Made by a program: the position numbers and the translations under genes. A DNA stretch of 64,000 bases, taken from the NCBI GenBank assembly GCA_944320015.1, contig CALUFO010000002.1:62001-126000 (forward strand), given 5' to 3'. Source of the stretch: an uncultured Barnesiella sp. (GTDB lineage Bacteria; Bacteroidota; Bacteroidia; Bacteroidales; Barnesiellaceae). Position 1 is the first letter of the stretch, and each line of letters opens with the position of its first letter. The notes beneath the pieces are model-generated. The model saw nothing but the letters and a program-made list of their open reading frames with translations. It did no database searches and had not been told where the DNA came from. Positions 1 through 64,000 of the stretch are shown here, piece by piece.

Positions 1-98
1 CGGGCTTCGATAGCTTTCCACATATCGTCTTTGACAGGCGATTCATGCGACGCCAACTTGGCTCGTATTGCTTTTTCGAATTTTTGATCGTCGATCAT
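1..98 (-). CDS. N-terminus of a probable anti-sigma / outer-membrane partner protein (partial, runs off window)
   Basis: Only the first 32 residues are present (start MIDDQKFEKAIRAKLASHE), reading off the left edge. The frame is open and begins 26 bp after the ECF sigma stop codon on the same strand, so the two are almost certainly co-transcribed. A short charged N-terminus followed by a ...SPVKDDMWKAIE segment resembles the opening of Bacteroidota proteins that follow ECF sigma genes and carry a cytoplasmic anti-sigma-like tail before a membrane span. That family assignment is inference from position and a short motif; the rest of the protein is outside the window. Confidence 0.6.
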   Translation of the reverse strand, partial: MIDDQKFEKAIRAKLASHESPVKDDMWKAIEA

Positions 99-124
99 TC
101 CTATCGGTTATTGTTTAATCATTT

Positions 125-652
125 TCAGTTCAATTCGTTGATCCATTTTTGGAGCAACTTTTTGGCTCGGGTATATTGTGATCTCGAAGTGCTTTCGGTA
201 ATGTTCAGCGCATGGGCGATTTCTTTGTGTGAATACCCTTCGACAGCAAACATATTGAAAACCGTTCGAAATCCCGGAGGCAATTGTGCGATGAGTTCCA
301 TAAGTTCGTCGGCGGATATTTTATCCACAGCCGAGTAGTCGGCCTCTTGCTGTGGGTCCAAGGAATCCAAATCGACACCGTTCCGTAACAGGTCGTTTTT
401 GCGTAGAGACTCCAATGCGGTGTTCACAAAAACTCGTCGCATCCAACCTTCGAAAGATCCCTCGTAGCTGTAACTCCGTATGGAAGAAAAAACTTTGATA
501 AACCCCTCTTGTAAAAAGTCCTCTGCCATTTCCCGATTATCGGCGTACCGCAGACACACCGACATCATTTTACGCGCAAAAGTCTCGTAAAGTAGCTTTT
601 GCGCCGAGGCGTCGTTGTTTTTACAGGCTTCTATCAGTTTTCTTTCATTCAT
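125..652 (-). CDS. ECF-type RNA polymerase sigma factor
   Basis: A 175-aa sigma-70 family protein with only regions 2 and 4, the ECF layout. Region 2 lies at about residues 14-80 (helix with MSVCLRYADNREMAEDFLQE, then FIKVFSSIRSY, the core-binding and -10 contact region). Region 4 lies at about 115-170 (LPPGFRTVFNMFAVEGYSHKEIAHALNITEST...), a helix-turn-helix for -35 recognition. It would direct RNA polymerase to a small regulon, usually under control of an anti-sigma protein; the partial gene immediately downstream is the candidate. The target promoters cannot be read from this window. The upstream 80 bases contain a weak interrupted hairpin but no clear TAnnTTTG element. Confidence 0.93.
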   Translation of the reverse strand: MNERKLIEACKNNDASAQKLLYETFARKMMSVCLRYADNREMAEDFLQEGFIKVFSSIRSYSYEGSFEGWMRRVFVNTALESLRKNDLLRNGVDLDSLDPQQEADYSAVDKISADELMELIAQLPPGFRTVFNMFAVEGYSHKEIAHALNITESTSRSQYTRAKKLLQKWINELN

Positions 653-732
653 ACCGATTGACTCGGCCTGAATTACTTCTACATATTAATAGACGTAATC
701 GAGGCCTTTTTTGCTGCATGGAATAAAAAATA

Positions 733-780
733 ATATAGCAGTTCTTTGTTAAATAATATTATCTCAAAGAACCGCTATAT
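733..780 (-). terminator. Intrinsic terminator after the purA-DUF1015 operon
   Basis: A 15-16 bp stem with one mismatch (arms 733-748 and 765-780, 16-nt AT-rich loop). On the minus strand it is followed by a T-rich tract (TTATTTTTTATT), directly downstream of the DUF1015 stop codon. Confidence 0.8.
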
Positions 781-801
781 GCGGGGAGTTCGGTGTGACT
801 C

Positions 802-2046
802 TCAATCCAGTTTATGAATGACGAGTCCCGATCTCAATTTGGGTTCAAACCATGTGGTTTTGGGTGGCATGATGTTGCCGGTATCGGCGATATCCATCAA
901 TTGTTTCATCGATACGGGATATAGGGCCAAAGCCATTTTCATTTCGCCACTGTCTACCCGGCGCTTCAACTCTTCGAGCCCGCGTATGCCGCCAACGAAG
1001 TCGATTCGCTTGTCGGAACGCAAGTCGGTGATGCCCAGAATATCCCGGAGAATTAAGTCGGACGATATTGTCACATCGAGTACCCCGATGGGGTCATTGT
1101 CGTTGTAGGTGCCTTCCTTAGCGGTTAACGAATACCATTTCCCATCGATGTAGAGCGAGAAGTTATGGAGCTTCTCGGGCTTGTATATTTGTGTTCCTTT
1201 CTCCTCGACGATAAAATTCTCGTTGAGCTTTTCGATGAATTGCGCCGGAGTCAACCCGTTCAAATCCTTGACTACCCGGTTGTAATCAATGATTTTGAGC
1301 TGCGAGGCGGGGAAACATACCGCCAAGAAATAGTTGTACTCCTCGTCGCCGCTGTGATTGGCATTTTGTTGCGCTTTCTCATTCCCGACCAATGCGGCGG
1401 CGGCTGTTCGGTGATGTCCGTCGGCGATGTATAGGCTTGGAATCTGAGCAAATATTTCGGTAATTCGGGCAATCGTTTTCTCGTCGTCGATTACCCAAAA
1501 ATGGTGCCCGAATCCGTCGGGTGCGACAAAATCATATTCGGGTGCGACGGCAGTTTCTTTTTGAATGATAGCGTCGAGCTCGGCATTATCGGGATAGGCA
1601 AAGAATACCGGTTCGATATTGGCATTGTTGATGCGGACGTGTTTCATGCGGTCTTCTTCCTTGTCACGACGGGTCAATTCATGTTTTTTGATAACGCCCG
1701 ACATGTAGTCCCCCACATTCGCGCCTACGACCAAGCCGTATTGGGTATGCCCATTCATGGTTTGCGCATAGATATAGTAATGCTCTTTGTTGTCTTGTAC
1801 CAACCACCCTTTTTTTTGGAACATATTGAAGTTCTCGACGGCCTTGTGATAAACTTCGGGGCTGTGTTCATCGGTTCCGGGAGCGAAATCGATTTCGGGC
1901 TTGATGATGTGGTAAAGCGATTTTTCATTGCCTTCTGCTTCTTGACGAGCTTCTTCGGAGTTCAATACATCATAAGGGCGCGACGCGACCTGTTCAACCA
2001 GCTCTTTGGGAGGTCGTATCCCCTTAAATGGTTTAATTTTTGCCAT
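802..2046 (-). CDS. DUF1015 family protein
   Basis: A 414-aa protein of the DUF1015 family, recognised by its N-terminal block (AKIKPFKGIRPP...VASRPYDVLNSEEA) and the conserved SLYIADGHHRTAAA segment near residue 205, which is the likely active-site signature. The biochemical role of the family is not settled; members often sit near serine biosynthesis genes in Bacteroidota. Here it follows purA by 27 bp on the same strand and ends at a terminator, so it is the last gene of a fur-purA-DUF1015 unit. No signal peptide or membrane span: cytoplasmic. The family call is firm; no function is claimed. Confidence 0.88.
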   Translation of the reverse strand: MAKIKPFKGIRPPKELVEQVASRPYDVLNSEEARQEAEGNEKSLYHIIKPEIDFAPGTDEHSPEVYHKAVENFNMFQKKGWLVQDNKEHYYIYAQTMNGHTQYGLVVGANVGDYMSGVIKKHELTRRDKEEDRMKHVRINNANIEPVFFAYPDNAELDAIIQKETAVAPEYDFVAPDGFGHHFWVIDDEKTIARITEIFAQIPSLYIADGHHRTAAAALVGNEKAQQNANHSGDEEYNYFLAVCFPASQLKIIDYNRVVKDLNGLTPAQFIEKLNENFIVEEKGTQIYKPEKLHNFSLYIDGKWYSLTAKEGTYNDNDPIGVLDVTISSDLILRDILGITDLRSDKRIDFVGGIRGLEELKRRVDSGEMKMALALYPVSMKQLMDIADTGNIMPPKTTWFEPKLRSGLVIHKLD

Positions 2047-2073
2047 AGTAGTAAGTAGATAAGGTTTGGTTAA

Positions 2074-3342
2074 TTATTTATTAGAAAGGATAATTGTTTG
2101 TTCACGGTCGGGGCCTACCGACACGATTTTGATAGGAACTTGCAACTCTTTCTCCAAGAATGCGATATAGTCGTTAAACGCTTTTGGAAAATCTTTTTCG
2201 CTATGGATTTTGGTCATATCGGTTTTCCAGCCCGGCAACTCTACATAGACCGGTTCGATGTTTTCTTCGATAGAATAGGGAAATTCGGTGACTTCCTCCC
2301 CGTTTATCCGATAGGCCACACATGCCTTGATTGTTTCAAACGAGTCGAGAACATCGCTTTTCATCATGATTAGTTTTGTTACGCCGTCTATCATAATCGC
2401 ATATTTCAACGCTACCAAATCTATCCAGCCACAACGGCGCTCACGACCGGTAACAGCGCCGTACTCGTGCCCGATAGCCCGTATGGTCTTTCCGGTTTCG
2501 TCGAATAGCTCGGTGGGGAACGGGCCGCTTCCTACACGGGTGCAATAGGCTTTGAATATGCCATACACTTCGCCTATTCTGCTGGGTGCGATTCCCAATC
2601 CCGTACATGCTCCGGCGCAAATGGTATTTGAAGAAGTAACGAATGGATAAGACCCGAAATCGACATCGAGCATTGTGCCTTGGGCTCCTTCGGCCAGAAT
2701 CGATTTCCCTTCTTTGAGGTAGTTGTTGATAACATGCTCGCTGTCGATGATTCGGAATTTTTTCAAATACTCGATAGCGTCGAACCATTTGGCTTCCAAC
2801 TCGTCGATATTGTATTCGTAGTTGAGCGAGCGAAGTATATTCTCGTGCTTGGCTTTGGCTGTCGCATATATTTCTTTGAAATTGAGGAATATGTCGCCTA
2901 CGCGCACACCGTTCCGGCTAATCTTGTCGGAGTAGGTGGGCCCTATTCCTTTCCCGGTGGTGCCTATTTTTGAACTTCCTTTTGCAGCTTCGTATGCCGC
3001 GTCGAGTATGCGATGGGTGGGCAAGATGAGATGCGCTTTCTTGGAGATGTAGAGACATTGTGTGAGGTCGTGCCCGCTTGCCGCCAAACTCTCGGCCTCT
3101 TCTTTAAATAAAACGGGGTCCAATACAACGCCATTCCCGATGATATTTATTTTCCCTCCTTGGAAAATACCCGATGGAATGGAGCGCAACACATATTTTT
3201 CTCCTTTAAATTCCAAAGTGTGCCCGGCATTGGGGCCGCCTTGAAAACGAGTGATAATATCATAATTGGGGGTCAATACGTCAACGACTTTTCCTTTGCC
3301 TTCGTCGCCCCATTGCAATCCTAAGAGAACATCGACTTTCAT
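2074..3342 (-). CDS. purA: Adenylosuccinate synthetase
   Basis: Catalyses GTP-dependent joining of IMP and aspartate to adenylosuccinate, the first committed step to AMP. At 422 aa it has the family's usual length. Visible motifs: the P-loop-like GDEGKGK at residues 12-18, GGPNAGHT at about 35-42 (catalytic histidine), TTGKGIGPTYSDK near 130, and the ...GAVTGRERRCGWID block at about 295-310 for IMP/GTP binding. The start MKVDVLLGLQWGDEGKGK matches the family. It lies 32 bp after the Fur gene and 27 bp before DUF1015, so all three probably share the promoter upstream of fur. Confidence 0.98.
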   Translation of the reverse strand: MKVDVLLGLQWGDEGKGKVVDVLTPNYDIITRFQGGPNAGHTLEFKGEKYVLRSIPSGIFQGGKINIIGNGVVLDPVLFKEEAESLAASGHDLTQCLYISKKAHLILPTHRILDAAYEAAKGSSKIGTTGKGIGPTYSDKISRNGVRVGDIFLNFKEIYATAKAKHENILRSLNYEYNIDELEAKWFDAIEYLKKFRIIDSEHVINNYLKEGKSILAEGAQGTMLDVDFGSYPFVTSSNTICAGACTGLGIAPSRIGEVYGIFKAYCTRVGSGPFPTELFDETGKTIRAIGHEYGAVTGRERRCGWIDLVALKYAIMIDGVTKLIMMKSDVLDSFETIKACVAYRINGEEVTEFPYSIEENIEPVYVELPGWKTDMTKIHSEKDFPKAFNDYIAFLEKELQVPIKIVSVGPDREQTIILSNK

Positions 3343-3374
3343 AATTTGAATGTTATGTGACTTTTTAATTCGGT

Positions 3375-3851
3375 TTATTTATTATCGGGTTTATCTTGTA
3401 TTTTTTTTGCTTTATTGATGCATCGGCTGCAAATGCCATATACATACAAGGTGTAATACAACGTGTTGAATTTGTTGAATTTGCGGGTGTTGAGCGTAGA
3501 CATTAAATCCAAATCTTTAACTTCGCGCACTTTCCCGCATTTAACACAGATGAGGTGGTGGTGATTGGTGTTGTACACACGTTCGTATTGAGCCAGATTT
3601 CCGCCAAACTGGTGTTTTCGCACCAAATTGGCTTCGAGCAATAGGTCTATCGTGTTGTAGACGGTGGCTTTGCTCACTCTATATCCGTTTTGAATCATGG
3701 CTTCGTACAGGGTTTCTACATCGAAGTGCTGAGTTGTGGTATATATTTTTTCCAATATGGCGAAACGCTCGGGTGTTTTGCGTAATTTCCGAGCTTCCAA
3801 AAATTGTATAAACAACTGTTTTGCAGCGTCTTTCGATTTATCTTCTGGCAT
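3375..3851 (-). CDS. Fur family transcriptional regulator
   Basis: A ferric-uptake-regulator family repressor of about 158 aa. A winged helix occupies residues 20-90 (RKTPERFAILEKIYTT...YRVSKATVYNTIDLLLEANLV). The metal-binding half carries the HHHLICVKCGK block and a second Cys pair in GICSRC, giving the structural CxxC...CxxC zinc site. I start it at the ATG at 3851 (MPEDKSKD); an upstream TTG at 3857 is possible but adds only two residues. It is the first gene of a fur-purA-DUF1015 unit. Its promoter region contains TTACAA/TTGTA-like half sites, so self-regulation is possible. It is distinct from the PerR-like protein at 52750; which metal it senses cannot be told. Confidence 0.92.
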   Translation of the reverse strand: MPEDKSKDAAKQLFIQFLEARKLRKTPERFAILEKIYTTTQHFDVETLYEAMIQNGYRVSKATVYNTIDLLLEANLVRKHQFGGNLAQYERVYNTNHHHLICVKCGKVREVKDLDLMSTLNTRKFNKFNTLYYTLYVYGICSRCINKAKKIQDKPDNK

Positions 3852-3870
3852 GATCAAAAAACCTATGTTA

Positions 3871-3902
3871 CAAATTTAGCGATTTTTGTATTACAAGCAA
3901 AA
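3871..3902 (-). promoter_or_regulatory. Promoter of the fur-purA-DUF1015 unit
   Basis: Minus-strand -7 element TAAATTTG (3878-3871) with a TTTTG -33 element (3902-3898) at 19-nt spacing, matching the Bacteroidota promoter. It leaves a very short leader before the ATG at 3851. Confidence 0.7.
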
Positions 3903-3907
3903 CAAAT

Positions 3908-4594
3908 TCAGTGGGAATCGTCGCCCGATAGCTCTTTGAATAAGTCTCGCTCTTGACATAGATCCTCGAACAAGCCGGTATATCGAGCGTTTTCGTTGGA
4001 AAGGTTTTTCAACAAAGGCAGAATGTAGTCGGATAGTGAATCGTCATGCACCGCTTGTTTTAGAAACGTGATGGCGGCGAATGCCAAATTGCGATGACAG
4101 TCGAAAGCCTTGGATATGGCAATCTCGGCTATCGATTTGAACATGGGGATTTCGTCCTCCCTGTGGGGAGCGATAAGTCGCGACGAGGCCAGTTGAAACC
4201 CGGTGTACTGTTGCAATATGGAGTCGAGCCGACACCAAGCGAGAGCTTTTTGTGCGGCGAACGGAAGCCGCGCAAAAAGGTATTTGCAGCAAATATCGGC
4301 AATCTCGGTATTGGGGATTTGGTGTATCCAGCGGTCGGCTTCCGCCTCGCCAAACTCTTCTATGGGGTAGATCATGGGGGCGAGCATCATCGATTCCCTC
4401 ACAGCCGTGTCGTTCCACAGAGCCGTTGCCAATTGTGCGTCGGCAGGAGTCTCATGAGCTATTCTTTTCAAGAGCGGTAGCGTCAATCCGAAGTTTATTT
4501 TATAATCGGCGCCCTGCTCTCTCATGTGGTGGGATACGACCCCATTCATCGCTTGTCGGAATTTGAGTTTTATCTCTTTGATTTTTTGTTGCAT
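3908..4594 (-). CDS. AlkD-like HEAT-repeat protein (DNA alkylation repair family), catalytic residues uncertain
   Basis: A 228-aa all-helical protein with the succession of paired helices typical of the AlkC/AlkD DNA glycosylase superfamily (for example FGLTLPLLKRIAHE, FEAEADRWIH-type helices, and RNLAFAAITFLKQAV). Classical AlkD uses a Trp/Asp cluster in its central helices to cradle alkylated bases. The corresponding stretch here (ADRWIHQIPNTEIADICCKYLF) keeps an Asp but lacks the usual WD pair, so glycosylase activity is not assured. It lies alone between two terminated units. The fold call is reasonable; the repair function is inference from the family name. Confidence 0.75.
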   Translation of the reverse strand: MQQKIKEIKLKFRQAMNGVVSHHMREQGADYKINFGLTLPLLKRIAHETPADAQLATALWNDTAVRESMMLAPMIYPIEEFGEAEADRWIHQIPNTEIADICCKYLFARLPFAAQKALAWCRLDSILQQYTGFQLASSRLIAPHREDEIPMFKSIAEIAISKAFDCHRNLAFAAITFLKQAVHDDSLSDYILPLLKNLSNENARYTGLFEDLCQERDLFKELSGDDSH

Positions 4595-4658
4595 CTCTTG
4601 TGTTTTAATTTTTCTGGCAAGATACGAATTAAAAATTAGCCTGTAAAGACAAGGAGGT

Positions 4659-4696
4659 AAAAAAATCGGCCCGGCTTGTTTCAGATGCCGGGCCGA
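4659..4696 (-). terminator. Intrinsic terminator after the DPP III gene
   Basis: A perfect 10-bp GC-rich stem (TCGGCCCGGC at 4666-4675, GCCGGGCCGA at 4687-4696) followed on the minus strand by seven T residues (4665-4659). It ends the dxr-rseP-rlmI-dpp3 unit. Confidence 0.9.
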
Positions 4697-4717
4697 AGGG
4701 TGTTATTGAAAGATTTG

Positions 4718-6766
4718 TTATTTACTTACCGGGATAGGTGTGCAGATGGGCAGGGGAGAATAATCTTTGGAGTATCTCAACATCTGCTCGGCATAGCCTT
4801 CATTATAAGATATTTGCACATCGGTAATGTTGCCGTTGGCATCGGTTACAAGAGTATATACCGGGTTTACAAATCCTTTATAGGGAGCGATATGGAGGTT
4901 TTCGTAGCGGGCCAAAACCTCTTTGTGGAGGTCTTGATCGACGATTACACCATACTCTTCGACCAGATTTTTACCGCTTTCGTAGTCACCTTCCGATTTG
5001 ATGCGTTGAACCTCGGCCAATAATTGACCGAACAGGTTGCGCAATTTTTCGTAATCATTGACTACGACATAGGTTTTGCCGTCGCGTTTGGCAAATTCGA
5101 CCACATTGTCGGCTTTGCCGTGTTCATAGGCCCAGCGAGCGATCAGTTGGCGGTTGCGCATGTGCGACTCCTCGATGTTTTTACCCGGTTCAATGCGGGT
5201 GAGTTGAGTCATCAAGCCATTCATCATATATTTGTAATAAGCCGATTTATAGGCATCACCCGAGGGGAGAAGCCCCAATTCCAGAATTTTGGGATCGGCC
5301 ATGTAGTAGAGAGCGAACAGGTCGGCGCGAGCCTCTTCCAGTGTAGAGCTGTATGCTTTCAGGGCGTCGGGGTCTACACCGGGGAGCAGTTTGCCAGAAC
5401 CGTGTCCCAAGCATTCGTGCAAGTCGGTATGCAGATTATCGGCTTGGAACAGGTAGTCGTTCATGAGTTTGCGCTCGGTGTCGCTCCATACAAACTCGTC
5501 GTTGAATCCATTGCCTTGTGCCGCTTTTTCATAAGCCTCGGTAATGTTCTCGATAGTTACCGATTTGGAGCCGTGTATGTGGCGTATCCAATTGGCGTTG
5601 GGCAGGTTGATTCCGATAGGGGTCGAGGGATAGCAGTCTCCGGCGAGCATGGCAGCGGTGATAACTTTGGCCGAAACCCCTTGTACTTTTTCTTTTTTGA
5701 AACGGGAGTCTACCGGCGAGTTATCCTCGAACCATTGGGCATTGTCGCTGATGATGTGGGTGCGTTCCGAGGCTTCGAGATTTTTGAAGTTTACAATCGA
5801 CTCCCAGCTGGCTTTCATTCCCAGCGGGTCGCCATAGGTCTCGGTAAATCCATTGACAAAATCGATTTGCGAATCGAGGTCTTTCACCCACAAGATAGCG
5901 TATTCGTCGAAGAGTTTCAAATCGCCAGTTTGGTAATATTCGATAAGTTTTTCGATGACGGCTTTTTGTTGCTCGTTCTCGGCGACACCGGCCGCTTTGT
6001 CGAGCCAATAAATGATTTTCTCGATAGCTTCGGAGTAGAGCCCGCCTACTTTATAGGTTTCTTCCATGATTTTGCCATCGCGTTTTACAAGGCGGCTGTT
6101 CAATCCATAGGAGATAGGAGTTTCGTCTTTGGGGTCTTTCATCTTGTTATAGAAAGCCTCGGCTTCGGCCTGAGTCACTCCGTCGTAATAGTTACAAGCC
6201 GAGGTAACGATGAGGTCTTCACCGGCGGCTTGGTTTACTCGTTTAGGCATCACTGTGGGGTCGAAGATGACGGGAACCAGCGTGTTGAGCAGATCGTCGA
6301 CACTTGCGCCGTCGGTCAACGGGAGTTTTTGAGGGTCGATCGATTTTACGGCTTCGACAAAGAACTCTTGTGAAAATTCGGGGACAAATTTGTCACAACC
6401 GTAGTGATGATGAATACCGTTTGAGAACCAAACCCGTTTCAGATAAACTTCGAAGTTCTTGAAATCGTCGCTTTCCCGGTCGCCGGCATAGTCTTGATAG
6501 ATTGCTTCGAGAGTACGGCGAATCGCCAAATTCCATTTACCGTTTTGATCATACAAGATGTCGCGGCCATAGGCGGCGGCCTCCGACAGGTAGTAGATCA
6601 TTTCTTTTTGTTTTAACGACAAATTTTCGAATCCGGGGACTTTGTAACGTAGGATTTCGAGATCGGCAAACGACTCTACCGTGTAGTCAAAGTCGTCTTT
6701 CTCTTGTTTTGTAGCGCAAGAGGCCAAGATAAGCAATGAAGCCATTGTACAAGCGATTTTTTTCAT
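4718..6766 (-). CDS. Dipeptidyl-peptidase III lipoprotein (M49 family)
   Basis: A zinc exopeptidase that removes dipeptides from the N-termini of short peptides. The 682-aa protein has a lipoprotein signal peptide ending in LILASC (Cys17), so it is exported and lipid-anchored. The zinc site is visible as HECLGH (His450, Glu451, His455), the one-residue-shorter Bacteroidota form of the HELLGH motif, with the third-ligand motif EEARAD at Glu477/Glu478. It is the last gene of a minus-strand unit, 25 bp after the methyltransferase, and is followed by a strong terminator. The 682-aa length is typical for bacterial members. Confident on family; the natural peptide substrates are unknown. Confidence 0.96.
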   Translation of the reverse strand: MKKIACTMASLLILASCATKQEKDDFDYTVESFADLEILRYKVPGFENLSLKQKEMIYYLSEAAAYGRDILYDQNGKWNLAIRRTLEAIYQDYAGDRESDDFKNFEVYLKRVWFSNGIHHHYGCDKFVPEFSQEFFVEAVKSIDPQKLPLTDGASVDDLLNTLVPVIFDPTVMPKRVNQAAGEDLIVTSACNYYDGVTQAEAEAFYNKMKDPKDETPISYGLNSRLVKRDGKIMEETYKVGGLYSEAIEKIIYWLDKAAGVAENEQQKAVIEKLIEYYQTGDLKLFDEYAILWVKDLDSQIDFVNGFTETYGDPLGMKASWESIVNFKNLEASERTHIISDNAQWFEDNSPVDSRFKKEKVQGVSAKVITAAMLAGDCYPSTPIGINLPNANWIRHIHGSKSVTIENITEAYEKAAQGNGFNDEFVWSDTERKLMNDYLFQADNLHTDLHECLGHGSGKLLPGVDPDALKAYSSTLEEARADLFALYYMADPKILELGLLPSGDAYKSAYYKYMMNGLMTQLTRIEPGKNIEESHMRNRQLIARWAYEHGKADNVVEFAKRDGKTYVVVNDYEKLRNLFGQLLAEVQRIKSEGDYESGKNLVEEYGVIVDQDLHKEVLARYENLHIAPYKGFVNPVYTLVTDANGNITDVQISYNEGYAEQMLRYSKDYSPLPICTPIPVSK

Positions 6767-6791
6767 ATAATGTGATTTTTAGAAATTTAGT

Positions 6792-7976
6792 TCATTCGAC
6801 ATAAAGAACCAGCCCTTTCAAATATTCGCCTTCGGGGTGATAAATATTGACCGGGTGGTCGGCCGGTTGGGTGAGCTGGTGCAAAATGCGCACGTTACGT
6901 CCCGATTGAGCCGCGGCGCTGAATACGGCCAGCCTGAAATTTTCTTTGCTCACCACCTGTGAGCAGGAGAACGTAAACAGAATACCGCCCGGGCGAATTT
7001 TTTCGAAAGCCTTGGCATTCAATTTGCGATAACCTTGCAGGGCATTGTTCAGTACTTTTTTGTGCTTGGCGAAAGCGGGGGGGTCGAGAATAATAAGGTC
7101 ATACTGGTCGCCCATCGTGTCGAGATACTTGAATGCGTCTTCGGCAAAGGCTTGATGCCGGCTGTCGCCGGGGAAGTTCAATTCTACGTTTTTGCATGTC
7201 AGGTCGATGGCTTTTGACGAACTATCGACCGAGTGTACCAGCTTGGCATTTCCCCGCATGGCATAGAACGAGAATCCGCCGGTATAGCAAAACATGTTCA
7301 GAACCGAACGCCCGCAAGCATAGCGCTCGAGTAACGCGCGGTTTTCTCGTTGGTCTACAAAGAAGCCGGTTTTTTGCCCGCGAACCCAATCGACATAGAA
7401 TTTCAACCCGTTTTCCATAGCTATGTTAGGGGCGTTGCCTCCCAGCAGATACTCGTTTTCGGCATCGAGCTGGGCTTTGTAGGGAAGGGTAGTTTCCGAC
7501 TTGTAATAGATATTGTCGATGGTGTTGCCCAAAACAGTTTTCAACGCATGGGCAATTTGATGCCGGGCGAAGTGCATACCCGGGGTGTGTGCCTGCATGA
7601 CGGCGGTGCGGTCATACAGGTCGATGATGAGACCGGGTAGGTTGTCACCCTCGCCGTGAACCAGCCGGCAGGTGTTGTTGTAATCCTTGTTGAGAAGTCC
7701 CAGACTCAATCTCACCTTATATGCCTCTTGCAGCCGGTTGGCATAAAATTCTTCGTTTATCTCTACGGGTTTGAAGGAAAGGATACGCACGGCGATGCTG
7801 CCGATTTGGTATTGCCCGACTCCGATAAAATTCCCTTGATGATCGGTCACTTCGACAATATCACCTTCCTCCGGTTGGTTCTCGAAGCGGTATATCGCTC
7901 CCGAAAACACCCACGGGTGGAATCGATGGAACGAATCTTCCTTTCCCGGTTTCAATGTTATTTTAGTATAGCTCAT
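6792..7976 (-). CDS. Class I SAM-dependent rRNA (cytosine-C5) methyltransferase, RlmI-like
   Basis: A 394-aa RNA methyltransferase of the RlmI family. An N-terminal PUA domain (about residues 1-80, ITLKPGKEDSFHRFHPWVFSGAI) is followed by a Rossmann methyltransferase domain. SAM motif I is NMFCYTGGFSFYAM near 230, the DPPAFAKHKK motif lies near 300, and the catalytic-cysteine loop FSCSQVV lies near 345. E. coli RlmI methylates C1962 of 23S rRNA; the same target is inferred here. It begins 6 bp after rseP on the same strand, so it is translated from the dxr-rseP transcript. Confidence 0.93.
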   Translation of the reverse strand: MSYTKITLKPGKEDSFHRFHPWVFSGAIYRFENQPEEGDIVEVTDHQGNFIGVGQYQIGSIAVRILSFKPVEINEEFYANRLQEAYKVRLSLGLLNKDYNNTCRLVHGEGDNLPGLIIDLYDRTAVMQAHTPGMHFARHQIAHALKTVLGNTIDNIYYKSETTLPYKAQLDAENEYLLGGNAPNIAMENGLKFYVDWVRGQKTGFFVDQRENRALLERYACGRSVLNMFCYTGGFSFYAMRGNAKLVHSVDSSSKAIDLTCKNVELNFPGDSRHQAFAEDAFKYLDTMGDQYDLIILDPPAFAKHKKVLNNALQGYRKLNAKAFEKIRPGGILFTFSCSQVVSKENFRLAVFSAAAQSGRNVRILHQLTQPADHPVNIYHPEGEYLKGLVLYVE

Positions 7977-7982
7977 AATCTG

Positions 7983-9305
7983 TTATTTGAAGAAAAAGCG
8001 GTATATATCGTTTCCGTTGGCATAAATCAGCAGAAAAAGTAAAAATAACATACCGGCTACTTGCGCATTTTCCATGAATTTGTCGTTGGGTTTACGCCTT
8101 GTGATGACCTCATACAGCAGGAATAACACATGCCCACCGTCAAGAGCCGGAATGGGCAGAATGTTCATAAAGGCCAAGATAACCGATAGGAATGCGGTCA
8201 TGCTCCAAAAGGCTTCCCAATTCCATGTGTCCGGGAAGATGCTGCCAATGGCTCCGAATCCTCCTAAACTCTGTGCTCCCTCTTTGGTAAACACATATTT
8301 CATGCTGGATACATAGCTTGTCAGTTTGTTAACTCCCAGCTCTATGCCTTTGGGGAATGATTCCCAAAATCCGTAGTACTCGGTAACTATTTCATAGCTT
8401 TCGGCCAAAGGTGCCACGCTGATACCCAAGTTGCCCACGGAGTCTGTTTTTACTTGGGTGGTTCTCAACTCTCCGTCACGCAAGAAGTTTACGGTTACGG
8501 TTGTATTGGGCTTGCCGGCCAACAATTTTTGCATCTCTCTTAAAGCCGGAGTCTTTATGCTGTCGATAGCCTCTATGCGGTCGCCTTTTTGAAGTCCGGC
8601 TCGTTGGGCACCCGAGTTATCCATGGCTTCATATACGACCGGAGGAATACGATACATGGCAAACTGCTCCTCTTTGTCGATGAGACGCAGCATGAAGTCT
8701 TTGGGAATAGCTATCGATACGGTATCGTTGCCGCGCAACACGGCAACCTCTTTGGCCTCTACGATTTGTTGCAATGTTTCGCTCGACATGAAATCCAGTT
8801 CCACCCCGTCGGCCGAGAGCGGTATGTCACCGTCTTGGAAACCTATCTCTTTGGCCGACTGGCAGTATTCCATACCGGCATAGGCATTTTTGAAAGGAAT
8901 ATAAGAGGTTCCCCATGTATATACAATCATAGAGTAGATGAAGACTGCCAATATGAAATTGAATACCACACCGGCTACCATGATGAGCAGCCGTTGCCAT
9001 GCCGGTTTCGACCTGAATTCCCAAGGTTTGGGCGGTTGTTGCATCTGTTCACGGTCCATCGACTCGTCGATCATTCCCGATATTTTTACATAGCCGCCGA
9101 ACGGAAGCCACCCTATACCGTACTCGGTATGGCTGTTTTTAGGCTTGAACTTGAATAGGGAAAACCACGGGTCGAAAAAGAGATAGAACTTCTCGACCCG
9201 AACTTTGAATATGCGGGCAAATATGAAATGACCAAACTCGTGTACAATGACCAGTATGGAGAGGCTTAACAGCAGTTGTGCGGTTTTTATGAGGAATGTT
9301 TCCAT
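7983..9305 (-). CDS. rseP: RIP site-2 metalloprotease RseP
   Basis: An inner-membrane zinc protease of 440 aa that cuts transmembrane segments, classically anti-sigma factors and leftover signal peptides. The zinc motif HEFGH sits at residues 22-26 inside the first membrane helix, and the second catalytic motif NILPIPALDGGH lies near 390 in the third. Two PDZ regions fill the periplasmic loop (about 120-310, e.g. NSGAQRAGLQKGDRIEAID). It is 15 bp downstream of dxr, a pairing common in many bacteria. The ECF sigma/anti-sigma pair at the left edge is a possible client, but that is only inference. Confidence 0.97.
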   Translation of the reverse strand: METFLIKTAQLLLSLSILVIVHEFGHFIFARIFKVRVEKFYLFFDPWFSLFKFKPKNSHTEYGIGWLPFGGYVKISGMIDESMDREQMQQPPKPWEFRSKPAWQRLLIMVAGVVFNFILAVFIYSMIVYTWGTSYIPFKNAYAGMEYCQSAKEIGFQDGDIPLSADGVELDFMSSETLQQIVEAKEVAVLRGNDTVSIAIPKDFMLRLIDKEEQFAMYRIPPVVYEAMDNSGAQRAGLQKGDRIEAIDSIKTPALREMQKLLAGKPNTTVTVNFLRDGELRTTQVKTDSVGNLGISVAPLAESYEIVTEYYGFWESFPKGIELGVNKLTSYVSSMKYVFTKEGAQSLGGFGAIGSIFPDTWNWEAFWSMTAFLSVILAFMNILPIPALDGGHVLFLLYEVITRRKPNDKFMENAQVAGMLFLLFLLIYANGNDIYRFFFK

Positions 9306-9320
9306 TGAGTGTTGTGAAAT

Positions 9321-10481
9321 TTAAAGAGTCGATTTAATGAGATGAGCGGCATATTCGCGCGCTATTTTATTGGTGTAGACATAATCTTCGTATCGGGGCG
9401 ATTGGATAAACTCGATATGCGACATCGTTTCAGAGACGGTGCGGGCGATTTGAGGATAGGATATGGCATCGTCGAGGAACGCGGCGACGGCAATTTCGTT
9501 GGCGGCGTTCATGATACAAGGCATATTCCCCCCCTCGGCCACGGCGTTGAACGCACACCGGAGCAGCGGGAACCGCTCGAAATCGGGACGCTCGAATGTG
9601 AGTTCGGCATATTGTTCGAGAGAGAGTTTCGACGAAGAACTTTCCAATCGGGCAGGATAGGACAGGGCATATCGAATAGGCATCTTCATATCTTGGGCAC
9701 CCAATTGCGCCTTGATAGTCCCGTCGGTGAACTGTACCATCGAGTGTACGATCGATTGTGGGTGTACGGCGATTTCGATATTCTCGGGAGCCACGTCGAA
9801 CAGCCATTTGGCTTCGATCATTTCAAATCCCTTATTCATGAGTGTAGCCGAGTCGATAGTAATTTTGTTGCCCATGTGCCATTTGGGGTGTTTCAGCGCA
9901 TCGTTTTTGGTAACGTGTTTCATCTCTTCGGCGGTGAGTTTCCTGAAAGGCCCACCCGAGGCAGTCAAGATGATTTTTTCGATGGAATTGTCACCTTCGC
10001 CTACCAAGCATTGAAAAATGGCCGAGTGTTCCGAATCGACCGGAATGATGGGCGCATGGTGCTCGAGAGCGAGCCGTTTGATGAGATCGCCGGCTACCAC
10101 CAGAGTCTCTTTGTTGGCCAAAGCGATAGTTTTATGAGCCTCGATTGCCCGTATGGTAGGTTTCAGCCCGGCATATCCCACCATAGCGGTCACCACGATG
10201 TCGATTGGGGAGGCTTCTACGATTTCGGCGCAGGCGTTTTCGCCGGCATATACTTTTATGGGAAGATCGCGCAAAGCCTCTTTCAGTCGTTCGTAATGAG
10301 CTTCGTTTGCGATTACGACCGAGTCGGGGTTGAATTGTTTGGCTTGTTCGATCAGCAGTTCGACGTTATTGTTTGCTGTTAAGGTATATACTTCGAATAG
10401 GTCGGGATATTCGGCAACGACCTCTAATGTTTGAGTCCCTATCGAGCCGGTGGAGCCTAATATTGCTAATTGCTTTTTCAT
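9321..10481 (-). CDS. dxr: 1-deoxy-D-xylulose 5-phosphate reductoisomerase
   Basis: Converts DXP to 2-C-methyl-D-erythritol 4-phosphate with NADPH, the committed step of the non-mevalonate isoprenoid pathway. The 386-aa protein shows the NADPH-binding LGSTGSIGTQTLEV at the N-terminus, ALANKETLVVAG near 125, the metal/substrate segment VDSEHSAIFQCL near 150, and KITIDSATLMNKGFE with the downstream Glu-rich metal site near 215. First gene of dxr-rseP-rlmI-dpp3; a TACCTTTG element lies 40 bp upstream of the start codon. Confidence 0.98.
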   Translation of the reverse strand: MKKQLAILGSTGSIGTQTLEVVAEYPDLFEVYTLTANNNVELLIEQAKQFNPDSVVIANEAHYERLKEALRDLPIKVYAGENACAEIVEASPIDIVVTAMVGYAGLKPTIRAIEAHKTIALANKETLVVAGDLIKRLALEHHAPIIPVDSEHSAIFQCLVGEGDNSIEKIILTASGGPFRKLTAEEMKHVTKNDALKHPKWHMGNKITIDSATLMNKGFEMIEAKWLFDVAPENIEIAVHPQSIVHSMVQFTDGTIKAQLGAQDMKMPIRYALSYPARLESSSSKLSLEQYAELTFERPDFERFPLLRCAFNAVAEGGNMPCIMNAANEIAVAAFLDDAISYPQIARTVSETMSHIEFIQSPRYEDYVYTNKIAREYAAHLIKSTL

Positions 10482-10520
10482 TGGGTCTATTCAAATGTCA
10501 AATCCTCGATTTAGATTGCA

Positions 10521-10528
10521 CAAAGGTA
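10521..10528 (-). promoter_or_regulatory. -7 promoter element for dxr operon
   Basis: TACCTTTG on the minus strand fits TAnnTTTG and sits 40 bp upstream of the dxr start. A convincing -33 TTTG is not obvious. Confidence 0.5.
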
Positions 10529-10559
10529 TAAAATAATGTGTATCTTCTATAAATCGAAA

Positions 10560-11429
10560 TTAGAAAGTAATGTATTTTTCGGGGTCCAACGATTGTCCTA
10601 TGTGCCATAATTGAAATTCGGCCGTGCAAGATTGTTTGGAAGATTTTCCTTTTTCCCAGCCGGTTACGGCTATTTTTTCACCACCTAATACTTTGTCGCC
10701 GATATTTTTAAGCAATCCCGAATTGTATTTATAAATAGACAAGTAGTTGTTGTTGTGCTGTATGGCGATGATATATCCATAGTTGAGGGTGTATCCCGCC
10801 AATACGATTGTCCCGTCGAGGACGGCCGATACGGCGGTGTTGCGGGGGCATTGTATATCCACGCCGTAGTGTCCCTCCTCGGGATTGTATTTTTTTATGA
10901 TTTGGCCTTGCAGCGGGGGATAGAATAGTTTCCCGTCGATGGGAGTCGTGGGGGTGAAGACATTCAGGTTATATTTTTCTTCCTCTTCATATTGTTTTAC
11001 ATAGTCGGCCGCCAACTGCGATTCGGGCAATAGCGTATCGCCATGTGTGGCGAGCAGGCTGTCGGCTTGTTGTCCAATCGAGTCGATTTTTATTTCGCCG
11101 GTGAGTATGGCTGAAAGATTCTTGATGTAAATATCGCGCCGCTGAATCTCGGCCGCCAGCGAATCGACACGGAGAATCTTGTCGACCATCTCGATGCGAT
11201 CTTCGGTTTTCAGATAGCCGGGAAGCAGGTTCCTCACCGGCGTTCCCACGATAATCGAAAGAATGGCGATGACAATGAATACGATGAGCAGTATGGCTGT
11301 CATTATGGCTCCGAACCGGGAGAAACAGATTGTCCAAACATCTTCCAACGAGCTTTCGTTGAAAAACGTAAGTTTGTATTTCGACCGTTTCTTGGAGAAG
11401 AAATCGGGCTTGGGCTTATTTCGCTTCAT
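10560..11429 (-). CDS. M23/LytM-fold membrane protein, probably catalytically inactive
   Basis: A 289-aa inner-membrane protein. A basic N-terminus is followed by one membrane helix at about residues 37-60 (MTAILLIVFIVIAILSIIVG), a helical stretch, and a C-terminal LytM/M23 domain (about 165-285). The first zinc motif is kept (GHYGVDIQCP, His and Asp), but the HxH pair normally found in the strand after IAIQHNNNYLSIY reads YKY. The enzyme has therefore lost at least one metal ligand and is more likely an EnvC/NlpD-like activator of a cell-wall amidase than a hydrolase. It is transcribed alone; the dxr promoter lies downstream. Domain call firm, loss of activity inferred from residues. Confidence 0.85.
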   Translation of the reverse strand: MKRNKPKPDFFSKKRSKYKLTFFNESSLEDVWTICFSRFGAIMTAILLIVFIVIAILSIIVGTPVRNLLPGYLKTEDRIEMVDKILRVDSLAAEIQRRDIYIKNLSAILTGEIKIDSIGQQADSLLATHGDTLLPESQLAADYVKQYEEEEKYNLNVFTPTTPIDGKLFYPPLQGQIIKKYNPEEGHYGVDIQCPRNTAVSAVLDGTIVLAGYTLNYGYIIAIQHNNNYLSIYKYNSGLLKNIGDKVLGGEKIAVTGWEKGKSSKQSCTAEFQLWHIGQSLDPEKYITF

Positions 11430-11472
11430 AGATAGGTACGTTATAAAAGAATGATACTCATCGAGTATTTCG

Positions 11473-11480
11473 CAAATTTA
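11473..11480 (-). promoter_or_regulatory. -7 promoter element for the M23-fold gene
   Basis: TAAATTTG on the minus strand, 44 bp upstream of the start codon. The rest of this 268-bp divergent gap, up to the OmpA start, holds two weak hairpins (6-8 bp stems) and no recognisable gene. Confidence 0.5.
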
Positions 11481-11697
11481 GTAATTAATTGCCAACCGGA
11501 ATAGTCTCTTTTCATTTTTTATAAAAGGCTTACGTCTCCTAAATAATATAGAATTTTCACCATTCTTTTTTCGATAGTCGGTGAACACATTGTTTTATCC
11601 GGTTGTTCTAAGAATCAAAAACAGATAGTGGCATTTGCTCCATATTCCTGTTTTTGGGAACTGTAAATAGAAAATTGTATAATTAAAAAAATTTGAG

Positions 11698-12885
11698 ATG
11701 AGAACAAAATTTGTCTTTTCAGCGGTAGCTTTGGCTACAACGTCGCTTTTTTGCTATACCGAACCGGCAAAAGCGCAAGCGATCATTGTCGAAGAGGATA
11801 TTTCGGTAACCGAAGTCCTTCCCGGCAAGCCCCGGTATTATTCCGACAGCCATAAAAACAACTGGTTTATTTCGCTGGGTGCTGGCGGACAAACCTTTTT
11901 TACCGAGCATGTAGGTGATCAACACTATACATTGGCTATGGATTTTGCCATAGGTAAGTGGATTAGTCCTTATTTGGGATTCCGTTTGTCGGCGATGGGC
12001 GGAGCCTTGCATACCAACTGGCCGATGGCCGACGGCGTGATGACACACATGCGCTACGCCGCGGTTTATGGCGATCTCATGTGGAATATGTTCAACACCT
12101 TTGCCGGCTATAACGAGGATAGAGTTTTCTCTATCATTCCTTTCGCCGGAGCCGGGGGCATTTATTCATTCCACAATACTCCCTACGACAACAAAACGTA
12201 TGCTTTCCCGATTACAGCCGGTCTTAAATTGAATTTCAGACTGTCGCATTACGTTGATTTCTTCTTGGAAGGACGGGCTGCGGTGATCGGCGACCATTTC
12301 AACGGCATTGTCGAAGGGATAGAGGTCGAGAGTGTCGTATCGGCGATAGGCGGTTTTTCCATTAAATTCGGGAAAGAGCGTTTCAAAGCGTATGATGCTT
12401 ATGCCGACCGTATGGTTATTGATGAGTTGAACAACAGAGTCAATGTATTGAGAGGTCAATTGAATGCTTGTGAGTCGAGAGTCGTGGAGTGCCCTCCTTG
12501 TCCCGATCCTGTTGTCGAGGAGGTGACAGTCGTAGAACCCGCCGGTTGTAATCAAGAGTTGACAGGAGTGGTTCGTTTCACGATTAATAGCGCGGTCGTT
12601 TCGAACGAGGAAATGGTAAACGTGTATAATATCGCCCAGTGGTTGAAAAGCAATCCTTCTTGCAGCATCTCGGTAATCGGGTATGCCGATAAAGAGACAG
12701 GAACCCCCGAATATAACAAGGAACTGAGCCAACGTCGAGCCGAGGCTGTGGCCGATTTGTTGGTCGGGAAATACAACATCGACAAGAGCCGCATCGAGAT
12801 TGTCGCCAATGGAAGCGACTCTCAATTGTATCCTCAAAACAACAATTGGAACCGTATTGTCGTGTTTGCCGGCGTGGCTCGGTAA
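11698..12885 (+). CDS. OmpA family outer-membrane protein
   Basis: A 395-aa exported protein. A signal peptide (about residues 1-27, ending AKAQA) is followed by a beta-strand-rich membrane domain (about 55-225, alternating aromatic segments such as NNWFISLGAGGQTFF and LNFRLSHYVDFFLEGRA). A short coiled linker with the Cys-rich CPPCPDP follows, then a C-terminal OmpA-like peptidoglycan-binding domain (about 285-395: VIGYADKETGT...LSQRRAEAVADLL). It tethers the outer membrane to the cell wall. It is monocistronic, ending at a strong bidirectional terminator shared with the leu operon. Confidence 0.92.
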   Translation: MRTKFVFSAVALATTSLFCYTEPAKAQAIIVEEDISVTEVLPGKPRYYSDSHKNNWFISLGAGGQTFFTEHVGDQHYTLAMDFAIGKWISPYLGFRLSAMGGALHTNWPMADGVMTHMRYAAVYGDLMWNMFNTFAGYNEDRVFSIIPFAGAGGIYSFHNTPYDNKTYAFPITAGLKLNFRLSHYVDFFLEGRAAVIGDHFNGIVEGIEVESVVSAIGGFSIKFGKERFKAYDAYADRMVIDELNNRVNVLRGQLNACESRVVECPPCPDPVVEEVTVVEPAGCNQELTGVVRFTINSAVVSNEEMVNVYNIAQWLKSNPSCSISVIGYADKETGTPEYNKELSQRRAEAVADLLVGKYNIDKSRIEIVANGSDSQLYPQNNNWNRIVVFAGVAR

Positions 12886-12903
12886 TGGCATTGAAACCGT
12901 AAT

Positions 12904-12946
12904 AAAAAAACGGGTGGCACTATTGCAATTTGCCACCCGTTTTTTT
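12904..12946. terminator. Bidirectional terminator between ompA-like gene and leuB
   Basis: A perfect 10-bp stem (ACGGGTGGCA at 12910-12919, TGCCACCCGT at 12931-12940) flanked by seven A on the left and seven T on the right, so it works on both strands for the convergent OmpA and leu transcripts. Confidence 0.92.
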
Positions 12947-12959
12947 ATGTATATGCTCG

Positions 12960-14033
12960 TCAATGCTTCTCAATCCAATCGGCAATCCATTTGCCCACTT
13001 CGTCGGTGTGGTAGGCCTTTGCTCCGGGGTCGGCTATGTCCTCGGTTACGATACCGGCATTCATCGATTCCGAGACCGCTGTTCTGATTAGCTGAGCCTC
13101 TTCTTTCAATCCGAATGCATATTCACACATCATGGCTGCCGACAATATAGTTGCCAATGGGTTGGCGATATTTTTCCCGGCAGCTTGGGGATAGGAGCCG
13201 TGTATGGGCTCGAAAACCGAGGTGTGCACACCTATCGATGCCGATGGCAACATGCCCAACGAGCCGGTAATGACCGAGCCTTCGTCGGTGAGAATATCGC
13301 CGAACATGTTTTCGGTGACGATGATGTCAAAACTTTTGGGCCATTGTATCATGCGCATGGCCGCATTGTCGACAAATAAAAATTCGGTTTCCACTTCGGG
13401 ATATTCCGCGGCAATCTCCTGTGTGACTTCTCGCCAAAGGCGCGAGGTGGCGAGAATATTTGCCTTGTCGACCATTGTTACCTTTTTGCGTCGTTTCATG
13501 GCATATTCATAAGCGAGCTGTACAATGCGGGTAATTTCTTCACGGCTATATACACAAGTGTCGTAGGCCACATTGCCGTCTTCGCTGCGACCTTGCGGCC
13601 GACCGAAATAGAGGCCGCCGGTCAGTTCGCGGATACACATGAAATCGGCTCCGTCGATGATGTCGGAGCGAAGTGGCGATTTATGTATTAAGCCGGGAAA
13701 TGTCGTGATCGGGCGGATATTGGCAAAGAGCCCCAGTTTTTTCCGCATGGCGAGCAGCCCTTGTTCGGGGCGCACGGTCGCGTTGGGGTTGTTGTCGTAC
13801 TTGGGTGAACCTATGGCGCCAAACAGAACGGCATCGGAGCGCAGGCACAATTCGTGGGTAGAGTCGGGGTAGGGCGACCCCGTTTCTTCTATGGCGCAAG
13901 CTCCCACGGGCGCTATCTGATATTCCAGCGCATGGCCGAATTTTTTACAAACCGCTTTGGTTACATTCAATGCCTGTTCGATAACTTCCGGGCCTATTCC
14001 GTCGCCCGGTAATACTGCGATATGCAAATCCAT
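12960..14033 (-). CDS. leuB: 3-isopropylmalate dehydrogenase
   Basis: Oxidises and decarboxylates 3-isopropylmalate to 2-oxoisocaproate with NAD+, the third dedicated step of leucine synthesis. The 357-aa protein has the family signatures [14 protein letters not shown] (residues 9-22), the substrate-binding Arg run (LFANIRPI, near 103), YSREEI, the catalytic Lys in MVDKANIL near 195, and the Mg-binding Asp in [14 protein letters not shown]. It closes the five-gene leu operon, 14 bp after the second synthase. The same enzyme can process 3-methylmalate in a citramalate route, which matters because of its neighbour. Confidence 0.98.
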
Positions 14034-14047
14034 ATTATCTTTTGATT

Positions 14048-15589
14048 TTAGTTTTTTACAGTATGGTTGGTGGTTTTATCTTCTATTAAGTTGAGCATTT
14101 TGATGGTCGCTTGTATAGCCGCTTCCATTTGGTCGGCGTCCAAGCCTTGTGTTTTCAAGACACTTCCGTTATAATCCCATGAAATGACAGTTTGAACCAA
14201 CGCATCGGTGCGTCCGCCGGGCGGGATATTCACGGTATAGTTTGTCAGCAGGGGGAATGTGCGACCCAGTTGTTCTTTGTATATTTTGCGAATGGCTTTT
14301 ACAAAAGCGTCGTACTGGCCGTCGCCGGTAGAGGCGCCTTCATACACTTTCCCGTTAACCTCGATAGCGATGATGGCGACGGGTTTCAGCCCTTGTGAGA
14401 GATTGAGCGTGTAGTTTACCACTTTGACATGTTGGGCGATAGCTTGGTGCTTCAATACGTCCGAGATGATGTAAGGAAGGTCTTCGGGTGTGACAATCTC
14501 TTTTTTGTCGCTTAACTCGACAACCCGCTGGGTTACCCGTTGTATCGACTCATCGTCGAGTTCTATGCCCAACGCATCGAGATTTTTGCGAATGTTGGCG
14601 CGCCCCGAGGTTTTTCCGAGGGCGTATTCGCGTTTTCTGCCGAACCGTTCGGGCAACAGGTCGTTGTAATAAAGGTTGTTTTTATTATCACCGTCGGCGT
14701 GGACTCCGGCGCACTGAGTGAAAACCGATTCCCCGATAATAGGTTTATTGGCGGCCACTCGTACTCCCGAATAGGATTCGACGATGCGGCTCACTTTGTT
14801 GACCATATTTTCGGTTACACCGGTAGCCGCTTTCACATGGTCGTGCAAGACAGCCAAAACGCTGGTGAGCGGAGCGTTTCCGGCTCTTTCGCCCAATCCG
14901 TTTACGGTACAGTGAACGCCTTGTATCCCGGTAAGAGCCGCGGCGAAGGTGTTGGCTGTCGCTAAGTCGTAATCGTTGTGGGCGTGGAAATCGAATCTCA
15001 AATCGGGATAGCGCCGGCGCATGGCCCGGCAAAACTTCAACGTTTGGAGCGGATTCAGAATGCCCAGTGTGTCGGGGAGCATGAATCGTTCGATAGCCTC
15101 GTTTTTCAAGGCGTCCATCAATTGATATACATATTGCGGGGAATGTTGTATTCCGTTGGACCAGTCTTCGAGATAGAGGTTGATTTTCAATCCCGCGTCT
15201 CTGGCTTTCCGAACCGTTTGCTTGATATCTTCGATATGCTCCTGTATTGTTTTTTTCAGTTGAAATGTGCAATGTTTTTCCGACCCTTTACAGAGCAGAT
15301 TGATTACTTTTGCGCCGCAGGAGCGAACCCAATCGATAGAGACACCTTTATCGAGAAAGCCCAAAATCTCGATTTTATCGATATGGCCTCGTTTCTCTGC
15401 CCATTCGCATAGCTGTTTGGCCATTTCGTATTCACCGGAAGAGACCCGTGCCGAGGCTATTTCGATGCGGGGAATTTTCAAATCTTCGAGAAGTAGTCGG
15501 GCAATACTCAATTTTTCTTGCCGGGCAAACGACACCCCCGAAGTTTGCTCTCCGTCCCGCAACGTGGTATCCATAATTTCTACAAACAT
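14048..15589 (-). CDS. Second 2-isopropylmalate/citramalate synthase-family enzyme in the leu operon
   Basis: A 513-aa DRE-TIM aldolase with catalytic signature [16 protein letters not shown] at the N-terminus, metal ligands in [16 protein letters not shown] (about 205), [14 protein letters not shown] (about 235), and a C-terminal LeuA-type allosteric domain (about 385-500). It condenses acetyl-CoA with a 2-oxo acid. It is clearly different from leuA of the same operon, and its N-terminal aldolase half (e.g. [26 protein letters not shown]) resembles the CimA/LeuA2 branch. Placement between leuD and leuB suggests it feeds pyruvate into the shared leuCDB steps as citramalate synthase, giving 2-oxobutyrate for isoleucine. 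The substrate is inference; a second isopropylmalate synthase remains possible. Confidence 0.85.
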
Positions 15590-15605
15590 AGTCTGTTGCG
15601 ATAGC

Positions 15606-16196
15606 TTATTGATGTTTTTCTTCCCAATCTTCTATATCTCGCTTCTTGCTGAGCAGATAGTCGATGTCGTCATATCCGTTGAGCAAGCAGTTTTTCTTAT
15701 AGGGGTTTATTTCGAAATGTTCCGATGCACCGCTGGCATTGTCGGTAATAGTTTGGTTGGGCAGGTCGATTGTCACTGTCGATTTCGGGTCGGATTGAAT
15801 GTGGCTGAACAGGTCGGCCAAGAAAGAGTCCGAGACCACGACCGGCAACACGCCGTTGTTGAGTGCGTTGTTTTTGAAGATGTCGGCAAAGAAACTGGAT
15901 ACGACTACCCGGAGCCCATATCCGGCAATAGCCCAGGCGGCATGCTCGCGACTGGAACCGCTCCCGAAATTTTTTCCGGCTACCAAGACTGTTCCCGAAT
16001 ATTGGGGATTGTTGAGAACAAAGTCGGCGATAGGTTGTCCTGTTTTATCATAACGCCAGTCTCGGAAAAGGTTCTCGCCGAATCCTTCACGGGATACGGC
16101 TTTCAAGAAGCGAGCCGGTATGATTTGGTCGGTATCTACATTCTCTTGCGGGAGAGGGATACACGAAGATGTTATAATATCGATTTTTTGAATCAT
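15606..16196 (-). CDS. leuD: 3-isopropylmalate dehydratase small subunit
   Basis: The swivelling-domain subunit of isopropylmalate isomerase, which with LeuC converts 2- to 3-isopropylmalate. At 196 aa it has normal length. Visible motifs: [19 protein letters not shown] (about 14-32), the [17 protein letters not shown] substrate loop (about 75-91) and [28 protein letters not shown]. It lies 18 bp after leuC and 16 bp before the second synthase. Confidence 0.98.
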
Positions 16197-16214
16197 GATA
16201 GTATGAGTATGCGA

Positions 16215-17609
16215 TTATAAAAATGTTCTGGGATCGGTTATTTCGCCTGTGATGGCTGCCGCCGCAGCGACCAACGGTCCAGCGAGTATGGTGCGGGCTC
16301 CGGGGCCTTGCCGGCCTTCGAAGTTGCGGTTTGAGGTCGATACGGCGTATTTCTCGGCGGGCACTTTGTCTTCATTCATAGCCAAGCACGCCGAACAACC
16401 GGGTTGTCGTATTTCAAAACCGGCTTCCGACAGTATGCGGTCGAGCCCTTCCGCTTTGATTTGACGGGCTACGGCTTGGGAGCCCGGTACCAGCCATGCG
16501 GTTACATGGCTATTTTTTTTGTGACCTTTAACCAAAGCGGCGAAGGCTCTGAAATCTTCGATGCGGCCGTTGGTGCAACTTCCCAAAAAGACGTAATCGA
16601 TTTTTTTGCCGAGAAGCGATTCTCCGGCCGAGAATCCCATGTAACTCAAAGCTCGGCGGAACGATATTTTCCCGCTTTCTTCTATATTATCCTCGGTGGG
16701 AATTGTTTCGTCGATAGCGATTCCCATGCCGGGGTTTGTTCCATAGGTAATGCGCGGAGCTATTTCCGAGGCGTTGAATGTCACCTCTTTGTCAAACACG
16801 GCGTCGGTGTCGCTGTACAACGTTTTCCAGTAGGCCAAGGCTTTATCCCAATTGCTCCCTTTGGGGGCAAACTCACGATCTTTCAAGTAATCGAATGTCG
16901 TTTCGTCGGGGGCAATCAGTCCGCCGCGGGCGCCCATTTCGATACTGAGGTTGCACACCGTCATTCGTTCTTCCATACTGAGAGCCCGGATAGCCTCTCC
17001 GGCGTACTCGACGAAGTAGCCTGTCGCACCGCCTGTGGTCATGCGGGATATGATGAAGAGGGCAATGTCTTTTGCCGTGACCCCGAAGGGCAACTTCCCT
17101 TCGATGTTGATGCGCATGCTTTTGGGTTTGGGTTGTAAAATACATTGTGAGGCCAATACCATGGCGACTTCGCTGGTTCCGATGCCAAATGCGATGGCGC
17201 CGAAAGCGCCGTGTGTCGAGGTGTGGCTGTCGCCGCAAACGATAGTCATGCCGGGTTGAGTTAATCCGTATTCGGGGCCGATGACGTGGATTATTCCATT
17301 TTTTTCGTCTCCCAGCCCGTAATGGGTCAGTCCGAAATCCCGGGCGTTTTTGGCCAAAGTCTCCACTTGCTTGCGCGATACCGGGTCGGCAATGGGTTTA
17401 TCTTGGTTCAGCGTGGGAATGTTGTGGTCGGGCGAGCAAGTCGTTTTCTCCGGTCGGAACACCTTCAAATTCCGTTCTCTCAATTCGTTGAACGCTTGCG
17501 GGCTGGTCACTTCGTGGCAATAGTGCTGGTCTATGTACAATTGGTCGGGGCCACCGGTAACTGATGAGACCACATGGGCATCCCATATTTTGTCAAAAAG
17601 TGTATTCAT
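16215..17609 (-). CDS. leuC: 3-isopropylmalate dehydratase large subunit
   Basis: The catalytic iron-sulfur subunit of isopropylmalate isomerase, 464 aa. The cluster cysteines are visible as a single Cys in [12 protein letters not shown] (about 350) and the pair in [11 protein letters not shown] (about 411). Other family signatures are [22 protein letters not shown] (about 128-149) and the start [12 protein letters not shown]. Aconitase-superfamily [4Fe-4S] enzymes are oxygen-sensitive, in keeping with an anaerobe. It starts 9 bp after leuA. Confidence 0.98.
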
Positions 17610-17618
17610 GAGGTTGTG

Positions 17619-19115
17619 TTATATGATAAATTTGTTGATTGCGTCGATAAAGGCTTCGGCCGAAGCTGCGACAATATCGGTATTGGCCGAGAACCCATAA
17701 TACGAAGTCCCATTGTAGAGAACGGTCATGTGCACTTTCCCGACGTCGTCGCTTCCTTTGGTAATCGCTTGTATGAGAAATTCGTTGACCACCATTTTGC
17801 GGTGTATGATGCAGCGGATAGCGTTTATCGCCGCGTCGACAGGCCCGTTACCCGAAGCGGCTGCTTCGAATTTTTCTCCGGCAATATCCAATCCTATACT
17901 TGCCACCGATTTTATTCCTACACCGGCGGTGACTTGGAGGAAATCGAGCCGTACGCGCGCATTGGCGGTGCGCTCTTTCCCTACGAGCATGAGAATATCG
18001 TCGTCGTTGATGTCTTTTTTGCGGTCGGCCAGTTTGAGGAATGCGTCATAGGCTTTGTCCAAAGCCTCTTTTTCCAGCTCGATGCCCAGCAGGTGAAGCC
18101 GGTGCTTCAAGGCAGCGCGGCCGCTTCGGGCGGTCAGTACGATAGAGTTTTCGTCGATGCCGACATCTTTGGGGTCGATGATTTCGTAGCTTTCCCGGTT
18201 CTTCAATACGCCGTCTTGGTGGATACCCGAGGAGTGGGCAAAGGCGTTACGTCCTACAATCGCTTTGTTGGGTTGCACCGGCATGTTCATCAGGTTGGAA
18301 ACCAACCGGCTTATTCCATAGATTTTTTGAGTGTTGATATTGGTCTCTATTTGTAAGTTTCGGTGGCATTTGCAAATCATGGCAATTTCTTCGAGGGCGG
18401 TGTTCCCGGCTCTTTCTCCAATGCCGTTTATGGTAACTTCGGCTTGCCGGGCTCCGTTTTGTATGCCGGCCATGGTGTTTGCCGTAGCCATTCCGAGGTC
18501 GTTGTGGCAGTGCGTGGCGATTGTTACACGGTCTATGCCGGTGACATGTTCTTTCAGGTAGAGAATCTTTTGCCCAAATTCGTAGGGGAGACAATATCCT
18601 GTGGTATCGGGGATATTGATAACTGTGGCTCCGGCTTTTATGACGGCTTCGACCACGCGGGCCAGATATTCATTATCGGTTCGCCCGGCGTCTTCGGCAT
18701 AGAATTGCACGTCTTCCACATATTTTTTTGCATACTTGACGGCGGCGACGGCTCTTTCGATAATTTCTTCTCGGGTGGAATTGAATTTGTATTTGATATG
18801 GTAGTCCGAGGTGCCTATACCGGTGTGTATGCGTTTATGCTTGGCATATTGGAGGGCTTCGGCCGCGACTTTTATATCATTTTCTACGGCGCGGGTGAGG
18901 GCGCATATCGTGGGCCATGTGACGGCTTTGGATATTTCGACGACAGACTCGAAATCGCCGGGGCTGGACACCGGGAATCCCGCTTCGATAATATCGACTC
19001 CGAGCGCTTCCAATGCTTTGGCGACTTGTATTTTTTCGACTGTGTTGAGTTGACACCCGGGAACTTGCTCGCCATCTCTTAGTGTAGTATCAAAAATAAA
19101 TAACCTGTCAGACAT
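17619..19115 (-). CDS. leuA: 2-isopropylmalate synthase
   Basis: Condenses acetyl-CoA with 2-oxoisovalerate, the first step committed to leucine. The 498-aa protein has the [17 protein letters not shown] signature (residues 8-24), metal-binding [15 protein letters not shown] (about 200), [14 protein letters not shown], and a C-terminal regulatory domain (about 365-498) that normally binds leucine for feedback inhibition. It is the first structural gene of leuA-leuC-leuD-synthase-leuB. Control has two visible layers: the feedback domain, and the leader-peptide attenuator just upstream (19141-19278). Confidence 0.98.
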
Positions 19116-19140
19116 ACTTTATTGTGTATATGAGATTAAT

Positions 19141-19172
19141 AAAAAACCTTTCTCGACATTCTGTGAGAAAGG
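19141..19172 (-). terminator. Attenuator terminator of the leu operon
   Basis: A perfect 8-bp stem CCTTTCTC/GAGAAAGG (19172-19165 and 19154-19147) with a 10-nt loop and six T residues (19146-19141), lying between the leader peptide and leuA. The upstream strand TTTCTCAC (19170-19163) can instead pair with GTGAGAAA (19216-19209), which begins within the last codon and stop of the leader peptide, giving an alternative 8-bp anti-terminator. The two structures are mutually exclusive. Confidence 0.85.
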
Positions 19173-19212
19173 CTATATCTTGTCTAAGTCGTAGATTGCT
19201 CAACACTATTTC

Positions 19213-19278
19213 TCACTTCTGGTCGTATTTATTCGATAGAAGGTCAATAATTAGGTTGTTTAGCAATTCGATAGTCAT
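19213..19278 (-). CDS. leuL: leu operon leader peptide (21 aa)
   Basis: A short frame of 21 codons beginning MTIELLNNLIIDLLSN and ending KYDQK, stop TGA. Five Leu and three Ile codons make up over a third of it, clustered at residues 3-14, and no large gene overlaps it. It begins about 26 bp after the -7 promoter element and is followed by the attenuator stem. The model: a ribosome stalled at Leu (or Ile) codons leaves GTGAGAAA free to form the anti-terminator; a ribosome that reaches the stop codon covers it and lets the terminator form. The gene name is used by analogy with enteric leader peptides; no sequence similarity to them is claimed. Confidence 0.8.
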   Translation of the reverse strand: MTIELLNNLIIDLLSNKYDQK

Positions 19279-19303
19279 GGCCAAAATGGTTTTGTTTCTG
19301 ACG

Positions 19304-19334
19304 CAAAGGTAATCATTATTTTGAAAAGACAAAA
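19304..19334 (-). promoter_or_regulatory. Promoter of the leu operon
   Basis: Minus strand: -7 element TACCTTTG (19311-19304) and -33 element TTTTG (19334-19330), spaced by 18 nt. It places the transcript start about 20 nt before the leader peptide. The remainder of this gap (19335-19422) is AT-rich with nothing recognised. Confidence 0.8.
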
Positions 19335-19422
19335 TAAAATGTTTTATTTTATCTGTTTTTCTTGATAATTTGTAATTATATCTGATGAAAAAGCGGTTAT
19401 TTGTAATTGTTCTTTGAGCGTT

Positions 19423-20040
19423 TCAGAAACTAATACCCAGCCGGATAGATACCAAATGGCAGCCGTTGATGTCTTGGTAAATTCCTTTTTCATCGGTAAA
19501 AGGCGATAATTGGTAAAAGTTATATCCGATGAGGATATGAGAACCGAATTTCCGACTGACCGATAGGTTCATGCCCAATCCTGCCGAGCCGAAAAAACCG
19601 CCTTGGTGCTCGCTTTTGTGCATTTGGTTCATGGAGTATCCGGCTCGGAAATCGACGAAAAGTAGCGAGTTATTACTGAGCAAATTGCTGCGGAACAGCG
19701 CATAGATGGGCAAGTAGTGCCGATTGTTGGAGAACGAGTTGTGCAAGCCTACGCCTAACCCAAAGCATTTAATGGTGCGGGAGCGGTATCCGCCGAAAAG
19801 GTCTATGTCGAATGATGAGAGGTCATTGCCCGACATGTCGATCGAAGCACCCACTTCGGCTCCGAATGTAAAAGGTTTGAGCTTTCGCTCGGTGGTTCCT
19901 ATGTCCGACAAATTGCTTTTGCGCATAACATATTGGTTGTTCCCGTCTGCGAAGCTGGTAGACGGGTTTTGTGCCGCAAGGATTTGTACAGCGAAGCAGG
20001 TGGCAATGCACAGCAGTGTGCGGTATAAATATTTGGTCAT
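19423..20040 (-). CDS. Exported outer-membrane beta-barrel protein, unknown function
   Basis: A protein of about 205 aa. I start it at the ATG at 20040 because MTKYLYRTLLCIATCFAVQILAA is a clean signal peptide ending before QNPS; the frame stays open 54 bases further upstream without a better start. The mature part is built of alternating strands (FTFGAEVGASIDMSG, SFDIDLFGGYRSRTIKCFGLGVGLHNSF, SLLFVDFRAGYSMNQ, GSAGLGMNLSVSRKFGSHILIGYNF) and ends in ...LVSIRLGISF, a C-terminal aromatic residue typical of outer-membrane barrels. It is of the size of small Bacteroidota OmpW-like or PorT-like barrels. No specific role can be assigned. It is transcribed away from rpoD's terminator. Confidence 0.75.
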   Translation of the reverse strand: MTKYLYRTLLCIATCFAVQILAAQNPSTSFADGNNQYVMRKSNLSDIGTTERKLKPFTFGAEVGASIDMSGNDLSSFDIDLFGGYRSRTIKCFGLGVGLHNSFSNNRHYLPIYALFRSNLLSNNSLLFVDFRAGYSMNQMHKSEHQGGFFGSAGLGMNLSVSRKFGSHILIGYNFYQLSPFTDEKGIYQDINGCHLVSIRLGISF

Positions 20041-20117
20041 GGTTTTTATGCTATTGTTTGAAGCGAAGATAAATGATTTATTGCGATTAAGCAATTTAAG
20101 ATAGAGATTTTAAAATG

Positions 20118-20150
20118 AAAAAAACCGACCCAGTTTGCAGGTCGGTTTTT
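20118..20150 (-). terminator. Intrinsic terminator after the primary sigma gene
   Basis: Stem AAAACCGACC/GGTCGGTTTT with a 9-nt loop, and a T-rich tract on the minus strand, 30 bp after the sigma-factor stop codon. Confidence 0.88.
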
Positions 20151-20180
20151 CCTGTCCTGCTGGCGGACAATCCAATACGT

Positions 20181-21041
20181 TTATCCCAAATAAGTTTTCA
20201 ATAACTTACTTCTCGAAGCGGTGCGGAGTCTTCTGATGGCTTTTTCTTTAATCTGGCGGACACGCTCTCGGGTCAATCCGAATTTGTCGCCGATTTCTTC
20301 GAGGGTCATCTCTTGGCAGCCAATCCCGAAAAACATTTTGATGATTTCGCTTTCGCGGGGAGTAAGTTGTTTGAGTGCGCGATCGATCTCTTTCGAGAGC
20401 GATTCGTTGATTAACGAACGGTCGGCGATGGGGGAGTCGTCGTTGACCAGCACATCGAGCAGGCTGTTGTCTTCGCCTTCTACAAAAGGGGCGTCTACCG
20501 AAATATGCCTTCCCGAGACTTTTAATGTGTCGGAAATTTTATCGACGGGGATGTCCAACTCTTCGGCCAGCTCTTCGGGAGAGGGACGACGCTCGTTTTC
20601 TTGCTCGAACTTGGAGAGGGCTTTGCTGATTTTGTTGAGCGAGCCTACTTGATTGAGCGGTAAACGAACGATGCGCGATTGCTCGGCGAGAGCTTGAAGA
20701 ATGGATTGACGAATCCACCATACCGCATAGGATATAAATTTGAAACCTCTTGTTTCGTCAAATTTTTCGGCAGCCTTGATTAGTCCCAAGTTGCCTTCGT
20801 TGATTAGGTCGGGAAGGCTCAACCCTTGGTTTTGGTATTGTTTGGCAACCGAAACTACGAAACGCAAGTTGGCTCGGGTCAATTTCTCCAAAGCGGCATG
20901 GTCTCCCTTTTTGATGCGTTGGGCAAGCTCTACCTCTTCTTCTACCGTAATCAAGTCCTCGCGTCCGATTTCTTGCAGGTATTTATCAAGCGAGGCGCTT
21001 TCCCTGTTCGTAATCGATTTTGTAATTTTTAATTGTCTCAT
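20181..21041 (-). CDS. rpoD: Primary RNA polymerase sigma factor (RpoD/SigA), Bacteroidota short form
   Basis: The housekeeping sigma factor, 286 aa. It lacks the large acidic region 1.1 and non-conserved region of proteobacterial sigma-70, as is usual in this phylum, whose promoters use TAnnTTTG instead of TATAAT. Region 1.2 is [12 protein letters not shown]; region 2 holds [20 protein letters not shown] and [17 protein letters not shown]; region 3 is at about 130-190; region 4 (about 225-280) has [16 protein letters not shown] and the [20 protein letters not shown] helix-turn-helix. It is monocistronic with its own promoter and terminator. Confidence 0.97.
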
Positions 21042-21067
21042 CTTGCAATATCGAGATTTTGGGATTG

Positions 21068-21075
21068 CAAATATA
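21068..21075 (-). promoter_or_regulatory. -7 promoter element for rpoD
   Basis: TATATTTG on the minus strand, 27 bp before the start codon. It is nearly palindromic with a plus-strand TATATTTG at 21077-21084, so divergent transcription is possible. Confidence 0.6.
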
Positions 21076-21236
21076 GTATATTTGTTGTTAATAAAGTTGT
21101 AAAAAATGTTTAATTTTGAACGGGTTTCGATAAATACTCCGATTTGTGGTTCGAAACGCGTTCTTTCTCCACTACTACAACGTTTTACAGAGCTTCCTGT
21201 TTTCTTCTTTAAATATATTTGCAGATTAAGATTTAA

Positions 21237-21274
21237 CAGTTGGATATGGCTTTTTCACAAGCCATATCCAACTG
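21237..21274. terminator. Long perfect hairpin downstream of degQ
   Basis: A 16-bp perfect stem (21237-21252 and 21259-21274) with a 6-nt loop, ending 4 bp from the DegQ stop codon. It probably terminates or protects the degQ transcript, although the minus-strand T tract is poor. The plus-strand side carries a five-T tract (21276-21280), so it could also terminate a plus-strand RNA. The remaining gap to rpoD (21085-21236) holds no gene. Confidence 0.65.
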
Positions 21275-21278
21275 CTTT

Positions 21279-22775
21279 TTAGTCGGCCAAATCTACCGCA
21301 TAATACATCATTTTTCCATTGGGATATAGGCCGGTGATAAACATGACTTTTTGACTGCTGTTTGATTTGACGATAGAGTCATACATTGTTTCCAAATCGC
21401 TCACTGTTTTCATCGGCGTGTTGTTGATTTCAAGGATAACAAACCCGTCTCTCATGCCGGCGGCTTTGAACTTCCCGTCTTTCAACCCGACGATTTGTAT
21501 GCCGTATCGAATGTTCATCTCCCGCAGGCTCTTGGAATCCAGTTCTTTGAATCCGGCGCCCAACGAGTCCATTCCGGCGATTTTGGTAATCTCTGTATTT
21601 CCTTGGCTATTTTTCAACGTCAGCGATACCGTTTTTGATTCGGAGCCTCTCAACAGGCCTATTTTTATTTTATCCCCGGGACGATATTTGCTCAATTGTT
21701 CCGAGAGCATGGCTCCGTTCTTTATCTTCACGCCATTGAGCGAGGTTATGACATCGCCCTCTTTTATGCCGGCCTCCATTGCCGCGCTGCGGTTATATAC
21801 TTCGCCTACATAGATGCCTTCCTGTACTTCGAGGTCCTTTTCTTTGGCCAGTTCCGAATTGATTTCCATGTATCCTATACCCAATACGGCGCGTTGCACG
21901 GCTCCATATTCTTTCAGGTCGGTAATGACTTTGCTGACAATGCTGGTCGGAATGGCGAACGAATAACCGGCGTAGCTTCCTGTCTCGGAATAAATGGCGG
22001 TGTTGATTCCTACCAGTTCGCCGGCAGTATTGACCAGCGCGCCACCACTGTTACCGGGGTTGACGGCGGCGTCGGTTTGGATAAAAGCCTCGATGCCCAT
22101 TTTTTGGCCGCGGGGATTCAACGAGCTTATGCTACGGGCTTTGGCGCTTACGATACCGGCGGTAACTGTCGAGGTGAGCCCCAGTGGGTTACCGACGGCG
22201 AGAACCCATTCTCCCACTTTCAAATTGTCGGAATCGCCGAATTTGACAATCGGCAGATCTTTGGCGTCGATTTTAATGAGTGCGAGGTCGGTCGAGGGGT
22301 CGGTTCCGATGACGCGCCCGTTGAAAGTGCGGTTGTCGTTGAGTGTAATATCCAATTTGTCGGCACCTTCGACCACATGATTGTTGGTTACGATATATCC
22401 GTCGGGGGTAATGATGACACCCGAGCCCAATCCGGTGCGGGGTTGAGGCTGTATATTGCGCCCGCCTTGCCCGAAAAAGTATTCAAAGAAAGGATCAAAT
22501 CCACCCAATTGGTTTTGCTTGGGGGTGGAGATGGATTTTATACTTACTACGGCGTTGACCGTGTTCTCGGCGGCTATGGTAAAATCGGTTTCGACGGCCG
22601 GCCGGTTCACTACCCGGGTAAAGCGGGTGGGCTGGGCAAATTCATTCTCGAGTGCTTGATCCTCGATGCTCGAATTGCTGGATTTATTTAATAGGCTGTA
22701 TGCTCCGATGGTAATACCGGAACTTAGTAAAGCGACTAAGGCAATACCCATCAATTTTTTTCCGTAAACATTCAT
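21279..22775 (-). CDS. Do/DegQ-type periplasmic serine protease
   Basis: An HtrA-family protease-chaperone of 498 aa. An N-terminal signal anchor (residues 8-28, LMGIALVALLSSGITIGAY) exports it. The trypsin-like domain has the triad His in VTNNHVVEGADK (about 133), Asp in DPSTDLALIKID (about 164) and Ser in NPGNSGGALVNTAG (about 243). Two PDZ domains follow (about 290-380 and 405-490). It degrades or refolds damaged envelope proteins. It is monocistronic. Confidence 0.95.
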   Translation of the reverse strand: MNVYGKKLMGIALVALLSSGITIGAYSLLNKSSNSSIEDQALENEFAQPTRFTRVVNRPAVETDFTIAAENTVNAVVSIKSISTPKQNQLGGFDPFFEYFFGQGGRNIQPQPRTGLGSGVIITPDGYIVTNNHVVEGADKLDITLNDNRTFNGRVIGTDPSTDLALIKIDAKDLPIVKFGDSDNLKVGEWVLAVGNPLGLTSTVTAGIVSAKARSISSLNPRGQKMGIEAFIQTDAAVNPGNSGGALVNTAGELVGINTAIYSETGSYAGYSFAIPTSIVSKVITDLKEYGAVQRAVLGIGYMEINSELAKEKDLEVQEGIYVGEVYNRSAAMEAGIKEGDVITSLNGVKIKNGAMLSEQLSKYRPGDKIKIGLLRGSESKTVSLTLKNSQGNTEITKIAGMDSLGAGFKELDSKSLREMNIRYGIQIVGLKDGKFKAAGMRDGFVILEINNTPMKTVSDLETMYDSIVKSNSSQKVMFITGLYPNGKMMYYAVDLAD

Positions 22776-23011
22776 AATCTATTTGTTTAAAATGTTAATA
22801 TTCGATTGTATTTAAGTTTTTCAGACGTTAAATTTAATACATTTATCGTGCCGTTATAACTGTCGCATCATCTTTTTAAGCTCTTTTAATAAGCCGAATA
22901 GTGCCTTAACAGGGGTTAACGTGTTTCCAATTTAAAGAACGGGAAAAATGGCATTTTTGTATGTTATATTGTCTGTTAAAATGCTTGAAGCCGAAAAAGC
23001 TACTGACAGAA

Positions 23012-23043
23012 TTGCCTTCTTTGCCATTTTTATCGTATATTTG
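23012..23043 (+). promoter_or_regulatory. Promoter of the RNase P RNA gene
   Basis: TATATTTG at 23036-23043 with a TTG at 23012-23014 (21-nt spacing). The distance from the -7 element to the first base of P1 is about 5 nt, as expected for a stable RNA. The rest of the 22776-23011 gap shows nothing else convincing. Confidence 0.7.
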
Positions 23044-23048
23044 CGACG

Positions 23049-23394
23049 TACAGCAGGACGGTCTGTCGCTCGCCATGCGCGGGAGGAAAGTCCGGGCAAC
23101 ACAGAGCGCCATACTTCCTAACGGGAAGCTATTCGTGAGGGTAGAGTAGCGTAACAGAGAATAACCGCTGCGCAAGCAGTAAGGGTGAAAAGGTGAGGTA
23201 AGAGCTCACCGGGCTTTACAGCAATGTAGAGTGCCGTACGTCTTATGGGTTGTAAGGTTATGTATACCGGCGTTTGTAGGGTGGCTCGCCCGATGCCGGG
23301 GGGTAAACCGCTGGAGCCTTGTGGCGACACAAGGTCGAGATAAATGACAGACACTCTTTCGAGAGTACATAACCCGGCTTACAGGCCTGCTGTA
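23049..23394 (+). ncRNA. rnpB: RNase P RNA (class A)
   Basis: The catalytic RNA of RNase P, which matures tRNA 5' ends. The near-universal core is visible: GGAGGAAAGTCCGGGCA (P4 and CR-I, around 23081) and, near the 3' end, GAGATAAATGACAGAC followed by ACATAACCCGGCTTAC (CR-V and the 3' strand of P4, from 23336). P1 closes the molecule: TACAGCAGG at 23049-23057 pairs perfectly with CCTGCTGTA at 23386-23394. The length of about 346 nt is normal for type A. The purine-rich GTAAGGGTGAAAAGGTGAGG section and the GTAAACCGCTGGAGC segment are also typical. Confidence 0.97.
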
Positions 23395-23401
23395 TTTTTT
23401 T
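23394..23401 (+). terminator. T tract ending rnpB
   Basis: A run of T after the P1 3' strand; P1 itself acts as the terminator stem. The YihY gene starts 30 bp further on. Confidence 0.6.
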
Positions 23402-23431
23402 GGAAGTAGTTTTTCGTACAATAATAGATTT

Positions 23432-24802
23432 ATGGTGAGGCGTAAAAACAGCCCGTCTTTTTTTGCACGAGCCAATTTTTTCATACGGAGATTGTGGCAT
23501 TTCGTTTCGGTCGATATTTGGCATATCACCGAATATAAATTGCATATCCATATTCTTAAAACGTTGAATCTATCGGTGCGCTGCTTTTTGAACGAGAAGT
23601 TACAGGAGAAGGCTTCGGCGCTCACTTTCAGTACGATTCTAGCCATAGTCCCGGCGTTGGCCATGCTGTTTGCGATTTGCAAGGGATTTGGGTTCCAGCA
23701 TATTATGCAAAGCCAGCTGTTTGATTATTTCCCGGCACAGCGCAATGCGTTGCAGTATATGTTGGGATTTGTCGACCAATATCTCGACCAGATGAAAGGC
23801 GGGGTATTTGTGGGTATTGGCCTTTGCTTCCTGTTGTGGACATTGATAAGCCTGTTGTCCAATATCGAGCGGGCTTTTAATGATATTTGGCAGGTACGGG
23901 GCGGCCGCTCGTTTTACCGTAAGGTGACCGACTACACTTCGATGTTTCTGATTTTACCCATATTAATGGTGGCGTCGAGCGGTTTTTCTCTGTTTATGTC
24001 GACAATGCTCAATTCGTCGGTGATATTTGATTTTATGACCCCTTTGTTACGATGGGTTTTTCGACTGGCCCCCTATATCCTCACGGCATTGTTTTTCACG
24101 GCAATTTATATTTTTATTCCCAATACCAAGGTTAAATTCAAATATGCCTTTATTTCGGGGCTTATCTGTGGAGCGATATTCCAGATTTTTCAATTTATCT
24201 ACATTTCGGGGCAGATATGGGTGTCGAAGTACAATGCCATTTACGGTAGTTTCGCGTTCCTGCCGTTGTTGCTCATCTGGATACAGTTTTCATGGTTGAT
24301 TTGTTTGTTTGGAGCCGTATTGACCTATTCATCTCAAAATGTGGTGAATTTCAATTTTGAGAAGGAGACCAACGACATATCACGGCGCTATTCCGATTAT
24401 ATAGCCTTGGTTATAGCGACCATTATCACACATCGTTTTAGAGACGGGCTTCCTCCCATGACCAAGGGGCAAATATCGAAACGTTACGCCATACCCATAC
24501 AATTGGTGGAGCGCACGGTCGATATGCTGGAACGGGTGGAGATTATCTCACAAACGTTGTCGGAGGAAGAACGGGTTCCCGCTTATCAGCCGGCGATAGA
24601 CATCAACAGGCTGTCGGTGGGGTACTTGCTGAGGACGATAGACCGCGAGGGCGATGAAGATTTCATTAGCGATTTGAAAGCCTATTTTTCCGCAGAGTGG
24701 AAAGTAATAGTAGATACCCGTCGGGTTATGGAAGAGGAGGGCGACAAGATTGATTTGAAAGATTTACAAATAGAGGAGAGCATGATAACTCCCGCTAAAT
24801 AA
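23432..24802 (+). CDS. YihY/BrkB family inner-membrane protein
   Basis: A 456-aa membrane protein of the YihY (formerly RNase BN) family. About six membrane helices lie between residues 60 and 310, including ALTFSTILAIVPALAMLFAI, VFVGIGLCFLLWTLISLLSNIE, and the conserved YGSFAFLPLLLIWIQFSWLICLFGAVLTYS. A cytoplasmic C-terminal part of about 135 residues resembles a winged-helix/metal-responsive region (KRYAIPIQLVERTVDMLERVEII). The family was once misnamed a ribonuclease; its true role is unknown. The next gene begins within 10 bp. Confidence 0.9.
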   Translation: MVRRKNSPSFFARANFFIRRLWHFVSVDIWHITEYKLHIHILKTLNLSVRCFLNEKLQEKASALTFSTILAIVPALAMLFAICKGFGFQHIMQSQLFDYFPAQRNALQYMLGFVDQYLDQMKGGVFVGIGLCFLLWTLISLLSNIERAFNDIWQVRGGRSFYRKVTDYTSMFLILPILMVASSGFSLFMSTMLNSSVIFDFMTPLLRWVFRLAPYILTALFFTAIYIFIPNTKVKFKYAFISGLICGAIFQIFQFIYISGQIWVSKYNAIYGSFAFLPLLLIWIQFSWLICLFGAVLTYSSQNVVNFNFEKETNDISRRYSDYIALVIATIITHRFRDGLPPMTKGQISKRYAIPIQLVERTVDMLERVEIISQTLSEEERVPAYQPAIDINRLSVGYLLRTIDREGDEDFISDLKAYFSAEWKVIVDTRRVMEEEGDKIDLKDLQIEESMITPAK

Positions 24803-24811
24803 TAGATGTAT

Positions 24812-25189
24812 ATGAAAAATGTGATTTCTACCAATTTGGCCCCTCAGGCCATAGGCCCATACAGTCAGGCAATCGAGGCCGGCGGTATGGTCTTTCTTTC
24901 GGGGCAATTGCCTATCGACCCCACGACGGGAGCAATGCCCGAGGGCATTCAGGCGCAAACTCGCCAGTCGTTTGAGAATATAAAGGCAATTCTTGCCGAG
25001 GCCGGTTGTACGGTCGAGAATATAGTGAAGACAACGGTTTTTTTGGCCGACATGTCACTTTTCGGTGAGATGAACGAAATTTATGCCCAACAGTTTGGTT
25101 CGGCTTTCCCGGCTCGTTCGGCATTTGCCGTTAAGGAGTTGCCCAAACAGGCTTTGGTCGAAATTGAAGTTATTGCGGTAAAGGCATAA
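24812..25189 (+). CDS. ridA: RidA family 2-iminobutanoate/2-iminopropanoate deaminase
   Basis: Hydrolyses reactive enamine/imine intermediates released by PLP enzymes such as threonine dehydratase, protecting branched-chain metabolism. About 125 aa, the normal size. The family features LAPQAIGPYSQAIEAGGMVFLSGQLP, the conserved Arg in FPARSAFAV and the C-terminal ALVEIEVIAVKA are all present. I choose the ATG at 24812 (MKNVIST); an in-frame ATG at 24806 adds two residues. Its 3' end overlaps the convergent folC by 20 bp. Confidence 0.95.
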   Translation: MKNVISTNLAPQAIGPYSQAIEAGGMVFLSGQLPIDPTTGAMPEGIQAQTRQSFENIKAILAEAGCTVENIVKTTVFLADMSLFGEMNEIYAQQFGSAFPARSAFAVKELPKQALVEIEVIAVKA

Positions 25190-26462
25190 ATTTCAATAAG
25201 TCGGCAACAACGAAAGTACTGCCGCCCACGAAAATCAAGTCGTCGGGGCGGCTTTCTTTTTCGGCGGCTTCTACCGCTTGTCGCACACAGGGATAGCTTG
25301 TCCCGTTGAGCCCCGCTTTTAGAGCCAATTCTTGTAGTTGTTCTTGTGGTAATGCCCGGGGGATAGAGGCTCGTGTGAAATAATAGACAGCTTCTTTGGG
25401 AAGCATGGACAGCACCCCTGTAATATCTTTGTCGTTGACCATTCCTATGACAATGCGTAGGGTATGGTAGGATTCGTTTTGAAGTTGGCGAGCAATATAT
25501 TGTATGCCTCCGGTGTTGTGGCCGGTGTCGCAGATGAGTCGAGGCGACGATTTCAATTGCTGCCAACGCCCCACTAAGCCGGTCAGTCGGGTGACATGAG
25601 CAAAGGCTTCGTAGACCGATTGATCGGAAATGCGGTATCCCAACGCCCGCAACTGATTTACGGCTGTCAGCACGGTAGCCGCATTCTTCTCTTGGCATAG
25701 TCCGCTCAATTCTCCAATTAAATGGGGGTATTCGGGCAAATCGAACTCCCAATTGCCTACATGTTGTATGGCCGAGTCGAACTGTATTTGCTCTTCGGCA
25801 AAGAAAATAGGGGCGTTCATTTCTTGTGCCCGTTCTATGAATACCTGTTTTACCTCGCCTTGCGCCTCGCCGATAACTACCGGAATACCGGCTTTTATGA
25901 TTCCGGCTTTTTCCCGGGCTATTTGGGGCAGTGTGTTCCCCAGCATTTGTACATGGTCATAGCTGATATTGGTGATGATGCACAAGTCGGGGGTGATGAT
26001 GTTCGTGCTGTCCAATCTCCCTCCCAATCCTACTTCGACGACAGCGACATCGACCTGTTGCTCGGCAAAGTAATTGAAGGCCATCATCATGGTCAATTCG
26101 AAAAACGAAGGGTGGATGTGGAGTGTGGGAGCTACATGTTTTTCGGCAAAACGGACAACCTCTTCTTGGGGTATCGTTACTCCGTCGATGCGAATGCGCT
26201 CCCTGAAATCGAGCAGGTGGGGCGATGTATAAAGCCCTGTTTTGTATCCGTTTAGTTGCAATATGGCGGCCAAAAGGTGCGAGACCGAGCCTTTTCCGTT
26301 GGTACCGGCTATGTGTATGGTGCGAAATTTGCGGTGTGGGTGGCCGAAGTATCGGTCCAATGCTTCGCTATTTTGCAGCCCCGGCTTATAGGCCGCACTG
26401 CCTATTTGTTGAAAAACAGGCAGCTGTTTGTATAGATATTCGAGTGTTTCTTCGTAATTCAT
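25170..26462 (-). CDS. folC: Bifunctional dihydrofolate/folylpolyglutamate synthase
   Basis: Adds glutamate to dihydropteroate and to folates, ATP-dependent. The protein is about 430 aa. The P-loop HIAGTNGKGSVSHLLAAIL is near residue 48, the Mur-ligase features YTSPHLLDFRERIRIDG and VEVGLGGRLDSTN follow, and the C-terminal domain has RLICDTGHNTGGIQYIA. I set the start at 26462 (MNYEETLEYL); the longer open frame upstream only runs into the neighbouring transporter gene. It lies 7 bp after the second chromate-transporter half and overlaps RidA by 20 bp at its 3' end. Confidence 0.96.
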   Translation of the reverse strand: MNYEETLEYLYKQLPVFQQIGSAAYKPGLQNSEALDRYFGHPHRKFRTIHIAGTNGKGSVSHLLAAILQLNGYKTGLYTSPHLLDFRERIRIDGVTIPQEEVVRFAEKHVAPTLHIHPSFFELTMMMAFNYFAEQQVDVAVVEVGLGGRLDSTNIITPDLCIITNISYDHVQMLGNTLPQIAREKAGIIKAGIPVVIGEAQGEVKQVFIERAQEMNAPIFFAEEQIQFDSAIQHVGNWEFDLPEYPHLIGELSGLCQEKNAATVLTAVNQLRALGYRISDQSVYEAFAHVTRLTGLVGRWQQLKSSPRLICDTGHNTGGIQYIARQLQNESYHTLRIVIGMVNDKDITGVLSMLPKEAVYYFTRASIPRALPQEQLQELALKAGLNGTSYPCVRQAVEAAEKESRPDDLIFVGGSTFVVADLLKFMPLPQ

Positions 26463-26469
26463 TTTCTGT

Positions 26470-27024
26470 TTAGTATAAAGCATAACCGGCGACACCGGCA
26501 AGGACAATGACAAGTATGGGGTGAACCCGGGTATAATGAACCAAAATGAACGATATGACAGCAATCCCGATACTCCACGAATAGTCGGGAAAATTTTCTT
26601 TGTTCATGAGGAGTAGAGCTGCCGAAGCAATCAACCCTACGACAACGGGGCGAAGCCCAGCGAAGATGCTTTTGATAATAGGATTGTTTTGATGTTTCAG
26701 AATGTAGCGGCTAATGAGCAGAACCAGAATAAATGAGGGAAGACACACGGCGAATGTCGCCACGAGCGAGCCCCAAACGCTGTTCCCGGTAGCTACATAG
26801 CCTACATAGGTGGCGCTGTTGATACCTATGGGACCGGGCGTCATTTGCGAAATGGCAACTATATCGGTGAACTCGGTAGGGGTGAGCCACGGTTGGCTCT
26901 CGCCATAGTGGACAACCTCTACCGCCTCGTGTTGTATGAGGGAGAGCATGGCATATCCTCCGCCGAAACCGAATAATCCGATTTTCAAATAGGCCCAAAA
27001 CAAGTTAAGATATACAATCCACAT
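26470..27024 (-). CDS. Chromate transporter half-protein (CHR family)
   Basis: A 184-aa inner-membrane protein of the short-chain CHR family. The characteristic N-terminal block GLFGFGGGYAMLSLIQHEAV and the QMTPGPIGINSATYVGY segment (about 62-80) are present, with about five membrane helices. Short CHR proteins work as pairs of opposite topology and exchange chromate or, more likely physiologically, sulfate. The partner is the gene 2 bp upstream. The substrate here is not known. Confidence 0.92.
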   Translation of the reverse strand: MWIVYLNLFWAYLKIGLFGFGGGYAMLSLIQHEAVEVVHYGESQPWLTPTEFTDIVAISQMTPGPIGINSATYVGYVATGNSVWGSLVATFAVCLPSFILVLLISRYILKHQNNPIIKSIFAGLRPVVVGLIASAALLLMNKENFPDYSWSIGIAVISFILVHYTRVHPILVIVLAGVAGYALY

Positions 27025-27026
27025 AG

Positions 27027-27599
27027 TTATTCTTTATTGTTGTTCCTTTTTAAAATGCGTGCGACGAGGTGATTGTAATAGATAATACCGCCGATTCCTC
27101 CCAGTAAAACAAACAGGATTGGCGAGATACCTCCTAACCAGATGCCCAAAGCCACGACAATGGGGATAATGATGTTTTTGGCATTGATATGGGCGGTTTT
27201 TGCCGTACTCAACACGGGGGAGACGATCAAGGCGACCACCGCCGGACGTATCCCTTTGAATACCCGCTCGACAACGGGATTGTCGTAACTTTGTACAAAC
27301 CAAATGGCTATGGCGAGAATGATGAGGAACGAGGGGAGTATGGTACCGAGAGTGGCTATCAAGCTGCCCTTGAATCCTCGCAGCCGGTTTCCCACCAGTA
27401 TAGAGATGTTTACGGCCAATATCCCGGGGAGCGATTGGGCGATGGCCAGTGCGTCGATAAAATCTTCGCGGGTAATCCATTTTTGCTTGTCCACCACTTC
27501 TCGTTCGATGAGGGGAATCATAGCCCAGCCCCCTCCAAACGTGAACGCTCCGATTTTGAGGAATGCCATGAACAGTTTCAAATATAATCCCGATTTCAT
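27027..27599 (-). CDS. Chromate transporter half-protein (CHR family), partner
   Basis: A 190-aa membrane protein, paralogous to the next gene: GAFTFGGGWAMIPLIEREVV aligns with the partner's N-terminal block and AIAQSLPGILAVNISILVGNR with its QMTPGP segment. Short-chain CHR proteins act as two-gene pairs, which fits the 2-bp spacing. Each half has the FGGG and PG motifs, so both are intact. It is the first gene of chr-chr-folC, with a TACCTTTG element 20 bp upstream. Confidence 0.92.
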   Translation of the reverse strand: MKSGLYLKLFMAFLKIGAFTFGGGWAMIPLIEREVVDKQKWITREDFIDALAIAQSLPGILAVNISILVGNRLRGFKGSLIATLGTILPSFLIILAIAIWFVQSYDNPVVERVFKGIRPAVVALIVSPVLSTAKTAHINAKNIIIPIVVALGIWLGGISPILFVLLGGIGGIIYYNHLVARILKRNNNKE

Positions 27600-27619
27600 G
27601 CTCTTTTCGAAATTTGGTG

Positions 27620-27627
27620 CAAAGGTA
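27620..27627 (-). promoter_or_regulatory. -7 promoter element of the chr-chr-folC unit
   Basis: TACCTTTG on the minus strand, 21 bp before the start codon. No clear -33 element. Confidence 0.5.
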
Positions 27628-27740
27628 CGAAATAATACAGCATCCTATGTGAAAAAAGAGTGATTCCCTTGGAAAATACTTTTAGTCATATGCAATTTTC
27701 AACACCGGGAAGAGCCGATAAGTTCGCCCCCGATACGAAT

Positions 27741-28169
27741 TTAGAAGATATTATTGTCCCGGCAGTCGACCAGCCAACGGCCGTCGTGGTTTACCAAAAC
27801 GAGATTGATGCGCCGTATAAGTTTGTGCTTATGCAAAAAAAACAGTTTGCCATGAATAAACAACGTGTCTTGCGACGCGTTCAGTTTTGAGCGGGAAACA
27901 TTGAATCGGGTAGGTGTGTTTCTCAATTCGTTGGATTGGGAGCCTACCAATGTCTCAAACAAGTGAATCGTCTCGGCCGACTCGGGGGTAGATAACTTTT
28001 TGGCCTCTTCAAAGTTGGCTCCGGTAATGCACTCGACAAATCTCACGGCGATATTTTCCGGTGCGAAGTGTCGATCCGAGGCGGGCGACACCACCAATAT
28101 TATAGGCAGTCCTATGACAAGTATAAATAATACAGAGAATATCGTGCGTACCCGGGTTTTGGCTTTCAT
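27741..28169 (-). CDS. Small membrane-anchored NTF2-like protein (DUF4878-like), unknown function
   Basis: A 142-aa protein with an N-terminal basic region and one membrane helix (about residues 9-28, IFSVLFILVIGLPIILVVSP), probably a signal anchor. The rest resembles the NTF2-like/DUF4878 type of small alpha+beta domain: FAPENIAVRFVECITGANFEEAKKLSTPES at the start, then strands DTLFIHGKLFF and RINLVLVNHDGRWLVD. Such domains are exported and often lipid-anchored in Bacteroidales, without a known role. It is monocistronic, with a TATCTTTG element 35 bp upstream. Confidence 0.65.
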   Translation of the reverse strand: MKAKTRVRTIFSVLFILVIGLPIILVVSPASDRHFAPENIAVRFVECITGANFEEAKKLSTPESAETIHLFETLVGSQSNELRNTPTRFNVSRSKLNASQDTLFIHGKLFFLHKHKLIRRINLVLVNHDGRWLVDCRDNNIF

Positions 28170-28203
28170 TGTGGGAATAGATTTATTTTTTGCATTAGTT
28201 GTA

Positions 28204-28211
28204 CAAAGATA
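28204..28211 (-). promoter_or_regulatory. -7 promoter element for the NTF2-like gene
   Basis: TATCTTTG on the minus strand. It is divergent from the queC promoter about 56 bp away. Confidence 0.5.
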
Positions 28212-28266
28212 GGAATTTTTTGAAAGTCTCGCCGAGAGATTCCAGCGACGGATATAAAATTTAGTT

Positions 28267-28274
28267 TATCTTTG
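28267..28274 (+). promoter_or_regulatory. -7 promoter element of the queC-queD-queE operon
   Basis: TATCTTTG, leaving a leader of roughly 90 nt before queC. The leader can fold as an outer AAGCAC/GTGCTT pair around an ACGGC/GCCGT hairpin followed by five T. Confidence 0.6.
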
Positions 28275-28368
28275 CATGAGTTAAAGCACAGTTTGGAACA
28301 TATGTCCCGACGGCGGATTTTGGCCGTTTTTCGTGCTTATATTGTTACCAATTGAAAGATTGTAAAAA

Positions 28369-29022
28369 ATGAAAGATTCGTTGATCGTAGTGTCGGGGGG
28401 CATGGACAGTGTGACCCTGTTGTATGAATATGCCGAGCGAATAGCCTTGGCGGTATCGTTTGATTATGGAGCCAACCACAATGCCCAAGAGATACCGTTT
28501 GCTCGTCTTCATTGCGCAAGGCTGGGAATAAAGCATATCGTTATACCGCTCGCATTTATGAAAGAGTACTTCAAAAGTTCGTTGTTGAGTGGGGGAGAGG
28601 CTATCCCCGAAGGCCATTATGCCGACGAAAATATGAAGAGTACGGTTGTCCCGTTTCGCAACGGTATTATGCTCTCTATTGCCTGTGGCATTGCCGAGAG
28701 CAATGGACTGAAACAGGTGCTTATCGCCAATCATGGCGGCGATCATGCCATTTATCCCGATTGCCGGTCGGAGTTTATTCACGCTATGGACAGCGCCATG
28801 CGGGCGGGGACTTATGAGAATATAGGAATATCGGCTCCCTATACTCATATATCGAAGAGCGATATTGCTGCCCGAGGGAAAAAATTGCAAGTAAACTATG
28901 CAGAGACATGGTCGTGTTATAAAGGCGGGACAAGGCATTGTGGCAAGTGTGGTACCTGTATCGAACGCAAGGAGGCTCTCCGAGAGGCCGGTATCGACGA
29001 TACCACCGAGTATGAATGTTAA
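28369..29022 (+). CDS. queC: 7-cyano-7-deazaguanine synthase
   Basis: Converts 7-carboxy-7-deazaguanine to preQ0 with ATP and ammonia, a late step of queuosine precursor synthesis. The 217-aa protein has the PP-loop VVSGGMDSVTLLYEYA at residues 6-21 and the C-terminal zinc knuckle CYKGGTRHCGKCGTC (about 184-198). It heads a compact queC-queD-queE operon; queD starts 18 bp after it. The fourth enzyme, GTP cyclohydrolase I (FolE), and QueF are not in the window. Confidence 0.97.
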   Translation: MKDSLIVVSGGMDSVTLLYEYAERIALAVSFDYGANHNAQEIPFARLHCARLGIKHIVIPLAFMKEYFKSSLLSGGEAIPEGHYADENMKSTVVPFRNGIMLSIACGIAESNGLKQVLIANHGGDHAIYPDCRSEFIHAMDSAMRAGTYENIGISAPYTHISKSDIAARGKKLQVNYAETWSCYKGGTRHCGKCGTCIERKEALREAGIDDTTEYEC

Positions 29023-29040
29023 AGAATAAAGAAACAACCT

Positions 29041-29397
29041 ATGTATTATGTAGCCAAAACAATGGAAATTGCCGGTGCGCATTCGTTGCGTTTGTCTTAC
29101 GAGAGCAAATGCGAGAATCTGCATGGCCATAACTGGATTATCACCGTGTATTGCAAAGCCTCTGAATTGAATGACGATGGCATGGTTTGTGATTTCAAAC
29201 ATATCAAAGATAAGATTCACGGCTATCTCGATCATGGGAATTTGAACGAACTGTTGCCGTTTAACCCTACCGCCGAGAATCTGGCCAAATGGATTACCGA
29301 TCAAATACCTCAGTGCTATAAGACCAAAGTTCAGGAAAGCGATGGGAATATAGCGGTTTATTGTGTGGATGATTGCGGGAGCGAAGTGTTTGAGTGA
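29041..29397 (+). CDS. queD: 6-carboxy-5,6,7,8-tetrahydropterin synthase
   Basis: Converts dihydroneopterin triphosphate to 6-carboxytetrahydropterin, the second step of the preQ0 pathway. It has 118 aa, normal for QueD. Zinc-binding histidines sit in AHSLRL and in the CENLHGHNW motif, which includes the catalytic Cys; the DHGNLNEL segment and the late Glu (VQESDGN) complete the site. It overlaps queE by 4 bp (ATGA), so translation is coupled. Confidence 0.96.
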   Translation: MYYVAKTMEIAGAHSLRLSYESKCENLHGHNWIITVYCKASELNDDGMVCDFKHIKDKIHGYLDHGNLNELLPFNPTAENLAKWITDQIPQCYKTKVQESDGNIAVYCVDDCGSEVFE

Positions 29398-29978
29398 TGA
29401 GGGTAAACGAGATTTTCTATTCCTTGCAGGGTGAAGGACGATATACGGGTACGGCCGCTGTTTTTATCAGGTTGGCCGGTTGCAATATGCGGTGCGATTT
29501 TTGTGATACCCGGCACGAGACATATATCGAGCTTTCGGAAGATGAGATTGTGCGGCAAGCGGCAAGCTATCCGGCGAGACATGTTGTCGTTACCGGTGGA
29601 GAACCTACCTTACAACTTACTCCCTCGCTGGTCGATAAGTTGCACGAGGCCGGGAAATTCGTACAAATAGAGACAAACGGTACGATAGCGTTGTCACTCG
29701 ATTTGCTCCCGAAAATCGAGTGGATCACCTGCTCTCCAAAAACACTTCCTGTAAAGATACAGCATATCGACGAGGTAAAAGTGGTTTACCGGGGACAGGA
29801 TATAACCCGTTACGAGGCTCTTGCAGAGGCCTGTGGCGCCATGCGCAGTTTGCAACCTTGTGACGAGGATGACCCGGAGAAAAACGCGCTCAATCTGGCG
29901 GCGGCGATTGAGTATATCAAGGCTCATCCGGCATGGAGGCTTTCGCTCCAAACTCATAAAATCATGAATATACGGTAA
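29394..29978 (+). CDS. queE: 7-carboxy-7-deazaguanine synthase
   Basis: A radical-SAM enzyme that contracts 6-carboxytetrahydropterin to 7-carboxy-7-deazaguanine. It has 194 aa. The iron-sulfur cysteines are in GCNMRCDFCDT (about 28-38), the QueE form of CxxxCxxC; YSLQGEGRYTG and VVTGGEPTLQ are further signatures. It is the last gene of the que operon. The enzyme is oxygen-sensitive in vitro, which suits an anaerobe. The following 200 bp to galM are AT-rich without a clear promoter motif. Confidence 0.96.
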   Translation: MMRVNEIFYSLQGEGRYTGTAAVFIRLAGCNMRCDFCDTRHETYIELSEDEIVRQAASYPARHVVVTGGEPTLQLTPSLVDKLHEAGKFVQIETNGTIALSLDLLPKIEWITCSPKTLPVKIQHIDEVKVVYRGQDITRYEALAEACGAMRSLQPCDEDDPEKNALNLAAAIEYIKAHPAWRLSLQTHKIMNIR

Positions 29979-30179
29979 TTCATCGCTCTAAGGGTGTCTG
30001 TATTGTCCTTTATTGGGGTTATACTTTTTAAGGAATTGTAATCTGTTTTTTAAAAGATATAGGTTGGGAATAGGCCTTCTTAATAATTTTATGTAAAAGC
30101 ACAAGAAAATTTTTGCGAGAAAGAAAGATAACATTAATTTTACACAACCAATAAATTAGTTAACCTTAAAAAGAAAAAT

Positions 30180-31256
30180 ATGAGTGCTACTCTTTCAGGA
30201 TTAGATCCTGCCCATTTTCAAAGTATTGTCGATGGAAAACAAGTGAATCTTTACGTTTTGGTAAATAAAAATGGCTGTGAATTGACTTTGACCAATTACG
30301 GCGCCCGCATCGTGTCGCTCATGGTTCCCGATAAAGACGGGAAGATGGTCGACGTAGTGACCGGGCATAACAATATACAGGAATATCTGTCGTCCGAAGA
30401 GCCTTGTTTCGGGGCCACCTGTGGACGATATGCCAATCGCATAGCCAAAGGCAAATTTACGATCGATGGTGTGTTGTATGACAAATTGGCGATTAACAAC
30501 GGTCCCAATTGCTTGCATGGCGGGATAAAGGGGTTTAATCTCCATGTATGGGACGCCAATCAGTTAGATGAGCATACGGTTGAGTTCTCTCGTTTGTCGC
30601 CCGATGGCGAAGAGGGATTTCCCGGCAATATGCAGGTAAAAGTGACTTTCCAGCTCACCGACGATAATGCGGTGGATATTACCTATCATGCCGAAACCGA
30701 CAAACCTACGGTAATCAATCTTACCAACCACTCTTACTTCAACCTTTCGGGAGCCGGCGACCCTTACATAGGCGATCACTTGTTGTGTATCGATGCCGAC
30801 TATTATTTACCGACCGACGACACGGCCATACCCTATGGCGAGAAAGCTCCGGTGGAGGGTACTCCTATGGATTTCAAAAAGATGTATGAGGTGGGCAGTC
30901 GTATAAACGAACCTTTTGAACAGTTGATTTACGGCAAAGGGTATGATCACACTTACATATTGAATAAAAAACATGCCGGCGACTTCGCTTTTTGCGCCGA
31001 GTGTGTATCGCCCAAAACAGGCATTGTGATGGATGTCTTCACCACAGAGCCCGGGGTACAGCTTTATACGGCCAATTGGATGACCGGTAATTTCATCGGT
31101 AAGAACGGGCAACGCTACCCCATGAGAGCCGCCATTTGCCTCGAAACACAACACTTCCCCGATAGCCCCAATCACGAGAGTTATCCTTCGGTAGTATTGC
31201 GCCCCCAAGAAGTATTTGAAAGCCACACGCAATATAAGTTTTCGATAAAGAAATAA
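30180..31256 (+). CDS. galM: Aldose 1-epimerase (mutarotase)
   Basis: Interconverts alpha- and beta-galactose (and glucose), feeding alpha-galactose to galactokinase. The 358-aa protein carries the mutarotase signatures GATCGRYANRIAKGKF (about 79-94), the catalytic His in NLTNHSYFNLSG (about 183), the substrate-binding GYDHTY block near 257, and the late catalytic Glu in CLETQHFPDSPNH (about 321). It starts 28 bp before galK, so the two form a galactose operon. No signal peptide: cytoplasmic. No galT or galE is seen here. Confidence 0.96.
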   Translation: MSATLSGLDPAHFQSIVDGKQVNLYVLVNKNGCELTLTNYGARIVSLMVPDKDGKMVDVVTGHNNIQEYLSSEEPCFGATCGRYANRIAKGKFTIDGVLYDKLAINNGPNCLHGGIKGFNLHVWDANQLDEHTVEFSRLSPDGEEGFPGNMQVKVTFQLTDDNAVDITYHAETDKPTVINLTNHSYFNLSGAGDPYIGDHLLCIDADYYLPTDDTAIPYGEKAPVEGTPMDFKKMYEVGSRINEPFEQLIYGKGYDHTYILNKKHAGDFAFCAECVSPKTGIVMDVFTTEPGVQLYTANWMTGNFIGKNGQRYPMRAAICLETQHFPDSPNHESYPSVVLRPQEVFESHTQYKFSIKK

Positions 31257-31283
31257 AAAATCATATTTAATCGTATTAGTATT

Positions 31284-32435
31284 ATGGACATAGATTTTGT
31301 AAGAAGTCGTTTTATCAAACACTTCGACGGCTCTACCGGGTCGGTATATACATCGCCCGGTCGTATCAACTTAATAGGTGAACATACCGATTATAACGGT
31401 GGATTTGTTTTCCCGGGAGCAATCGACAAGGGAATGATCGCCGAACTTAAAATCAATGGCACGAACAAAGTGCGGGCATACTCGATAGATATGAAAGATT
31501 ATGTGGAGTTCGGGTTGAACGAGGAAGATGCTCCTCGAACCAGTTGGGCTCGTTATATCTTTGGCGTATGCCGTGAGATTATCAAACGGGGAGGCAAGAT
31601 AGCCGGATTCAATACGGCATTTGCCGGCGATGTGCCTCTGGGTGCAGGCATGTCGTCATCGGCGGCATTGGAGAGTACCTATGCCTATGCTTTGAACGAT
31701 ATGTTCAATTGTGGTATCGATAAATTCGAATTAGCCAAAATAGGGCAGGCTACCGAGCATAATTATTGTGGTGTGATGTGTGGTATTATGGACCAGTTTG
31801 CATCGATATTCGGTAAAGCGGAGCATCTTATCCGCTTGGATTGCCGTTCGCTCGAATATCAATATTTCCCCTTCGATCCGCAAGGTTATCGTCTTGTATT
31901 GCTCGATTCTGTTGTGAAACACGAGTTGGCTTCATCGGCCTACAACGACCGTCGTAAATCGTGTGAAAATGTGGTAGCCGCCATACAGAAGAGACACCCG
32001 CATGTAGAGTTTTTGAGAGATGCCGATATGGCTATGTTGGACGAGGTGAAAGCCGAGATTTCGGCCGAAGACTATATGCGCGCCGAGTATGTAATCGGTG
32101 AGGTACAACGTGTGCTCGATGTTTGCGACGCTCTTGAACGCGGCGACTATGAGACCGTGGGACAAAAGATGTATGAAACTCATCATGGCATGAGCAAACT
32201 ATACGAGGTAAGTTGTGAGGAACTCGACTTCCTGAACGATATTGCCAAAGCGTGCGGCGTAACCGGGTCGCGTGTGATGGGCGGCGGTTTCGGCGGCTGT
32301 ACAATCAATTTGGTGAAAAACGAATTGTATGATGCTTTCGTAGAAAAGGCCAAAGTGGAATATAAGAACAAATATGGCCGTCTGCCCAAAGTTTACGATG
32401 TCGTTATCTCTGACGGTGCCCGGAAACTGTGCTAA
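31284..32435 (+). CDS. galK: Galactokinase
   Basis: Phosphorylates alpha-D-galactose to galactose 1-phosphate. A 383-aa GHMP kinase. The galactose signature SPGRINLIGEHTDYNGG is at about residues 27-43, the phosphate-binding loop VPLGAGMSSSAALE is near 121, the catalytic Asp is in GIMDQFAS near 170, and the third motif GSRVMGGGFGGCTINLV is near 331. It is followed by a strong terminator. Confidence 0.97.
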   Translation: MDIDFVRSRFIKHFDGSTGSVYTSPGRINLIGEHTDYNGGFVFPGAIDKGMIAELKINGTNKVRAYSIDMKDYVEFGLNEEDAPRTSWARYIFGVCREIIKRGGKIAGFNTAFAGDVPLGAGMSSSAALESTYAYALNDMFNCGIDKFELAKIGQATEHNYCGVMCGIMDQFASIFGKAEHLIRLDCRSLEYQYFPFDPQGYRLVLLDSVVKHELASSAYNDRRKSCENVVAAIQKRHPHVEFLRDADMAMLDEVKAEISAEDYMRAEYVIGEVQRVLDVCDALERGDYETVGQKMYETHHGMSKLYEVSCEELDFLNDIAKACGVTGSRVMGGGFGGCTINLVKNELYDAFVEKAKVEYKNKYGRLPKVYDVVISDGARKLC

Positions 32436-32455
32436 AAAATAGTTTGAAAGAATAA

Positions 32456-32499
32456 AGAGAGGCAATCGATTCTGCACGAACAGGTTGCCTCTCTTTTTA
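32456..32499. terminator. Terminator between galK and mutS2
   Basis: A 10-bp stem AGAGAGGCAA/TTGCCTCTCT (32456-32465, 32485-32494) followed by five T on the plus strand. The minus-strand T tract is weaker, so it may also serve mutS2. Confidence 0.85.
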
Positions 32500-32530
32500 T
32501 GGATAGAAGGCCGAGCCTCGGACGACGTGG

Positions 32531-34996
32531 TTAACTGAGTTCCACAACGGTAATGCCGGCTCCGCCGAATTGCACATGCTCATCTTGGAAATGGGCGACA
32601 CCGGGTACAGTTTTGAGATATTGCCTGATAACCTGTCGAAGCACGCCTGTACCGGTACCGTGCAGTATGCGCACCCGCGCACAGCCCACCTGTATGGCAT
32701 CGTCGATAAAATAGGTGACAGCTTGCAGAGCCTCGTCGGCACGCATGCCTCTTACATCGATTTCCTGTTTGAAGTGTAATTGTTTTTCCCGCATATCGTC
32801 CGATGTTTTCACCCCGAGGAACGTCGCTTTGGCATTCTCTTTTTTGATTTGGTTTTTGCTTACTTTTTCCAAGCGGTCGATCTTGACCGTCGATTTCAGC
32901 ATACCGAAAGCAACAGTCACGTTGTTGCCGTTTACATCGAGCACTTCGCCTACCGAGGTTTGACCTTTCAGGCGCACCGCGTCGCCCGGTGCGATAACTG
33001 TGGGCGGTGCTGGCGCCTCCTCTTCTTTTTTCTTTTGTTGCTTCCTCTTTTTCCGGTCGTTGATTTGTTTGAGTTTACGGCTCACTATGTCGTCGCTTTC
33101 AGACTCCTCGTTCAATTCGGTTTTGAATTGTTCGAATTTTTGACGGGCGGCGCGGGTCTTTTCTTTCTCGGCTTGAGCCTCTTTAATTTCGCGTATGGTA
33201 TTTTCTATGCGTGCATTGGCTTCGGCCAGCAGTTGTGCGGCGTCGCCTTTGGCTTGTTTGAGCAACTCTTTGCGTTGTTTTTCCAAAGCGGTCAAATCGG
33301 CTTCGTAACGGGCTGTTAACTCTTCGAGTTTTTTCTCGCGCAGGCGTATGCTTTGGCGCTTGTTTTCCCAGTAGCGTTTGTCCCGAACAATATCTTGCAG
33401 ATATTTGTCCATATCGATATAGGCCGACCCTACTTTTTCCGAAGCCGAGGCTATCACCTCCTCGGGCAATCCTATTTTGCGGGCAATCTCGATGGCGAAT
33501 GAACTGCCCGGGTTCCCGATAGAGAGTTTGAACAGCGGTTGCATCAGGTGCCGGTCGTAAAGCATGGCTCCGTTGATAATCCCTTCGGTATCTTCGGCGA
33601 AGTGTTTTAAGTTCTGGTAATGGGTTGTAATAACTCCATAGGCTCGTTTCTGGTTGAATCGGTCCAGCAACGCTTCGGCAATGGCTCCGCCGATTTGGGG
33701 TTCGGTACCTCCGCCAAACTCGTCGATGAGTAAGAGACTGTTTTCGTTGGCATTCCTCACAAAATACTTCATGTGGGTGAGGTGCGAACTATATGTGCTC
33801 AAATCGTCCTCGATAGATTGCTCATCGCCGATGTCGATGAAAATATCTTTGAATATGCCGGTACGGGAATTGTCGTGCATGGGGACCAATAATCCGCATT
33901 GCAACATGTATTGAAGCAATCCCGCTGTTTTGAGACATACCGATTTTCCCCCGGCATTAGGCCCAGAAATGAGGAGTATCCTGTTTTTCTCGTCCAATGT
34001 CAAGTCGAGAGGCACGACGGTTTTCCCCTGTCGTTTCAAGGATAGATAGAGTAGCGGGTGTGTGGCATGGTACCATTCGATTTGACGAAGGTTTTCAAAT
34101 GTGGGCAATACCCCGCCTATTTCCGAGGCAAAAAGAGCCTTTGCCCGAATAAAGTCTATCTCGGCAAGAAATTCATAGGAATAGATAATCTCGTCGACGA
34201 GGGGGCGAAGTTCGTCGGTGAACGAGGTAAGTATGCGCACTATCTCGCGGCGCTCTTCGTTTTCGAGTTCCCTCACCCGGTTGTTGGCCTCCACGACTTC
34301 GGCCGGTTCGATAAATATGGTTTTCCCGCTGGCCGATTCGTCATGAACGATTCCTTTTATCTTTCGTTTGTACGAGGGGGCTACCGGTATCACCAACCGC
34401 CCGTCGCGCATGGTGGGACTTACTTCTTTATCGACAAAACCTTCGCTTTGCGCAGAGCGTAGAATGGCGTTCAAACTCCGGGATATTCCCGATAGTGTAG
34501 CCGTTATGTTGCTGCGGATTTGAGCCAATTCGGGTGAAGCATTGTCTTTGATATGCCCGAATTTATCGAGGATAGTATCGATTCGTTTGATCAATTGAGG
34601 AAATGAACTTATCTCTTTCGAAAGTTCGTAGAGATAGGGATATTTGATATCCTCCTCGTCTCCGGGGTGTAGAAATTGAACAATGCCCTGTATGGTGTCG
34701 AGCGATCGCCGCAAGTCGAACAATTCGGCTTCTTCCAAGAATGTACCTTCTATGCGAATCCGTTTCAAGGCCGGTCGCACGTCGAAAAAGAAGTTGGCGG
34801 GGAAATCATCGGCGTTCTCGATAATGTGCAGGAACTCCCATGTTTGGTTCAACTGTTTCCGTATAGTCTCATAACCGGTAGAAAACTTCATTCTATCGGC
34901 ATAGTCGATACCCAAGGCACTGAGGCATTTATCCTTGATGATCGAACGTATTTGATCAAATCCTATTTTTTGTTCGAAATTCTGTGGATATATCAC
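32531..34996 (-). CDS. mutS2: Endonuclease MutS2
   Basis: An 821-aa MutS-family ATPase without the mismatch-recognition domain. In other bacteria it has been linked to recombination control and to rescue of collided ribosomes. The clamp/lever region (about 1-300) is followed by the ATPase with Walker A ISGPNAGGKSVCLKTAG (about 333), Walker B SLLLIDEFGGGTEP and the STYSSHLTHM motif. A coiled coil (about 520-640, rich in KEAQAEKEKTRA-type heptads) follows, then a basic KOW-like segment and a C-terminal Smr domain (about 745-821) with DVRGMRADEAL and the HGTGTGVLR nuclease motif. Full length. Confidence 0.96.
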   Translation of the reverse strand: MIYPQNFEQKIGFDQIRSIIKDKCLSALGIDYADRMKFSTGYETIRKQLNQTWEFLHIIENADDFPANFFFDVRPALKRIRIEGTFLEEAELFDLRRSLDTIQGIVQFLHPGDEEDIKYPYLYELSKEISSFPQLIKRIDTILDKFGHIKDNASPELAQIRSNITATLSGISRSLNAILRSAQSEGFVDKEVSPTMRDGRLVIPVAPSYKRKIKGIVHDESASGKTIFIEPAEVVEANNRVRELENEERREIVRILTSFTDELRPLVDEIIYSYEFLAEIDFIRAKALFASEIGGVLPTFENLRQIEWYHATHPLLYLSLKRQGKTVVPLDLTLDEKNRILLISGPNAGGKSVCLKTAGLLQYMLQCGLLVPMHDNSRTGIFKDIFIDIGDEQSIEDDLSTYSSHLTHMKYFVRNANENSLLLIDEFGGGTEPQIGGAIAEALLDRFNQKRAYGVITTHYQNLKHFAEDTEGIINGAMLYDRHLMQPLFKLSIGNPGSSFAIEIARKIGLPEEVIASASEKVGSAYIDMDKYLQDIVRDKRYWENKRQSIRLREKKLEELTARYEADLTALEKQRKELLKQAKGDAAQLLAEANARIENTIREIKEAQAEKEKTRAARQKFEQFKTELNEESESDDIVSRKLKQINDRKKRKQQKKKEEEAPAPPTVIAPGDAVRLKGQTSVGEVLDVNGNNVTVAFGMLKSTVKIDRLEKVSKNQIKKENAKATFLGVKTSDDMREKQLHFKQEIDVRGMRADEALQAVTYFIDDAIQVGCARVRILHGTGTGVLRQVIRQYLKTVPGVAHFQDEHVQFGGAGITVVELS

Positions 34997-35021
34997 ACGC
35001 TATGGTTTGAAAAAATCACTG

Positions 35022-35029
35022 CAAATTTA
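35022..35029 (-). promoter_or_regulatory. -7 promoter element for mutS2
   Basis: TAAATTTG on the minus strand, 25 bp before the start codon. Confidence 0.55.
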
Positions 35030-35071
35030 ATAAAAGAGAAAAGATATTTTATCATTTGTCCTTGAACAAAA

Positions 35072-35095
35072 TAAAAATAGCCGGTTTTCCCGGCT
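35072..35095 (-). terminator. Orphan intrinsic terminator upstream of mutS2
   Basis: A 6-bp GC-only stem (AGCCGG 35079-35084, CCGGCT 35090-35095) with a 5-nt loop, followed on the minus strand by ATTTTTATTTTG. It lies upstream of the mutS2 promoter with no protein gene before it, so it would end a short minus-strand RNA starting in the mutS2-glnS gap. Confidence 0.6.
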
Positions 35096-35201
35096 GATGG
35101 CACATAAAGACAAGTCGAAAGAGCGTTGCGAATCGTTTGTCGTTCAGAACGGTCGGTTGGGGATTTTTTAGGTATAAAACTTATATTTGGATATTTATTG
35201 C

Positions 35202-35209
35202 TATATTTG
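35202..35209 (+). promoter_or_regulatory. -7 promoter element for glnS
   Basis: TATATTTG, 22 bp before the glnS start. A second TATATTTG lies 20 bp further upstream (35182-35189). Confidence 0.6.
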
Positions 35210-35231
35210 CGCCCTATAAATATGCGCATTT

Positions 35232-36938
35232 ATGACACAAATTGAACCTAACAAGGAAACAGAAGACAAGAAGAGTCTTAATTTTATAGAACAAATCGTC
35301 GAAGCCGATTTGAAGGCTGGGAAGAACGGAGGCCGTTTGAACACTCGTTTCCCGCCCGAGCCTAACGGCTATCTGCATATAGGTCATGCCAAAGCTATCT
35401 GTATAGACTTCGGTATTGCCGAGAAATTCGGTGGAACTTGTAATTTGCGGTTCGACGATACCAACCCGGTAAAAGAAGATGTGGAATATGTAGACTCCAT
35501 CATGGAGGATATTCATTGGTTGGGCTTCGACTGGGGTGATAGGTTGTATTATGCTTCGGATTATTTCCCCAAATTGTGGGATTTGGCTGTTCGTCTGATA
35601 AAGGAAGGGAAGGCCTATGTCGACGAACAATCGTCCGAAGAAATCGCGCGCCAGAAGGGCACACCCACGCAGCCGGGTATCGAAAGCCCTTATCGCAATA
35701 GAAGCATCGAAGAAAACCTCGACCTGTTTGAACGCATGAACAAAGGGGAGTTTGAAGAGGGTCGCTATGTCTTGCGCGCCAAGATCGACATGGCTTCGCC
35801 CAATATGCATTTCAGAGACCCTATCATGTACCGTATAATCAAGCATCCGCACCATAGAACCGGGACTAAATGGAATGTATATCCCATGTATGACTTCGCT
35901 CATGGACAGTCCGATTATTTCGAGGGTGTGACACACTCGATTTGTACGTTGGAGTTTGAAGTGCATCGCCCCTTGTATGAATATTTCGTAAAGGAATTGG
36001 CCGATGAAAGCTATTGCCCCCGACAAATAGAGTTTAATCGTTTGAACCTTACCTACACGGTAATGAGCAAACGGAAATTGTTGCAGCTGGTGAAAGAAGG
36101 TTTGGTAGCCGGTTGGGACGATCCTCGTATGCCGACCATCTGTGGACTGCGCCGTCGAGGATATACTCCCGAGTCGATTAAGAACTTCATTCAAAAAATC
36201 GGTTACACCAAATACGACGGCATTATAAGTGTGTCGTTGCTCGAGCACAGCATTCGCGAGGATTTGAATAAAACGGCGACCCGTGTATCGGCGGTACTCA
36301 ATCCCGTAAAATTGATTATCACCAACTATCCCGAGGATAAGGTGGAATATATGGAGATGGAGAATAATCCCGAAGATCCCACGGCAGGTACGCACAAAAT
36401 ACCCTTTACTCGTGAGTTGTATATCGAGCGGGACGATTTCATGGAGAACCCGCCGAAAAAATTCTTCCGGTTGGCTCCCGATCAGGAAGTGCGGTTGAAA
36501 TCGGCCTATATTATCAAATGTACAGGTGTGAAAAAAGATGCCGACGGGAATATCGAGGAGATTTATTGTGAGTATGATCCCGATACCCGAAGCGGTATGC
36601 CGGGCAGTATGCGCAAAGTGAAGGGCACACTGCACTGGGTTTCGGTGCCGCATAGCACGACTGCCGAGGTACGGCTGTATGATCGGTTGTTCAATGTAGA
36701 AAATCCCGCCGAGGAGAAAGATGTGGATTTCAGAGAATTGCTTAATCCCGATTCGTTGAAGGTGGTGGAGAATTGCCGTATCGAACCTTATTTGGCCGAA
36801 GTCGCCAAACCGGGAGCCCGATTCCAGTTCCAACGTACGGGGTATTTCTGTGTCGATCAAGATTCTACCGATAATCACTTGGTATTCAATAGAACCGTTT
36901 CGTTGAAAGACAGCTGGGAAAAACTGAAATCAAAATAA
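35232..36938 (+). CDS. glnS: Glutaminyl-tRNA synthetase
   Basis: Charges tRNA-Gln with glutamine. A 568-aa class I synthetase. The HIGH motif is in [17 protein letters not shown] (about 37-53) and the KMSKS counterpart is VMSKRKL (about 277-283). The [14 protein letters not shown] block and the C-terminal beta-barrel anticodon-binding domains (about 345-560) are in place. Having GlnRS means the cell need not rely on the Glu-tRNA amidotransferase route for tRNA-Gln. It ends 22 bp before a strong terminator. Confidence 0.98.
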
Positions 36939-36958
36939 AATATAAGATCGTGTCATAT

Positions 36959-36999
36959 ACTGTCGAATCCCTTTTCTTAGTGGGGATTCGACAGTTTTT
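36959..36999 (+). terminator. Terminator of glnS
   Basis: A 13-bp perfect stem (36959-36971 and 36983-36995) with an 11-nt loop and a five-T tract. It lies inside the open frame that precedes the TPR protein's ATG, so that upstream frame is not coding. Confidence 0.9.
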
Positions 37000-37003
37000 A
37001 TCT

Positions 37004-38431
37004 ATGTTTGAAATGTCTGCCAAAAACTCCAACGAGCTAATCGAGCGCTACGAACAAATGTTGAACGGAGCGGCCAGTTACTATTTCGACACCGATGAAA
37101 TAGACGAGATTTCGGATTATTATGAGTCCAAAGGCCAGTTGCCGAAATCATTGAACGCCATAGAATTCGGATTGAAGTTGCACCCCGATAACGAGGGCTT
37201 GAAACTGAAACAGGCGCGTTATTTGCTCTATCTCGATAGAGCCGAAGAGGCAAAGAAAATCATGTCGAAATTGGCCGATTATAGTCCCGACGCTACACTT
37301 GTCAGAGCCGAACTGCTATTCATCGACAGCCGCATAGAGGAGGCTCATGCGTTGATGCTTTCTTTGTTGGACAGTGACGATATTCGGGAGGATATATGTT
37401 TCGACGCCATGGATATATATGCCGATTATGATTATTTCGATGAATTGCTCGAATTTGTGGCCAAAGCCGAAACGGTGTTGCCCGATAGCAAGGATTTGCT
37501 GCGGGAAATTGCGGCCATTTGTGAAGAGCGCATGGAGTATGAACAGGCTGTTGTCTTTTACAACAAACTGATCGACAAGGACCCGTACTCTCTCTCCGAT
37601 TGGTTTTCATTGGCCAAGGTCGAAGCCTTGTTGAAACACTACGACAAAGCGATAGAGGCTTGCGATTTTGCACTGGCTGTAAAAGAAAACGACGAGTCGA
37701 TACTTTCTTTTAAAGGCTATTGTTATTACGATTCAGGACAATACGAAAAAGCTATCGACCAGTTTATGGAGTATGCCGCTGTAACCAAAGATAAATCGGT
37801 GGCTTATGAACTGATAGGCGAGTGTTATATCAAGAAAAACGACTTTGACAACGCATTGGCATTTTTTCATCGGGCTCTCGATCTGGATCCAGCCAATTCG
37901 AATATTTGCTATCAATTGGCAACCTGTTATTACGATTTGGGCAGGCTCAAAGAGGCGATTGTCTATTTGCAAGACACGTTGAGCTTGGATGAGCGCGACG
38001 ACGAAGCTCACTCTTTCTTGGGCGAAATTCTGTTGAAAGAGGGCGATTATGACAGAGCCTACCGCCATTTGACCCGATCGTTGGAGTTAAATCAAGACGA
38101 TAAAGAGACCTTGCGGCTCAAAGGAGAGGCTTGCCTTCATTTGGAATATTACGGGGAGGCCGCGGAGGCTTTTGAATCGGTCTTGCAAACCGATGCGTAT
38201 GATTTGGCATCGCGCTTCAACTTAGTCGTGGCTTATGCCCGCAACGGTAACGAAGCGGAAGCCGAGCGACAAATAGCTATTATCGACAACATGTCGCACA
38301 CATTCGATTTCGGCGATTTACCTCGTGAAGAACAGCAGCAATGGGCGCATGTGCAGGAGGCTATACAGTCGTTGAAAGATTTTTTACTTAAAAATATCGA
38401 TCCGGCTTCAAATCGAGACAACTTTTCATAG
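37004..38431 (+). CDS. Tetratricopeptide-repeat protein
   Basis: A protein of about 475 aa made almost wholly of TPR helix pairs: repeats of the form A.A.....AL.LDP.N can be followed from about residue 45 to 445 (for example ALAFFHRALDLDPANSNICYQLATCYYDLGRLKEAI). There is no signal peptide, so it is probably a cytoplasmic scaffold; partners are unknown. The frame is open back to a GTG at 36950, but that stretch contains the glnS terminator, so I use the ATG at 37004 (MFEMSAKNS); the ATG at 37013 is equally possible. A TATGTTTG element overlaps 37003-37010. Its stop overlaps the convergent hydrolase gene by 6 bp. Confidence 0.88.
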   Translation: MFEMSAKNSNELIERYEQMLNGAASYYFDTDEIDEISDYYESKGQLPKSLNAIEFGLKLHPDNEGLKLKQARYLLYLDRAEEAKKIMSKLADYSPDATLVRAELLFIDSRIEEAHALMLSLLDSDDIREDICFDAMDIYADYDYFDELLEFVAKAETVLPDSKDLLREIAAICEERMEYEQAVVFYNKLIDKDPYSLSDWFSLAKVEALLKHYDKAIEACDFALAVKENDESILSFKGYCYYDSGQYEKAIDQFMEYAAVTKDKSVAYELIGECYIKKNDFDNALAFFHRALDLDPANSNICYQLATCYYDLGRLKEAIVYLQDTLSLDERDDEAHSFLGEILLKEGDYDRAYRHLTRSLELNQDDKETLRLKGEACLHLEYYGEAAEAFESVLQTDAYDLASRFNLVVAYARNGNEAEAERQIAIIDNMSHTFDFGDLPREEQQQWAHVQEAIQSLKDFLLKNIDPASNRDNFS

Positions 38432-39064
38432 GAACGGATTTTCGGCACGTTCGATGCCGATTTCGGTCTCCGGGCCATGACCGGCATAGACTATGGTATC
38501 GTCGGGTAGAGTCAACAACTTTTTTTGAATGGACTGTATCAATTGGTGATAGTTTCCGCCCGGTAAGTCGGTTCGGCCGATACTCATTTGGAAAAGGGCA
38601 TCGCCCGATAGCACAAATCCCGACTCGGGTGCATAAAACGCCATGCTGCCCGGGGAATGGCCGGGGACGGCGATCGCTGTCAATTCTTCATTCCCAAGCC
38701 TAAATCGGTCATTGTCGCAAATATACTGTCCGATTGGTTGTACCGCTCCATGAAATGGAATACCGAATGAGCGGCATTGTTCCGACATATTTTGCAGTAG
38801 AAACTCGTCGTCTTTCGAGGCGGATAAGCCGATTTCGTATTTTTGAGCCACAAATGCATTCCCGAAACAGTGGTCGAAGTGTAGGTGGGTAGCCAATAGA
38901 TATTTTACTGTCAGGCGGTTGTCGGCGATGAATTTCGACAATGCTTCTTCCTCCTTGGGATAGAAACACCCGGCGTCGACAATGGCGCACTCGCGGCTGT
39001 CGGTATCCCACAGGATATAAGTATTCACGGGGAGCATATTGAAGTGAAATCGACTTACTTTCAT
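38426..39064 (-). CDS. MBL-fold metallo-hydrolase, glyoxalase II-like
   Basis: A 212-aa metallo-beta-lactamase-fold hydrolase. The zinc motif HLHFDH sits in LLATHLHFDHCFGNAF (about 60), further ligands are His in GHSPGSMAFYAPE (about 134) and Asp in LSGDALFQMSIGRTDLPGG (about 153-171), and the last His is in VYAGHGPETEIG (about 195). The layout and GRTDLPGG segment match the glyoxalase II-like branch, which hydrolyses thioesters, but the substrate is unknown. It lies 6 bp after rsmG. Confidence 0.92.
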   Translation of the reverse strand: MKVSRFHFNMLPVNTYILWDTDSRECAIVDAGCFYPKEEEALSKFIADNRLTVKYLLATHLHFDHCFGNAFVAQKYEIGLSASKDDEFLLQNMSEQCRSFGIPFHGAVQPIGQYICDNDRFRLGNEELTAIAVPGHSPGSMAFYAPESGFVLSGDALFQMSIGRTDLPGGNYHQLIQSIQKKLLTLPDDTIVYAGHGPETEIGIERAENPFL

Positions 39065-39070
39065 ACGGCT

Positions 39071-39700
39071 TTATTTTTTGACGATTTGTACATAGACGAC
39101 TTTTTTTGTCTTGAAATACTCCTCTTTGAAGAAGTCGCTCAAATTGAAGACAATCGATGTTTTCTTTACCGGCGCTATTTCTTGTTGCAGCTCTCCGCCT
39201 TTCAGGCAAAGTAGCCCGTTGGGCAGGGCATTTTGTTGCTCTTTCTTGATGTTCTTGCGAATTAGCCTCAACAAGTCGGGCAGGGGCATGACGGCTCGAC
39301 TCACCACAAAATCGTATTCGGTTTTAAGCTCTTCCACACTGCCGTGTTGGAACGAAACATTTTCGAGATTTATTGCTTCGGCAACGCTTTGAGCCACTTT
39401 TATCTTTTTCCCGATGCGATCGATTAAGTGGAATTTGCATTCCGGGAAAAGTATTGCCAACGGGATACCGGGAAATCCTCCGCCGGTTCCCACGTCGAGA
39501 ATCGTAGTGTCTGCGGTGAAATTGATTGCTTTGGCAATTCCCAACGAGTGAAGTATGTGGTGGAGATACAGGTTATCGATGTCTTTTCGGGAAATGACGT
39601 TTATTTTGGCATTCCAGTCGGTATATAGGTTGCCCAGTGCGGCGAATTGACTCTCTTGCTGGGGAGAGAGATTCGGGAAATAGGATTTGATATGTTGCAT
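39071..39700 (-). CDS. rsmG: 16S rRNA (guanine-527-N7)-methyltransferase
   Basis: Methylates G527 of 16S rRNA. The 209-aa protein has the SAM-binding LDVGTGGGFPGIPLAILFP motif (about 69-87) and the KINVISRKDIDNLYLHHILHSL block N-terminal to it, plus VVSRAVMPLPDLL (about 132). Loss of this enzyme gives low-level streptomycin resistance in other bacteria. It sits 3 bp after the DUF3298 gene and 6 bp before the MBL hydrolase, forming a three-gene minus-strand unit. Confidence 0.97.
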   Translation of the reverse strand: MQHIKSYFPNLSPQQESQFAALGNLYTDWNAKINVISRKDIDNLYLHHILHSLGIAKAINFTADTTILDVGTGGGFPGIPLAILFPECKFHLIDRIGKKIKVAQSVAEAINLENVSFQHGSVEELKTEYDFVVSRAVMPLPDLLRLIRKNIKKEQQNALPNGLLCLKGGELQQEIAPVKKTSIVFNLSDFFKEEYFKTKKVVYVQIVKK

Positions 39701-39703
39701 AGA

Positions 39704-40546
39704 CTATTTTTGGATTAAACGGCGAATGGGGGTATCGGGCAGGAAATACATCTCCAACTCGGAGAAAGGAACTTCGATAAATGTTTGCCCGGTGGCATAA
39801 CAAGCGATTTCGTAGGGATTATATACCCAACAGATGCCGTTGTCGGTTAAATAGAAGTTGTCGGTCGCGCCAATCCCCTCAGCTGCGAAGTAACCCAAAT
39901 CGAGCAGAGAGTCGGGAGTCGTCAAATTTAGATTTTTAAGCAACTGGTCCAGCAGAACACGGTTCACGCGATCGATCGACCCGGGTTGGAATATATCGTC
40001 CAACATGATTCTGCGCCAACTGGCCAAGTCTATCGTATAATAGAGGTCGGAGTATATACCATGTGCCCCGCCTGTATATTCCGATGTAGAAAGTCCATAG
40101 CAGAAGAAATCGTTGCGGTTGTAAAGCGGAGCCAATGTATAGTTGAAACTCCATTCAAACGAATAGGCTTCGCCATATTCTTTCAATATTTTCTTGAACT
40201 CGGGCTCTTCTACTTTATAGTCCGTAATATGTGAGTCAACGATTTTTTGAGCGGCTTGCAACAATGTGTCGCCCGCATATTTTTCGCCGAATACCAGTGG
40301 AGTGAGTATTTTTTGCAAATGCAGGTAGTCGCTGTCCTGCTTGTATTGCACAGGGATTTCCAAGGATAAGGAGACTTTACAGGCCGGCATGGCCGTGTCG
40401 CCCGAGAGATGATACGAGTCTTGCAGGACTTTCTTGATTACGACTACCGAATCGACCGTCGAGCCGCTCGATTGGTCGCTTTTGAAGTTACAAGAGTACA
40501 AGCAGCTTAATAAAGCTATAAGACTTAATAACGGTATTTTTTTCAT
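39704..40546 (-). CDS. DUF3298/RsiV-like lipoprotein
   Basis: A protein of about 280 aa beginning with a lipoprotein signal (LIALLSCLYSC, lipobox Cys at about residue 19). I take the ATG at 40546 because it begins the MKKIPLLSLIALLSCLYSC signal; the frame stays open 60 bases upstream but without a reason to use it. The mature part contains a DUF4163-like N-terminal half (PVQYKQDSDYLHLQKILTPL) and a DUF3298-like C-terminal half (GAHGIYSDLYYTIDLASWRRIMLDDIF, VPFSELEMYF). In RsiV this domain pair binds lysozyme; here it is free of a sigma-factor partner, so no such role is claimed. First gene of the rsmG unit. Confidence 0.85.
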   Translation of the reverse strand: MKKIPLLSLIALLSCLYSCNFKSDQSSGSTVDSVVVIKKVLQDSYHLSGDTAMPACKVSLSLEIPVQYKQDSDYLHLQKILTPLVFGEKYAGDTLLQAAQKIVDSHITDYKVEEPEFKKILKEYGEAYSFEWSFNYTLAPLYNRNDFFCYGLSTSEYTGGAHGIYSDLYYTIDLASWRRIMLDDIFQPGSIDRVNRVLLDQLLKNLNLTTPDSLLDLGYFAAEGIGATDNFYLTDNGICWVYNPYEIACYATGQTFIEVPFSELEMYFLPDTPIRRLIQK

Positions 40547-40562
40547 AGGAATAAGTTTTTTA

Positions 40563-40570
40563 CAAAAATA
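40563..40570 (-). promoter_or_regulatory. -7 promoter element of the DUF3298-rsmG-hydrolase unit
   Basis: TATTTTTG on the minus strand, 17 bp before the start codon. Confidence 0.5.
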
Positions 40571-40709
40571 CGCCTTTTGTTGTGGGTGGCAAGAAAAAAA
40601 CGGCAAAAAAGCTATCTCTCCGTTGAAACGTTTTTATTTTTTTACGATGACCGGCAGTCTTCCCGGCTCTTTTTCGCCGCTTTTTTAGCCTCTTGTCGAA
40701 AGATTTGCA

Positions 40710-40717
40710 TACCTTTG
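40710..40717 (+). promoter_or_regulatory. -7 promoter element for the CvfB-like gene
   Basis: TACCTTTG, 46 bp before the start codon. Confidence 0.55.
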
Positions 40718-40762
40718 CGGCATATAAAATAGACATATATCGTATAACGAAATAAATCCTGT

Positions 40763-41599
40763 ATGTTGCAAGTTGGAAAGTTCAACAAACTCAAAGTCGT
40801 CAAGACGGTCGATTTTGGAGTTTATCTCGATGGCGGAGAAAAGGGCGAAATACTGTTGCCTCGCAAGTTTGTCCCGGGAGGGGCGTGTGAGGAGGGTGAC
40901 GAGATAGACGCCTTTATCTATTACGACTCGGAAGACCGATTGATTGCGACTACTCAGTCTCCATGGGTGAAAGTAGGGGAGTTCGCTCGATTACAGGTGA
41001 AATCGGTAACGAGGGTAGGGGCTTTTCTCGATTGGGGGTTGGAGGCGAAAGACCTTTTGGTCCCTTTCCGGGAACAGGCAGCCGACATGCAGCCGGGTAA
41101 TTATTATGTGGTATATGTCTATCTCGATTTTGCGACGGGACGAATTGTCGCATCGGCCAAACTGGATAAATTCCTCGATAACGTACCTCCGGAATATACC
41201 CCCAACCAGCCGGTCGATATTTTGGTCGTACAAGAGACTCAACTCGGGTATAAAGTGATTATCGAGAATCTGCACTGGGGCATGATTTATCGTAATGAGA
41301 TATTCCGTCCGATAGCAGTGGGAGACCGTTTGCAGGCTTATATAAAACAAGTGCGCGACGACGAGAGAATCGATGTGGCGTTGCAGCCGTCGGGGTATGG
41401 ACGCATCGACCCGTTGTCCGAATCGATTTTACAGCGGCTCGAAGCGGCAGGCGGAGTGTTGCCACTCTCCGACAAGTCTCCGGCCGAAGAGATAGCCCGC
41501 TCTTTCCAATGCAGTAAAAAGAGTTTCAAGAAAGCCATAGGCGCTCTGTACAAAGCCCGTCGTATCGTTATCGACGAAGATTCCATTCGCAAGGCATAG
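40763..41599 (+). CDS. CvfB-like S1-domain RNA-binding protein
   Basis: A 278-aa cytoplasmic protein of the CvfB family (S1-like RNA-binding domains plus a winged helix). Successive S1-type barrels begin with VGKFNKLKVVKTVDFGVYLDG (residues 4-24), WVKVGEFARLQVKSVTRVGAFLDWGLEAKDLLVPFREQ (about 72-109) and PVDILVVQETQLGYKVIIENLHWGMIYRNEIF (about 152-183). A C-terminal winged helix (about 225-275, SPAEEIARSFQCSKKSFKKAIGALYKARRIVI) follows. CvfB affects virulence in staphylococci and binds RNA; targets here are unknown. It is monocistronic. Confidence 0.92.
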   Translation: MLQVGKFNKLKVVKTVDFGVYLDGGEKGEILLPRKFVPGGACEEGDEIDAFIYYDSEDRLIATTQSPWVKVGEFARLQVKSVTRVGAFLDWGLEAKDLLVPFREQAADMQPGNYYVVYVYLDFATGRIVASAKLDKFLDNVPPEYTPNQPVDILVVQETQLGYKVIIENLHWGMIYRNEIFRPIAVGDRLQAYIKQVRDDERIDVALQPSGYGRIDPLSESILQRLEAAGGVLPLSDKSPAEEIARSFQCSKKSFKKAIGALYKARRIVIDEDSIRKA

Positions 41600-41722
41600 C
41601 GCTATATTACCTTTCGACACGATAAAAGAACTTTTTTCTACAACTGTTGTTTAATAGTTGTAAAGTTTCTTGTATGAGAAACCATGCGACTTTTAACAGG
41701 TATTAAACAATAAAAAACAGTT

Positions 41723-42784
41723 ATGAAAAGAGTTTTCATTATGTTGGCTGTCGTGCTGGGAAGCGCGGGGCTGCTATTCGCTCAAAAAAGCAATCAAAAG
41801 GAAGTAAAACAATTGCAAAGTTTTTTGCAACAAACCTCGGCTAAGGGAGATGCCAATTATATCCGTTTGGGAATTACCGACTTGAAAAATCCGGCTACAT
41901 GGAACGGTGTGGTATGGAGCGATGGCCGGGCTATTTCTATCGAGTGGGAAGAAAAAGAACTGGCTGGTGAGTTGGATTTGAATGGATTTACTGCTCTTCA
42001 AAAAGTCGATTGCTCGCGTAATCAATTGACCGGCATTGAGGTGTCGGGTTGTACGGCGCTCAATACACTGAATGTGAGCCGTAATAAATTGACCGATTTG
42101 ACAATCGACAATTGCCCGGCGTTGGTTAGGCTTGATTGCTATAAAAATAGATTGACCGATTTGTCGTTGTCGGGTCTACCCGGATTGAAAAACTTGAATT
42201 GTTCCAATAACCTATTTGTAGAGCTAAATGTAAATGGGGCACAGCAATTGCAGAGCCTGAATGTGCAAGGCTGTCATCTCGAATCGTTAAAGGTCGATAG
42301 TTGTGAAAATCTGAAAAATCTCTATTGCGGATACAACAAACTCACCAGTCTCAATTTATTCGGGACGACCTCTCTCACCAACTTGAATATCGACGACAAC
42401 GAAATTGCCAATATGGTGATTTCTAAATTGCCCTCTCTTACTTCGCTCGTTTGCAGTGACAATAATATGAAGACTTTGGGGGTCCTCGATTGTACAGCGT
42501 TGACCGATTTGGTTTGTTCCTATAACGACCTGACTACGTTGAATCTCAATGGCTCCAATAACCTCTATTTTGTCGATTGCTCCTATAACGACCTTTCTAC
42601 TCTCGATCTGAGCAACCGCACCATGTTGCAACGGGTCATTTGTAGCAACAATCAGTTGAATGTGCTCGATGTGTCGTTCTGTCCCAATTTGGTATATATC
42701 AATTGCCGGTATAACCAGTTGGTCGATTTGCGCACGATAGGCGATAGCAACCTGAGCATGATCGCCTGCCAGTGGAATTATTGA
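41723..42784 (+). CDS. Exported leucine-rich-repeat protein
   Basis: A 353-aa protein with a signal peptide (MKRVFIMLAVVLGSAGLLFAQ) and about a dozen 21-residue repeats of the form L..LDCS.N.LT.LD.S.C..L from about residue 80 to the C-terminus (for example LQKVDCSRNQLTGIEVSGCTAL). The Cys/Ser in the SxNxL turn and the length make it the Bacteroidota type of LRR, which forms a curved surface-exposed solenoid in proteins such as BspA. There is no C-terminal sorting domain or lipobox visible. A binding function is likely, but the ligand is unknown. The gene is monocistronic with a terminator. Confidence 0.88.
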   Translation: MKRVFIMLAVVLGSAGLLFAQKSNQKEVKQLQSFLQQTSAKGDANYIRLGITDLKNPATWNGVVWSDGRAISIEWEEKELAGELDLNGFTALQKVDCSRNQLTGIEVSGCTALNTLNVSRNKLTDLTIDNCPALVRLDCYKNRLTDLSLSGLPGLKNLNCSNNLFVELNVNGAQQLQSLNVQGCHLESLKVDSCENLKNLYCGYNKLTSLNLFGTTSLTNLNIDDNEIANMVISKLPSLTSLVCSDNNMKTLGVLDCTALTDLVCSYNDLTTLNLNGSNNLYFVDCSYNDLSTLDLSNRTMLQRVICSNNQLNVLDVSFCPNLVYINCRYNQLVDLRTIGDSNLSMIACQWNY

Positions 42785-42809
42785 ATGGCTGAGTTAGATA
42801 ATATACAGG

Positions 42810-42840
42810 GGGAGTGCCGGGAAAACGGTACTCCTCTTTT
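42810..42840 (+). terminator. Terminator of the LRR gene
   Basis: A 9-bp stem GGAGTGCCG/CGGTACTCC with one G-U pair (42811-42819, 42826-42834), followed by TCTTTT. Confidence 0.75.
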
Positions 42841-42906
42841 GTGTTATTGCGGTTTGAAAAGAGCCCAACCGACAGTGGCTAAAATAGGCGAGTAAGCCGC
42901 CGAAGA

Positions 42907-43701
42907 TTATTTTTCGGAGGCTTCTTCTTGTTTGCGGTACTCCTCGATCATGTAGCCTTTCACCTCTTTGAAGAGCCGGGTGGCAAATACGAAATCGTTT
43001 AATGCGGCATTGGAAGAAGTGAAGATGCGATTTTTGTTACCGACCCATTCCCGGTGTCCTTTGTTGATGAAAATGATGTTTTCGCCAATACCGATGACCG
43101 AGTTCATATCGTGAGTGTTGATAATGGTGGTAATGTTGTATTCGTGAGTAATATCGCTCAACAGTTCGTCGATGAGAATCGAGGTCTTCGGGTCGAGTCC
43201 CGAGTTAGGCTCGTCGCAAAACAGATATTTGGGATTCAAGGCTATCGCTCGGGCTATGGCGACCCGTTTCTGCATACCGCCGCTTAATTCCGACGGGTAG
43301 AGATCGTTTACCCCTTTCAGGTTTACCCGCTCCAAACAAAATTCGGCTCGTTTCTTACAGGCGGCATAGTTTTCCCGGGTGAACATACGCAACGGGAACA
43401 TGACATTTCCCAAAACCGTTTCCGAGTCAAACAAAGCCGAGCCTTGGAAAAGCATGCCTATCTCGGTGCGTAACGCTTTGATTTGCGCCGCCGACATCGA
43501 GGTGACATCTCGGTCGTCGTAGCGTATTTGTCCCTTGTCGGGCTGCACGAGGCCTACGATACATTTCATCAATACGGTTTTCCCCGAACCGCTTTGCCCG
43601 ATGATCAAATTGGTCTTTCCAGAATAGAACTTGGCCGAGACGTCGTGCAACACTTCTTTGCCATCGAACGACTTGTATATGTTATTGACTGTAATCATCA
43701 A
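42907..43701 (-). CDS. MlaF-type ABC transporter ATP-binding protein
   Basis: The ATPase of a lipid-transport (Mla/Ttg2-like) ABC system, 264 aa. Walker A IIGQSGSGKTVLMKC (about 33-47), signature ELSGGMQKRVAIARAI (about 139), Walker B YLFCDEPNSGLDP and the H-loop IINTHDMNSV are intact. The DEPNSGLDP form and pairing with an MlaE permease point to the Mla subfamily, which moves phospholipids between membranes. The gene overlaps the permease by 4 bp. The MCE-domain substrate-binding partner (MlaD) is not in this window. Confidence 0.94.
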   Translation of the reverse strand: MMITVNNIYKSFDGKEVLHDVSAKFYSGKTNLIIGQSGSGKTVLMKCIVGLVQPDKGQIRYDDRDVTSMSAAQIKALRTEIGMLFQGSALFDSETVLGNVMFPLRMFTRENYAACKKRAEFCLERVNLKGVNDLYPSELSGGMQKRVAIARAIALNPKYLFCDEPNSGLDPKTSILIDELLSDITHEYNITTIINTHDMNSVIGIGENIIFINKGHREWVGNKNRIFTSSNAALNDFVFATRLFKEVKGYMIEEYRKQEEASEK

Positions 43702-44444
43702 AATAGAATTTGGGTGAGAACTACATCGAGAAGCAGCACAATCACACTGCTCACTACAACCGAGTCGGTACTGGCTTGTCCCACTTCGAGTGCGCCACCC
43801 TTGACTTTATAACCATAGTACGACGAAACACTGCTGATGACAAATGCAAAAAAGAGCGCTTTGAAGATAGCTTGCCAAATGTAGTACTCGTTGAAGAAAC
43901 TTTGAAGCCCGTATATATATTTCGGGACCGAGATAATGTTGGTAAACTCGGCGATGAGATAACCGCCGGTGATTCCGCTCGCCATACTGAACACCACCAA
44001 GACCGGGATAAAGGAAACCATCGCCGCGATTTTGGGCAGGATAAGCAGGTTGGCCGAGTTCACCCCCATGATCTCGAGGGCGTCGATTTGCTCGGTTACC
44101 CGCATGGTGCCTATCTCCGAAGCGATATTCGACCCTACTTTGCCGGCCAATATCAAGCAGAGGATAGAGGAAGAAAACTCCAATAAAATCACGTCGCGGG
44201 TAGCCAAGCCTACCGCATAGGCCGGAATGAGGGGCGACACCACGTTCTTTTGCATTTGTATGGCGATAACCGCTCCGATAAAAACCGAAATGGTAATGAC
44301 GATAGGAATGGAGTCGATGCCCAATTTGTAGATTTCGGAGATGTATCGTTTGAAAAACTCTCTCCACCGGTCGGGAATTGTAAAGACTCGCCGCATGAGC
44401 AAGACATAATCGCCGAATTTTTTTAATGAATCGTATATGATCAT
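43698..44444 (-). CDS. MlaE-type ABC transporter permease
   Basis: The permease of the Mla-like lipid transporter, 248 aa. It has about five membrane helices and the DUF140/MlaE signatures GLATRDVILLEFSSSILCLILAGKVGSNIASEIGTMRVTEQIDALEIMG in its centre (about 80-127), which includes the Glu-rich coupling loop. It is the first gene of the pair, with a TATTTTTG element 27 bp upstream. Confidence 0.94.
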   Translation of the reverse strand: MIIYDSLKKFGDYVLLMRRVFTIPDRWREFFKRYISEIYKLGIDSIPIVITISVFIGAVIAIQMQKNVVSPLIPAYAVGLATRDVILLEFSSSILCLILAGKVGSNIASEIGTMRVTEQIDALEIMGVNSANLLILPKIAAMVSFIPVLVVFSMASGITGGYLIAEFTNIISVPKYIYGLQSFFNEYYIWQAIFKALFFAFVISSVSSYYGYKVKGGALEVGQASTDSVVVSSVIVLLLDVVLTQILF

Positions 44445-44470
44445 ATCCGTTGTTTTGGAATATCGAGAAG

Positions 44471-44478
44471 CAAAAATA
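44471..44478 (-). promoter_or_regulatory. -7 promoter element for the MlaE-MlaF pair
   Basis: TATTTTTG on the minus strand, 27 bp before the permease start. Confidence 0.5.
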
Positions 44479-44572
44479 GTGAAAAAGATTGATGTGCGGC
44501 AATCTTTATCGGGGAATTGACGTCTCGATTATTTTATTTCGTTAAAGTGGCTCATGAATTTCTCTATTTCGT

Positions 44573-44580
44573 TATCTTTG
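44573..44580 (+). promoter_or_regulatory. -7 promoter element for lptB
   Basis: TATCTTTG, about 98 bp before the lptB start. The intervening leader has no recognised feature. Confidence 0.55.
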
Positions 44581-44677
44581 CGTCGTCAAGTGAAAGAAAA
44601 ACGGCATTTTCGGGAAAAGAGACGTCCCTCACGGAGTGTGCCATCATTCTTTATCATAAACGCTAAATCACAGAGAT

Positions 44678-45514
44678 ATGTTCTCCAAACTTTTCAAGCG
44701 ACAGATTGCGGAACCCACTCCCGAAGAGCAAAACCGGGAAGCGGTGAAGCCCGGTGACAACTCTTCGAGCGACAATATGGTGTTGAGAACCGAAGATTTG
44801 GTGAAAAAATATCGCCAGCGCACGGTAGTCAACCATGTGTCGATCGATGTTACACAGGGCGAAATAGTAGGTTTGTTGGGCCCGAACGGAGCCGGAAAGA
44901 CTACCACCTTCTATATGACGACCGGATTGATTACCCCCAATCAAGGACATATTTATCTCAACGACCTTGATATTACCGATTATCCGGTATATAAGCGCGC
45001 TCAAATCGGTATCGGCTATTTGGCGCAAGAGGCATCGGTATTCCGTAAACTGTCGGTGGAAGACAATATTCGGTGTGTGTTGGAAATGACCCCCACCTCC
45101 AAAGAGTTTCAACGCGATAAGTTGGAAAGCCTTATTGCCGAATTTCGGTTGCAAAAAGTTCGTAAAAATCTGGGCGACCAACTTTCCGGAGGAGAACGGC
45201 GCCGCACTGAGATAGCCCGCTGTTTGGCCATTAGTCCTAAGTTCATCATGCTCGACGAGCCGTTTGCCGGTGTCGACCCCATTGCCGTGGAGGATATTCA
45301 ATCGATCGTTTACAAACTGAAAGAGAAGAATATCGGTATTCTCATTACCGACCACAACGCCCCCGAGACGTTGAGTATTACCGACCGCGCCTATCTGCTG
45401 TTCGAAGGGAAAATATTGTTTCAAGGCACCTCCGAAGAGTTGGCCGAGAATCCTATCGTGCGCGAAAAATATTTAGGGCGCAACTTTATTTTCCACCGGA
45501 AGAAATTCCTTTGA
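44678..45514 (+). CDS. lptB: LPS export ABC transporter ATP-binding protein LptB, with an N-terminal extension
   Basis: Powers extraction of lipopolysaccharide from the inner membrane with LptF/LptG. Of 278 aa, the canonical ATPase begins at [12 protein letters not shown] (residue 34). Walker A is [16 protein letters not shown], followed by the LptB-type Q-loop [20 protein letters not shown], signature [15 protein letters not shown] and [13 protein letters not shown]. The first 33 residues ([20 protein letters not shown]) are a hydrophilic extension seen in Bacteroidales members; the ATG at 44777 is an alternative start. Its 3' end overlaps the convergent CPBP gene by 29 bp. Confidence 0.94.
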
Positions 45515-46376
45515 CCTCGCAGGCTTTCGAGAAAACTTTCTTGTAAAACAGATAGAGCAGGAGGGCGGTTGCCACAAGGCTTACCCAAGCCAGCCACCCG
45601 GTAGACGACTGTGCCGTGCCCAATACTTCCAATGCGCTATCGGAAGCGTTACCGGTAAAGTAGGCAATGCAAACGACCATGCTGTTGTTGAACAGATGCC
45701 CGAAGATAGGCACCCACAGATTGCGGCTCCATACCAACAGATAGCCGAAAAAGGCGCCCAGCAACAGTCGGGGGAAGAACCCGTAGAATTGCAGGTGCAT
45801 GGCGCTGAACAGGAAAGCGCAACTCCATATCGCCCAATGGGCACGGTGGCTTTTCCCTTGTACCGTTTGTTGAAGTACCCCTCTGAAAACCATTTCTTCA
45901 CCCATGCCGGTAAGAACGCCTATTCCTAAAATGACAGCTAAGAAATGGGGCAACGACTTGATTTGCAACATCTGTTCGGTCACGGCGGCTGCTGCCTCTT
46001 CTTGTTGTCGCATCCACGTCTCGATGTGGCTGAACGCAGCGGGCAGACTGATAGACTCGTTCCACTCCACAAGACGGTTGAACATGGGAGTGGCCACGAA
46101 ATAGAGAATCACAACGCACAGCAAGTCGACAACCCGGGGGGCTTTGTTCATGCGTAAACCCCGACCGGCATTCTCCCAAAACAACATAGCCGCAACCCAA
46201 GCCGGCAGAATGAACATGCCGATGTTTTGCAAATACATGCCTATCAATAGGGCATATTCGCCTCGTACAAAGAGCATGGGTATAGCAATGATGAATACGC
46301 CGCACAAAATCAGCGCCAGCAAAACAATAAGTTTTATCCCTATCGATGAATGACGAATGTATTCGGTAAGTTTCAT
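45486..46376 (-). CDS. CPBP family intramembrane metalloprotease
   Basis: A polytopic inner-membrane protein of about 296 aa of the CAAX-protease/Abi family. The catalytic motifs are EExxxR in [13 protein letters not shown] (about 178), the [11 protein letters not shown] segment, and HLFNNSMV (about 240). About seven or eight membrane helices. I choose the ATG at 46376 ([11 protein letters not shown]); an upstream ATG at 46394 adds six residues. Bacterial members act in membrane-protein processing or bacteriocin self-immunity; no bacteriocin gene is nearby, so the role is open. It overlaps lptB by 29 bp tail to tail. Confidence 0.9.
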
Positions 46377-46633
46377 AGTGCTTCGTTTTTTCAAGGTGTA
46401 AAGATAGAAAAGATAATGTTTTCACAGCATGATTTCGGTAAAAATATATGCGGCAAGGCTCACGCCATACTGGTTCATGGCGGTGGTGAGCACCTCGGCC
46501 GCCGCTGTGCCATCGCCGCCCCGACTTCACCATTCATTATGTCGACAGCCACCCGGGAGTGAATCGGGACCATAAAAAGAGGTTTCAAAAAAACAATGAT
46601 TCCTATGAAAACTATTGTTTTGTCAATGAAATT
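46377..46633. other. Gap between CPBP protease and his operon, with a GC-rich segment of unclear origin
   Basis: No intact gene seen. The part from about 46440 to 46560 is clearly more GC-rich than its surroundings. A 48-codon plus-strand frame at 46419 (MFSQHDFGKNICGKAHAILVHGGGEHLGRR...) and a second open frame that follows it after a shift (FTIHYVDSHPGVNRDHKKRF...) read like protein, but neither is recognised. A decayed gene is possible; coding by chance is equally so. Confidence 0.3.
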
Positions 46634-46663
46634 TTTGAAAATATAGAAGATTGTTTATATTTG
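46634..46663 (+). promoter_or_regulatory. Promoter of the his operon
   Basis: TTTG -33 element (46634-46637) and TATATTTG -7 element (46656-46663) with 18-nt spacing. The leader before hisH is only about 20 nt, so unlike leu there is no room for an attenuator. Confidence 0.75.
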
Positions 46664-46692
46664 CAATCCTAAATGTGACAAAATAACAGATT

Positions 46693-47283
46693 ATGGAGGT
46701 CGCTGTCATAAAATATAATGCCGGGAATATTTATTCGGTGGAATGCGCATTGCGGCGGTTGGGTGTCGATCCGGTCGTTACCGATGTGCCCGAGGAACTC
46801 TCGCATGCCGATAAGGTATTATTCCCCGGGGTGGGAGAGGCTTCGTCGGCGATGAAGTATTTGCGTGAACATGGATTGGACAAAGTGATAGCCGGCCTCA
46901 CACAACCGGTATTGGGTATTTGTATAGGCCTGCAACTGTTGTGTAGGCATTCCGAGGAAGGCAATGTCGACTGCCTTGGCCTTTTCGACACCGATGTGCG
47001 CCGCTTTGTCTCACTGAACAGCGAACAGAAAATTCCACACATGGGGTGGAACACGTTGCATAATCTCAAAGGTCCTTTGTTCAAAGGAATCGAAGAGGGC
47101 AGTTACGCCTATTTCGTACATAGTTATTATGCTCCGGCATCGGCCGATTGTATAGCCGAGAGCAACTACATCGTTCCGTTTTGCGCCGCGTTGCACCGAA
47201 ATAATTTTTATGCGACCCAGTTTCATGTCGAGAAGAGTGGGGCGGTGGGGGTGCGTATCCTTGAAAATTTCCTTGCCCTATGA
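46693..47283 (+). CDS. hisH: Imidazole glycerol phosphate synthase, glutaminase subunit
   Basis: Releases ammonia from glutamine for HisF. A class I glutamine amidotransferase of 196 aa. The catalytic Cys77 sits in VLGICIGLQLL, and the His-Glu pair in ATQFHVEKSG near residue 182; the HYNAGN-like start (IKYNAGNIYSVE) is the HisH form. It opens hisH-hisA-hisF-hisIE-ftsE and overlaps hisA by 4 bp. hisG, hisD, hisC and hisB are not in the window. Confidence 0.97.
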   Translation: MEVAVIKYNAGNIYSVECALRRLGVDPVVTDVPEELSHADKVLFPGVGEASSAMKYLREHGLDKVIAGLTQPVLGICIGLQLLCRHSEEGNVDCLGLFDTDVRRFVSLNSEQKIPHMGWNTLHNLKGPLFKGIEEGSYAYFVHSYYAPASADCIAESNYIVPFCAALHRNNFYATQFHVEKSGAVGVRILENFLAL

Positions 47284-48008
47284 TCGAGCTGATTCCTGCC
47301 ATAGATATTATCGCCGGGCGGTGTGTGAGGCTTTCGCAAGGCGACTATGCCCGACAGAAAGTTTACAACGAAAGCCCATTGGACGTTGCCAAGGCCTTTC
47401 AGGATAATGGATTGAAACGATTGCACTTGGTCGATTTGGACGGTGCGAAAGCCAGTCATATAGTCAATTATAAAACGCTCGAACAGATTGCCCTACACAC
47501 CACGCTGTCTATCGATTTCGGGGGTGGATTGAAAAGCGACGAAGACCTGCACATTGCCTTTGACTGCGGAGCCGATATGGTTACCGGGGGAAGTGTCGCA
47601 GTACGGGATCGGGACATGTTCCTCCGCTGGCTCGAACGATATGGCCATGAACGTATCATTTTGGGCGCCGACGCGAGAGACGAGAAAATATCGACCGGCG
47701 GGTGGCTCGAAGACTCGGAGATAGAGTTGATACCGTATGTGCAAAATTATGTGGCGGCGGGTATCCATAAGGTGATTACGACCGACATCGGCCGTGACGG
47801 TATGCTGCAAGGGTGTGCGGTGGAACTGTATAAAAAAATGTTGGCTGAGATACCCGATATTTATTTAATGGCGAGTGGCGGTATAGGCTCGTGGAACGAT
47901 ATAGAGCAATTGCAAGCTGCGGGAGTGCCAGCCGTCATTTTAGGGAAGTCGATTTATGAGGGAAGTATCTCATTGTCGGAAATATCGCACTTCGTACTTA
48001 AAAATTAA
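47280..48008 (+). CDS. hisA: ProFAR isomerase
   Basis: Isomerises ProFAR to PRFAR, the step before imidazole glycerol phosphate synthesis. The 242-aa TIM barrel has catalytic Asp9 in ELIPAIDIIAGRCVRL and the second Asp in TTDIGRDGMLQG (about 165); phosphate loops are DFGGGLKSDED and MASGGIGSWND. It overlaps hisH by 4 bp and lies 6 bp before hisF. Confidence 0.97.
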   Translation: MIELIPAIDIIAGRCVRLSQGDYARQKVYNESPLDVAKAFQDNGLKRLHLVDLDGAKASHIVNYKTLEQIALHTTLSIDFGGGLKSDEDLHIAFDCGADMVTGGSVAVRDRDMFLRWLERYGHERIILGADARDEKISTGGWLEDSEIELIPYVQNYVAAGIHKVITTDIGRDGMLQGCAVELYKKMLAEIPDIYLMASGGIGSWNDIEQLQAAGVPAVILGKSIYEGSISLSEISHFVLKN

Positions 48009-48014
48009 GTTGTT

Positions 48015-48770
48015 ATGCTGGCGAAACGAATTATACCCTGCCTCGATGTGAAAGAGGGAAAGACCGTAAAAGGAACGAGGTTTGTGAATTTCAAAGAGGC
48101 CGGCGACCCGGTTGTGTTGGGCGAATTTTATAGCCGGCAAGGAGCCGATGAGCTTGTATATCTCGATATAACCGCTTCGCACGAAGGCCGCAAGACCTTT
48201 ACCGACTTGGTGAAGCGCATAGCCGCACATATCGATATTCCGTTTACGGTGGGAGGCGGTATAAACGCATTGGACGATGTAGACCGGTTGCTGAATGCGG
48301 GAGCCGATAAGGTGTCGCTAAACTCGGCGGCGTTGAAAAATCCTCAAATTATTGGGGAGGTAGCAAAAAATTTCGGTTCACAGGTTTGTGTTATCGCAAT
48401 AGATGCTAACTTTGAGGACGGAAAATGGATTTGTTATCTGAATGGAGGTCGAATCCCCACCGAGCGTACCCTCTTCGAATGGGCTGTCGAAGCGGCCGAA
48501 AGAGGCGCCGGCGAAATACTTTTTACCAGTATTGCCCACGATGGCACCCGAGGCGGATATGCCAACGAGGCTCTGCTGGAACTTCATCGGCGATTGCCTA
48601 TCCCGGTTGTCGCTTCGGGTGGAGCCGGTAAACTGGAGCATTTCAGAGACGCATTCCAAAAAGGCGCAGCCGATGCCGCATTGGCCGCCGGGGTATTCCA
48701 TTTCGGAGAGATAACAATCCCCGAATTGAAAATGTATTTATCGGAATATGATATTCCTGTAAGAATGTGA
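48015..48770 (+). CDS. hisF: Imidazole glycerol phosphate synthase, cyclase subunit
   Basis: Uses ammonia channelled from HisH to close the imidazole ring and release AICAR. The 251-aa TIM barrel shows Asp11 in RIIPCLDVKEGKTVKGTRF, the FTVGGGINALDD loop, and the catalytic Asp in SIAHDGTRGGYANE (about 175). It pairs with hisH, three genes apart in the same operon. Confidence 0.98.
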   Translation: MLAKRIIPCLDVKEGKTVKGTRFVNFKEAGDPVVLGEFYSRQGADELVYLDITASHEGRKTFTDLVKRIAAHIDIPFTVGGGINALDDVDRLLNAGADKVSLNSAALKNPQIIGEVAKNFGSQVCVIAIDANFEDGKWICYLNGGRIPTERTLFEWAVEAAERGAGEILFTSIAHDGTRGGYANEALLELHRRLPIPVVASGGAGKLEHFRDAFQKGAADAALAAGVFHFGEITIPELKMYLSEYDIPVRM

Positions 48771-48774
48771 ATAT

Positions 48775-49383
48775 ATGGAAAAAGAGATAACGCAACTGGA
48801 TTTTGAAAAAATGGGTGGACTCGTGCCGGCCATTATTCAAGATAGTGTAACCCAAAAGGTGTTGATGCTCGGCTTTATGAACGAAGAGGCCTTGCACAAA
48901 ACGGTAGATACCGGCAAAGTGACTTTTTTCAGTCGAACCAAGGGCAGGTTGTGGACCAAAGGCGAGCAGAGCGGGAATTTCTTGTATGTGAAATCGATAC
49001 GGCAAGATTGTGACCACGATACCCTGCTGATCAAAGCCGAGCCTTGCGGCCCGGTGTGCCATACCGGAGCCGACACCTGTTTCGGCGAGAAGAACGAAGA
49101 CGATTTCTTGTTCATACAGTATTTGCAAGATTTTATCGAAAAGCGTAAAAACGAGATGCCCGAAGGGTCATATACCACCACGTTGTTCCGCTTGGGAGTC
49201 AATCGCATGGCTCAGAAAGTAGGCGAGGAAGCCGTCGAAACGGTTATCGAAGCAACCAACGGAACCGACGACCGACTCATCTATGAGGCTTCGGATTTGT
49301 TGTATCATTTAATCGTCCTGCTCACATCGAAGGGATATCGCATAGAAGACTTAGCACGAGAATTGAAAAAGAGGCATAAATAG
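48775..49383 (+). CDS. hisIE: Bifunctional phosphoribosyl-AMP cyclohydrolase / phosphoribosyl-ATP pyrophosphohydrolase
   Basis: Performs the second and third steps of histidine synthesis. The 202-aa fusion has a HisI half (about 1-110) with RTKGRLWTKGEQSGN and the zinc/Mg block DCDHDTLLIKAEPCGPVCHTGADTCF, and a HisE half (about 115-202) with GSYTTTLFRLGVNRMAQKVGEEAVETVIEA and EASDLLYHLIVLL. It ends the his genes; the FtsE-like gene follows after 5 bp. Confidence 0.97.
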   Translation: MEKEITQLDFEKMGGLVPAIIQDSVTQKVLMLGFMNEEALHKTVDTGKVTFFSRTKGRLWTKGEQSGNFLYVKSIRQDCDHDTLLIKAEPCGPVCHTGADTCFGEKNEDDFLFIQYLQDFIEKRKNEMPEGSYTTTLFRLGVNRMAQKVGEEAVETVIEATNGTDDRLIYEASDLLYHLIVLLTSKGYRIEDLARELKKRHK

Positions 49384-49388
49384 AGATT

Positions 49389-50060
49389 ATGGAAAGGAAA
49401 TTGTTGGTCAAATATACCGATGTGCAGATTTGCCGGGAAGAACTGACGATATTGAAGCATGTCAATTTTGAATTGTACAGCGGTGAATTTGTTTATTTTA
49501 TCGGGCGTGTAGGCAGCGGTAAAAGCAGCTTGTTGAAAACCATGTATGCCGATTTGCCCATAGCCGAAGGCGAGGCCAAGGTGCTCGATTTCGATGTTTG
49601 CCACATCAAGAACAAAGAGATCCCTTCGTTGAGACGAAAACTGGGAATTGTATTCCAAGACTTCCAGTTATTGACCGATCGCTCGGTCTATGATAACCTG
49701 TCGTTTGTATTGAAAGCTACGGGGTGGAAGGATAAAGAGGAAATCGACAACCGGGTGGCCGAGGTACTCGAACAAGTGGGCATGCGCAAGAAATCATACA
49801 AGATGCCTCATGAATTGTCGGGAGGAGAACAACAGCGTATCGTTATCGCCCGAGCTTTATTGAACTCGCCCCAAATTATTTTGGCCGACGAGCCCACGGG
49901 AAACCTCGATCCCCAGACCGGACAGCAAATCGTGTCGTTGCTCCACCACATTTGTGAAACAGGAACGGCTGTAATCATGACGACACACAATTTGAATCTG
50001 GTCGAGGAGTTCCCCGGAAGAATTTTGAAATGCGACGACAAGAGCTTGATAGAAGTTTAA
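49389..50060 (+). CDS. ftsE: FtsE-like ABC transporter ATP-binding protein
   Basis: A 223-aa ABC ATPase with Walker A IGRVGSGKSSLLK (about 38-50), signature ELSGGEQQRIVIARAL (about 140), Walker B IILADEPTGNLDP and H-loop IMTTHNLNLV. Sequence pattern and length match FtsE, which with the permease FtsX links cell division to septal wall hydrolases. No ftsX lies nearby; the gene instead trails the his operon. It could also serve another FtsX-type permease. The assignment to FtsE rather than a LolD-like ATPase is likely but not proven. Confidence 0.8.
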   Translation: MERKLLVKYTDVQICREELTILKHVNFELYSGEFVYFIGRVGSGKSSLLKTMYADLPIAEGEAKVLDFDVCHIKNKEIPSLRRKLGIVFQDFQLLTDRSVYDNLSFVLKATGWKDKEEIDNRVAEVLEQVGMRKKSYKMPHELSGGEQQRIVIARALLNSPQIILADEPTGNLDPQTGQQIVSLLHHICETGTAVIMTTHNLNLVEEFPGRILKCDDKSLIEV

Positions 50061-50073
50061 TTTTTTCGAATAG

Positions 50074-50107
50074 TTGATAATCCCGCAAAAAACACATACT
50101 TTTGCGG
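50074..50107 (+). promoter_or_regulatory. lysC promoter with overlapping palindrome
   Basis: TTG -33 (50074-50076) and TACTTTTG -7 (50097-50104) at 20-nt spacing. An 8-bp perfect inverted repeat CCGCAAAA/TTTTGCGG (50083-50090 and 50100-50107) with a 9-nt spacer covers the -7 element, a typical operator position. Confidence 0.6.
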
Positions 50108-50147
50108 AATATAAAATCGTTTCATATTAAAATCAGGTAAATAAAAA

Positions 50148-51467
50148 ATGAAAGTACTTAAATTTGGTGGAACCTCTGTCGGCAGTGCCCAGTGCATGAA
50201 AGACGTTGCCAAATTGATTTGTGACGGAGAACAAAAAATCGTCGTGTTGTCGGCTATGGCCGGTACAACCAACACCTTAGTGGAAATATCGGATTATTTG
50301 TATAAGAAGAATACCGATGGCGCAAGGGAGACGATAGGCCTTCTTGAACGGAAATACAACAAAGTAATCGACGAGCTGTACAGCACCGATGAGTATAAAC
50401 AAAAAGCACTCGACGTAGTGAGAGGGTGTTTCGACCATATCCGTTCGTTCACCAAAGATTTATTTACTCTATTTGAAGAAAAAGTCATTTTGGCGCAAGG
50501 CGAACTGATGTCGACCGCCATGGTGCACAACTACTTGTTGGAACAAGGAGTAAAGTCGGTGATTATCCCAGCGCTCGATTATATGCGAACCGACAAGAAT
50601 GCCGAGCCCGACAACCAATTCATAAAGAATAAACTACTCTCTTTACTCCAAGAAAATCCCGATGCCGAGATTTATATCACACAAGGATATATCTGCCGGA
50701 ACGCTTATGGCGAAATAGACAACCTGCAACGGGGCGGCAGCGATTACTCGGCTTCGTTGATAGGCGCGGCGATAGCGTCGGAAGAGATACAGATCTGGAC
50801 CGACATCGACGGTATGCACAATAACGACCCTCGGTTTGTAGAGAACACCAAACCGGTGCGTTACCTGCAATTTGAGGAGGCTGCCGAGTTGGCCTACTTC
50901 GGCGCAAAAATTCTGCACCCCACTTGCGTGTTGCCGGCAAAACTGAACAACATACCGGTGAGACTGCTCAACACCATGCAACCCGACGCTCCCGGAACGC
51001 TCATTTACAACCACGCTTCGGACGGCCAAATCAAAGCGATTGCCGCCAAAGAGAATATTACGGCGATAAAGATAAAGTCGGGTCGCATGCTGCTGGCCTA
51101 TGGATTCTTACGGAAAGTGTTCGAGATCTTCGAGAGCTATCAAACTTCGATCGATATGGTTACGACCTCCGAGGTGGGAGTCTCACTTACGATCGACAAT
51201 ACGAAACATCTCCAAGAAATTCTCGACGATTTGCGAAAATTCGGCACGGTGACAGTCGACGAAGATATGGTAATCATTTGTGTCGTAGGCGATTTGGAAT
51301 GGAACAATGTGGGCTTTGAATCGGCTGCTATCCAAGCGATGAGAGATATTCCGGTGAGAATGATTTCTTACGGAGGCAGCAATTATAACATTTCGTTCTT
51401 GGTCCGTCGAGACGACAAGGTTAAAGCGCTCCGTTCATTGAGTGAACATCTTTTTGAAAATAAATAA
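50148..51467 (+). CDS. lysC: Aspartate kinase
   Basis: Phosphorylates aspartate, the entry to lysine, threonine and methionine synthesis. The 439-aa monofunctional enzyme starts MKVLKFGGTSVGSA (kinase motif KFGGTS at 5-10), has the GRGGSDYSA-type LQRGGSDYSASLIGAA (about 198), and carries two C-terminal ACT domains (about 300-439, ITAIKIKSGRML and EDMVIICVVGDL) that bind the feedback inhibitor. It has its own promoter and is separated from lysA by a strong hairpin. Confidence 0.97.
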   Translation: MKVLKFGGTSVGSAQCMKDVAKLICDGEQKIVVLSAMAGTTNTLVEISDYLYKKNTDGARETIGLLERKYNKVIDELYSTDEYKQKALDVVRGCFDHIRSFTKDLFTLFEEKVILAQGELMSTAMVHNYLLEQGVKSVIIPALDYMRTDKNAEPDNQFIKNKLLSLLQENPDAEIYITQGYICRNAYGEIDNLQRGGSDYSASLIGAAIASEEIQIWTDIDGMHNNDPRFVENTKPVRYLQFEEAAELAYFGAKILHPTCVLPAKLNNIPVRLLNTMQPDAPGTLIYNHASDGQIKAIAAKENITAIKIKSGRMLLAYGFLRKVFEIFESYQTSIDMVTTSEVGVSLTIDNTKHLQEILDDLRKFGTVTVDEDMVIICVVGDLEWNNVGFESAAIQAMRDIPVRMISYGGSNYNISFLVRRDDKVKALRSLSEHLFENK

Positions 51468-51476
51468 ATTCTTTAT

Positions 51477-51517
51477 ATTGTCATGCAGAGAGACCCTCTG
51501 CATGACAATTCAATTTT
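51477..51517 (+). terminator. Hairpin between lysC and lysA
   Basis: A 14-bp perfect stem (51477-51490 and 51496-51509) with a 5-nt loop, followed by TCAATTTTT. It looks like a terminator, yet lysA starts only 7 bp further on with no clear promoter of its own, so partial read-through is likely. Confidence 0.75.
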
Positions 51518-51523
51518 TCCGAC

Positions 51524-52660
51524 ATGTTTCCTATCAGCCATTTCAACCAAACAACAACTCCTTTTTATTTTTACGATAAAAATCTATTGAACAAGACATT
51601 GGCAAAACTTACGCGACTTGCCGGCGAGCGTAACTACCATGTGCACTATGCCGTGAAAGCAAATGCCAATCCCGAGATATTGCGCCTTATCGCAGCTTCG
51701 GGGATAGGAGCCGATTGTGTGAGTGGCGGCGAGATCAAGGCGGCCTTGGAAGCCGGATTCCCGGCAAAGAAAATAGTGTTTGCCGGTGTGGGAAAAGCCG
51801 ATTGGGAGATAGAGTATGCCCTTGAAAAACGAATATTCTGTTTCAATGTGGAGTCGGCCGAGGAGTTGGAGGTTATCGAAGAGTTGGCCAAGAAGAAAGA
51901 AAACATCGCCTCGGTAGCTTTGCGAGTAAACCCCAATATCGACGCCCACACTCACGAATATATTACGACAGGATTAGCCGAGAATAAATTCGGGATACCG
52001 GTCGAGATGCTGGACGGAGTATTGGCTCAAATCCAAAACTATCCCCATATCCAGTTGGTAGGGCTTCACTTTCACATAGGTTCGCAAATCTTGAATATGG
52101 ATGCCTTTCGAGCGCTTTGTGAGCGGATAAACCGGTTGCAGGAAACCTTGTCGAGGCAAAATATACAAGTGAAACACATTAATGTAGGAGGTGGATTGGG
52201 CGTCGACTATGATAATCCCGATGACAATCCGATACCCGATTTTGAATCGTACTTCGATGTGTTTCAGCAGAATCTTAATTTGCGAGGCGGGCAACAACTG
52301 CATTTCGAATTAGGTCGATCTATTGTGTGCCAGTGTGGTTCGTTAATTACCAAAGTATTGTATGTGAAAAAATCATTGAGGAAACAGTTTGTTATCGTCG
52401 ACGCCGGCATGACCGACTTGATTCGCCCGGCACTCTATCAAGCCTATCACCGCATTGAAAATATCACCTCCGATATGGACAAGCGCATCTACGATGTCGT
52501 AGGGCCTATTTGTGAATCGTCCGATTGTTTCGGGAAAGATGTCACTTTGAATGCCACCCAACGGGGCGATTTAATCGCTATCCGTTCGGCCGGCGCCTAT
52601 GGCGAAATCATGGCTTCGCAGTATAATTGCCGGGCTTTACCCGGGCATTTGATAGAATAA
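51524..52660 (+). CDS. lysA: Diaminopimelate decarboxylase
   Basis: The last step of lysine synthesis, meso-DAP to lysine. A 378-aa PLP enzyme of the alanine-racemase fold. The PLP lysine is in HYAVKANANPEIL (about 43-49), the phosphate loop is HINVGGGLGVDY (about 217), the FHIGSQILN segment (about 182) and the dimer Cys in GPICESSDCFGKDV (about 326) are present. The length is slightly shorter than many LysA proteins but complete. Confidence 0.96.
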   Translation: MFPISHFNQTTTPFYFYDKNLLNKTLAKLTRLAGERNYHVHYAVKANANPEILRLIAASGIGADCVSGGEIKAALEAGFPAKKIVFAGVGKADWEIEYALEKRIFCFNVESAEELEVIEELAKKKENIASVALRVNPNIDAHTHEYITTGLAENKFGIPVEMLDGVLAQIQNYPHIQLVGLHFHIGSQILNMDAFRALCERINRLQETLSRQNIQVKHINVGGGLGVDYDNPDDNPIPDFESYFDVFQQNLNLRGGQQLHFELGRSIVCQCGSLITKVLYVKKSLRKQFVIVDAGMTDLIRPALYQAYHRIENITSDMDKRIYDVVGPICESSDCFGKDVTLNATQRGDLIAIRSAGAYGEIMASQYNCRALPGHLIE

Positions 52661-52705
52661 TAAAATTATTAACAATATTTTGTTTTTTCATATTCAGAAA
52701 TCTAT

Positions 52706-52740
52706 TATTTTTGCGATTACAAAATTGTAATCATTACAAA
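52706..52740 (+). promoter_or_regulatory. perR-rbr promoter and PerR-type operator
   Basis: TATTTTTG -7 element (52706-52713) immediately followed by GATTACAA-AA-TTGTAATC (52715-52732), a perfect 8-bp inverted repeat. A third half-site ATTACAA follows (52733-52739). It covers the expected transcription start, so a bound repressor would block RNA polymerase. Confidence 0.75.
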
Positions 52741-52749
52741 TAAAGAAAG

Positions 52750-53169
52750 ATGAAAGAATCGGCACAAGACAGATTAAGGCGTTACAATATAAAGCCATCG
52801 GTGCAACGTATGGCGGTGTTGGATTATTTGATGACCCACTACACGCACCCGACCGCCGATACTATATTTAATGCCCTCTATCCCTCTATCCCGACCCTCT
52901 CCAAAGCAACTGTGTATAACACATTGAATTTGTTGACCGAACAGGGTGTCATACAGATGATTACAATAGACGAAAAGAACGCTCGGTTCGATGCTCGGGA
53001 GACACCTCATTTGCATTTCAGGTGCAACTCTTGCGGCGAGATATTCGATTTCGAGCTTCCGCCTTTGCAAATGGAGGCATTGAAAGATTATGACATTACC
53101 GACGTGCAGGTCTATTGCAAAGGAGAATGTCCTACTTGTCAGAAGAATAAGCACATCATTAATAACTAA
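52750..53169 (+). CDS. perR: PerR-like Fur family transcriptional repressor
   Basis: A 139-aa Fur-family protein. Residues 10-80 form the winged helix (YNIKPSVQRMAVLDYLMTHY, TLSKATVYNTLNLLTEQGVI). Metal residues follow: the DEKNARFDARETPHLHFRCNSCGEIFD segment, with His/Asp candidates for the sensing site, and two CxxC pairs (CNSCGE and CPTC) for structural zinc. PerR senses peroxide by metal-catalysed histidine oxidation. The call as PerR rather than Fur or Zur rests on the rubrerythrin gene 12 bp downstream and the operator just upstream. Confidence 0.88.
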   Translation: MKESAQDRLRRYNIKPSVQRMAVLDYLMTHYTHPTADTIFNALYPSIPTLSKATVYNTLNLLTEQGVIQMITIDEKNARFDARETPHLHFRCNSCGEIFDFELPPLQMEALKDYDITDVQVYCKGECPTCQKNKHIINN

Positions 53170-53181
53170 AAACAAACAGTC

Positions 53182-53730
53182 ATGAAAAAATTTATTTGTA
53201 CAGTATGCGGCTACGTTTACGAAGGTGACGAAGCTCCTGAATTTTGCCCTCAATGCAAACAACCTCGCTCGAAATTCAAAGAATTGGTAGAGTCGGACGC
53301 TCTCGATTTTGTGACAGAACATCACATCGGTGACGGTGTTGTCGATGACGCCGAAGTTATGGAAGGTCTCAAAGCTCACTTTATGGGCGAGTGCACCGAA
53401 GTTGGCATGTACTTGGCTATGAGCCGTCAAGCCGATCGCGAAGGCTATCCCGAAGTTGCCGAGGCATTCAAACGTTATGCTTGGGAAGAAGCCGAACACG
53501 CTTCGAAATTCGCCGAATTGCTGGGTGAAGTGGTTTGGAATACCGAGAAAAACGTGAAAGCTCGTATGGAAGCCGAGAGCGGAGCTTGCGCCGACAAAAT
53601 GCGCATTGCCAAACGTGCCAAAGAACTGGGCTACGACGCTATTCACGATACCGTACATGAAATGGCCAAAGACGAAGCTCGTCACGGAAAAGGTTTCGAA
53701 GGCTTGTACAATCGCTATTTCAAGAAATAA
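53182..53730 (+). CDS. rbr: Rubrerythrin with N-terminal rubredoxin domain
   Basis: Reduces hydrogen peroxide with a non-haem diiron centre, a major peroxide defence in anaerobes. The 182-aa protein has the reversed domain order: rubredoxin at residues 1-37 ([20 protein letters not shown], four Cys iron site), then a four-helix ferritin-like domain with Glu/His ligands in [24 protein letters not shown] and [12 protein letters not shown]. It is co-transcribed with perR, a fitting repressor/effector pair, and ends at a strong terminator. Confidence 0.95.
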
Positions 53731-53752
53731 AGTCAATTGCATGAGATAGAAA

Positions 53753-53788
53753 AAGGGTAGCCCACGAAAGAGGGGCTGCCCTTTTTTT
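53753..53788 (+). terminator. Terminator of perR-rbr
   Basis: An 11-bp stem AAGGGTAGCCC/GGGCTGCCCTT with one U-G pair, followed by seven T. Confidence 0.88.
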
Positions 53789-53872
53789 GTATCTTTCGTA
53801 TAATTCTGCATTATTTGCGAAATAAAACAGTATGCGGTTCGGTATAGAACAAAATGAAAACTTCGCTTTCAA

Positions 53873-53904
53873 TTTGTCTCGGCGCTCACCTTTTCGTATC
53901 TTTG
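53873..53904 (+). promoter_or_regulatory. Promoter of lepA
   Basis: TTTG -33 (53873-53876) and TATCTTTG -7 (53897-53904), spacing 20 nt, 22 bp before the start codon. Confidence 0.65.
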
Positions 53905-53926
53905 TACCCGAATCAGTAGAATTTCG

Positions 53927-55714
53927 ATGAAGAATATACGCAACTTTTGTATTATCGCACATATAGACCACGGGAAAAGTACGTTGGCCGACCGCTTGTT
54001 GGAATACACCAAAACGATTGCCGAAAAGGATTTGCAAGACCAAGTCCTCGACAATATGGATTTGGAACGCGAGAGAGGAATCACGATCAAGAGTCATGCC
54101 ATACAGATGGAATATGTTTATCAAGGAGAAAAATATATACTCAACTTGATCGATACTCCGGGGCATGTCGATTTCTCGTATGAAGTCTCCCGGTCTATCG
54201 CCGCATGCGAGGGCGCTTTGCTCATTGTCGACGCCTCGCAGGGAATACAGGCTCAGACGATTTCGAACCTTTACATGGCGATCGAGCACGATTTGGAGAT
54301 AATCCCGGTTGTGAATAAAGTCGATTTGGAAAGTGCCCGTCCCGATGAAGTAGAAGATCAAATCATCGATTTGTTGGGCTGTAAGCGGGAAGAAATCATA
54401 CGAGCCAGCGGCAAAACCGGGCAGGGGGTAGAAGAGATTTTGGCCGCCATTATCGAGCGGGTGAACCCTCCGCAAGGCGATGTCGACGCACCGTTGCAAT
54501 GTCTCATTTTCGACTCGGTATTCAATTCATTTAGAGGAATTATTGCCTATTTCAAGATATGTAACGGTCGAATAAGAACCGGCGACAAGGTGAAGTTTGT
54601 AGCTACCGGCAAAGAATATGAAGCCGATGAAATAGGTGTGCTAAAACTGGATATGATACCTCGGACAGAGTTGCTTGCCGGCGATGTGGGGTATATCATT
54701 TCGGGGATAAAGACATCGCGCGAAGTAAAAGTGGGCGATACGATTACACATATCGACCGTCCTTGTGCGGCAGCCATCGATGGATTTGAAGAGGTTAAAC
54801 CCATGGTGTTTGCCGGAGTATATCCTATTGAAACCGAGGATTTCGAGAATTTGCGCTCTTCGTTGGAAAAGTTGCAGCTCAACGATGCCTCCTTGACATT
54901 CCAGCCCGAGTCGTCGGCCGCATTGGGTTTTGGATTCCGGTGCGGATTTTTGGGACTGCTCCACATGGAAATCATACAAGAGCGGCTCGACAGGGAGTTC
55001 AATATGGACGTAATCACCACCGTGCCCAATGTGTCGTACAAAGTGTATGACAAAAAAGGCGGCATGGTCGAGGTGCATAATCCCTCGGGATTGCCCGATC
55101 CCACGCTTATCGATCACATAGAAGAGCCCTATATACGCGCGTCGGTTATTACTTCGACCGATTATATCGGGCCTATTATGACGCTTTGTTTGGGCAAACG
55201 TGGCGAATTAGTCAAGCAAGAATACATTTCGGGGAACCGGGTCGAGATTATCTACGATATGCCTCTGGGCGAAATCGTTATCGACTTCTATGACAAATTG
55301 AAGAGCATATCGAAGGGGTATGCCTCTTTTGACTATCATATCCACGATTTCAGGGAATCGAAGTTGGTTAAACTCGATATTCTCCTGAACGGCGAATCGG
55401 TCGATGCGTTGTCGACCTTGACCCATGTCGACAATGCCGTGACCTTTGGACGTCGCATGTGTGAAAAATTGAAAGAACTTATTCCCCGTCAGCAATTCGA
55501 GATAGCCATTCAAGCGGCGATAGGAGCCAAAATTATTGCCCGAGAGACGATTAAACCGGTTAGAAAAGATGTTACCGCCAAATGTTACGGTGGCGATATA
55601 AGCCGTAAACGAAAACTGTTGGAGAAACAGAAGAAGGGCAAAAAGCGCATGAAACAAATCGGCTCTGTCGAAGTGCCTCAAAAAGCGTTCTTGGCGGTGC
55701 TCAAACTCGATTGA
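53927..55714 (+). CDS. lepA: Elongation factor 4 (LepA)
   Basis: A translational GTPase that acts on ribosomes, reported to remobilise or back-translocate stalled complexes and to help 30S assembly. Full length at 595 aa. The G1 motif AHIDHGKST is at 11-19, G2 region is RGITIKSH, G3 is DTPGHVDF, G4 is NKVD, and G5 is SGKTG. The LepA-specific C-terminal domain follows at about 485-590 and ends [20 protein letters not shown], the family signature. Confidence 0.98.
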
Positions 55715-55727
55715 GACAAGAATAATG

Positions 55728-55771
55728 TCCCCTTTTAACGACAGGAAGAAAAACTGTAAGGGGATTTTTTT
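55728..55771 (+). terminator. Terminator of lepA
   Basis: Stem TCCCCTT/AAGGGGA with a nested ACAG/CTGT pair in the loop, followed by seven T (55765-55771). Confidence 0.75.
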
Positions 55772-55797
55772 GTTTAAACTGCAAAAATCAAAGATAT

Positions 55798-57147
55798 ATG
55801 GACAGCCTATATGCCATAAAAAAGTCGATTAAGAATTATGCCAGTGGAGGCAATGTTTTGATTATTGCCACCTTGTTGGCATTTATCATAGCCAATTCTC
55901 CGCTTGCCGACATTTACTTTTCTTGGTGGGCTCAGCCCATATCCTTACAGTTAGGCAACTTCGACCTATTCGGTCATGACGGCCGTTCCATGACCGTCAT
56001 GGAGTTTATCAACGATGCCTTGATGGCAATCTTTTTCTTCTCCATAGGACTTGAAATAAAGCGAGAAGTTTTAGTAGGGGAGTTGACCTCCATAAAACAG
56101 GCGTTGCTGCCGGTTGTCGCTGCCATCGGGGGAATGGTTATCCCAGTCCTGCTCTTTATGTATATAGGGCGGGGAAGCGATTTTTTAAGAGGAAGCGCTA
56201 TCCCTATGGCTACCGATATAGCATTCTCTCTGGGAGTATTGGCTATGTTTGGGAAACGGGTTCCCATATCGTTAAAAATATTTTTGACCACGTTGGCCGT
56301 GGTCGATGATATAGGAGGAATTCTGGTCATTGCGTTTTTCTACTCGACCCATATCGAAGCCATTTATTTGCTTTATGCCGCGGGACTGTTCTTATTGTTA
56401 TGGTTGGGAGGCCGCGCAGGAATCAACAGCAAGATGTTTTACTTTACCTTAGGGGGCGTTGTTTGGTTCCTATTCCTCAATTCGGGCATTCACCCCACGA
56501 TAGCCGGCGTATTGGTGGCTTTTTGTATTCCGGCCAAACCGGTATTGGCGACCTCGCATTTTATCAGTACGATTAGGAAAGAGATTAAAAACTTTCCTCA
56601 GGAACAATTCAATGACGAGAGCGAGCCATCGATCATGCTTTCTAAGGAGCAAATCAATTGCTTGAAAAGTATAGAATCGGCCTCGGATAAGGTAATCAGC
56701 CCTTTACAAGATTTGGAAGACACCTTGCACCCGGTCATCAATTACTTTATCATTCCCCTGTTTGCCTTTGCCAATGCCGGGATTGCCCTCTCCGGGATAG
56801 AACTCTCGTCGTTATTTACTGGCATTAGTCTGGCTGTTTTTGTGGGGTTGTTGTTTGGAAAATTCTTGGGGATATTCCTCTCGGCTTGGTTGGTTATCAA
56901 ATTAAGAATCGTCGCTATGCCCACACACTCTACATGGAAATCGCTGGCCGCTGTGTCGGTGCTGGGCGGTATAGGATTTACCGTTTCGCTTTTTATCGCC
57001 AATCTCTCTTTCGGCGATATGGGAGCCGAAGGCGCTTCTTTGTTGGAACAAGCCAAACTTGGTATTGTGATGGGCTCCCTTGTATCGGGTATCTTGGGCT
57101 ATTTCCTGCTGAATTTATTTTTGCCGAGACAGAGCGAAGAAGAGTAG
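55798..57147 (+). CDS. nhaA: Na+/H+ antiporter NhaA
   Basis: Exchanges sodium for protons across the inner membrane for pH and salt tolerance. A 449-aa polytopic protein with about 12 helices. The family motifs are FFSIGLEIKREVLVGEL (about 77), MATDIAFSLGVLAMFGKRVPISLKIFLTTLAVVDDIGGIL (about 138-177, which includes the adjacent Asp pair for ion binding), and SVLGGIGFTVSLFIANLSF near the end. An inserted hydrophilic loop at about 255-305 is common in Bacteroidota members. It ends 4 bp from the convergent permease gene. Confidence 0.97.
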   Translation: MDSLYAIKKSIKNYASGGNVLIIATLLAFIIANSPLADIYFSWWAQPISLQLGNFDLFGHDGRSMTVMEFINDALMAIFFFSIGLEIKREVLVGELTSIKQALLPVVAAIGGMVIPVLLFMYIGRGSDFLRGSAIPMATDIAFSLGVLAMFGKRVPISLKIFLTTLAVVDDIGGILVIAFFYSTHIEAIYLLYAAGLFLLLWLGGRAGINSKMFYFTLGGVVWFLFLNSGIHPTIAGVLVAFCIPAKPVLATSHFISTIRKEIKNFPQEQFNDESEPSIMLSKEQINCLKSIESASDKVISPLQDLEDTLHPVINYFIIPLFAFANAGIALSGIELSSLFTGISLAVFVGLLFGKFLGIFLSAWLVIKLRIVAMPTHSTWKSLAAVSVLGGIGFTVSLFIANLSFGDMGAEGASLLEQAKLGIVMGSLVSGILGYFLLNLFLPRQSEEE

Positions 57148-57151
57148 GGGA

Positions 57152-58399
57152 TTACTCAAATTTTATCGATTTGGCCGGCCGAATGAGCGCCACTAAATAG
57201 GAAGGCGCTATCAGCATCAAAACAGATACAGCCATACAGCCCAAGTTCAGCCACAAAATATACCAGAAGTTCAACTCGATGGGAACATTTGGCACATAGT
57301 ATGCCTCGGGATTGAGCGAAATAATGTGAAAATGCTTTTGTATGAGGCATAACGAAAGCCCTATGACATTGCCCCAAATCATGCCTTTCCCCACAAGAAA
57401 CGTAGATACATAAAGGAAGATTTCGCGAATGGAGGTGTTGTTGGCGCCCAAAGCCTTCAAAATGCCAATCATGTTTGCCCGCTCCAATATAATAATCAAA
57501 AGTCCCGAAATCATCGTGAATCCCGACACGGCCGCCATGAGAATAAGAATAATCCACACATTCATATCCAGTAAATCGAGCCAGCCGAAAAAGATGGGAT
57601 TGAGCGTGCGAATGGATTGGGGATAATAATATGTGCCGTAATAATCGGGGTGGTCTATCAAGTTGATGTATAGTTCGTAGGCTATATCGTCGGCCTTGTC
57701 GAAATCGTCTACCAGCAACTCTATTTCGCTATATTGGTCGGAGTGCCAATTGTTCAATTTCTGGACATGCCGCACATCGCCAATGATTAAGAGCTTGTCA
57801 TAGTCCGAGAAATCGGTTTGGTATATCCCCGCAATTGTAAATCGCCGGGCTCTTACTTGGTCTTGGACAAAATAACAATATATTTTGTCGTGGACATGCA
57901 ATCCCAGTTTGTCGGCAATGGTCCGAGAGATAAGCACCTCGTTGGATATCGTCGTGTCGGCTATCTCGGGTAAAGCGCCGTCCACCAGATATTTTTTAAA
58001 GAAGGACCAATCATAACCGGGTGAAACGCCTTTCAAAACCATGCCCATGAAATCGGTGTCGGTCTTGATCATACCCAACTTCGTCCCTATGGGGTCGGCC
58101 GCAGTCACACCCTCATGTGCCATCAGCACTTTATACAGGCTGTCGGTAAATTGTATGGGCTGTTTTTCGTAGGTTTGGTTATTATCGAACGAGGTGATTT
58201 GGATATGAGACCCGAAACCGACGACTTTATCTCGAATCTCATGTTTGAATCCGATAACGATAGCGACAGAAAGTATCATGACTGCCAATCCCAAAGCGAC
58301 ACCGGCGACGGCCACGCGTATGGCCGGCGGGGTGGCTTTCTTTCGATTATGCTTATCGAAATGAATGCGATTGGCAATATACAGTTTCCAATTATTCAT
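57152..58399 (-). CDS. FtsX-like/LolC-LolE-type ABC transporter permease
   Basis: A 415-aa inner-membrane protein with the MacB/LolC layout: an N-terminal helix (about 28-50, VAVAGVALGLAVMILSVAIVIG), a large periplasmic domain (about 55-270), then three C-terminal helices forming the FtsX domain (IILILMAAVSGFTMISGLLIIILERANMIGILKALGANNTSIREIFLY, about 280-330). The LE..NMIGILKALGA motif matches lipoprotein-release permeases LolC/LolE. The ATPase partner (LolD) is not adjacent. It overlaps the aminotransferase gene by 8 bp. The role in lipoprotein sorting is inferred. Confidence 0.88.
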   Translation of the reverse strand: MNNWKLYIANRIHFDKHNRKKATPPAIRVAVAGVALGLAVMILSVAIVIGFKHEIRDKVVGFGSHIQITSFDNNQTYEKQPIQFTDSLYKVLMAHEGVTAADPIGTKLGMIKTDTDFMGMVLKGVSPGYDWSFFKKYLVDGALPEIADTTISNEVLISRTIADKLGLHVHDKIYCYFVQDQVRARRFTIAGIYQTDFSDYDKLLIIGDVRHVQKLNNWHSDQYSEIELLVDDFDKADDIAYELYINLIDHPDYYGTYYYPQSIRTLNPIFFGWLDLLDMNVWIILILMAAVSGFTMISGLLIIILERANMIGILKALGANNTSIREIFLYVSTFLVGKGMIWGNVIGLSLCLIQKHFHIISLNPEAYYVPNVPIELNFWYILWLNLGCMAVSVLMLIAPSYLVALIRPAKSIKFE

Positions 58400-59597
58400 T
58401 GACTGTGCGACCGGGATATGCTTCCAGCGCTTTTCTTAAAACAGTTAAGGCTTTTGACAACTCTTCTTTTTCAAGTACATAAGCTATACGCACCTCGTCC
58501 TTTCCCAACCCCGGTGTCGTATAGAATCCCGAAGCCGGAGCCATGAACACGGTTTGCCCTTCGTATTCAAAACTGGAAAGGCACCATTCGCAAAATTTAT
58601 CGGCGTCGTCGACCGGGAGCTTCGTTACTGTGTAAAACGCACCCATGGGAATAGGAGAGTAACAGCCCGGGATTCGATTCAACCCGTCGATTAAGAATTT
58701 GCGTCGTTCTACATACTCGTTGTAGGTCGAGAGCATATAGCTTTCGGGCGCATCGATCGAGGCTTCGGCTATGATTTGTCCGATAAGAGGAGGGCTGAGT
58801 CTTGCTTGGCAAAACTTCATAACATTCTTTTTCAGCTCTTTATGCCGGGTGATCAAGGCTCCTATGCGTATGCCGCATTCGCTATATCGCTTAGAAACCG
58901 AGTCTATCAGCACCACTTGCTCCTCGATTCCTTTCAAGTGAAATGCCGATATATAGGGCGCTCCCGTGTAGCAAAACTCACGATACACTTCGTCGGAGAA
59001 TAGAAACAGGTCATATTTTTTCACCAAATCGCGTATTTGGTTCATCTCTTTCTGCGTGTACAGATATCCAGTAGGGTTGTTGGGGTTGCAAATCAAGATA
59101 GCCTTGGTTTTGGGCGTAATCAAGGCTTCGAACTTTTCGACCGAAGGGAGTGCGAATCCCTCGTCGATCGATGAGGGCAATGTCTTGATAACCGCTCCTG
59201 CCGAAATGGCGAATGCCATATAATTGGCATAGGCCGGTTCGGGTACAATGATTTCGTCGCCCGGGTCGAGGCAAGCCATAAACGAAAACAATACGGCCTC
59301 CGAGCCGCCTGTGGTAATGATAATATCGTCGGTAGTTACATGAATATTGAATTTTGCATAGTATTGCACCAATTTCTCCCGAAGGCTTTTTATACCTTCG
59401 CTGGGGCTATATTCCAGTGTGCGGCGATCGATATGTTGCAGTGCGTCCAACCCAATTTGAGGGGTTGGAAGGTCGGGTTGGCCGATATTCAAGTGGTAAA
59501 CCTTTATTCCTCTCTCTTTGGCCTTGTTGGCAAGCGGGACGAGTTTTCGTATAGGGGAGTCGGGCATAATTTCACCCCGATGGGAAATAGTAGGCAT
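58392..59597 (-). CDS. Pyridoxal phosphate-dependent aminotransferase (class I/II)
   Basis: A 401-aa fold-type I aminotransferase. The PLP-lysine region SVSKRYSECGIRIGALI is near residue 234, with GSEAVLFSFMACLDPGDEIIVPEPAYANY (about 95-123) and CNPNNPTGYLYTQKE (about 172) as cofactor-binding motifs. It resembles the aspartate/alanine aminotransferase group; the SKRYSxCGxRIG form of the lysine loop is the branch seen in Bacteroidota homologues. The substrate is not set by sequence. It precedes the LolC/E permease with an 8-bp overlap and has a TATCTTTG element 47 bp upstream. Confidence 0.93.
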   Translation of the reverse strand: MPTISHRGEIMPDSPIRKLVPLANKAKERGIKVYHLNIGQPDLPTPQIGLDALQHIDRRTLEYSPSEGIKSLREKLVQYYAKFNIHVTTDDIIITTGGSEAVLFSFMACLDPGDEIIVPEPAYANYMAFAISAGAVIKTLPSSIDEGFALPSVEKFEALITPKTKAILICNPNNPTGYLYTQKEMNQIRDLVKKYDLFLFSDEVYREFCYTGAPYISAFHLKGIEEQVVLIDSVSKRYSECGIRIGALITRHKELKKNVMKFCQARLSPPLIGQIIAEASIDAPESYMLSTYNEYVERRKFLIDGLNRIPGCYSPIPMGAFYTVTKLPVDDADKFCEWCLSSFEYEGQTVFMAPASGFYTTPGLGKDEVRIAYVLEKEELSKALTVLRKALEAYPGRTVNE

Positions 59598-59643
59598 TCT
59601 TTTTTCTTTTAATTATAAAAACGGATAGAAAACATTTATCGTG

Positions 59644-59651
59644 CAAAGATA
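59644..59651 (-). promoter_or_regulatory. -7 promoter element of the aminotransferase-permease unit
   Basis: TATCTTTG on the minus strand, 47 bp before the start codon. Confidence 0.55.
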
Positions 59652-59725
59652 AAAATTTTACGATTCTATTCTCCCTTTAAACGGCAGAATGTAAAATTAA
59701 GAGGATTAAATAGAACAAATATTTG

Positions 59726-59733
59726 TATATTTG
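59726..59733 (+). promoter_or_regulatory. -7 promoter element of the Yip1-like-smpB unit
   Basis: TATATTTG, 30 bp before the start of the membrane-protein gene. Confidence 0.55.
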
Positions 59734-59762
59734 CATTTCCAATCCGAAAAGTTGCAAGTCCT

Positions 59763-60323
59763 ATGAATGATTTGAAACATCTCTTTTTGCTTTTGATTTC
59801 CCCGGCGAAAACTTGGCAAAAAACAGATAAGGTACCTTATGCCACTCAAATATTTATAAATAAGTTCCTATATCCGCTTATGGGAATAACTGCAATTGCC
59901 AGCTTTTCGGAATACTTTTTCAACGATATATCCCTGTCAAGGGCATTGCAGTTGGCGATTATAGAATTTGTGAAATTTTTTGCCGGATTTTATGCGTTGG
60001 TCTATATCGTGAAATATTTTTCGACCTACCTATTGGAAGTGGTACAACCCGAATCGCGAATCAAGCGTTTTGTCGGATACACATTGGGACTATACATGCT
60101 GTTCGATATTTGTATCGCTATCGTTCGTTCTTTCTGCGAAGTGCCGCCTATTGTCGATTTCTTGCCCCTTTTATTGGCCTATGTGGTATGGAACAGCCAG
60201 AAATACATGGAGATCCCGGAGCAAAAAAGTATTTTATATGTAGTTGCCACTACCATACTGTTTCTTGCCATACCCTTGACCATACAGAAATTATTGTGCT
60301 TTTTAATGCCCGGAATGATTTAA
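59763..60323 (+). CDS. Yip1-domain-like membrane protein, unknown function
   Basis: A 186-aa protein that is mostly membrane: about five hydrophobic stretches (FLYPLMGITAIASF, IEFVKFFAGFYALVYIVKYF, FVGYTLGLYMLFDICIAIV, IVDFLPLLLAYVVW, ILYVVATTILFLAIPLTI). The opening LFLLLISPAKTWQK is the SPxxxW segment typical of Yip1-domain proteins. Bacterial Yip1-like proteins have no firm function. It is followed after 12 bp by smpB. Confidence 0.72.
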   Translation: MNDLKHLFLLLISPAKTWQKTDKVPYATQIFINKFLYPLMGITAIASFSEYFFNDISLSRALQLAIIEFVKFFAGFYALVYIVKYFSTYLLEVVQPESRIKRFVGYTLGLYMLFDICIAIVRSFCEVPPIVDFLPLLLAYVVWNSQKYMEIPEQKSILYVVATTILFLAIPLTIQKLLCFLMPGMI

Positions 60324-60335
60324 ACTATCTTCAAC

Positions 60336-60788
60336 ATGAAATTACCACAAATAAATATACGCAACAAAAGAGCCAGCTTTGACTATGAACTGTTGGACAC
60401 GTTTAATGCCGGCATTGTATTATCCGGAACCGAGATAAAATCGATTCGGTTGGGGAAAGCCGGTTTGACCGATTCTTTTTGTTATGTCAATAATGGGGAA
60501 CTCTGGATCAAAAACATGTATATAGCCGAATATTTTTATGGCTCGTATAATAACCACTCTTCTCGAAGAGATCGCAAACTGTTATTGACTCGCAAAGAGA
60601 TTCAAAAAATAGAGCGAGCAGCCAAAGAGTCGGGGTTCTCGATAATTCCCACTCGTGTGTTTATAAATGATAGAGGGCTTGCCAAGGTGACGATTGCCAT
60701 TGCGAAAGGCAAAAAAGAGTATGACAAACGGGACTCGATCAAAGAGCGTGAAGATAAGCGCCAAATGGATCGCATGTTCAAACATTAA
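60336..60788 (+). CDS. smpB: SsrA-binding protein SmpB
   Basis: Delivers tmRNA to stalled ribosomes for trans-translation. The 150-aa OB-fold protein has the family blocks [31 protein letters not shown] (6-36), [32 protein letters not shown], and the basic C-terminal tail [20 protein letters not shown] that folds into the mRNA channel. The tmRNA gene itself is not in the window. Its stop overlaps the convergent methyltransferase gene by 4 bp. A decayed copy of its 3' end is at 62171-62287. Confidence 0.98.
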
Positions 60789-61990
60789 TGAGCTTTTTGG
60801 CAAACAATAAGTATCTTTTGGTCAGTCGATAGGGTGGTGGCAAAAAGATAGAAATCGCCTCCATCTTTGTTTTTCAAGCGCTTTTTCAATTCGGCGGTGG
60901 TTAATGGGAAATTTCGGGTCGACAGATTCAGTTGCGGATACTCTTTTTCGACTTGTTTTATGCCTTTTGAGTTGAAAGGTATGGTTTCGATTACTTTGAA
61001 TTTTCGCCCCGGGAAATCTTCAATATAGCGCTCAGATGTATATAAATGGCTGTTTTTGTGCAGCTTGACTACATCGTATGCGTTAGCGACCGTTTTATAA
61101 GCCCCAGCTTTGAGAATAGAAGAATTGGGTTCGTAGAGAAAGTCTTTTATGAGGTTGCAAGAGGCAGAGTGGGGGAGTTGCTTTTCTTGATCGATTTTGA
61201 ATGAAAAGATAGAAGAGTCTTTCGGTGAATCGATTGCGGCACAAAGAACCGTGACCGGTTTATTATTACCTTTGGCTTCATCATATTCTGTATCAATGAC
61301 TAATAGCAATTCTTTGCATTCGTTTTTTACAGAAACGACATGAATTTCTACAATCCCGGGCAAAAGCGATTGAAGAGCCGAGAGATCTGCCATAGGAGAA
61401 ACTTTGATGATAAGTCGCTTACTATATCGGGTAAGTAAGGGAATAATCTCCAAGACGTTAGGTTCGCACTCGTCAAGTGCGAACACCCGCTTATTCCCAG
61501 ATCCTCTTCGTGCCGGGTCGATATATATGGTATCGAATAGACGGTCGTTGTTTTGGAGAAAATGAACGCAATCGTCTTGAACCACAGTGATATTGCCGGC
61601 ATTCAGCGCTTTGAAATTGACCTTGGCGGCGCGGCAATATTCATCGAACCGCTCCACATAAATGACTTGTGAGACTTTTTGGGCGAAATAAAAGCTATCT
61701 ACACCCAAGCCTCCCGTCAAATCGAGCAAACTGCCCGGTTGCACCAACCGCTGCTTATATTGCGCCGTTAATTCGGAGGAACATTGTTCGGCCGATAGAA
61801 TGGACGGGAATACAACGTCGAGGTGTGAAAGCCACGAAGGTAGTTTATTTTGCAGTTTCTTTCGAGCCTCTATTTGGAGGATAGCCCACGACACATCAAA
61901 ATTGGCCTCGATGTTTTTTAATCGTAACCGAGTGGTATCGGCACAGGCATATTCTATTATAAAATCTTGAATAGACTTGCGGTATTTCAT
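60785..61990 (-). CDS. Class I SAM-dependent methyltransferase with THUMP-like C-terminal domain
   Basis: A 401-aa protein. An N-terminal helical region (about 1-80) is followed by a Rossmann methyltransferase domain with motif [17 protein letters not shown] (about 93-108), [14 protein letters not shown] and [24 protein letters not shown] (about 155-178, the post-I DPAR motif). A C-terminal THUMP-like domain (about 320-401) is thought to bind RNA. Family members are common in Bacteroidota without a known target, probably a structured RNA. The -7 element lies only 5 bp before the start codon, so the mRNA may be nearly leaderless. Confidence 0.9.
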
Positions 61991-61994
61991 ATTG

Positions 61995-62002
61995 CAAAGA
62001 TA
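61995..62002 (-). promoter_or_regulatory. -7 promoter element for the THUMP-like methyltransferase
   Basis: TATCTTTG on the minus strand, 5 bp upstream of the ATG at 61990. The predicted transcript would start at about the start codon. Confidence 0.45.
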
Positions 62003-62170
62003 GGTATTATAATCGAGTTTTATTGTGCCATGCTGCTTTGTCTCATTTTATGCACCGTTTCGTGTGAGAAGTGAAGTTTTTGAATAGAATTAATCCCGTT
62101 ATAATTTGTGCTATAATTTATATTATGTTAAATATAGTATTGGGGATTATTCTTTCGAGGATGTCCACAA

Positions 62171-62287
62171 TCGAGTATTCCCTTGACACTCTCATGTGGG
62201 ATTGCTTTAATTGCCATTGCAAAAAGAATGACAAAACGGAATTTATTAAAGGATATGGAGATCCCCGCCAAATGAATCGTATGTTTG
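62171..62287 (+). pseudogene. Decayed fragment of a second smpB 3' end
   Basis: The 59 bases at 62228-62286 align without gaps to smpB positions 60721-60779 with 42 identities (71%). Just before them, the 11-mer ATTGCCATTGC (62210-62220) matches smpB 60693-60703 exactly, with 10 bases missing in between. Weaker similarity reaches back to TCGAGTATTCCC. In the smpB frame it still reads DKTEFIKGYGDPRQMNRMF against smpB's [19 protein letters not shown], and several differences are third-position changes. An open frame at 62071-62367 contains it behind a hydrophobic stretch, but is probably chance. The rest of the 61991-62428 gap holds no other recognisable gene. Confidence 0.72.
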
Positions 62288-62363
62288 TTCAGGCTCACAT
62301 TTATCGGTCGTTTATTTCGATTTATTTCAATTTTTTGCCGATGGCGCCCACTGTAAGCCGGGT

Positions 62364-62408
62364 ATAAAAATAGAAACGGGTCATCAGCGACTGACAACCC
62401 GTTTCTAT
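62364..62408 (-). terminator. Terminator of the TPR gene downstream of gyrA
   Basis: A 12-bp perfect stem ATAGAAACGGGT/ACCCGTTTCTAT (62370-62381, 62397-62408), followed on the minus strand by five T. Confidence 0.9.
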
Positions 62409-62428
62409 ACATATTGTTGGGAAATCGA

Positions 62429-63694
62429 TTATTCGCCTTCGATAGCTTTCAACTTTTCTGCGTCGTTCAAGTTGTAGTAGATATTACGCAAAGCGTATTT
62501 GAAGTCGGGATTTTCACGATCCAACTCATAGGCTTTCTCGTAATACGGTTTCGACTTTTCAAACAAAGGAAGAACTTCGTTTGTTCTTGCTTCGCTATAT
62601 TTGGCATTGTCTGTGATCGAGCTAATCTCGTTATTCTTTTGAACGGCGAAGTTGAAATAGATACGACCTAAGTTCCCCAGCGCATCGGCATACGCCGGAT
62701 TTATAGCGATTGCTTTTTCAAAGCATTCGATCGATTGGTCATACTTTTTCTGCGATTCATACAGATTACCTTTTACATTCCAATATTCGGCGTTATCCGG
62801 CTCATCGGCCAGCAGGCTTTCGAGTTTGGCGATAGCTTCGTCATATTTCCCGCTGGATATGTAGAGGTTGATCAACTTCAAGGTGTAGGTGTTTTCCTTT
62901 TGCATTTTTTTGTTGCCGTTCTCGTCTTCAACTTCTACCATTTCGTTTTTGAAAAGGCTCTCACCTTCTTGCAAGGTATTGATCAGATTGACCGTATCTT
63001 GGGTCATTTCATACTCATACACAAGGTATTTGTAAATATCGTTTTGGTTGTAACCATTCCCTTTTGCATCGGTTAACGCACTTATTGCCAAGTCGGTATC
63101 GTTGGTTTGAAGTGCAGCCAACGCTCTGTTAAATTCCAAGATAGCGATTGTCGAGTCGGCCGGAAGCCCTTCTTTCTCGTCTTTCATGATAGACAGTTTG
63201 GGAATAGCCAGATAGATACCCCACACGTCGTAGGCTTTCTTGTATTCTTTTTGGTTGAAATAGTACACACCGGCATTGGCATATCCGTCGATGTTTTGTT
63301 TCAAAGTTTTGCGGATATTTTTGATGTGTTTGGGTTTAACTTTTCCTTTTTCGTTAGGCAAAGTATCCAATGCGATGGATTGCAAAAAGTATTCATAACT
63401 TTTTATCAAGGCTTCATACATGGGGCCGTCTCCATCTTTCAGGGTCATACCCACCATTTTTTGGGCATTGTCTTTTTCGAAATATGCGTTCTCGATAAAA
63501 CCGGCTACATACCATGTTTTGGCATCGTCTTTGGTTTCGGGGTTGACAAGTGCGCCTTTGATATTGTCACGAGCTTCTTGGAAGTTGGGACTTTCCATTT
63601 TTGCTTCACTGAAAGCTCGATTCACAGCTTTCTTTTGACCAAATGCGCAAATGACAGAAAGCAGTAAGACTACCGTTAATGTTGTTTTTTTCAT
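62429..63694 (-). CDS. Exported tetratricopeptide-repeat protein
   Basis: A 421-aa protein with a signal peptide (about residues 1-20, TTLTVVLLLSVICAFGQ), so periplasmic or surface-exposed. TPR repeats are clear at about 270-350 (LYISSGKYDEAIAKLESLLADEPDNAEYWNVKGNLYESQKKYDQSIECFEKAIAINPAYADALGNLGRIYFN region) and weaker in the N-terminal half (EYKKAYDVWGIYLAIP). No catalytic motif. It lies 28 bp downstream of gyrA on the same strand and may be co-transcribed. The role is unknown. Confidence 0.87.
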   Translation of the reverse strand: MKKTTLTVVLLLSVICAFGQKKAVNRAFSEAKMESPNFQEARDNIKGALVNPETKDDAKTWYVAGFIENAYFEKDNAQKMVGMTLKDGDGPMYEALIKSYEYFLQSIALDTLPNEKGKVKPKHIKNIRKTLKQNIDGYANAGVYYFNQKEYKKAYDVWGIYLAIPKLSIMKDEKEGLPADSTIAILEFNRALAALQTNDTDLAISALTDAKGNGYNQNDIYKYLVYEYEMTQDTVNLINTLQEGESLFKNEMVEVEDENGNKKMQKENTYTLKLINLYISSGKYDEAIAKLESLLADEPDNAEYWNVKGNLYESQKKYDQSIECFEKAIAINPAYADALGNLGRIYFNFAVQKNNEISSITDNAKYSEARTNEVLPLFEKSKPYYEKAYELDRENPDFKYALRNIYYNLNDAEKLKAIEGE

Positions 63695-63722
63695 TGCGTG
63701 TTATTTTTAGGGATTAATAATT

Positions 63723-64000
63723 TTATTCTGCTATTTCTGTGACATTGTCGTCTTGCATGTTTTCATCGACACTTTCCGATAAAACTTTGCAGACAGAGGC
63801 TATTTCGTCGTTTCGCTTTTCTAAGTTAATCAACCTCACTCCTTGTGTGGCTCGTCCCATGACACGGACATCGGCGACTTTCATGCGCAGGGTGATACCC
63901 GACTTGTTGATGATTACCAAATCATTCTCATCGGTTACACATTTTATAGCGACCAATGAGCCTGTTTTTTCAGTGATATTCAGTGTTTTAACACCTTTTC
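63723..64000 (-). CDS. gyrA: DNA gyrase subunit A, C-terminal end (partial, runs off window)
   Basis: The frame is open from the right edge to the stop at 63723, about 92 residues. It reads GVKTLNITEKTGSLVAIKCV at the edge, then the last beta-pinwheel blade (NDLVIINKSGITLRMKVADVRVMGRATQGVRLINLE) and an acidic tail (DENMQDDNVTEIAE). The RATQGVRLI segment is a GyrA pinwheel repeat. This domain wraps DNA so that gyrase can introduce negative supercoils. GyrA rather than ParC is chosen because of the pinwheel sequence and acidic tail; the catalytic domain and the GyrA box lie outside the window. Confidence 0.93.
   Translation of the reverse strand, partial: KGVKTLNITEKTGSLVAIKCVTDENDLVIINKSGITLRMKVADVRVMGRATQGVRLINLEKRNDEIASVCKVLSESVDENMQDDNVTEIAE

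What the first reader, a model, noticed from the sequence alone, without database searches (positions are those of the whole stretch)
19141..19334. Complete ribosome-mediated attenuator in front of the leu operon
Directly visible: a promoter with -33/-7 elements, a 21-codon leader peptide with five Leu and three Ile codons (MTIELLNNLIIDLLSN...), and an intrinsic terminator (perfect 8-bp stem, six T). A perfect 8-bp alternative pairing is also present: GTGAGAAA (19216-19209), starting in the last codon and overlapping the leader stop, pairs with TTTCTCAC (19170-19163) in the terminator. The geometry fits the classical model: a ribosome finishing the peptide hides GTGAGAAA and transcription ends; one stalled at Leu codons 13-14 leaves it free. 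A second possible pairing joins ATTGCT..CAAC in codons 4-8 to GTTGAGCAAT (19204-19195). Such control is textbook in Proteobacteria; in this phylum it is less familiar. The Ile codons fit an operon that may also make an isoleucine precursor.
Basis: partly seen in the sequence, partly recalled or inferred. Interest (0 to 1): 0.85.

Follow-up and report, generated by a model that had tools for sequence, protein, structure and literature searches.

The report
Leucine/isoleucine-sensing attenuator before leu operon
In front of the leucine-biosynthesis genes of this gut bacterium (Barnesiella-like) lies a classical ribosome-operated on/off switch that reads leucine and isoleucine supply; it is conserved across much of the order Bacteroidales, and its isoleucine codons mostly disappear where the operon lacks its isoleucine-pathway gene.

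Summary
The window (Barnesiella-like, Bacteroidales) carries a Bacteroides-type promoter, a 21-codon uORF (5 Leu, 3 Ile), an antiterminator and an intrinsic terminator before leuA-leuC-leuD-cimA-leuB. The composite scored 24.4; none of 3000 shuffles passed 18.5. I tested it in 229 fetched leuA loci and found the same layout in most, including Bacteroides fragilis, Phocaeicola, Parabacteroides and Prevotella. CTA is 30% of uORF Leu codons against 2% in leuA. Constrained folding gives the textbook behaviour: antiterminator blocked without a ribosome, free with one stalled at any Leu or Ile codon, blocked with one at the stop. New here: at least 3 Ile codons in 49 of 50 operons with the citramalate-synthase gene but 2 of 9 without it (Fisher 8e-7; phylogenetic contrasts p about 1e-8; about five independent losses). 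This is a new member, and a widely conserved family, of a known kind. It has no Rfam entry. No expression data were available.

The parts
19304..19333 (-). Bacteroides-type promoter: -33 TTTG (19333-19330) and -7 TACCTTTG (19311-19304)
   Evidence: Sequence. TAnnTTTG lies within 75 nt upstream of the uORF in 58 of 67 non-redundant relatives against 3 of 62 in a control stretch
19213..19278 (-). Leader-peptide uORF MTIELLNNLIIDLLSNKYDQK*, control codons Leu 5, 6, 9, 13, 14 and Ile 3, 10, 11
   Evidence: Sequence; conserved frame, whole-codon indels and invariant CTA / ATT ATT / CTT CTA codons in the genus; homologous Leu/Ile uORFs across Bacteroidales
19255..19267 (-). Region 1 (5' arm of protector hairpin), ATTGCT and CAAC in uORF codons 4-8
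   Evidence: Partner-exchange covariation with region 2b z -10.5 over 67 leaders; pair counts in the genus; minimum-energy fold
19209..19216 (-). Region 2a, antiterminator 5' arm GTGAGAAA, overlapping the leader stop codon
   Evidence: Covariation with region 3 z -8.8; invariant in the genus, 92% of cells paired
19195..19204 (-). Region 2b, GTTGAGCAAT, 3' arm of the protector hairpin
19163..19170 (-). Antiterminator 3' arm TTTCTCAC, sharing TTTCTC with the terminator 5' arm (region 3)
   Evidence: Sequence
19141..19172 (-). Intrinsic terminator: stem CCTTTCTC/GAGAAAGG, 10-nt loop, six T (regions 3 and 4)
   Evidence: Sequence; covariation z -18.2; fold
17619..19115 (-). leuA, 2-isopropylmalate synthase (first regulated gene)
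   Evidence: NCBIfam TIGR00973 above cut-off
16215..17609 (-). leuC
   Evidence: TIGR00170 above cut-off
15606..16196 (-). leuD
   Evidence: TIGR00171 above cut-off
14048..15589 (-). cimA-like gene (citramalate synthase, isoleucine precursor)
   Evidence: Best model Leptospira CimA NF042433, 623 bits, below its cut-off of 950; best solved structure Leptospira citramalate synthase 3ble, E 1e-113
12960..14033 (-). leuB
   Evidence: TIGR00169 above cut-off

Best explanation
A classical ribosome-mediated transcription attenuator controls leuA-leuC-leuD-cimA-leuB, using Leu and Ile codons as sensors. (a) With no ribosome, the leader folds into a protector hairpin 1:2 (uORF codons 4-8 with the stretch just after the antiterminator arm) and the terminator 3:4, so transcription stops. 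(b) With plentiful charged Leu- and Ile-tRNA the ribosome reaches the TGA, covers the antiterminator arm GTGAGAAA, and the terminator forms. (c) When Leu or Ile is short the ribosome stalls at the Leu/Ile block, breaks 1:2, leaves GTGAGAAA free to pair with TTTCTCAC, and RNA polymerase reads on into the operon. Shown here: parts, conservation, covariation, codon bias, geometry, codon content tracking gene content. Inferred: actual termination, stalling and the response to amino acids.
For: Parts exact and beyond chance. Same layout across Bacteroidales: the scan hit 140 of 229 upstream regions; an earlier scan hit 125 of 189 with median score 25.6 against 11 of 189 with median about 15 in reverse-complement controls. 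Covariation in 67 non-redundant leaders, each arm scored against its own or other species' partner: terminator z -18.2, antiterminator z -8.8, region 1:2b z -10.5 (0/20000 each); mispaired controls R1:R3 z 0.1, R2b:R4 z 1.7, R1:R4 z -2.7. CTA is 30.4% of uORF Leu codons against 2.2% in leuA. Within the genus, indels are whole codons and CTA, ATT ATT, CTT CTA are invariant. State-specific folding of the window leader: P(antiterminator) 0.00 with no ribosome (1:2 at 0.86), 0.76-0.94 with the A site at any Leu/Ile codon, 0.00 at the stop; same trend over 67 leaders, 0.40 / 0.87 / 0.00. Ile codons follow cimA.
Against: No transcript or reporter data. At equilibrium the full-length RNA favours the terminator even with a stalled ribosome (mean P(AT) 0.14), so the model needs co-transcriptional kinetic commitment. 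Within the genus the antiterminator is invariant, so covariation for it comes only from other families. Substitutions in the genus uORFs are only mildly concentrated at third positions (106/122/145), so conservation of the peptide as such is weak, as expected for a leader peptide. Many Muribaculaceae leuA genes lack the leader.
Confidence: 0.93

Rival explanations
1. The leader is a metabolite- or tRNA-binding RNA (riboswitch or T-box), and the short frame is incidental.
For: The hairpin plus alternative pairing alone would also suit a riboswitch; leucine T-boxes exist in Firmicutes (established knowledge).
Against: No Rfam match at gathering or relaxed threshold beyond two chance hits. About 140 nt from uORF start to T-tract is short for a T-box. 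What is conserved is a frame with Leu/Ile codons at set spacing from the antiterminator, rare CTA codons, and codon identity that follows gene content.
Confidence: 0.03
2. A constitutive terminator or small-RNA gene upstream of leuA; transcription into leuA comes from read-through or another promoter, without ribosome sensing.
For: At equilibrium the terminator wins in most states; a second promoter was not excluded experimentally.
Against: Covarying antiterminator and protector stems, and Leu/Ile codons with rare-codon bias, have no reason to be kept by a plain terminator.
Confidence: 0.03
3. The mechanism is attenuation, but the Ile codons are there for base composition or RNA pairing (AT-rich ATT runs), so only leucine is sensed.
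For: ATT runs are AT-rich and lie inside the protector hairpin; one lineage (L227, G012) keeps 5 Ile codons without cimA in the operon.
Against: Ile content falls to 0-1 codons in four of about five lineages that lack cimA in the operon, while Leu stays or rises.
Confidence: 0.12

Closest known systems
leuL attenuator of the Escherichia coli / Salmonella leuABCD operon
   Same: Leu-codon leader peptide rich in rare CTA codons, protector 1:2, antiterminator 2:3, terminator 3:4, immediately before leuA (leuL details from established knowledge)
   Different: No Rfam leader model matches; leucine only in E. coli, Leu plus Ile here; a Bacteroides promoter here; operon contains cimA; antiterminator arm overlaps or closely precedes the stop codon
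Bacteroid-trp RNA (RF01692)
   Same: cis-regulatory leader in Bacteroidetes listed by Weinberg 2010 (PMC2864571); by its name a trp-operon leader
   Different: Different operon and amino acid; this genome has no RF01692 match and the leu leader does not match that model
Leader-peptide attenuation suggested in Flavobacterium psychrophilum amino-acid operons (PMC9723704) and sORFs 'reminiscent of leader peptides' in B. thetaiotaomicron (PMC7366714)
   Same: Same phylum, same proposed mechanism
   Different: Those reports, in the passages read, give no leu leader, no competing structures and no comparative test
Comparative prediction of attenuators by Vitreschak et al. 2004 (from memory; paper not held)
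   Same: As recalled, predicted branched-chain and other attenuators mainly in Proteobacteria and in some Bacteroidetes/Chlorobi
   Different: Could not be read here; whether it lists a Bacteroidales leuA leader is unknown to me
Multivalent ilv leaders (E. coli ilvGMEDA, Corynebacterium ilvBNC; established knowledge)
   Same: More than one branched-chain amino acid sensed by mixed codons
   Different: Here the mix follows the presence of a cimA gene in a leu operon

Membership tests
Ribosome-mediated transcription attenuator | Short uORF with control codons for the end product | tested here: met
   Leu 23.1% and Ile 19.1% of 1422 uORF residues in 67 leaders; frame conserved
Ribosome-mediated transcription attenuator | Intrinsic terminator between uORF and first gene | tested here: met
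   Covariation z -18.2
Ribosome-mediated transcription attenuator | Mutually exclusive antiterminator sharing the terminator 5' arm | tested here: met
   Covariation z -8.8, e.g. GGAAGTGAG/CTCACTTCC, CTGAGAATGG/CCATTCTCAG, GGAGTGAG/CTCACTCC
Ribosome-mediated transcription attenuator | Protector (1:2) pairing in the untranslated leader | tested here: met
   Covariation z -10.5; 0.86 probability in the window leader with antiterminator 0.00
Ribosome-mediated transcription attenuator | Geometry: stalled ribosome frees, terminating ribosome covers, the antiterminator arm | tested here: met
   All 67 leaders have a Leu/Ile codon that leaves the arm free; stop lies within -6 to +24 nt of the arm start in 63 of 67
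Ribosome-mediated transcription attenuator | Amino-acid-dependent read-through in cells | not testable with these tools
   No expression data held
T-box / riboswitch / known Rfam leader | Match to an Rfam model | tested here: not met
   No match at gathering; at E<=5 only two chance hits far below cut-off
Bacteroid-trp (RF01692) | Match to the model | tested here: not met
   No match at the locus or in the genome

The most novel reading that the evidence does not exclude
An old, undescribed Bacteroidales leader family in which the sensor is rewritten as operon gene content changes: Ile codons are kept where the citramalate-synthase-like gene sits in the leu operon and lost where it leaves, so the leader senses two amino acids at once and independently indicates that the LeuA-like paralogue works in isoleucine synthesis.
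Probability: 0.75. Interest if true: 0.62.

Novelty: new member of a known kind. Interest (0 to 1): 0.52.

Why it matters
It shows that translation-coupled attenuation, known best from Proteobacteria, is probably a widespread way of controlling branched-chain amino-acid synthesis in a dominant order of gut bacteria, including Bacteroides fragilis. Translation and transcription must then be close enough in these cells for a leading ribosome to matter, which is directly testable. The link between Ile codons and cimA gives an independent, genome-readable hint to the function of a gene known here only by homology. No Rfam model covers the leader.

Tried and rejected
Riboswitch/T-box/known RNA family: no Rfam match. 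Separate Ile leader in front of cimA genes that lie outside the operon: none found in 8 genomes. Same leader directly in front of leuA in other orders of the class: not found in 20 genomes, though two have a similar leader before ilvD in an ilv-leu operon. Covariation of the antiterminator within the genus alone: uninformative, the arms hardly vary. Per-leader shuffles for the region-1 pairing were weak (11 of 47 at p<0.05); the partner-exchange test was decisive. An earlier scan crashed part-way and was redone (then 25). Literature searches found no report of a Bacteroidales leu attenuator in the open-access library; subscription papers were not searchable.

Full report
What is there. On the - strand between window 19333 and 19141 lie, in order, a Bacteroides-type promoter, a 21-codon reading frame MTIELLNNLIIDLLSNKYDQK ending in TGA at 19213, and an intrinsic terminator ending in six T, 25 nt before leuA (ATG at 19115). 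The operon is leuA (17619-19115), leuC (16215-17609), leuD (15606-16196), a citramalate-synthase-like gene (14048-15589) and leuB (12960-14033). The fourth gene's closest NCBIfam model is Leptospira CimA, though below that model's curated cut-off (623 against 950 bits), and its closest solved structure is Leptospira citramalate synthase (3ble, E 1e-113). The nearest named relative is an uncultured Barnesiella (LeuA 98% identical).

Is it more than chance? A composite scan (uORF with clustered Leu/Ile, terminator, antiterminator at the right place) scores 24.4; in 3000 dinucleotide shuffles none reached 20 (maximum 18.5), and over the whole window, both strands, this is the top hit. The leader folds 3.2 standard deviations better than shuffles.

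Is it conserved? I collected 229 loci carrying leuA, nearly all from Bacteroidales (some genomes are represented twice). The scan finds a leader in 140 of them. At the 189-locus stage it found 125 with median score 25.6, against 11 of 189 with median about 15 on the reverse complements. For statistics I kept hits scoring 20 or more plus three clear homologues, and left out ten visibly doubtful ones, giving 127 loci and 67 non-redundant leaders below 75% identity. They include Bacteroides (the Bacteroides fragilis leader is MNQSFIHILLCGIIILLAKVGGSECRA), Phocaeicola, Parabacteroides, Prevotella and Tannerella. Many Muribaculaceae lack it.

Do the stems covary? I exchanged partners between species: if a stem is real, an arm should pair better with its own partner than with the homologous arm of another species. 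Windows were fixed by the uORF and the terminator, not by the antiterminator pairing, although the leaders themselves had been selected by a score that includes that pairing. Terminator z -18.2, antiterminator z -8.8, region 1 with region 2b z -10.5, none of 20000 permutations reaching any of them. Region 1:2b was not part of the selection score, so its result is the cleanest. Arms not expected to pair gave 0.1, 1.7 and -2.7. R2b with R3 gave -4.5, which I put down to 2b containing part of the antiterminator where the stop lies upstream. In the window it is the base of a hairpin that also pairs the CTT CTA codons with the start of the antiterminator arm, which is what a protector stem should do. 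Relatedness between species inflates such z-values somewhat; the mispaired controls show by about how much.

Is the frame translated? Within the genus all length changes are whole codons and the control codons are invariant, although the substitution pattern is only mildly codon-like (106/122/145 by position). Across families the uORF is 23% Leu and 19% Ile (the scan requires a Leu/Ile cluster, so this is partly by selection). CTA makes 30% of its Leu codons but 2% of those in leuA, which selection does not explain and which recalls E. coli leuL (own knowledge). The -7 element TAnnTTTG sits before the uORF in 58 of 67 cases and in 3 of 62 control stretches.

How it works. I folded the window leader with a ribosome footprint placed in turn at each position and RNA polymerase just past arm 3. 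Without a ribosome 1:2 forms (0.86) and the antiterminator does not (0.00). With the A site at any Leu or Ile codon the antiterminator forms (0.76-0.94). At the stop codon it does not (0.00). Over 67 leaders the means are 0.40, 0.87 and 0.00. This is the classical three-state attenuator. Once the full terminator is available, equilibrium favours it in most leaders even with a stalled ribosome, so the switch must act during transcription; that step is inferred.

Why isoleucine? Among non-redundant leaders with the operon in view, 49 of 50 with the cimA-like gene have at least 3 Ile codons, against 2 of 9 without it (Fisher 8e-7; Ile share 0.50 against 0.18). On a LeuA tree the gene's absence from the operon needs about five changes, and independent contrasts still link it to Ile content (r 0.66, p 1e-8). 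In G033, G016, G210 and G273 only LeuA itself answers a CimA search; the other cimA-free operons tested have it elsewhere in the genome, without a leader of its own in the 8 genomes checked. The exception is G012 (5 Ile codons, cimA elsewhere). One lineage, L072, is seen for only 7 kb downstream.

Context. The same genome has comparable leaders before ilvD (MVTMLLHVISLSVISMILVVSR, antiterminator GTGGAAAGG/CCTTTCCAC), hisG (MKALFLHHHPVCFFFTKRW) and thrA (MLHNLFYTGITTMTTP) (the last two read by eye). Prior work already points to attenuation in the phylum: Bacteroid-trp RF01692 (PMC2864571), Flavobacterium psychrophilum (PMC9723704), B. thetaiotaomicron sORFs (PMC7366714). As I recall it, Vitreschak et al. 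2004 also did, but it could not be read.

Verdict. The finding is real and the mechanism is very probably the classical one. It is a new, widely conserved member of a known kind, not a new kind. The part a specialist would most want to see is the sensor codons following the operon's gene content.

Noticed in passing
L244 (reverse strand), before ilvD of the same genome (G000:C8): An ilv leader, MVTMLLHVISLSVISMILVVSR (Val, Leu and Ile codons), with antiterminator GTGGAAAGG/CCTTTCCAC and terminator CCTTTCCACACCACGGAAAGG.
   Followed up: partly
L245, before hisG of the same genome (G000:C6): A his leader MKALFLHHHPVCFFFTKRW with three consecutive His codons and a terminator AAAGGCTTACCGTCGGTGCGGTAGGCCTTTTTT; read by eye.
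   Followed up: no
L246 (reverse strand), before thrA of the same genome (G000:C4): A thr leader MLHNLFYTGITTMTTP in which the last Thr/Pro codons themselves seem to form the 5' arm of a terminator (ACCACCCCTTAGGGGGGAGG, then a T-run), a possible direct-occlusion design without a separate antiterminator.
   Followed up: no
L248 and L249, before ilvD in other orders of the class: Short Leu/Ile leaders (MNGKVFLLSIIILLEF, MYPLVILLSFIILIGFTK) with 10-12-bp antiterminators before ilvD-ilvB...leuA-leuC operons.
   Followed up: partly
L034-L040, L043, L045-L048 and similar: Muribaculaceae and relatives mostly lack the leader although several keep cimA in the leu operon; how they regulate it is unknown.
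   Followed up: no
L078: Tannerella-like leader MLRYQLHSIVVVTYFLLLGREGK has three Val codons where relatives have Ile; the contig ends too early to see the operon.
   Followed up: no
uORF C-terminal ends across families: Two classes of stop: TGA formed inside the antiterminator GTGAG (Barnesiella, Parabacteroides), or a stop codon about 18 nt after its start (Bacteroides ...GSECRA); both keep the arm under a terminating ribosome.
   Followed up: partly
window 23050-23397 +: Bacterial RNase P RNA class A.
   Followed up: no
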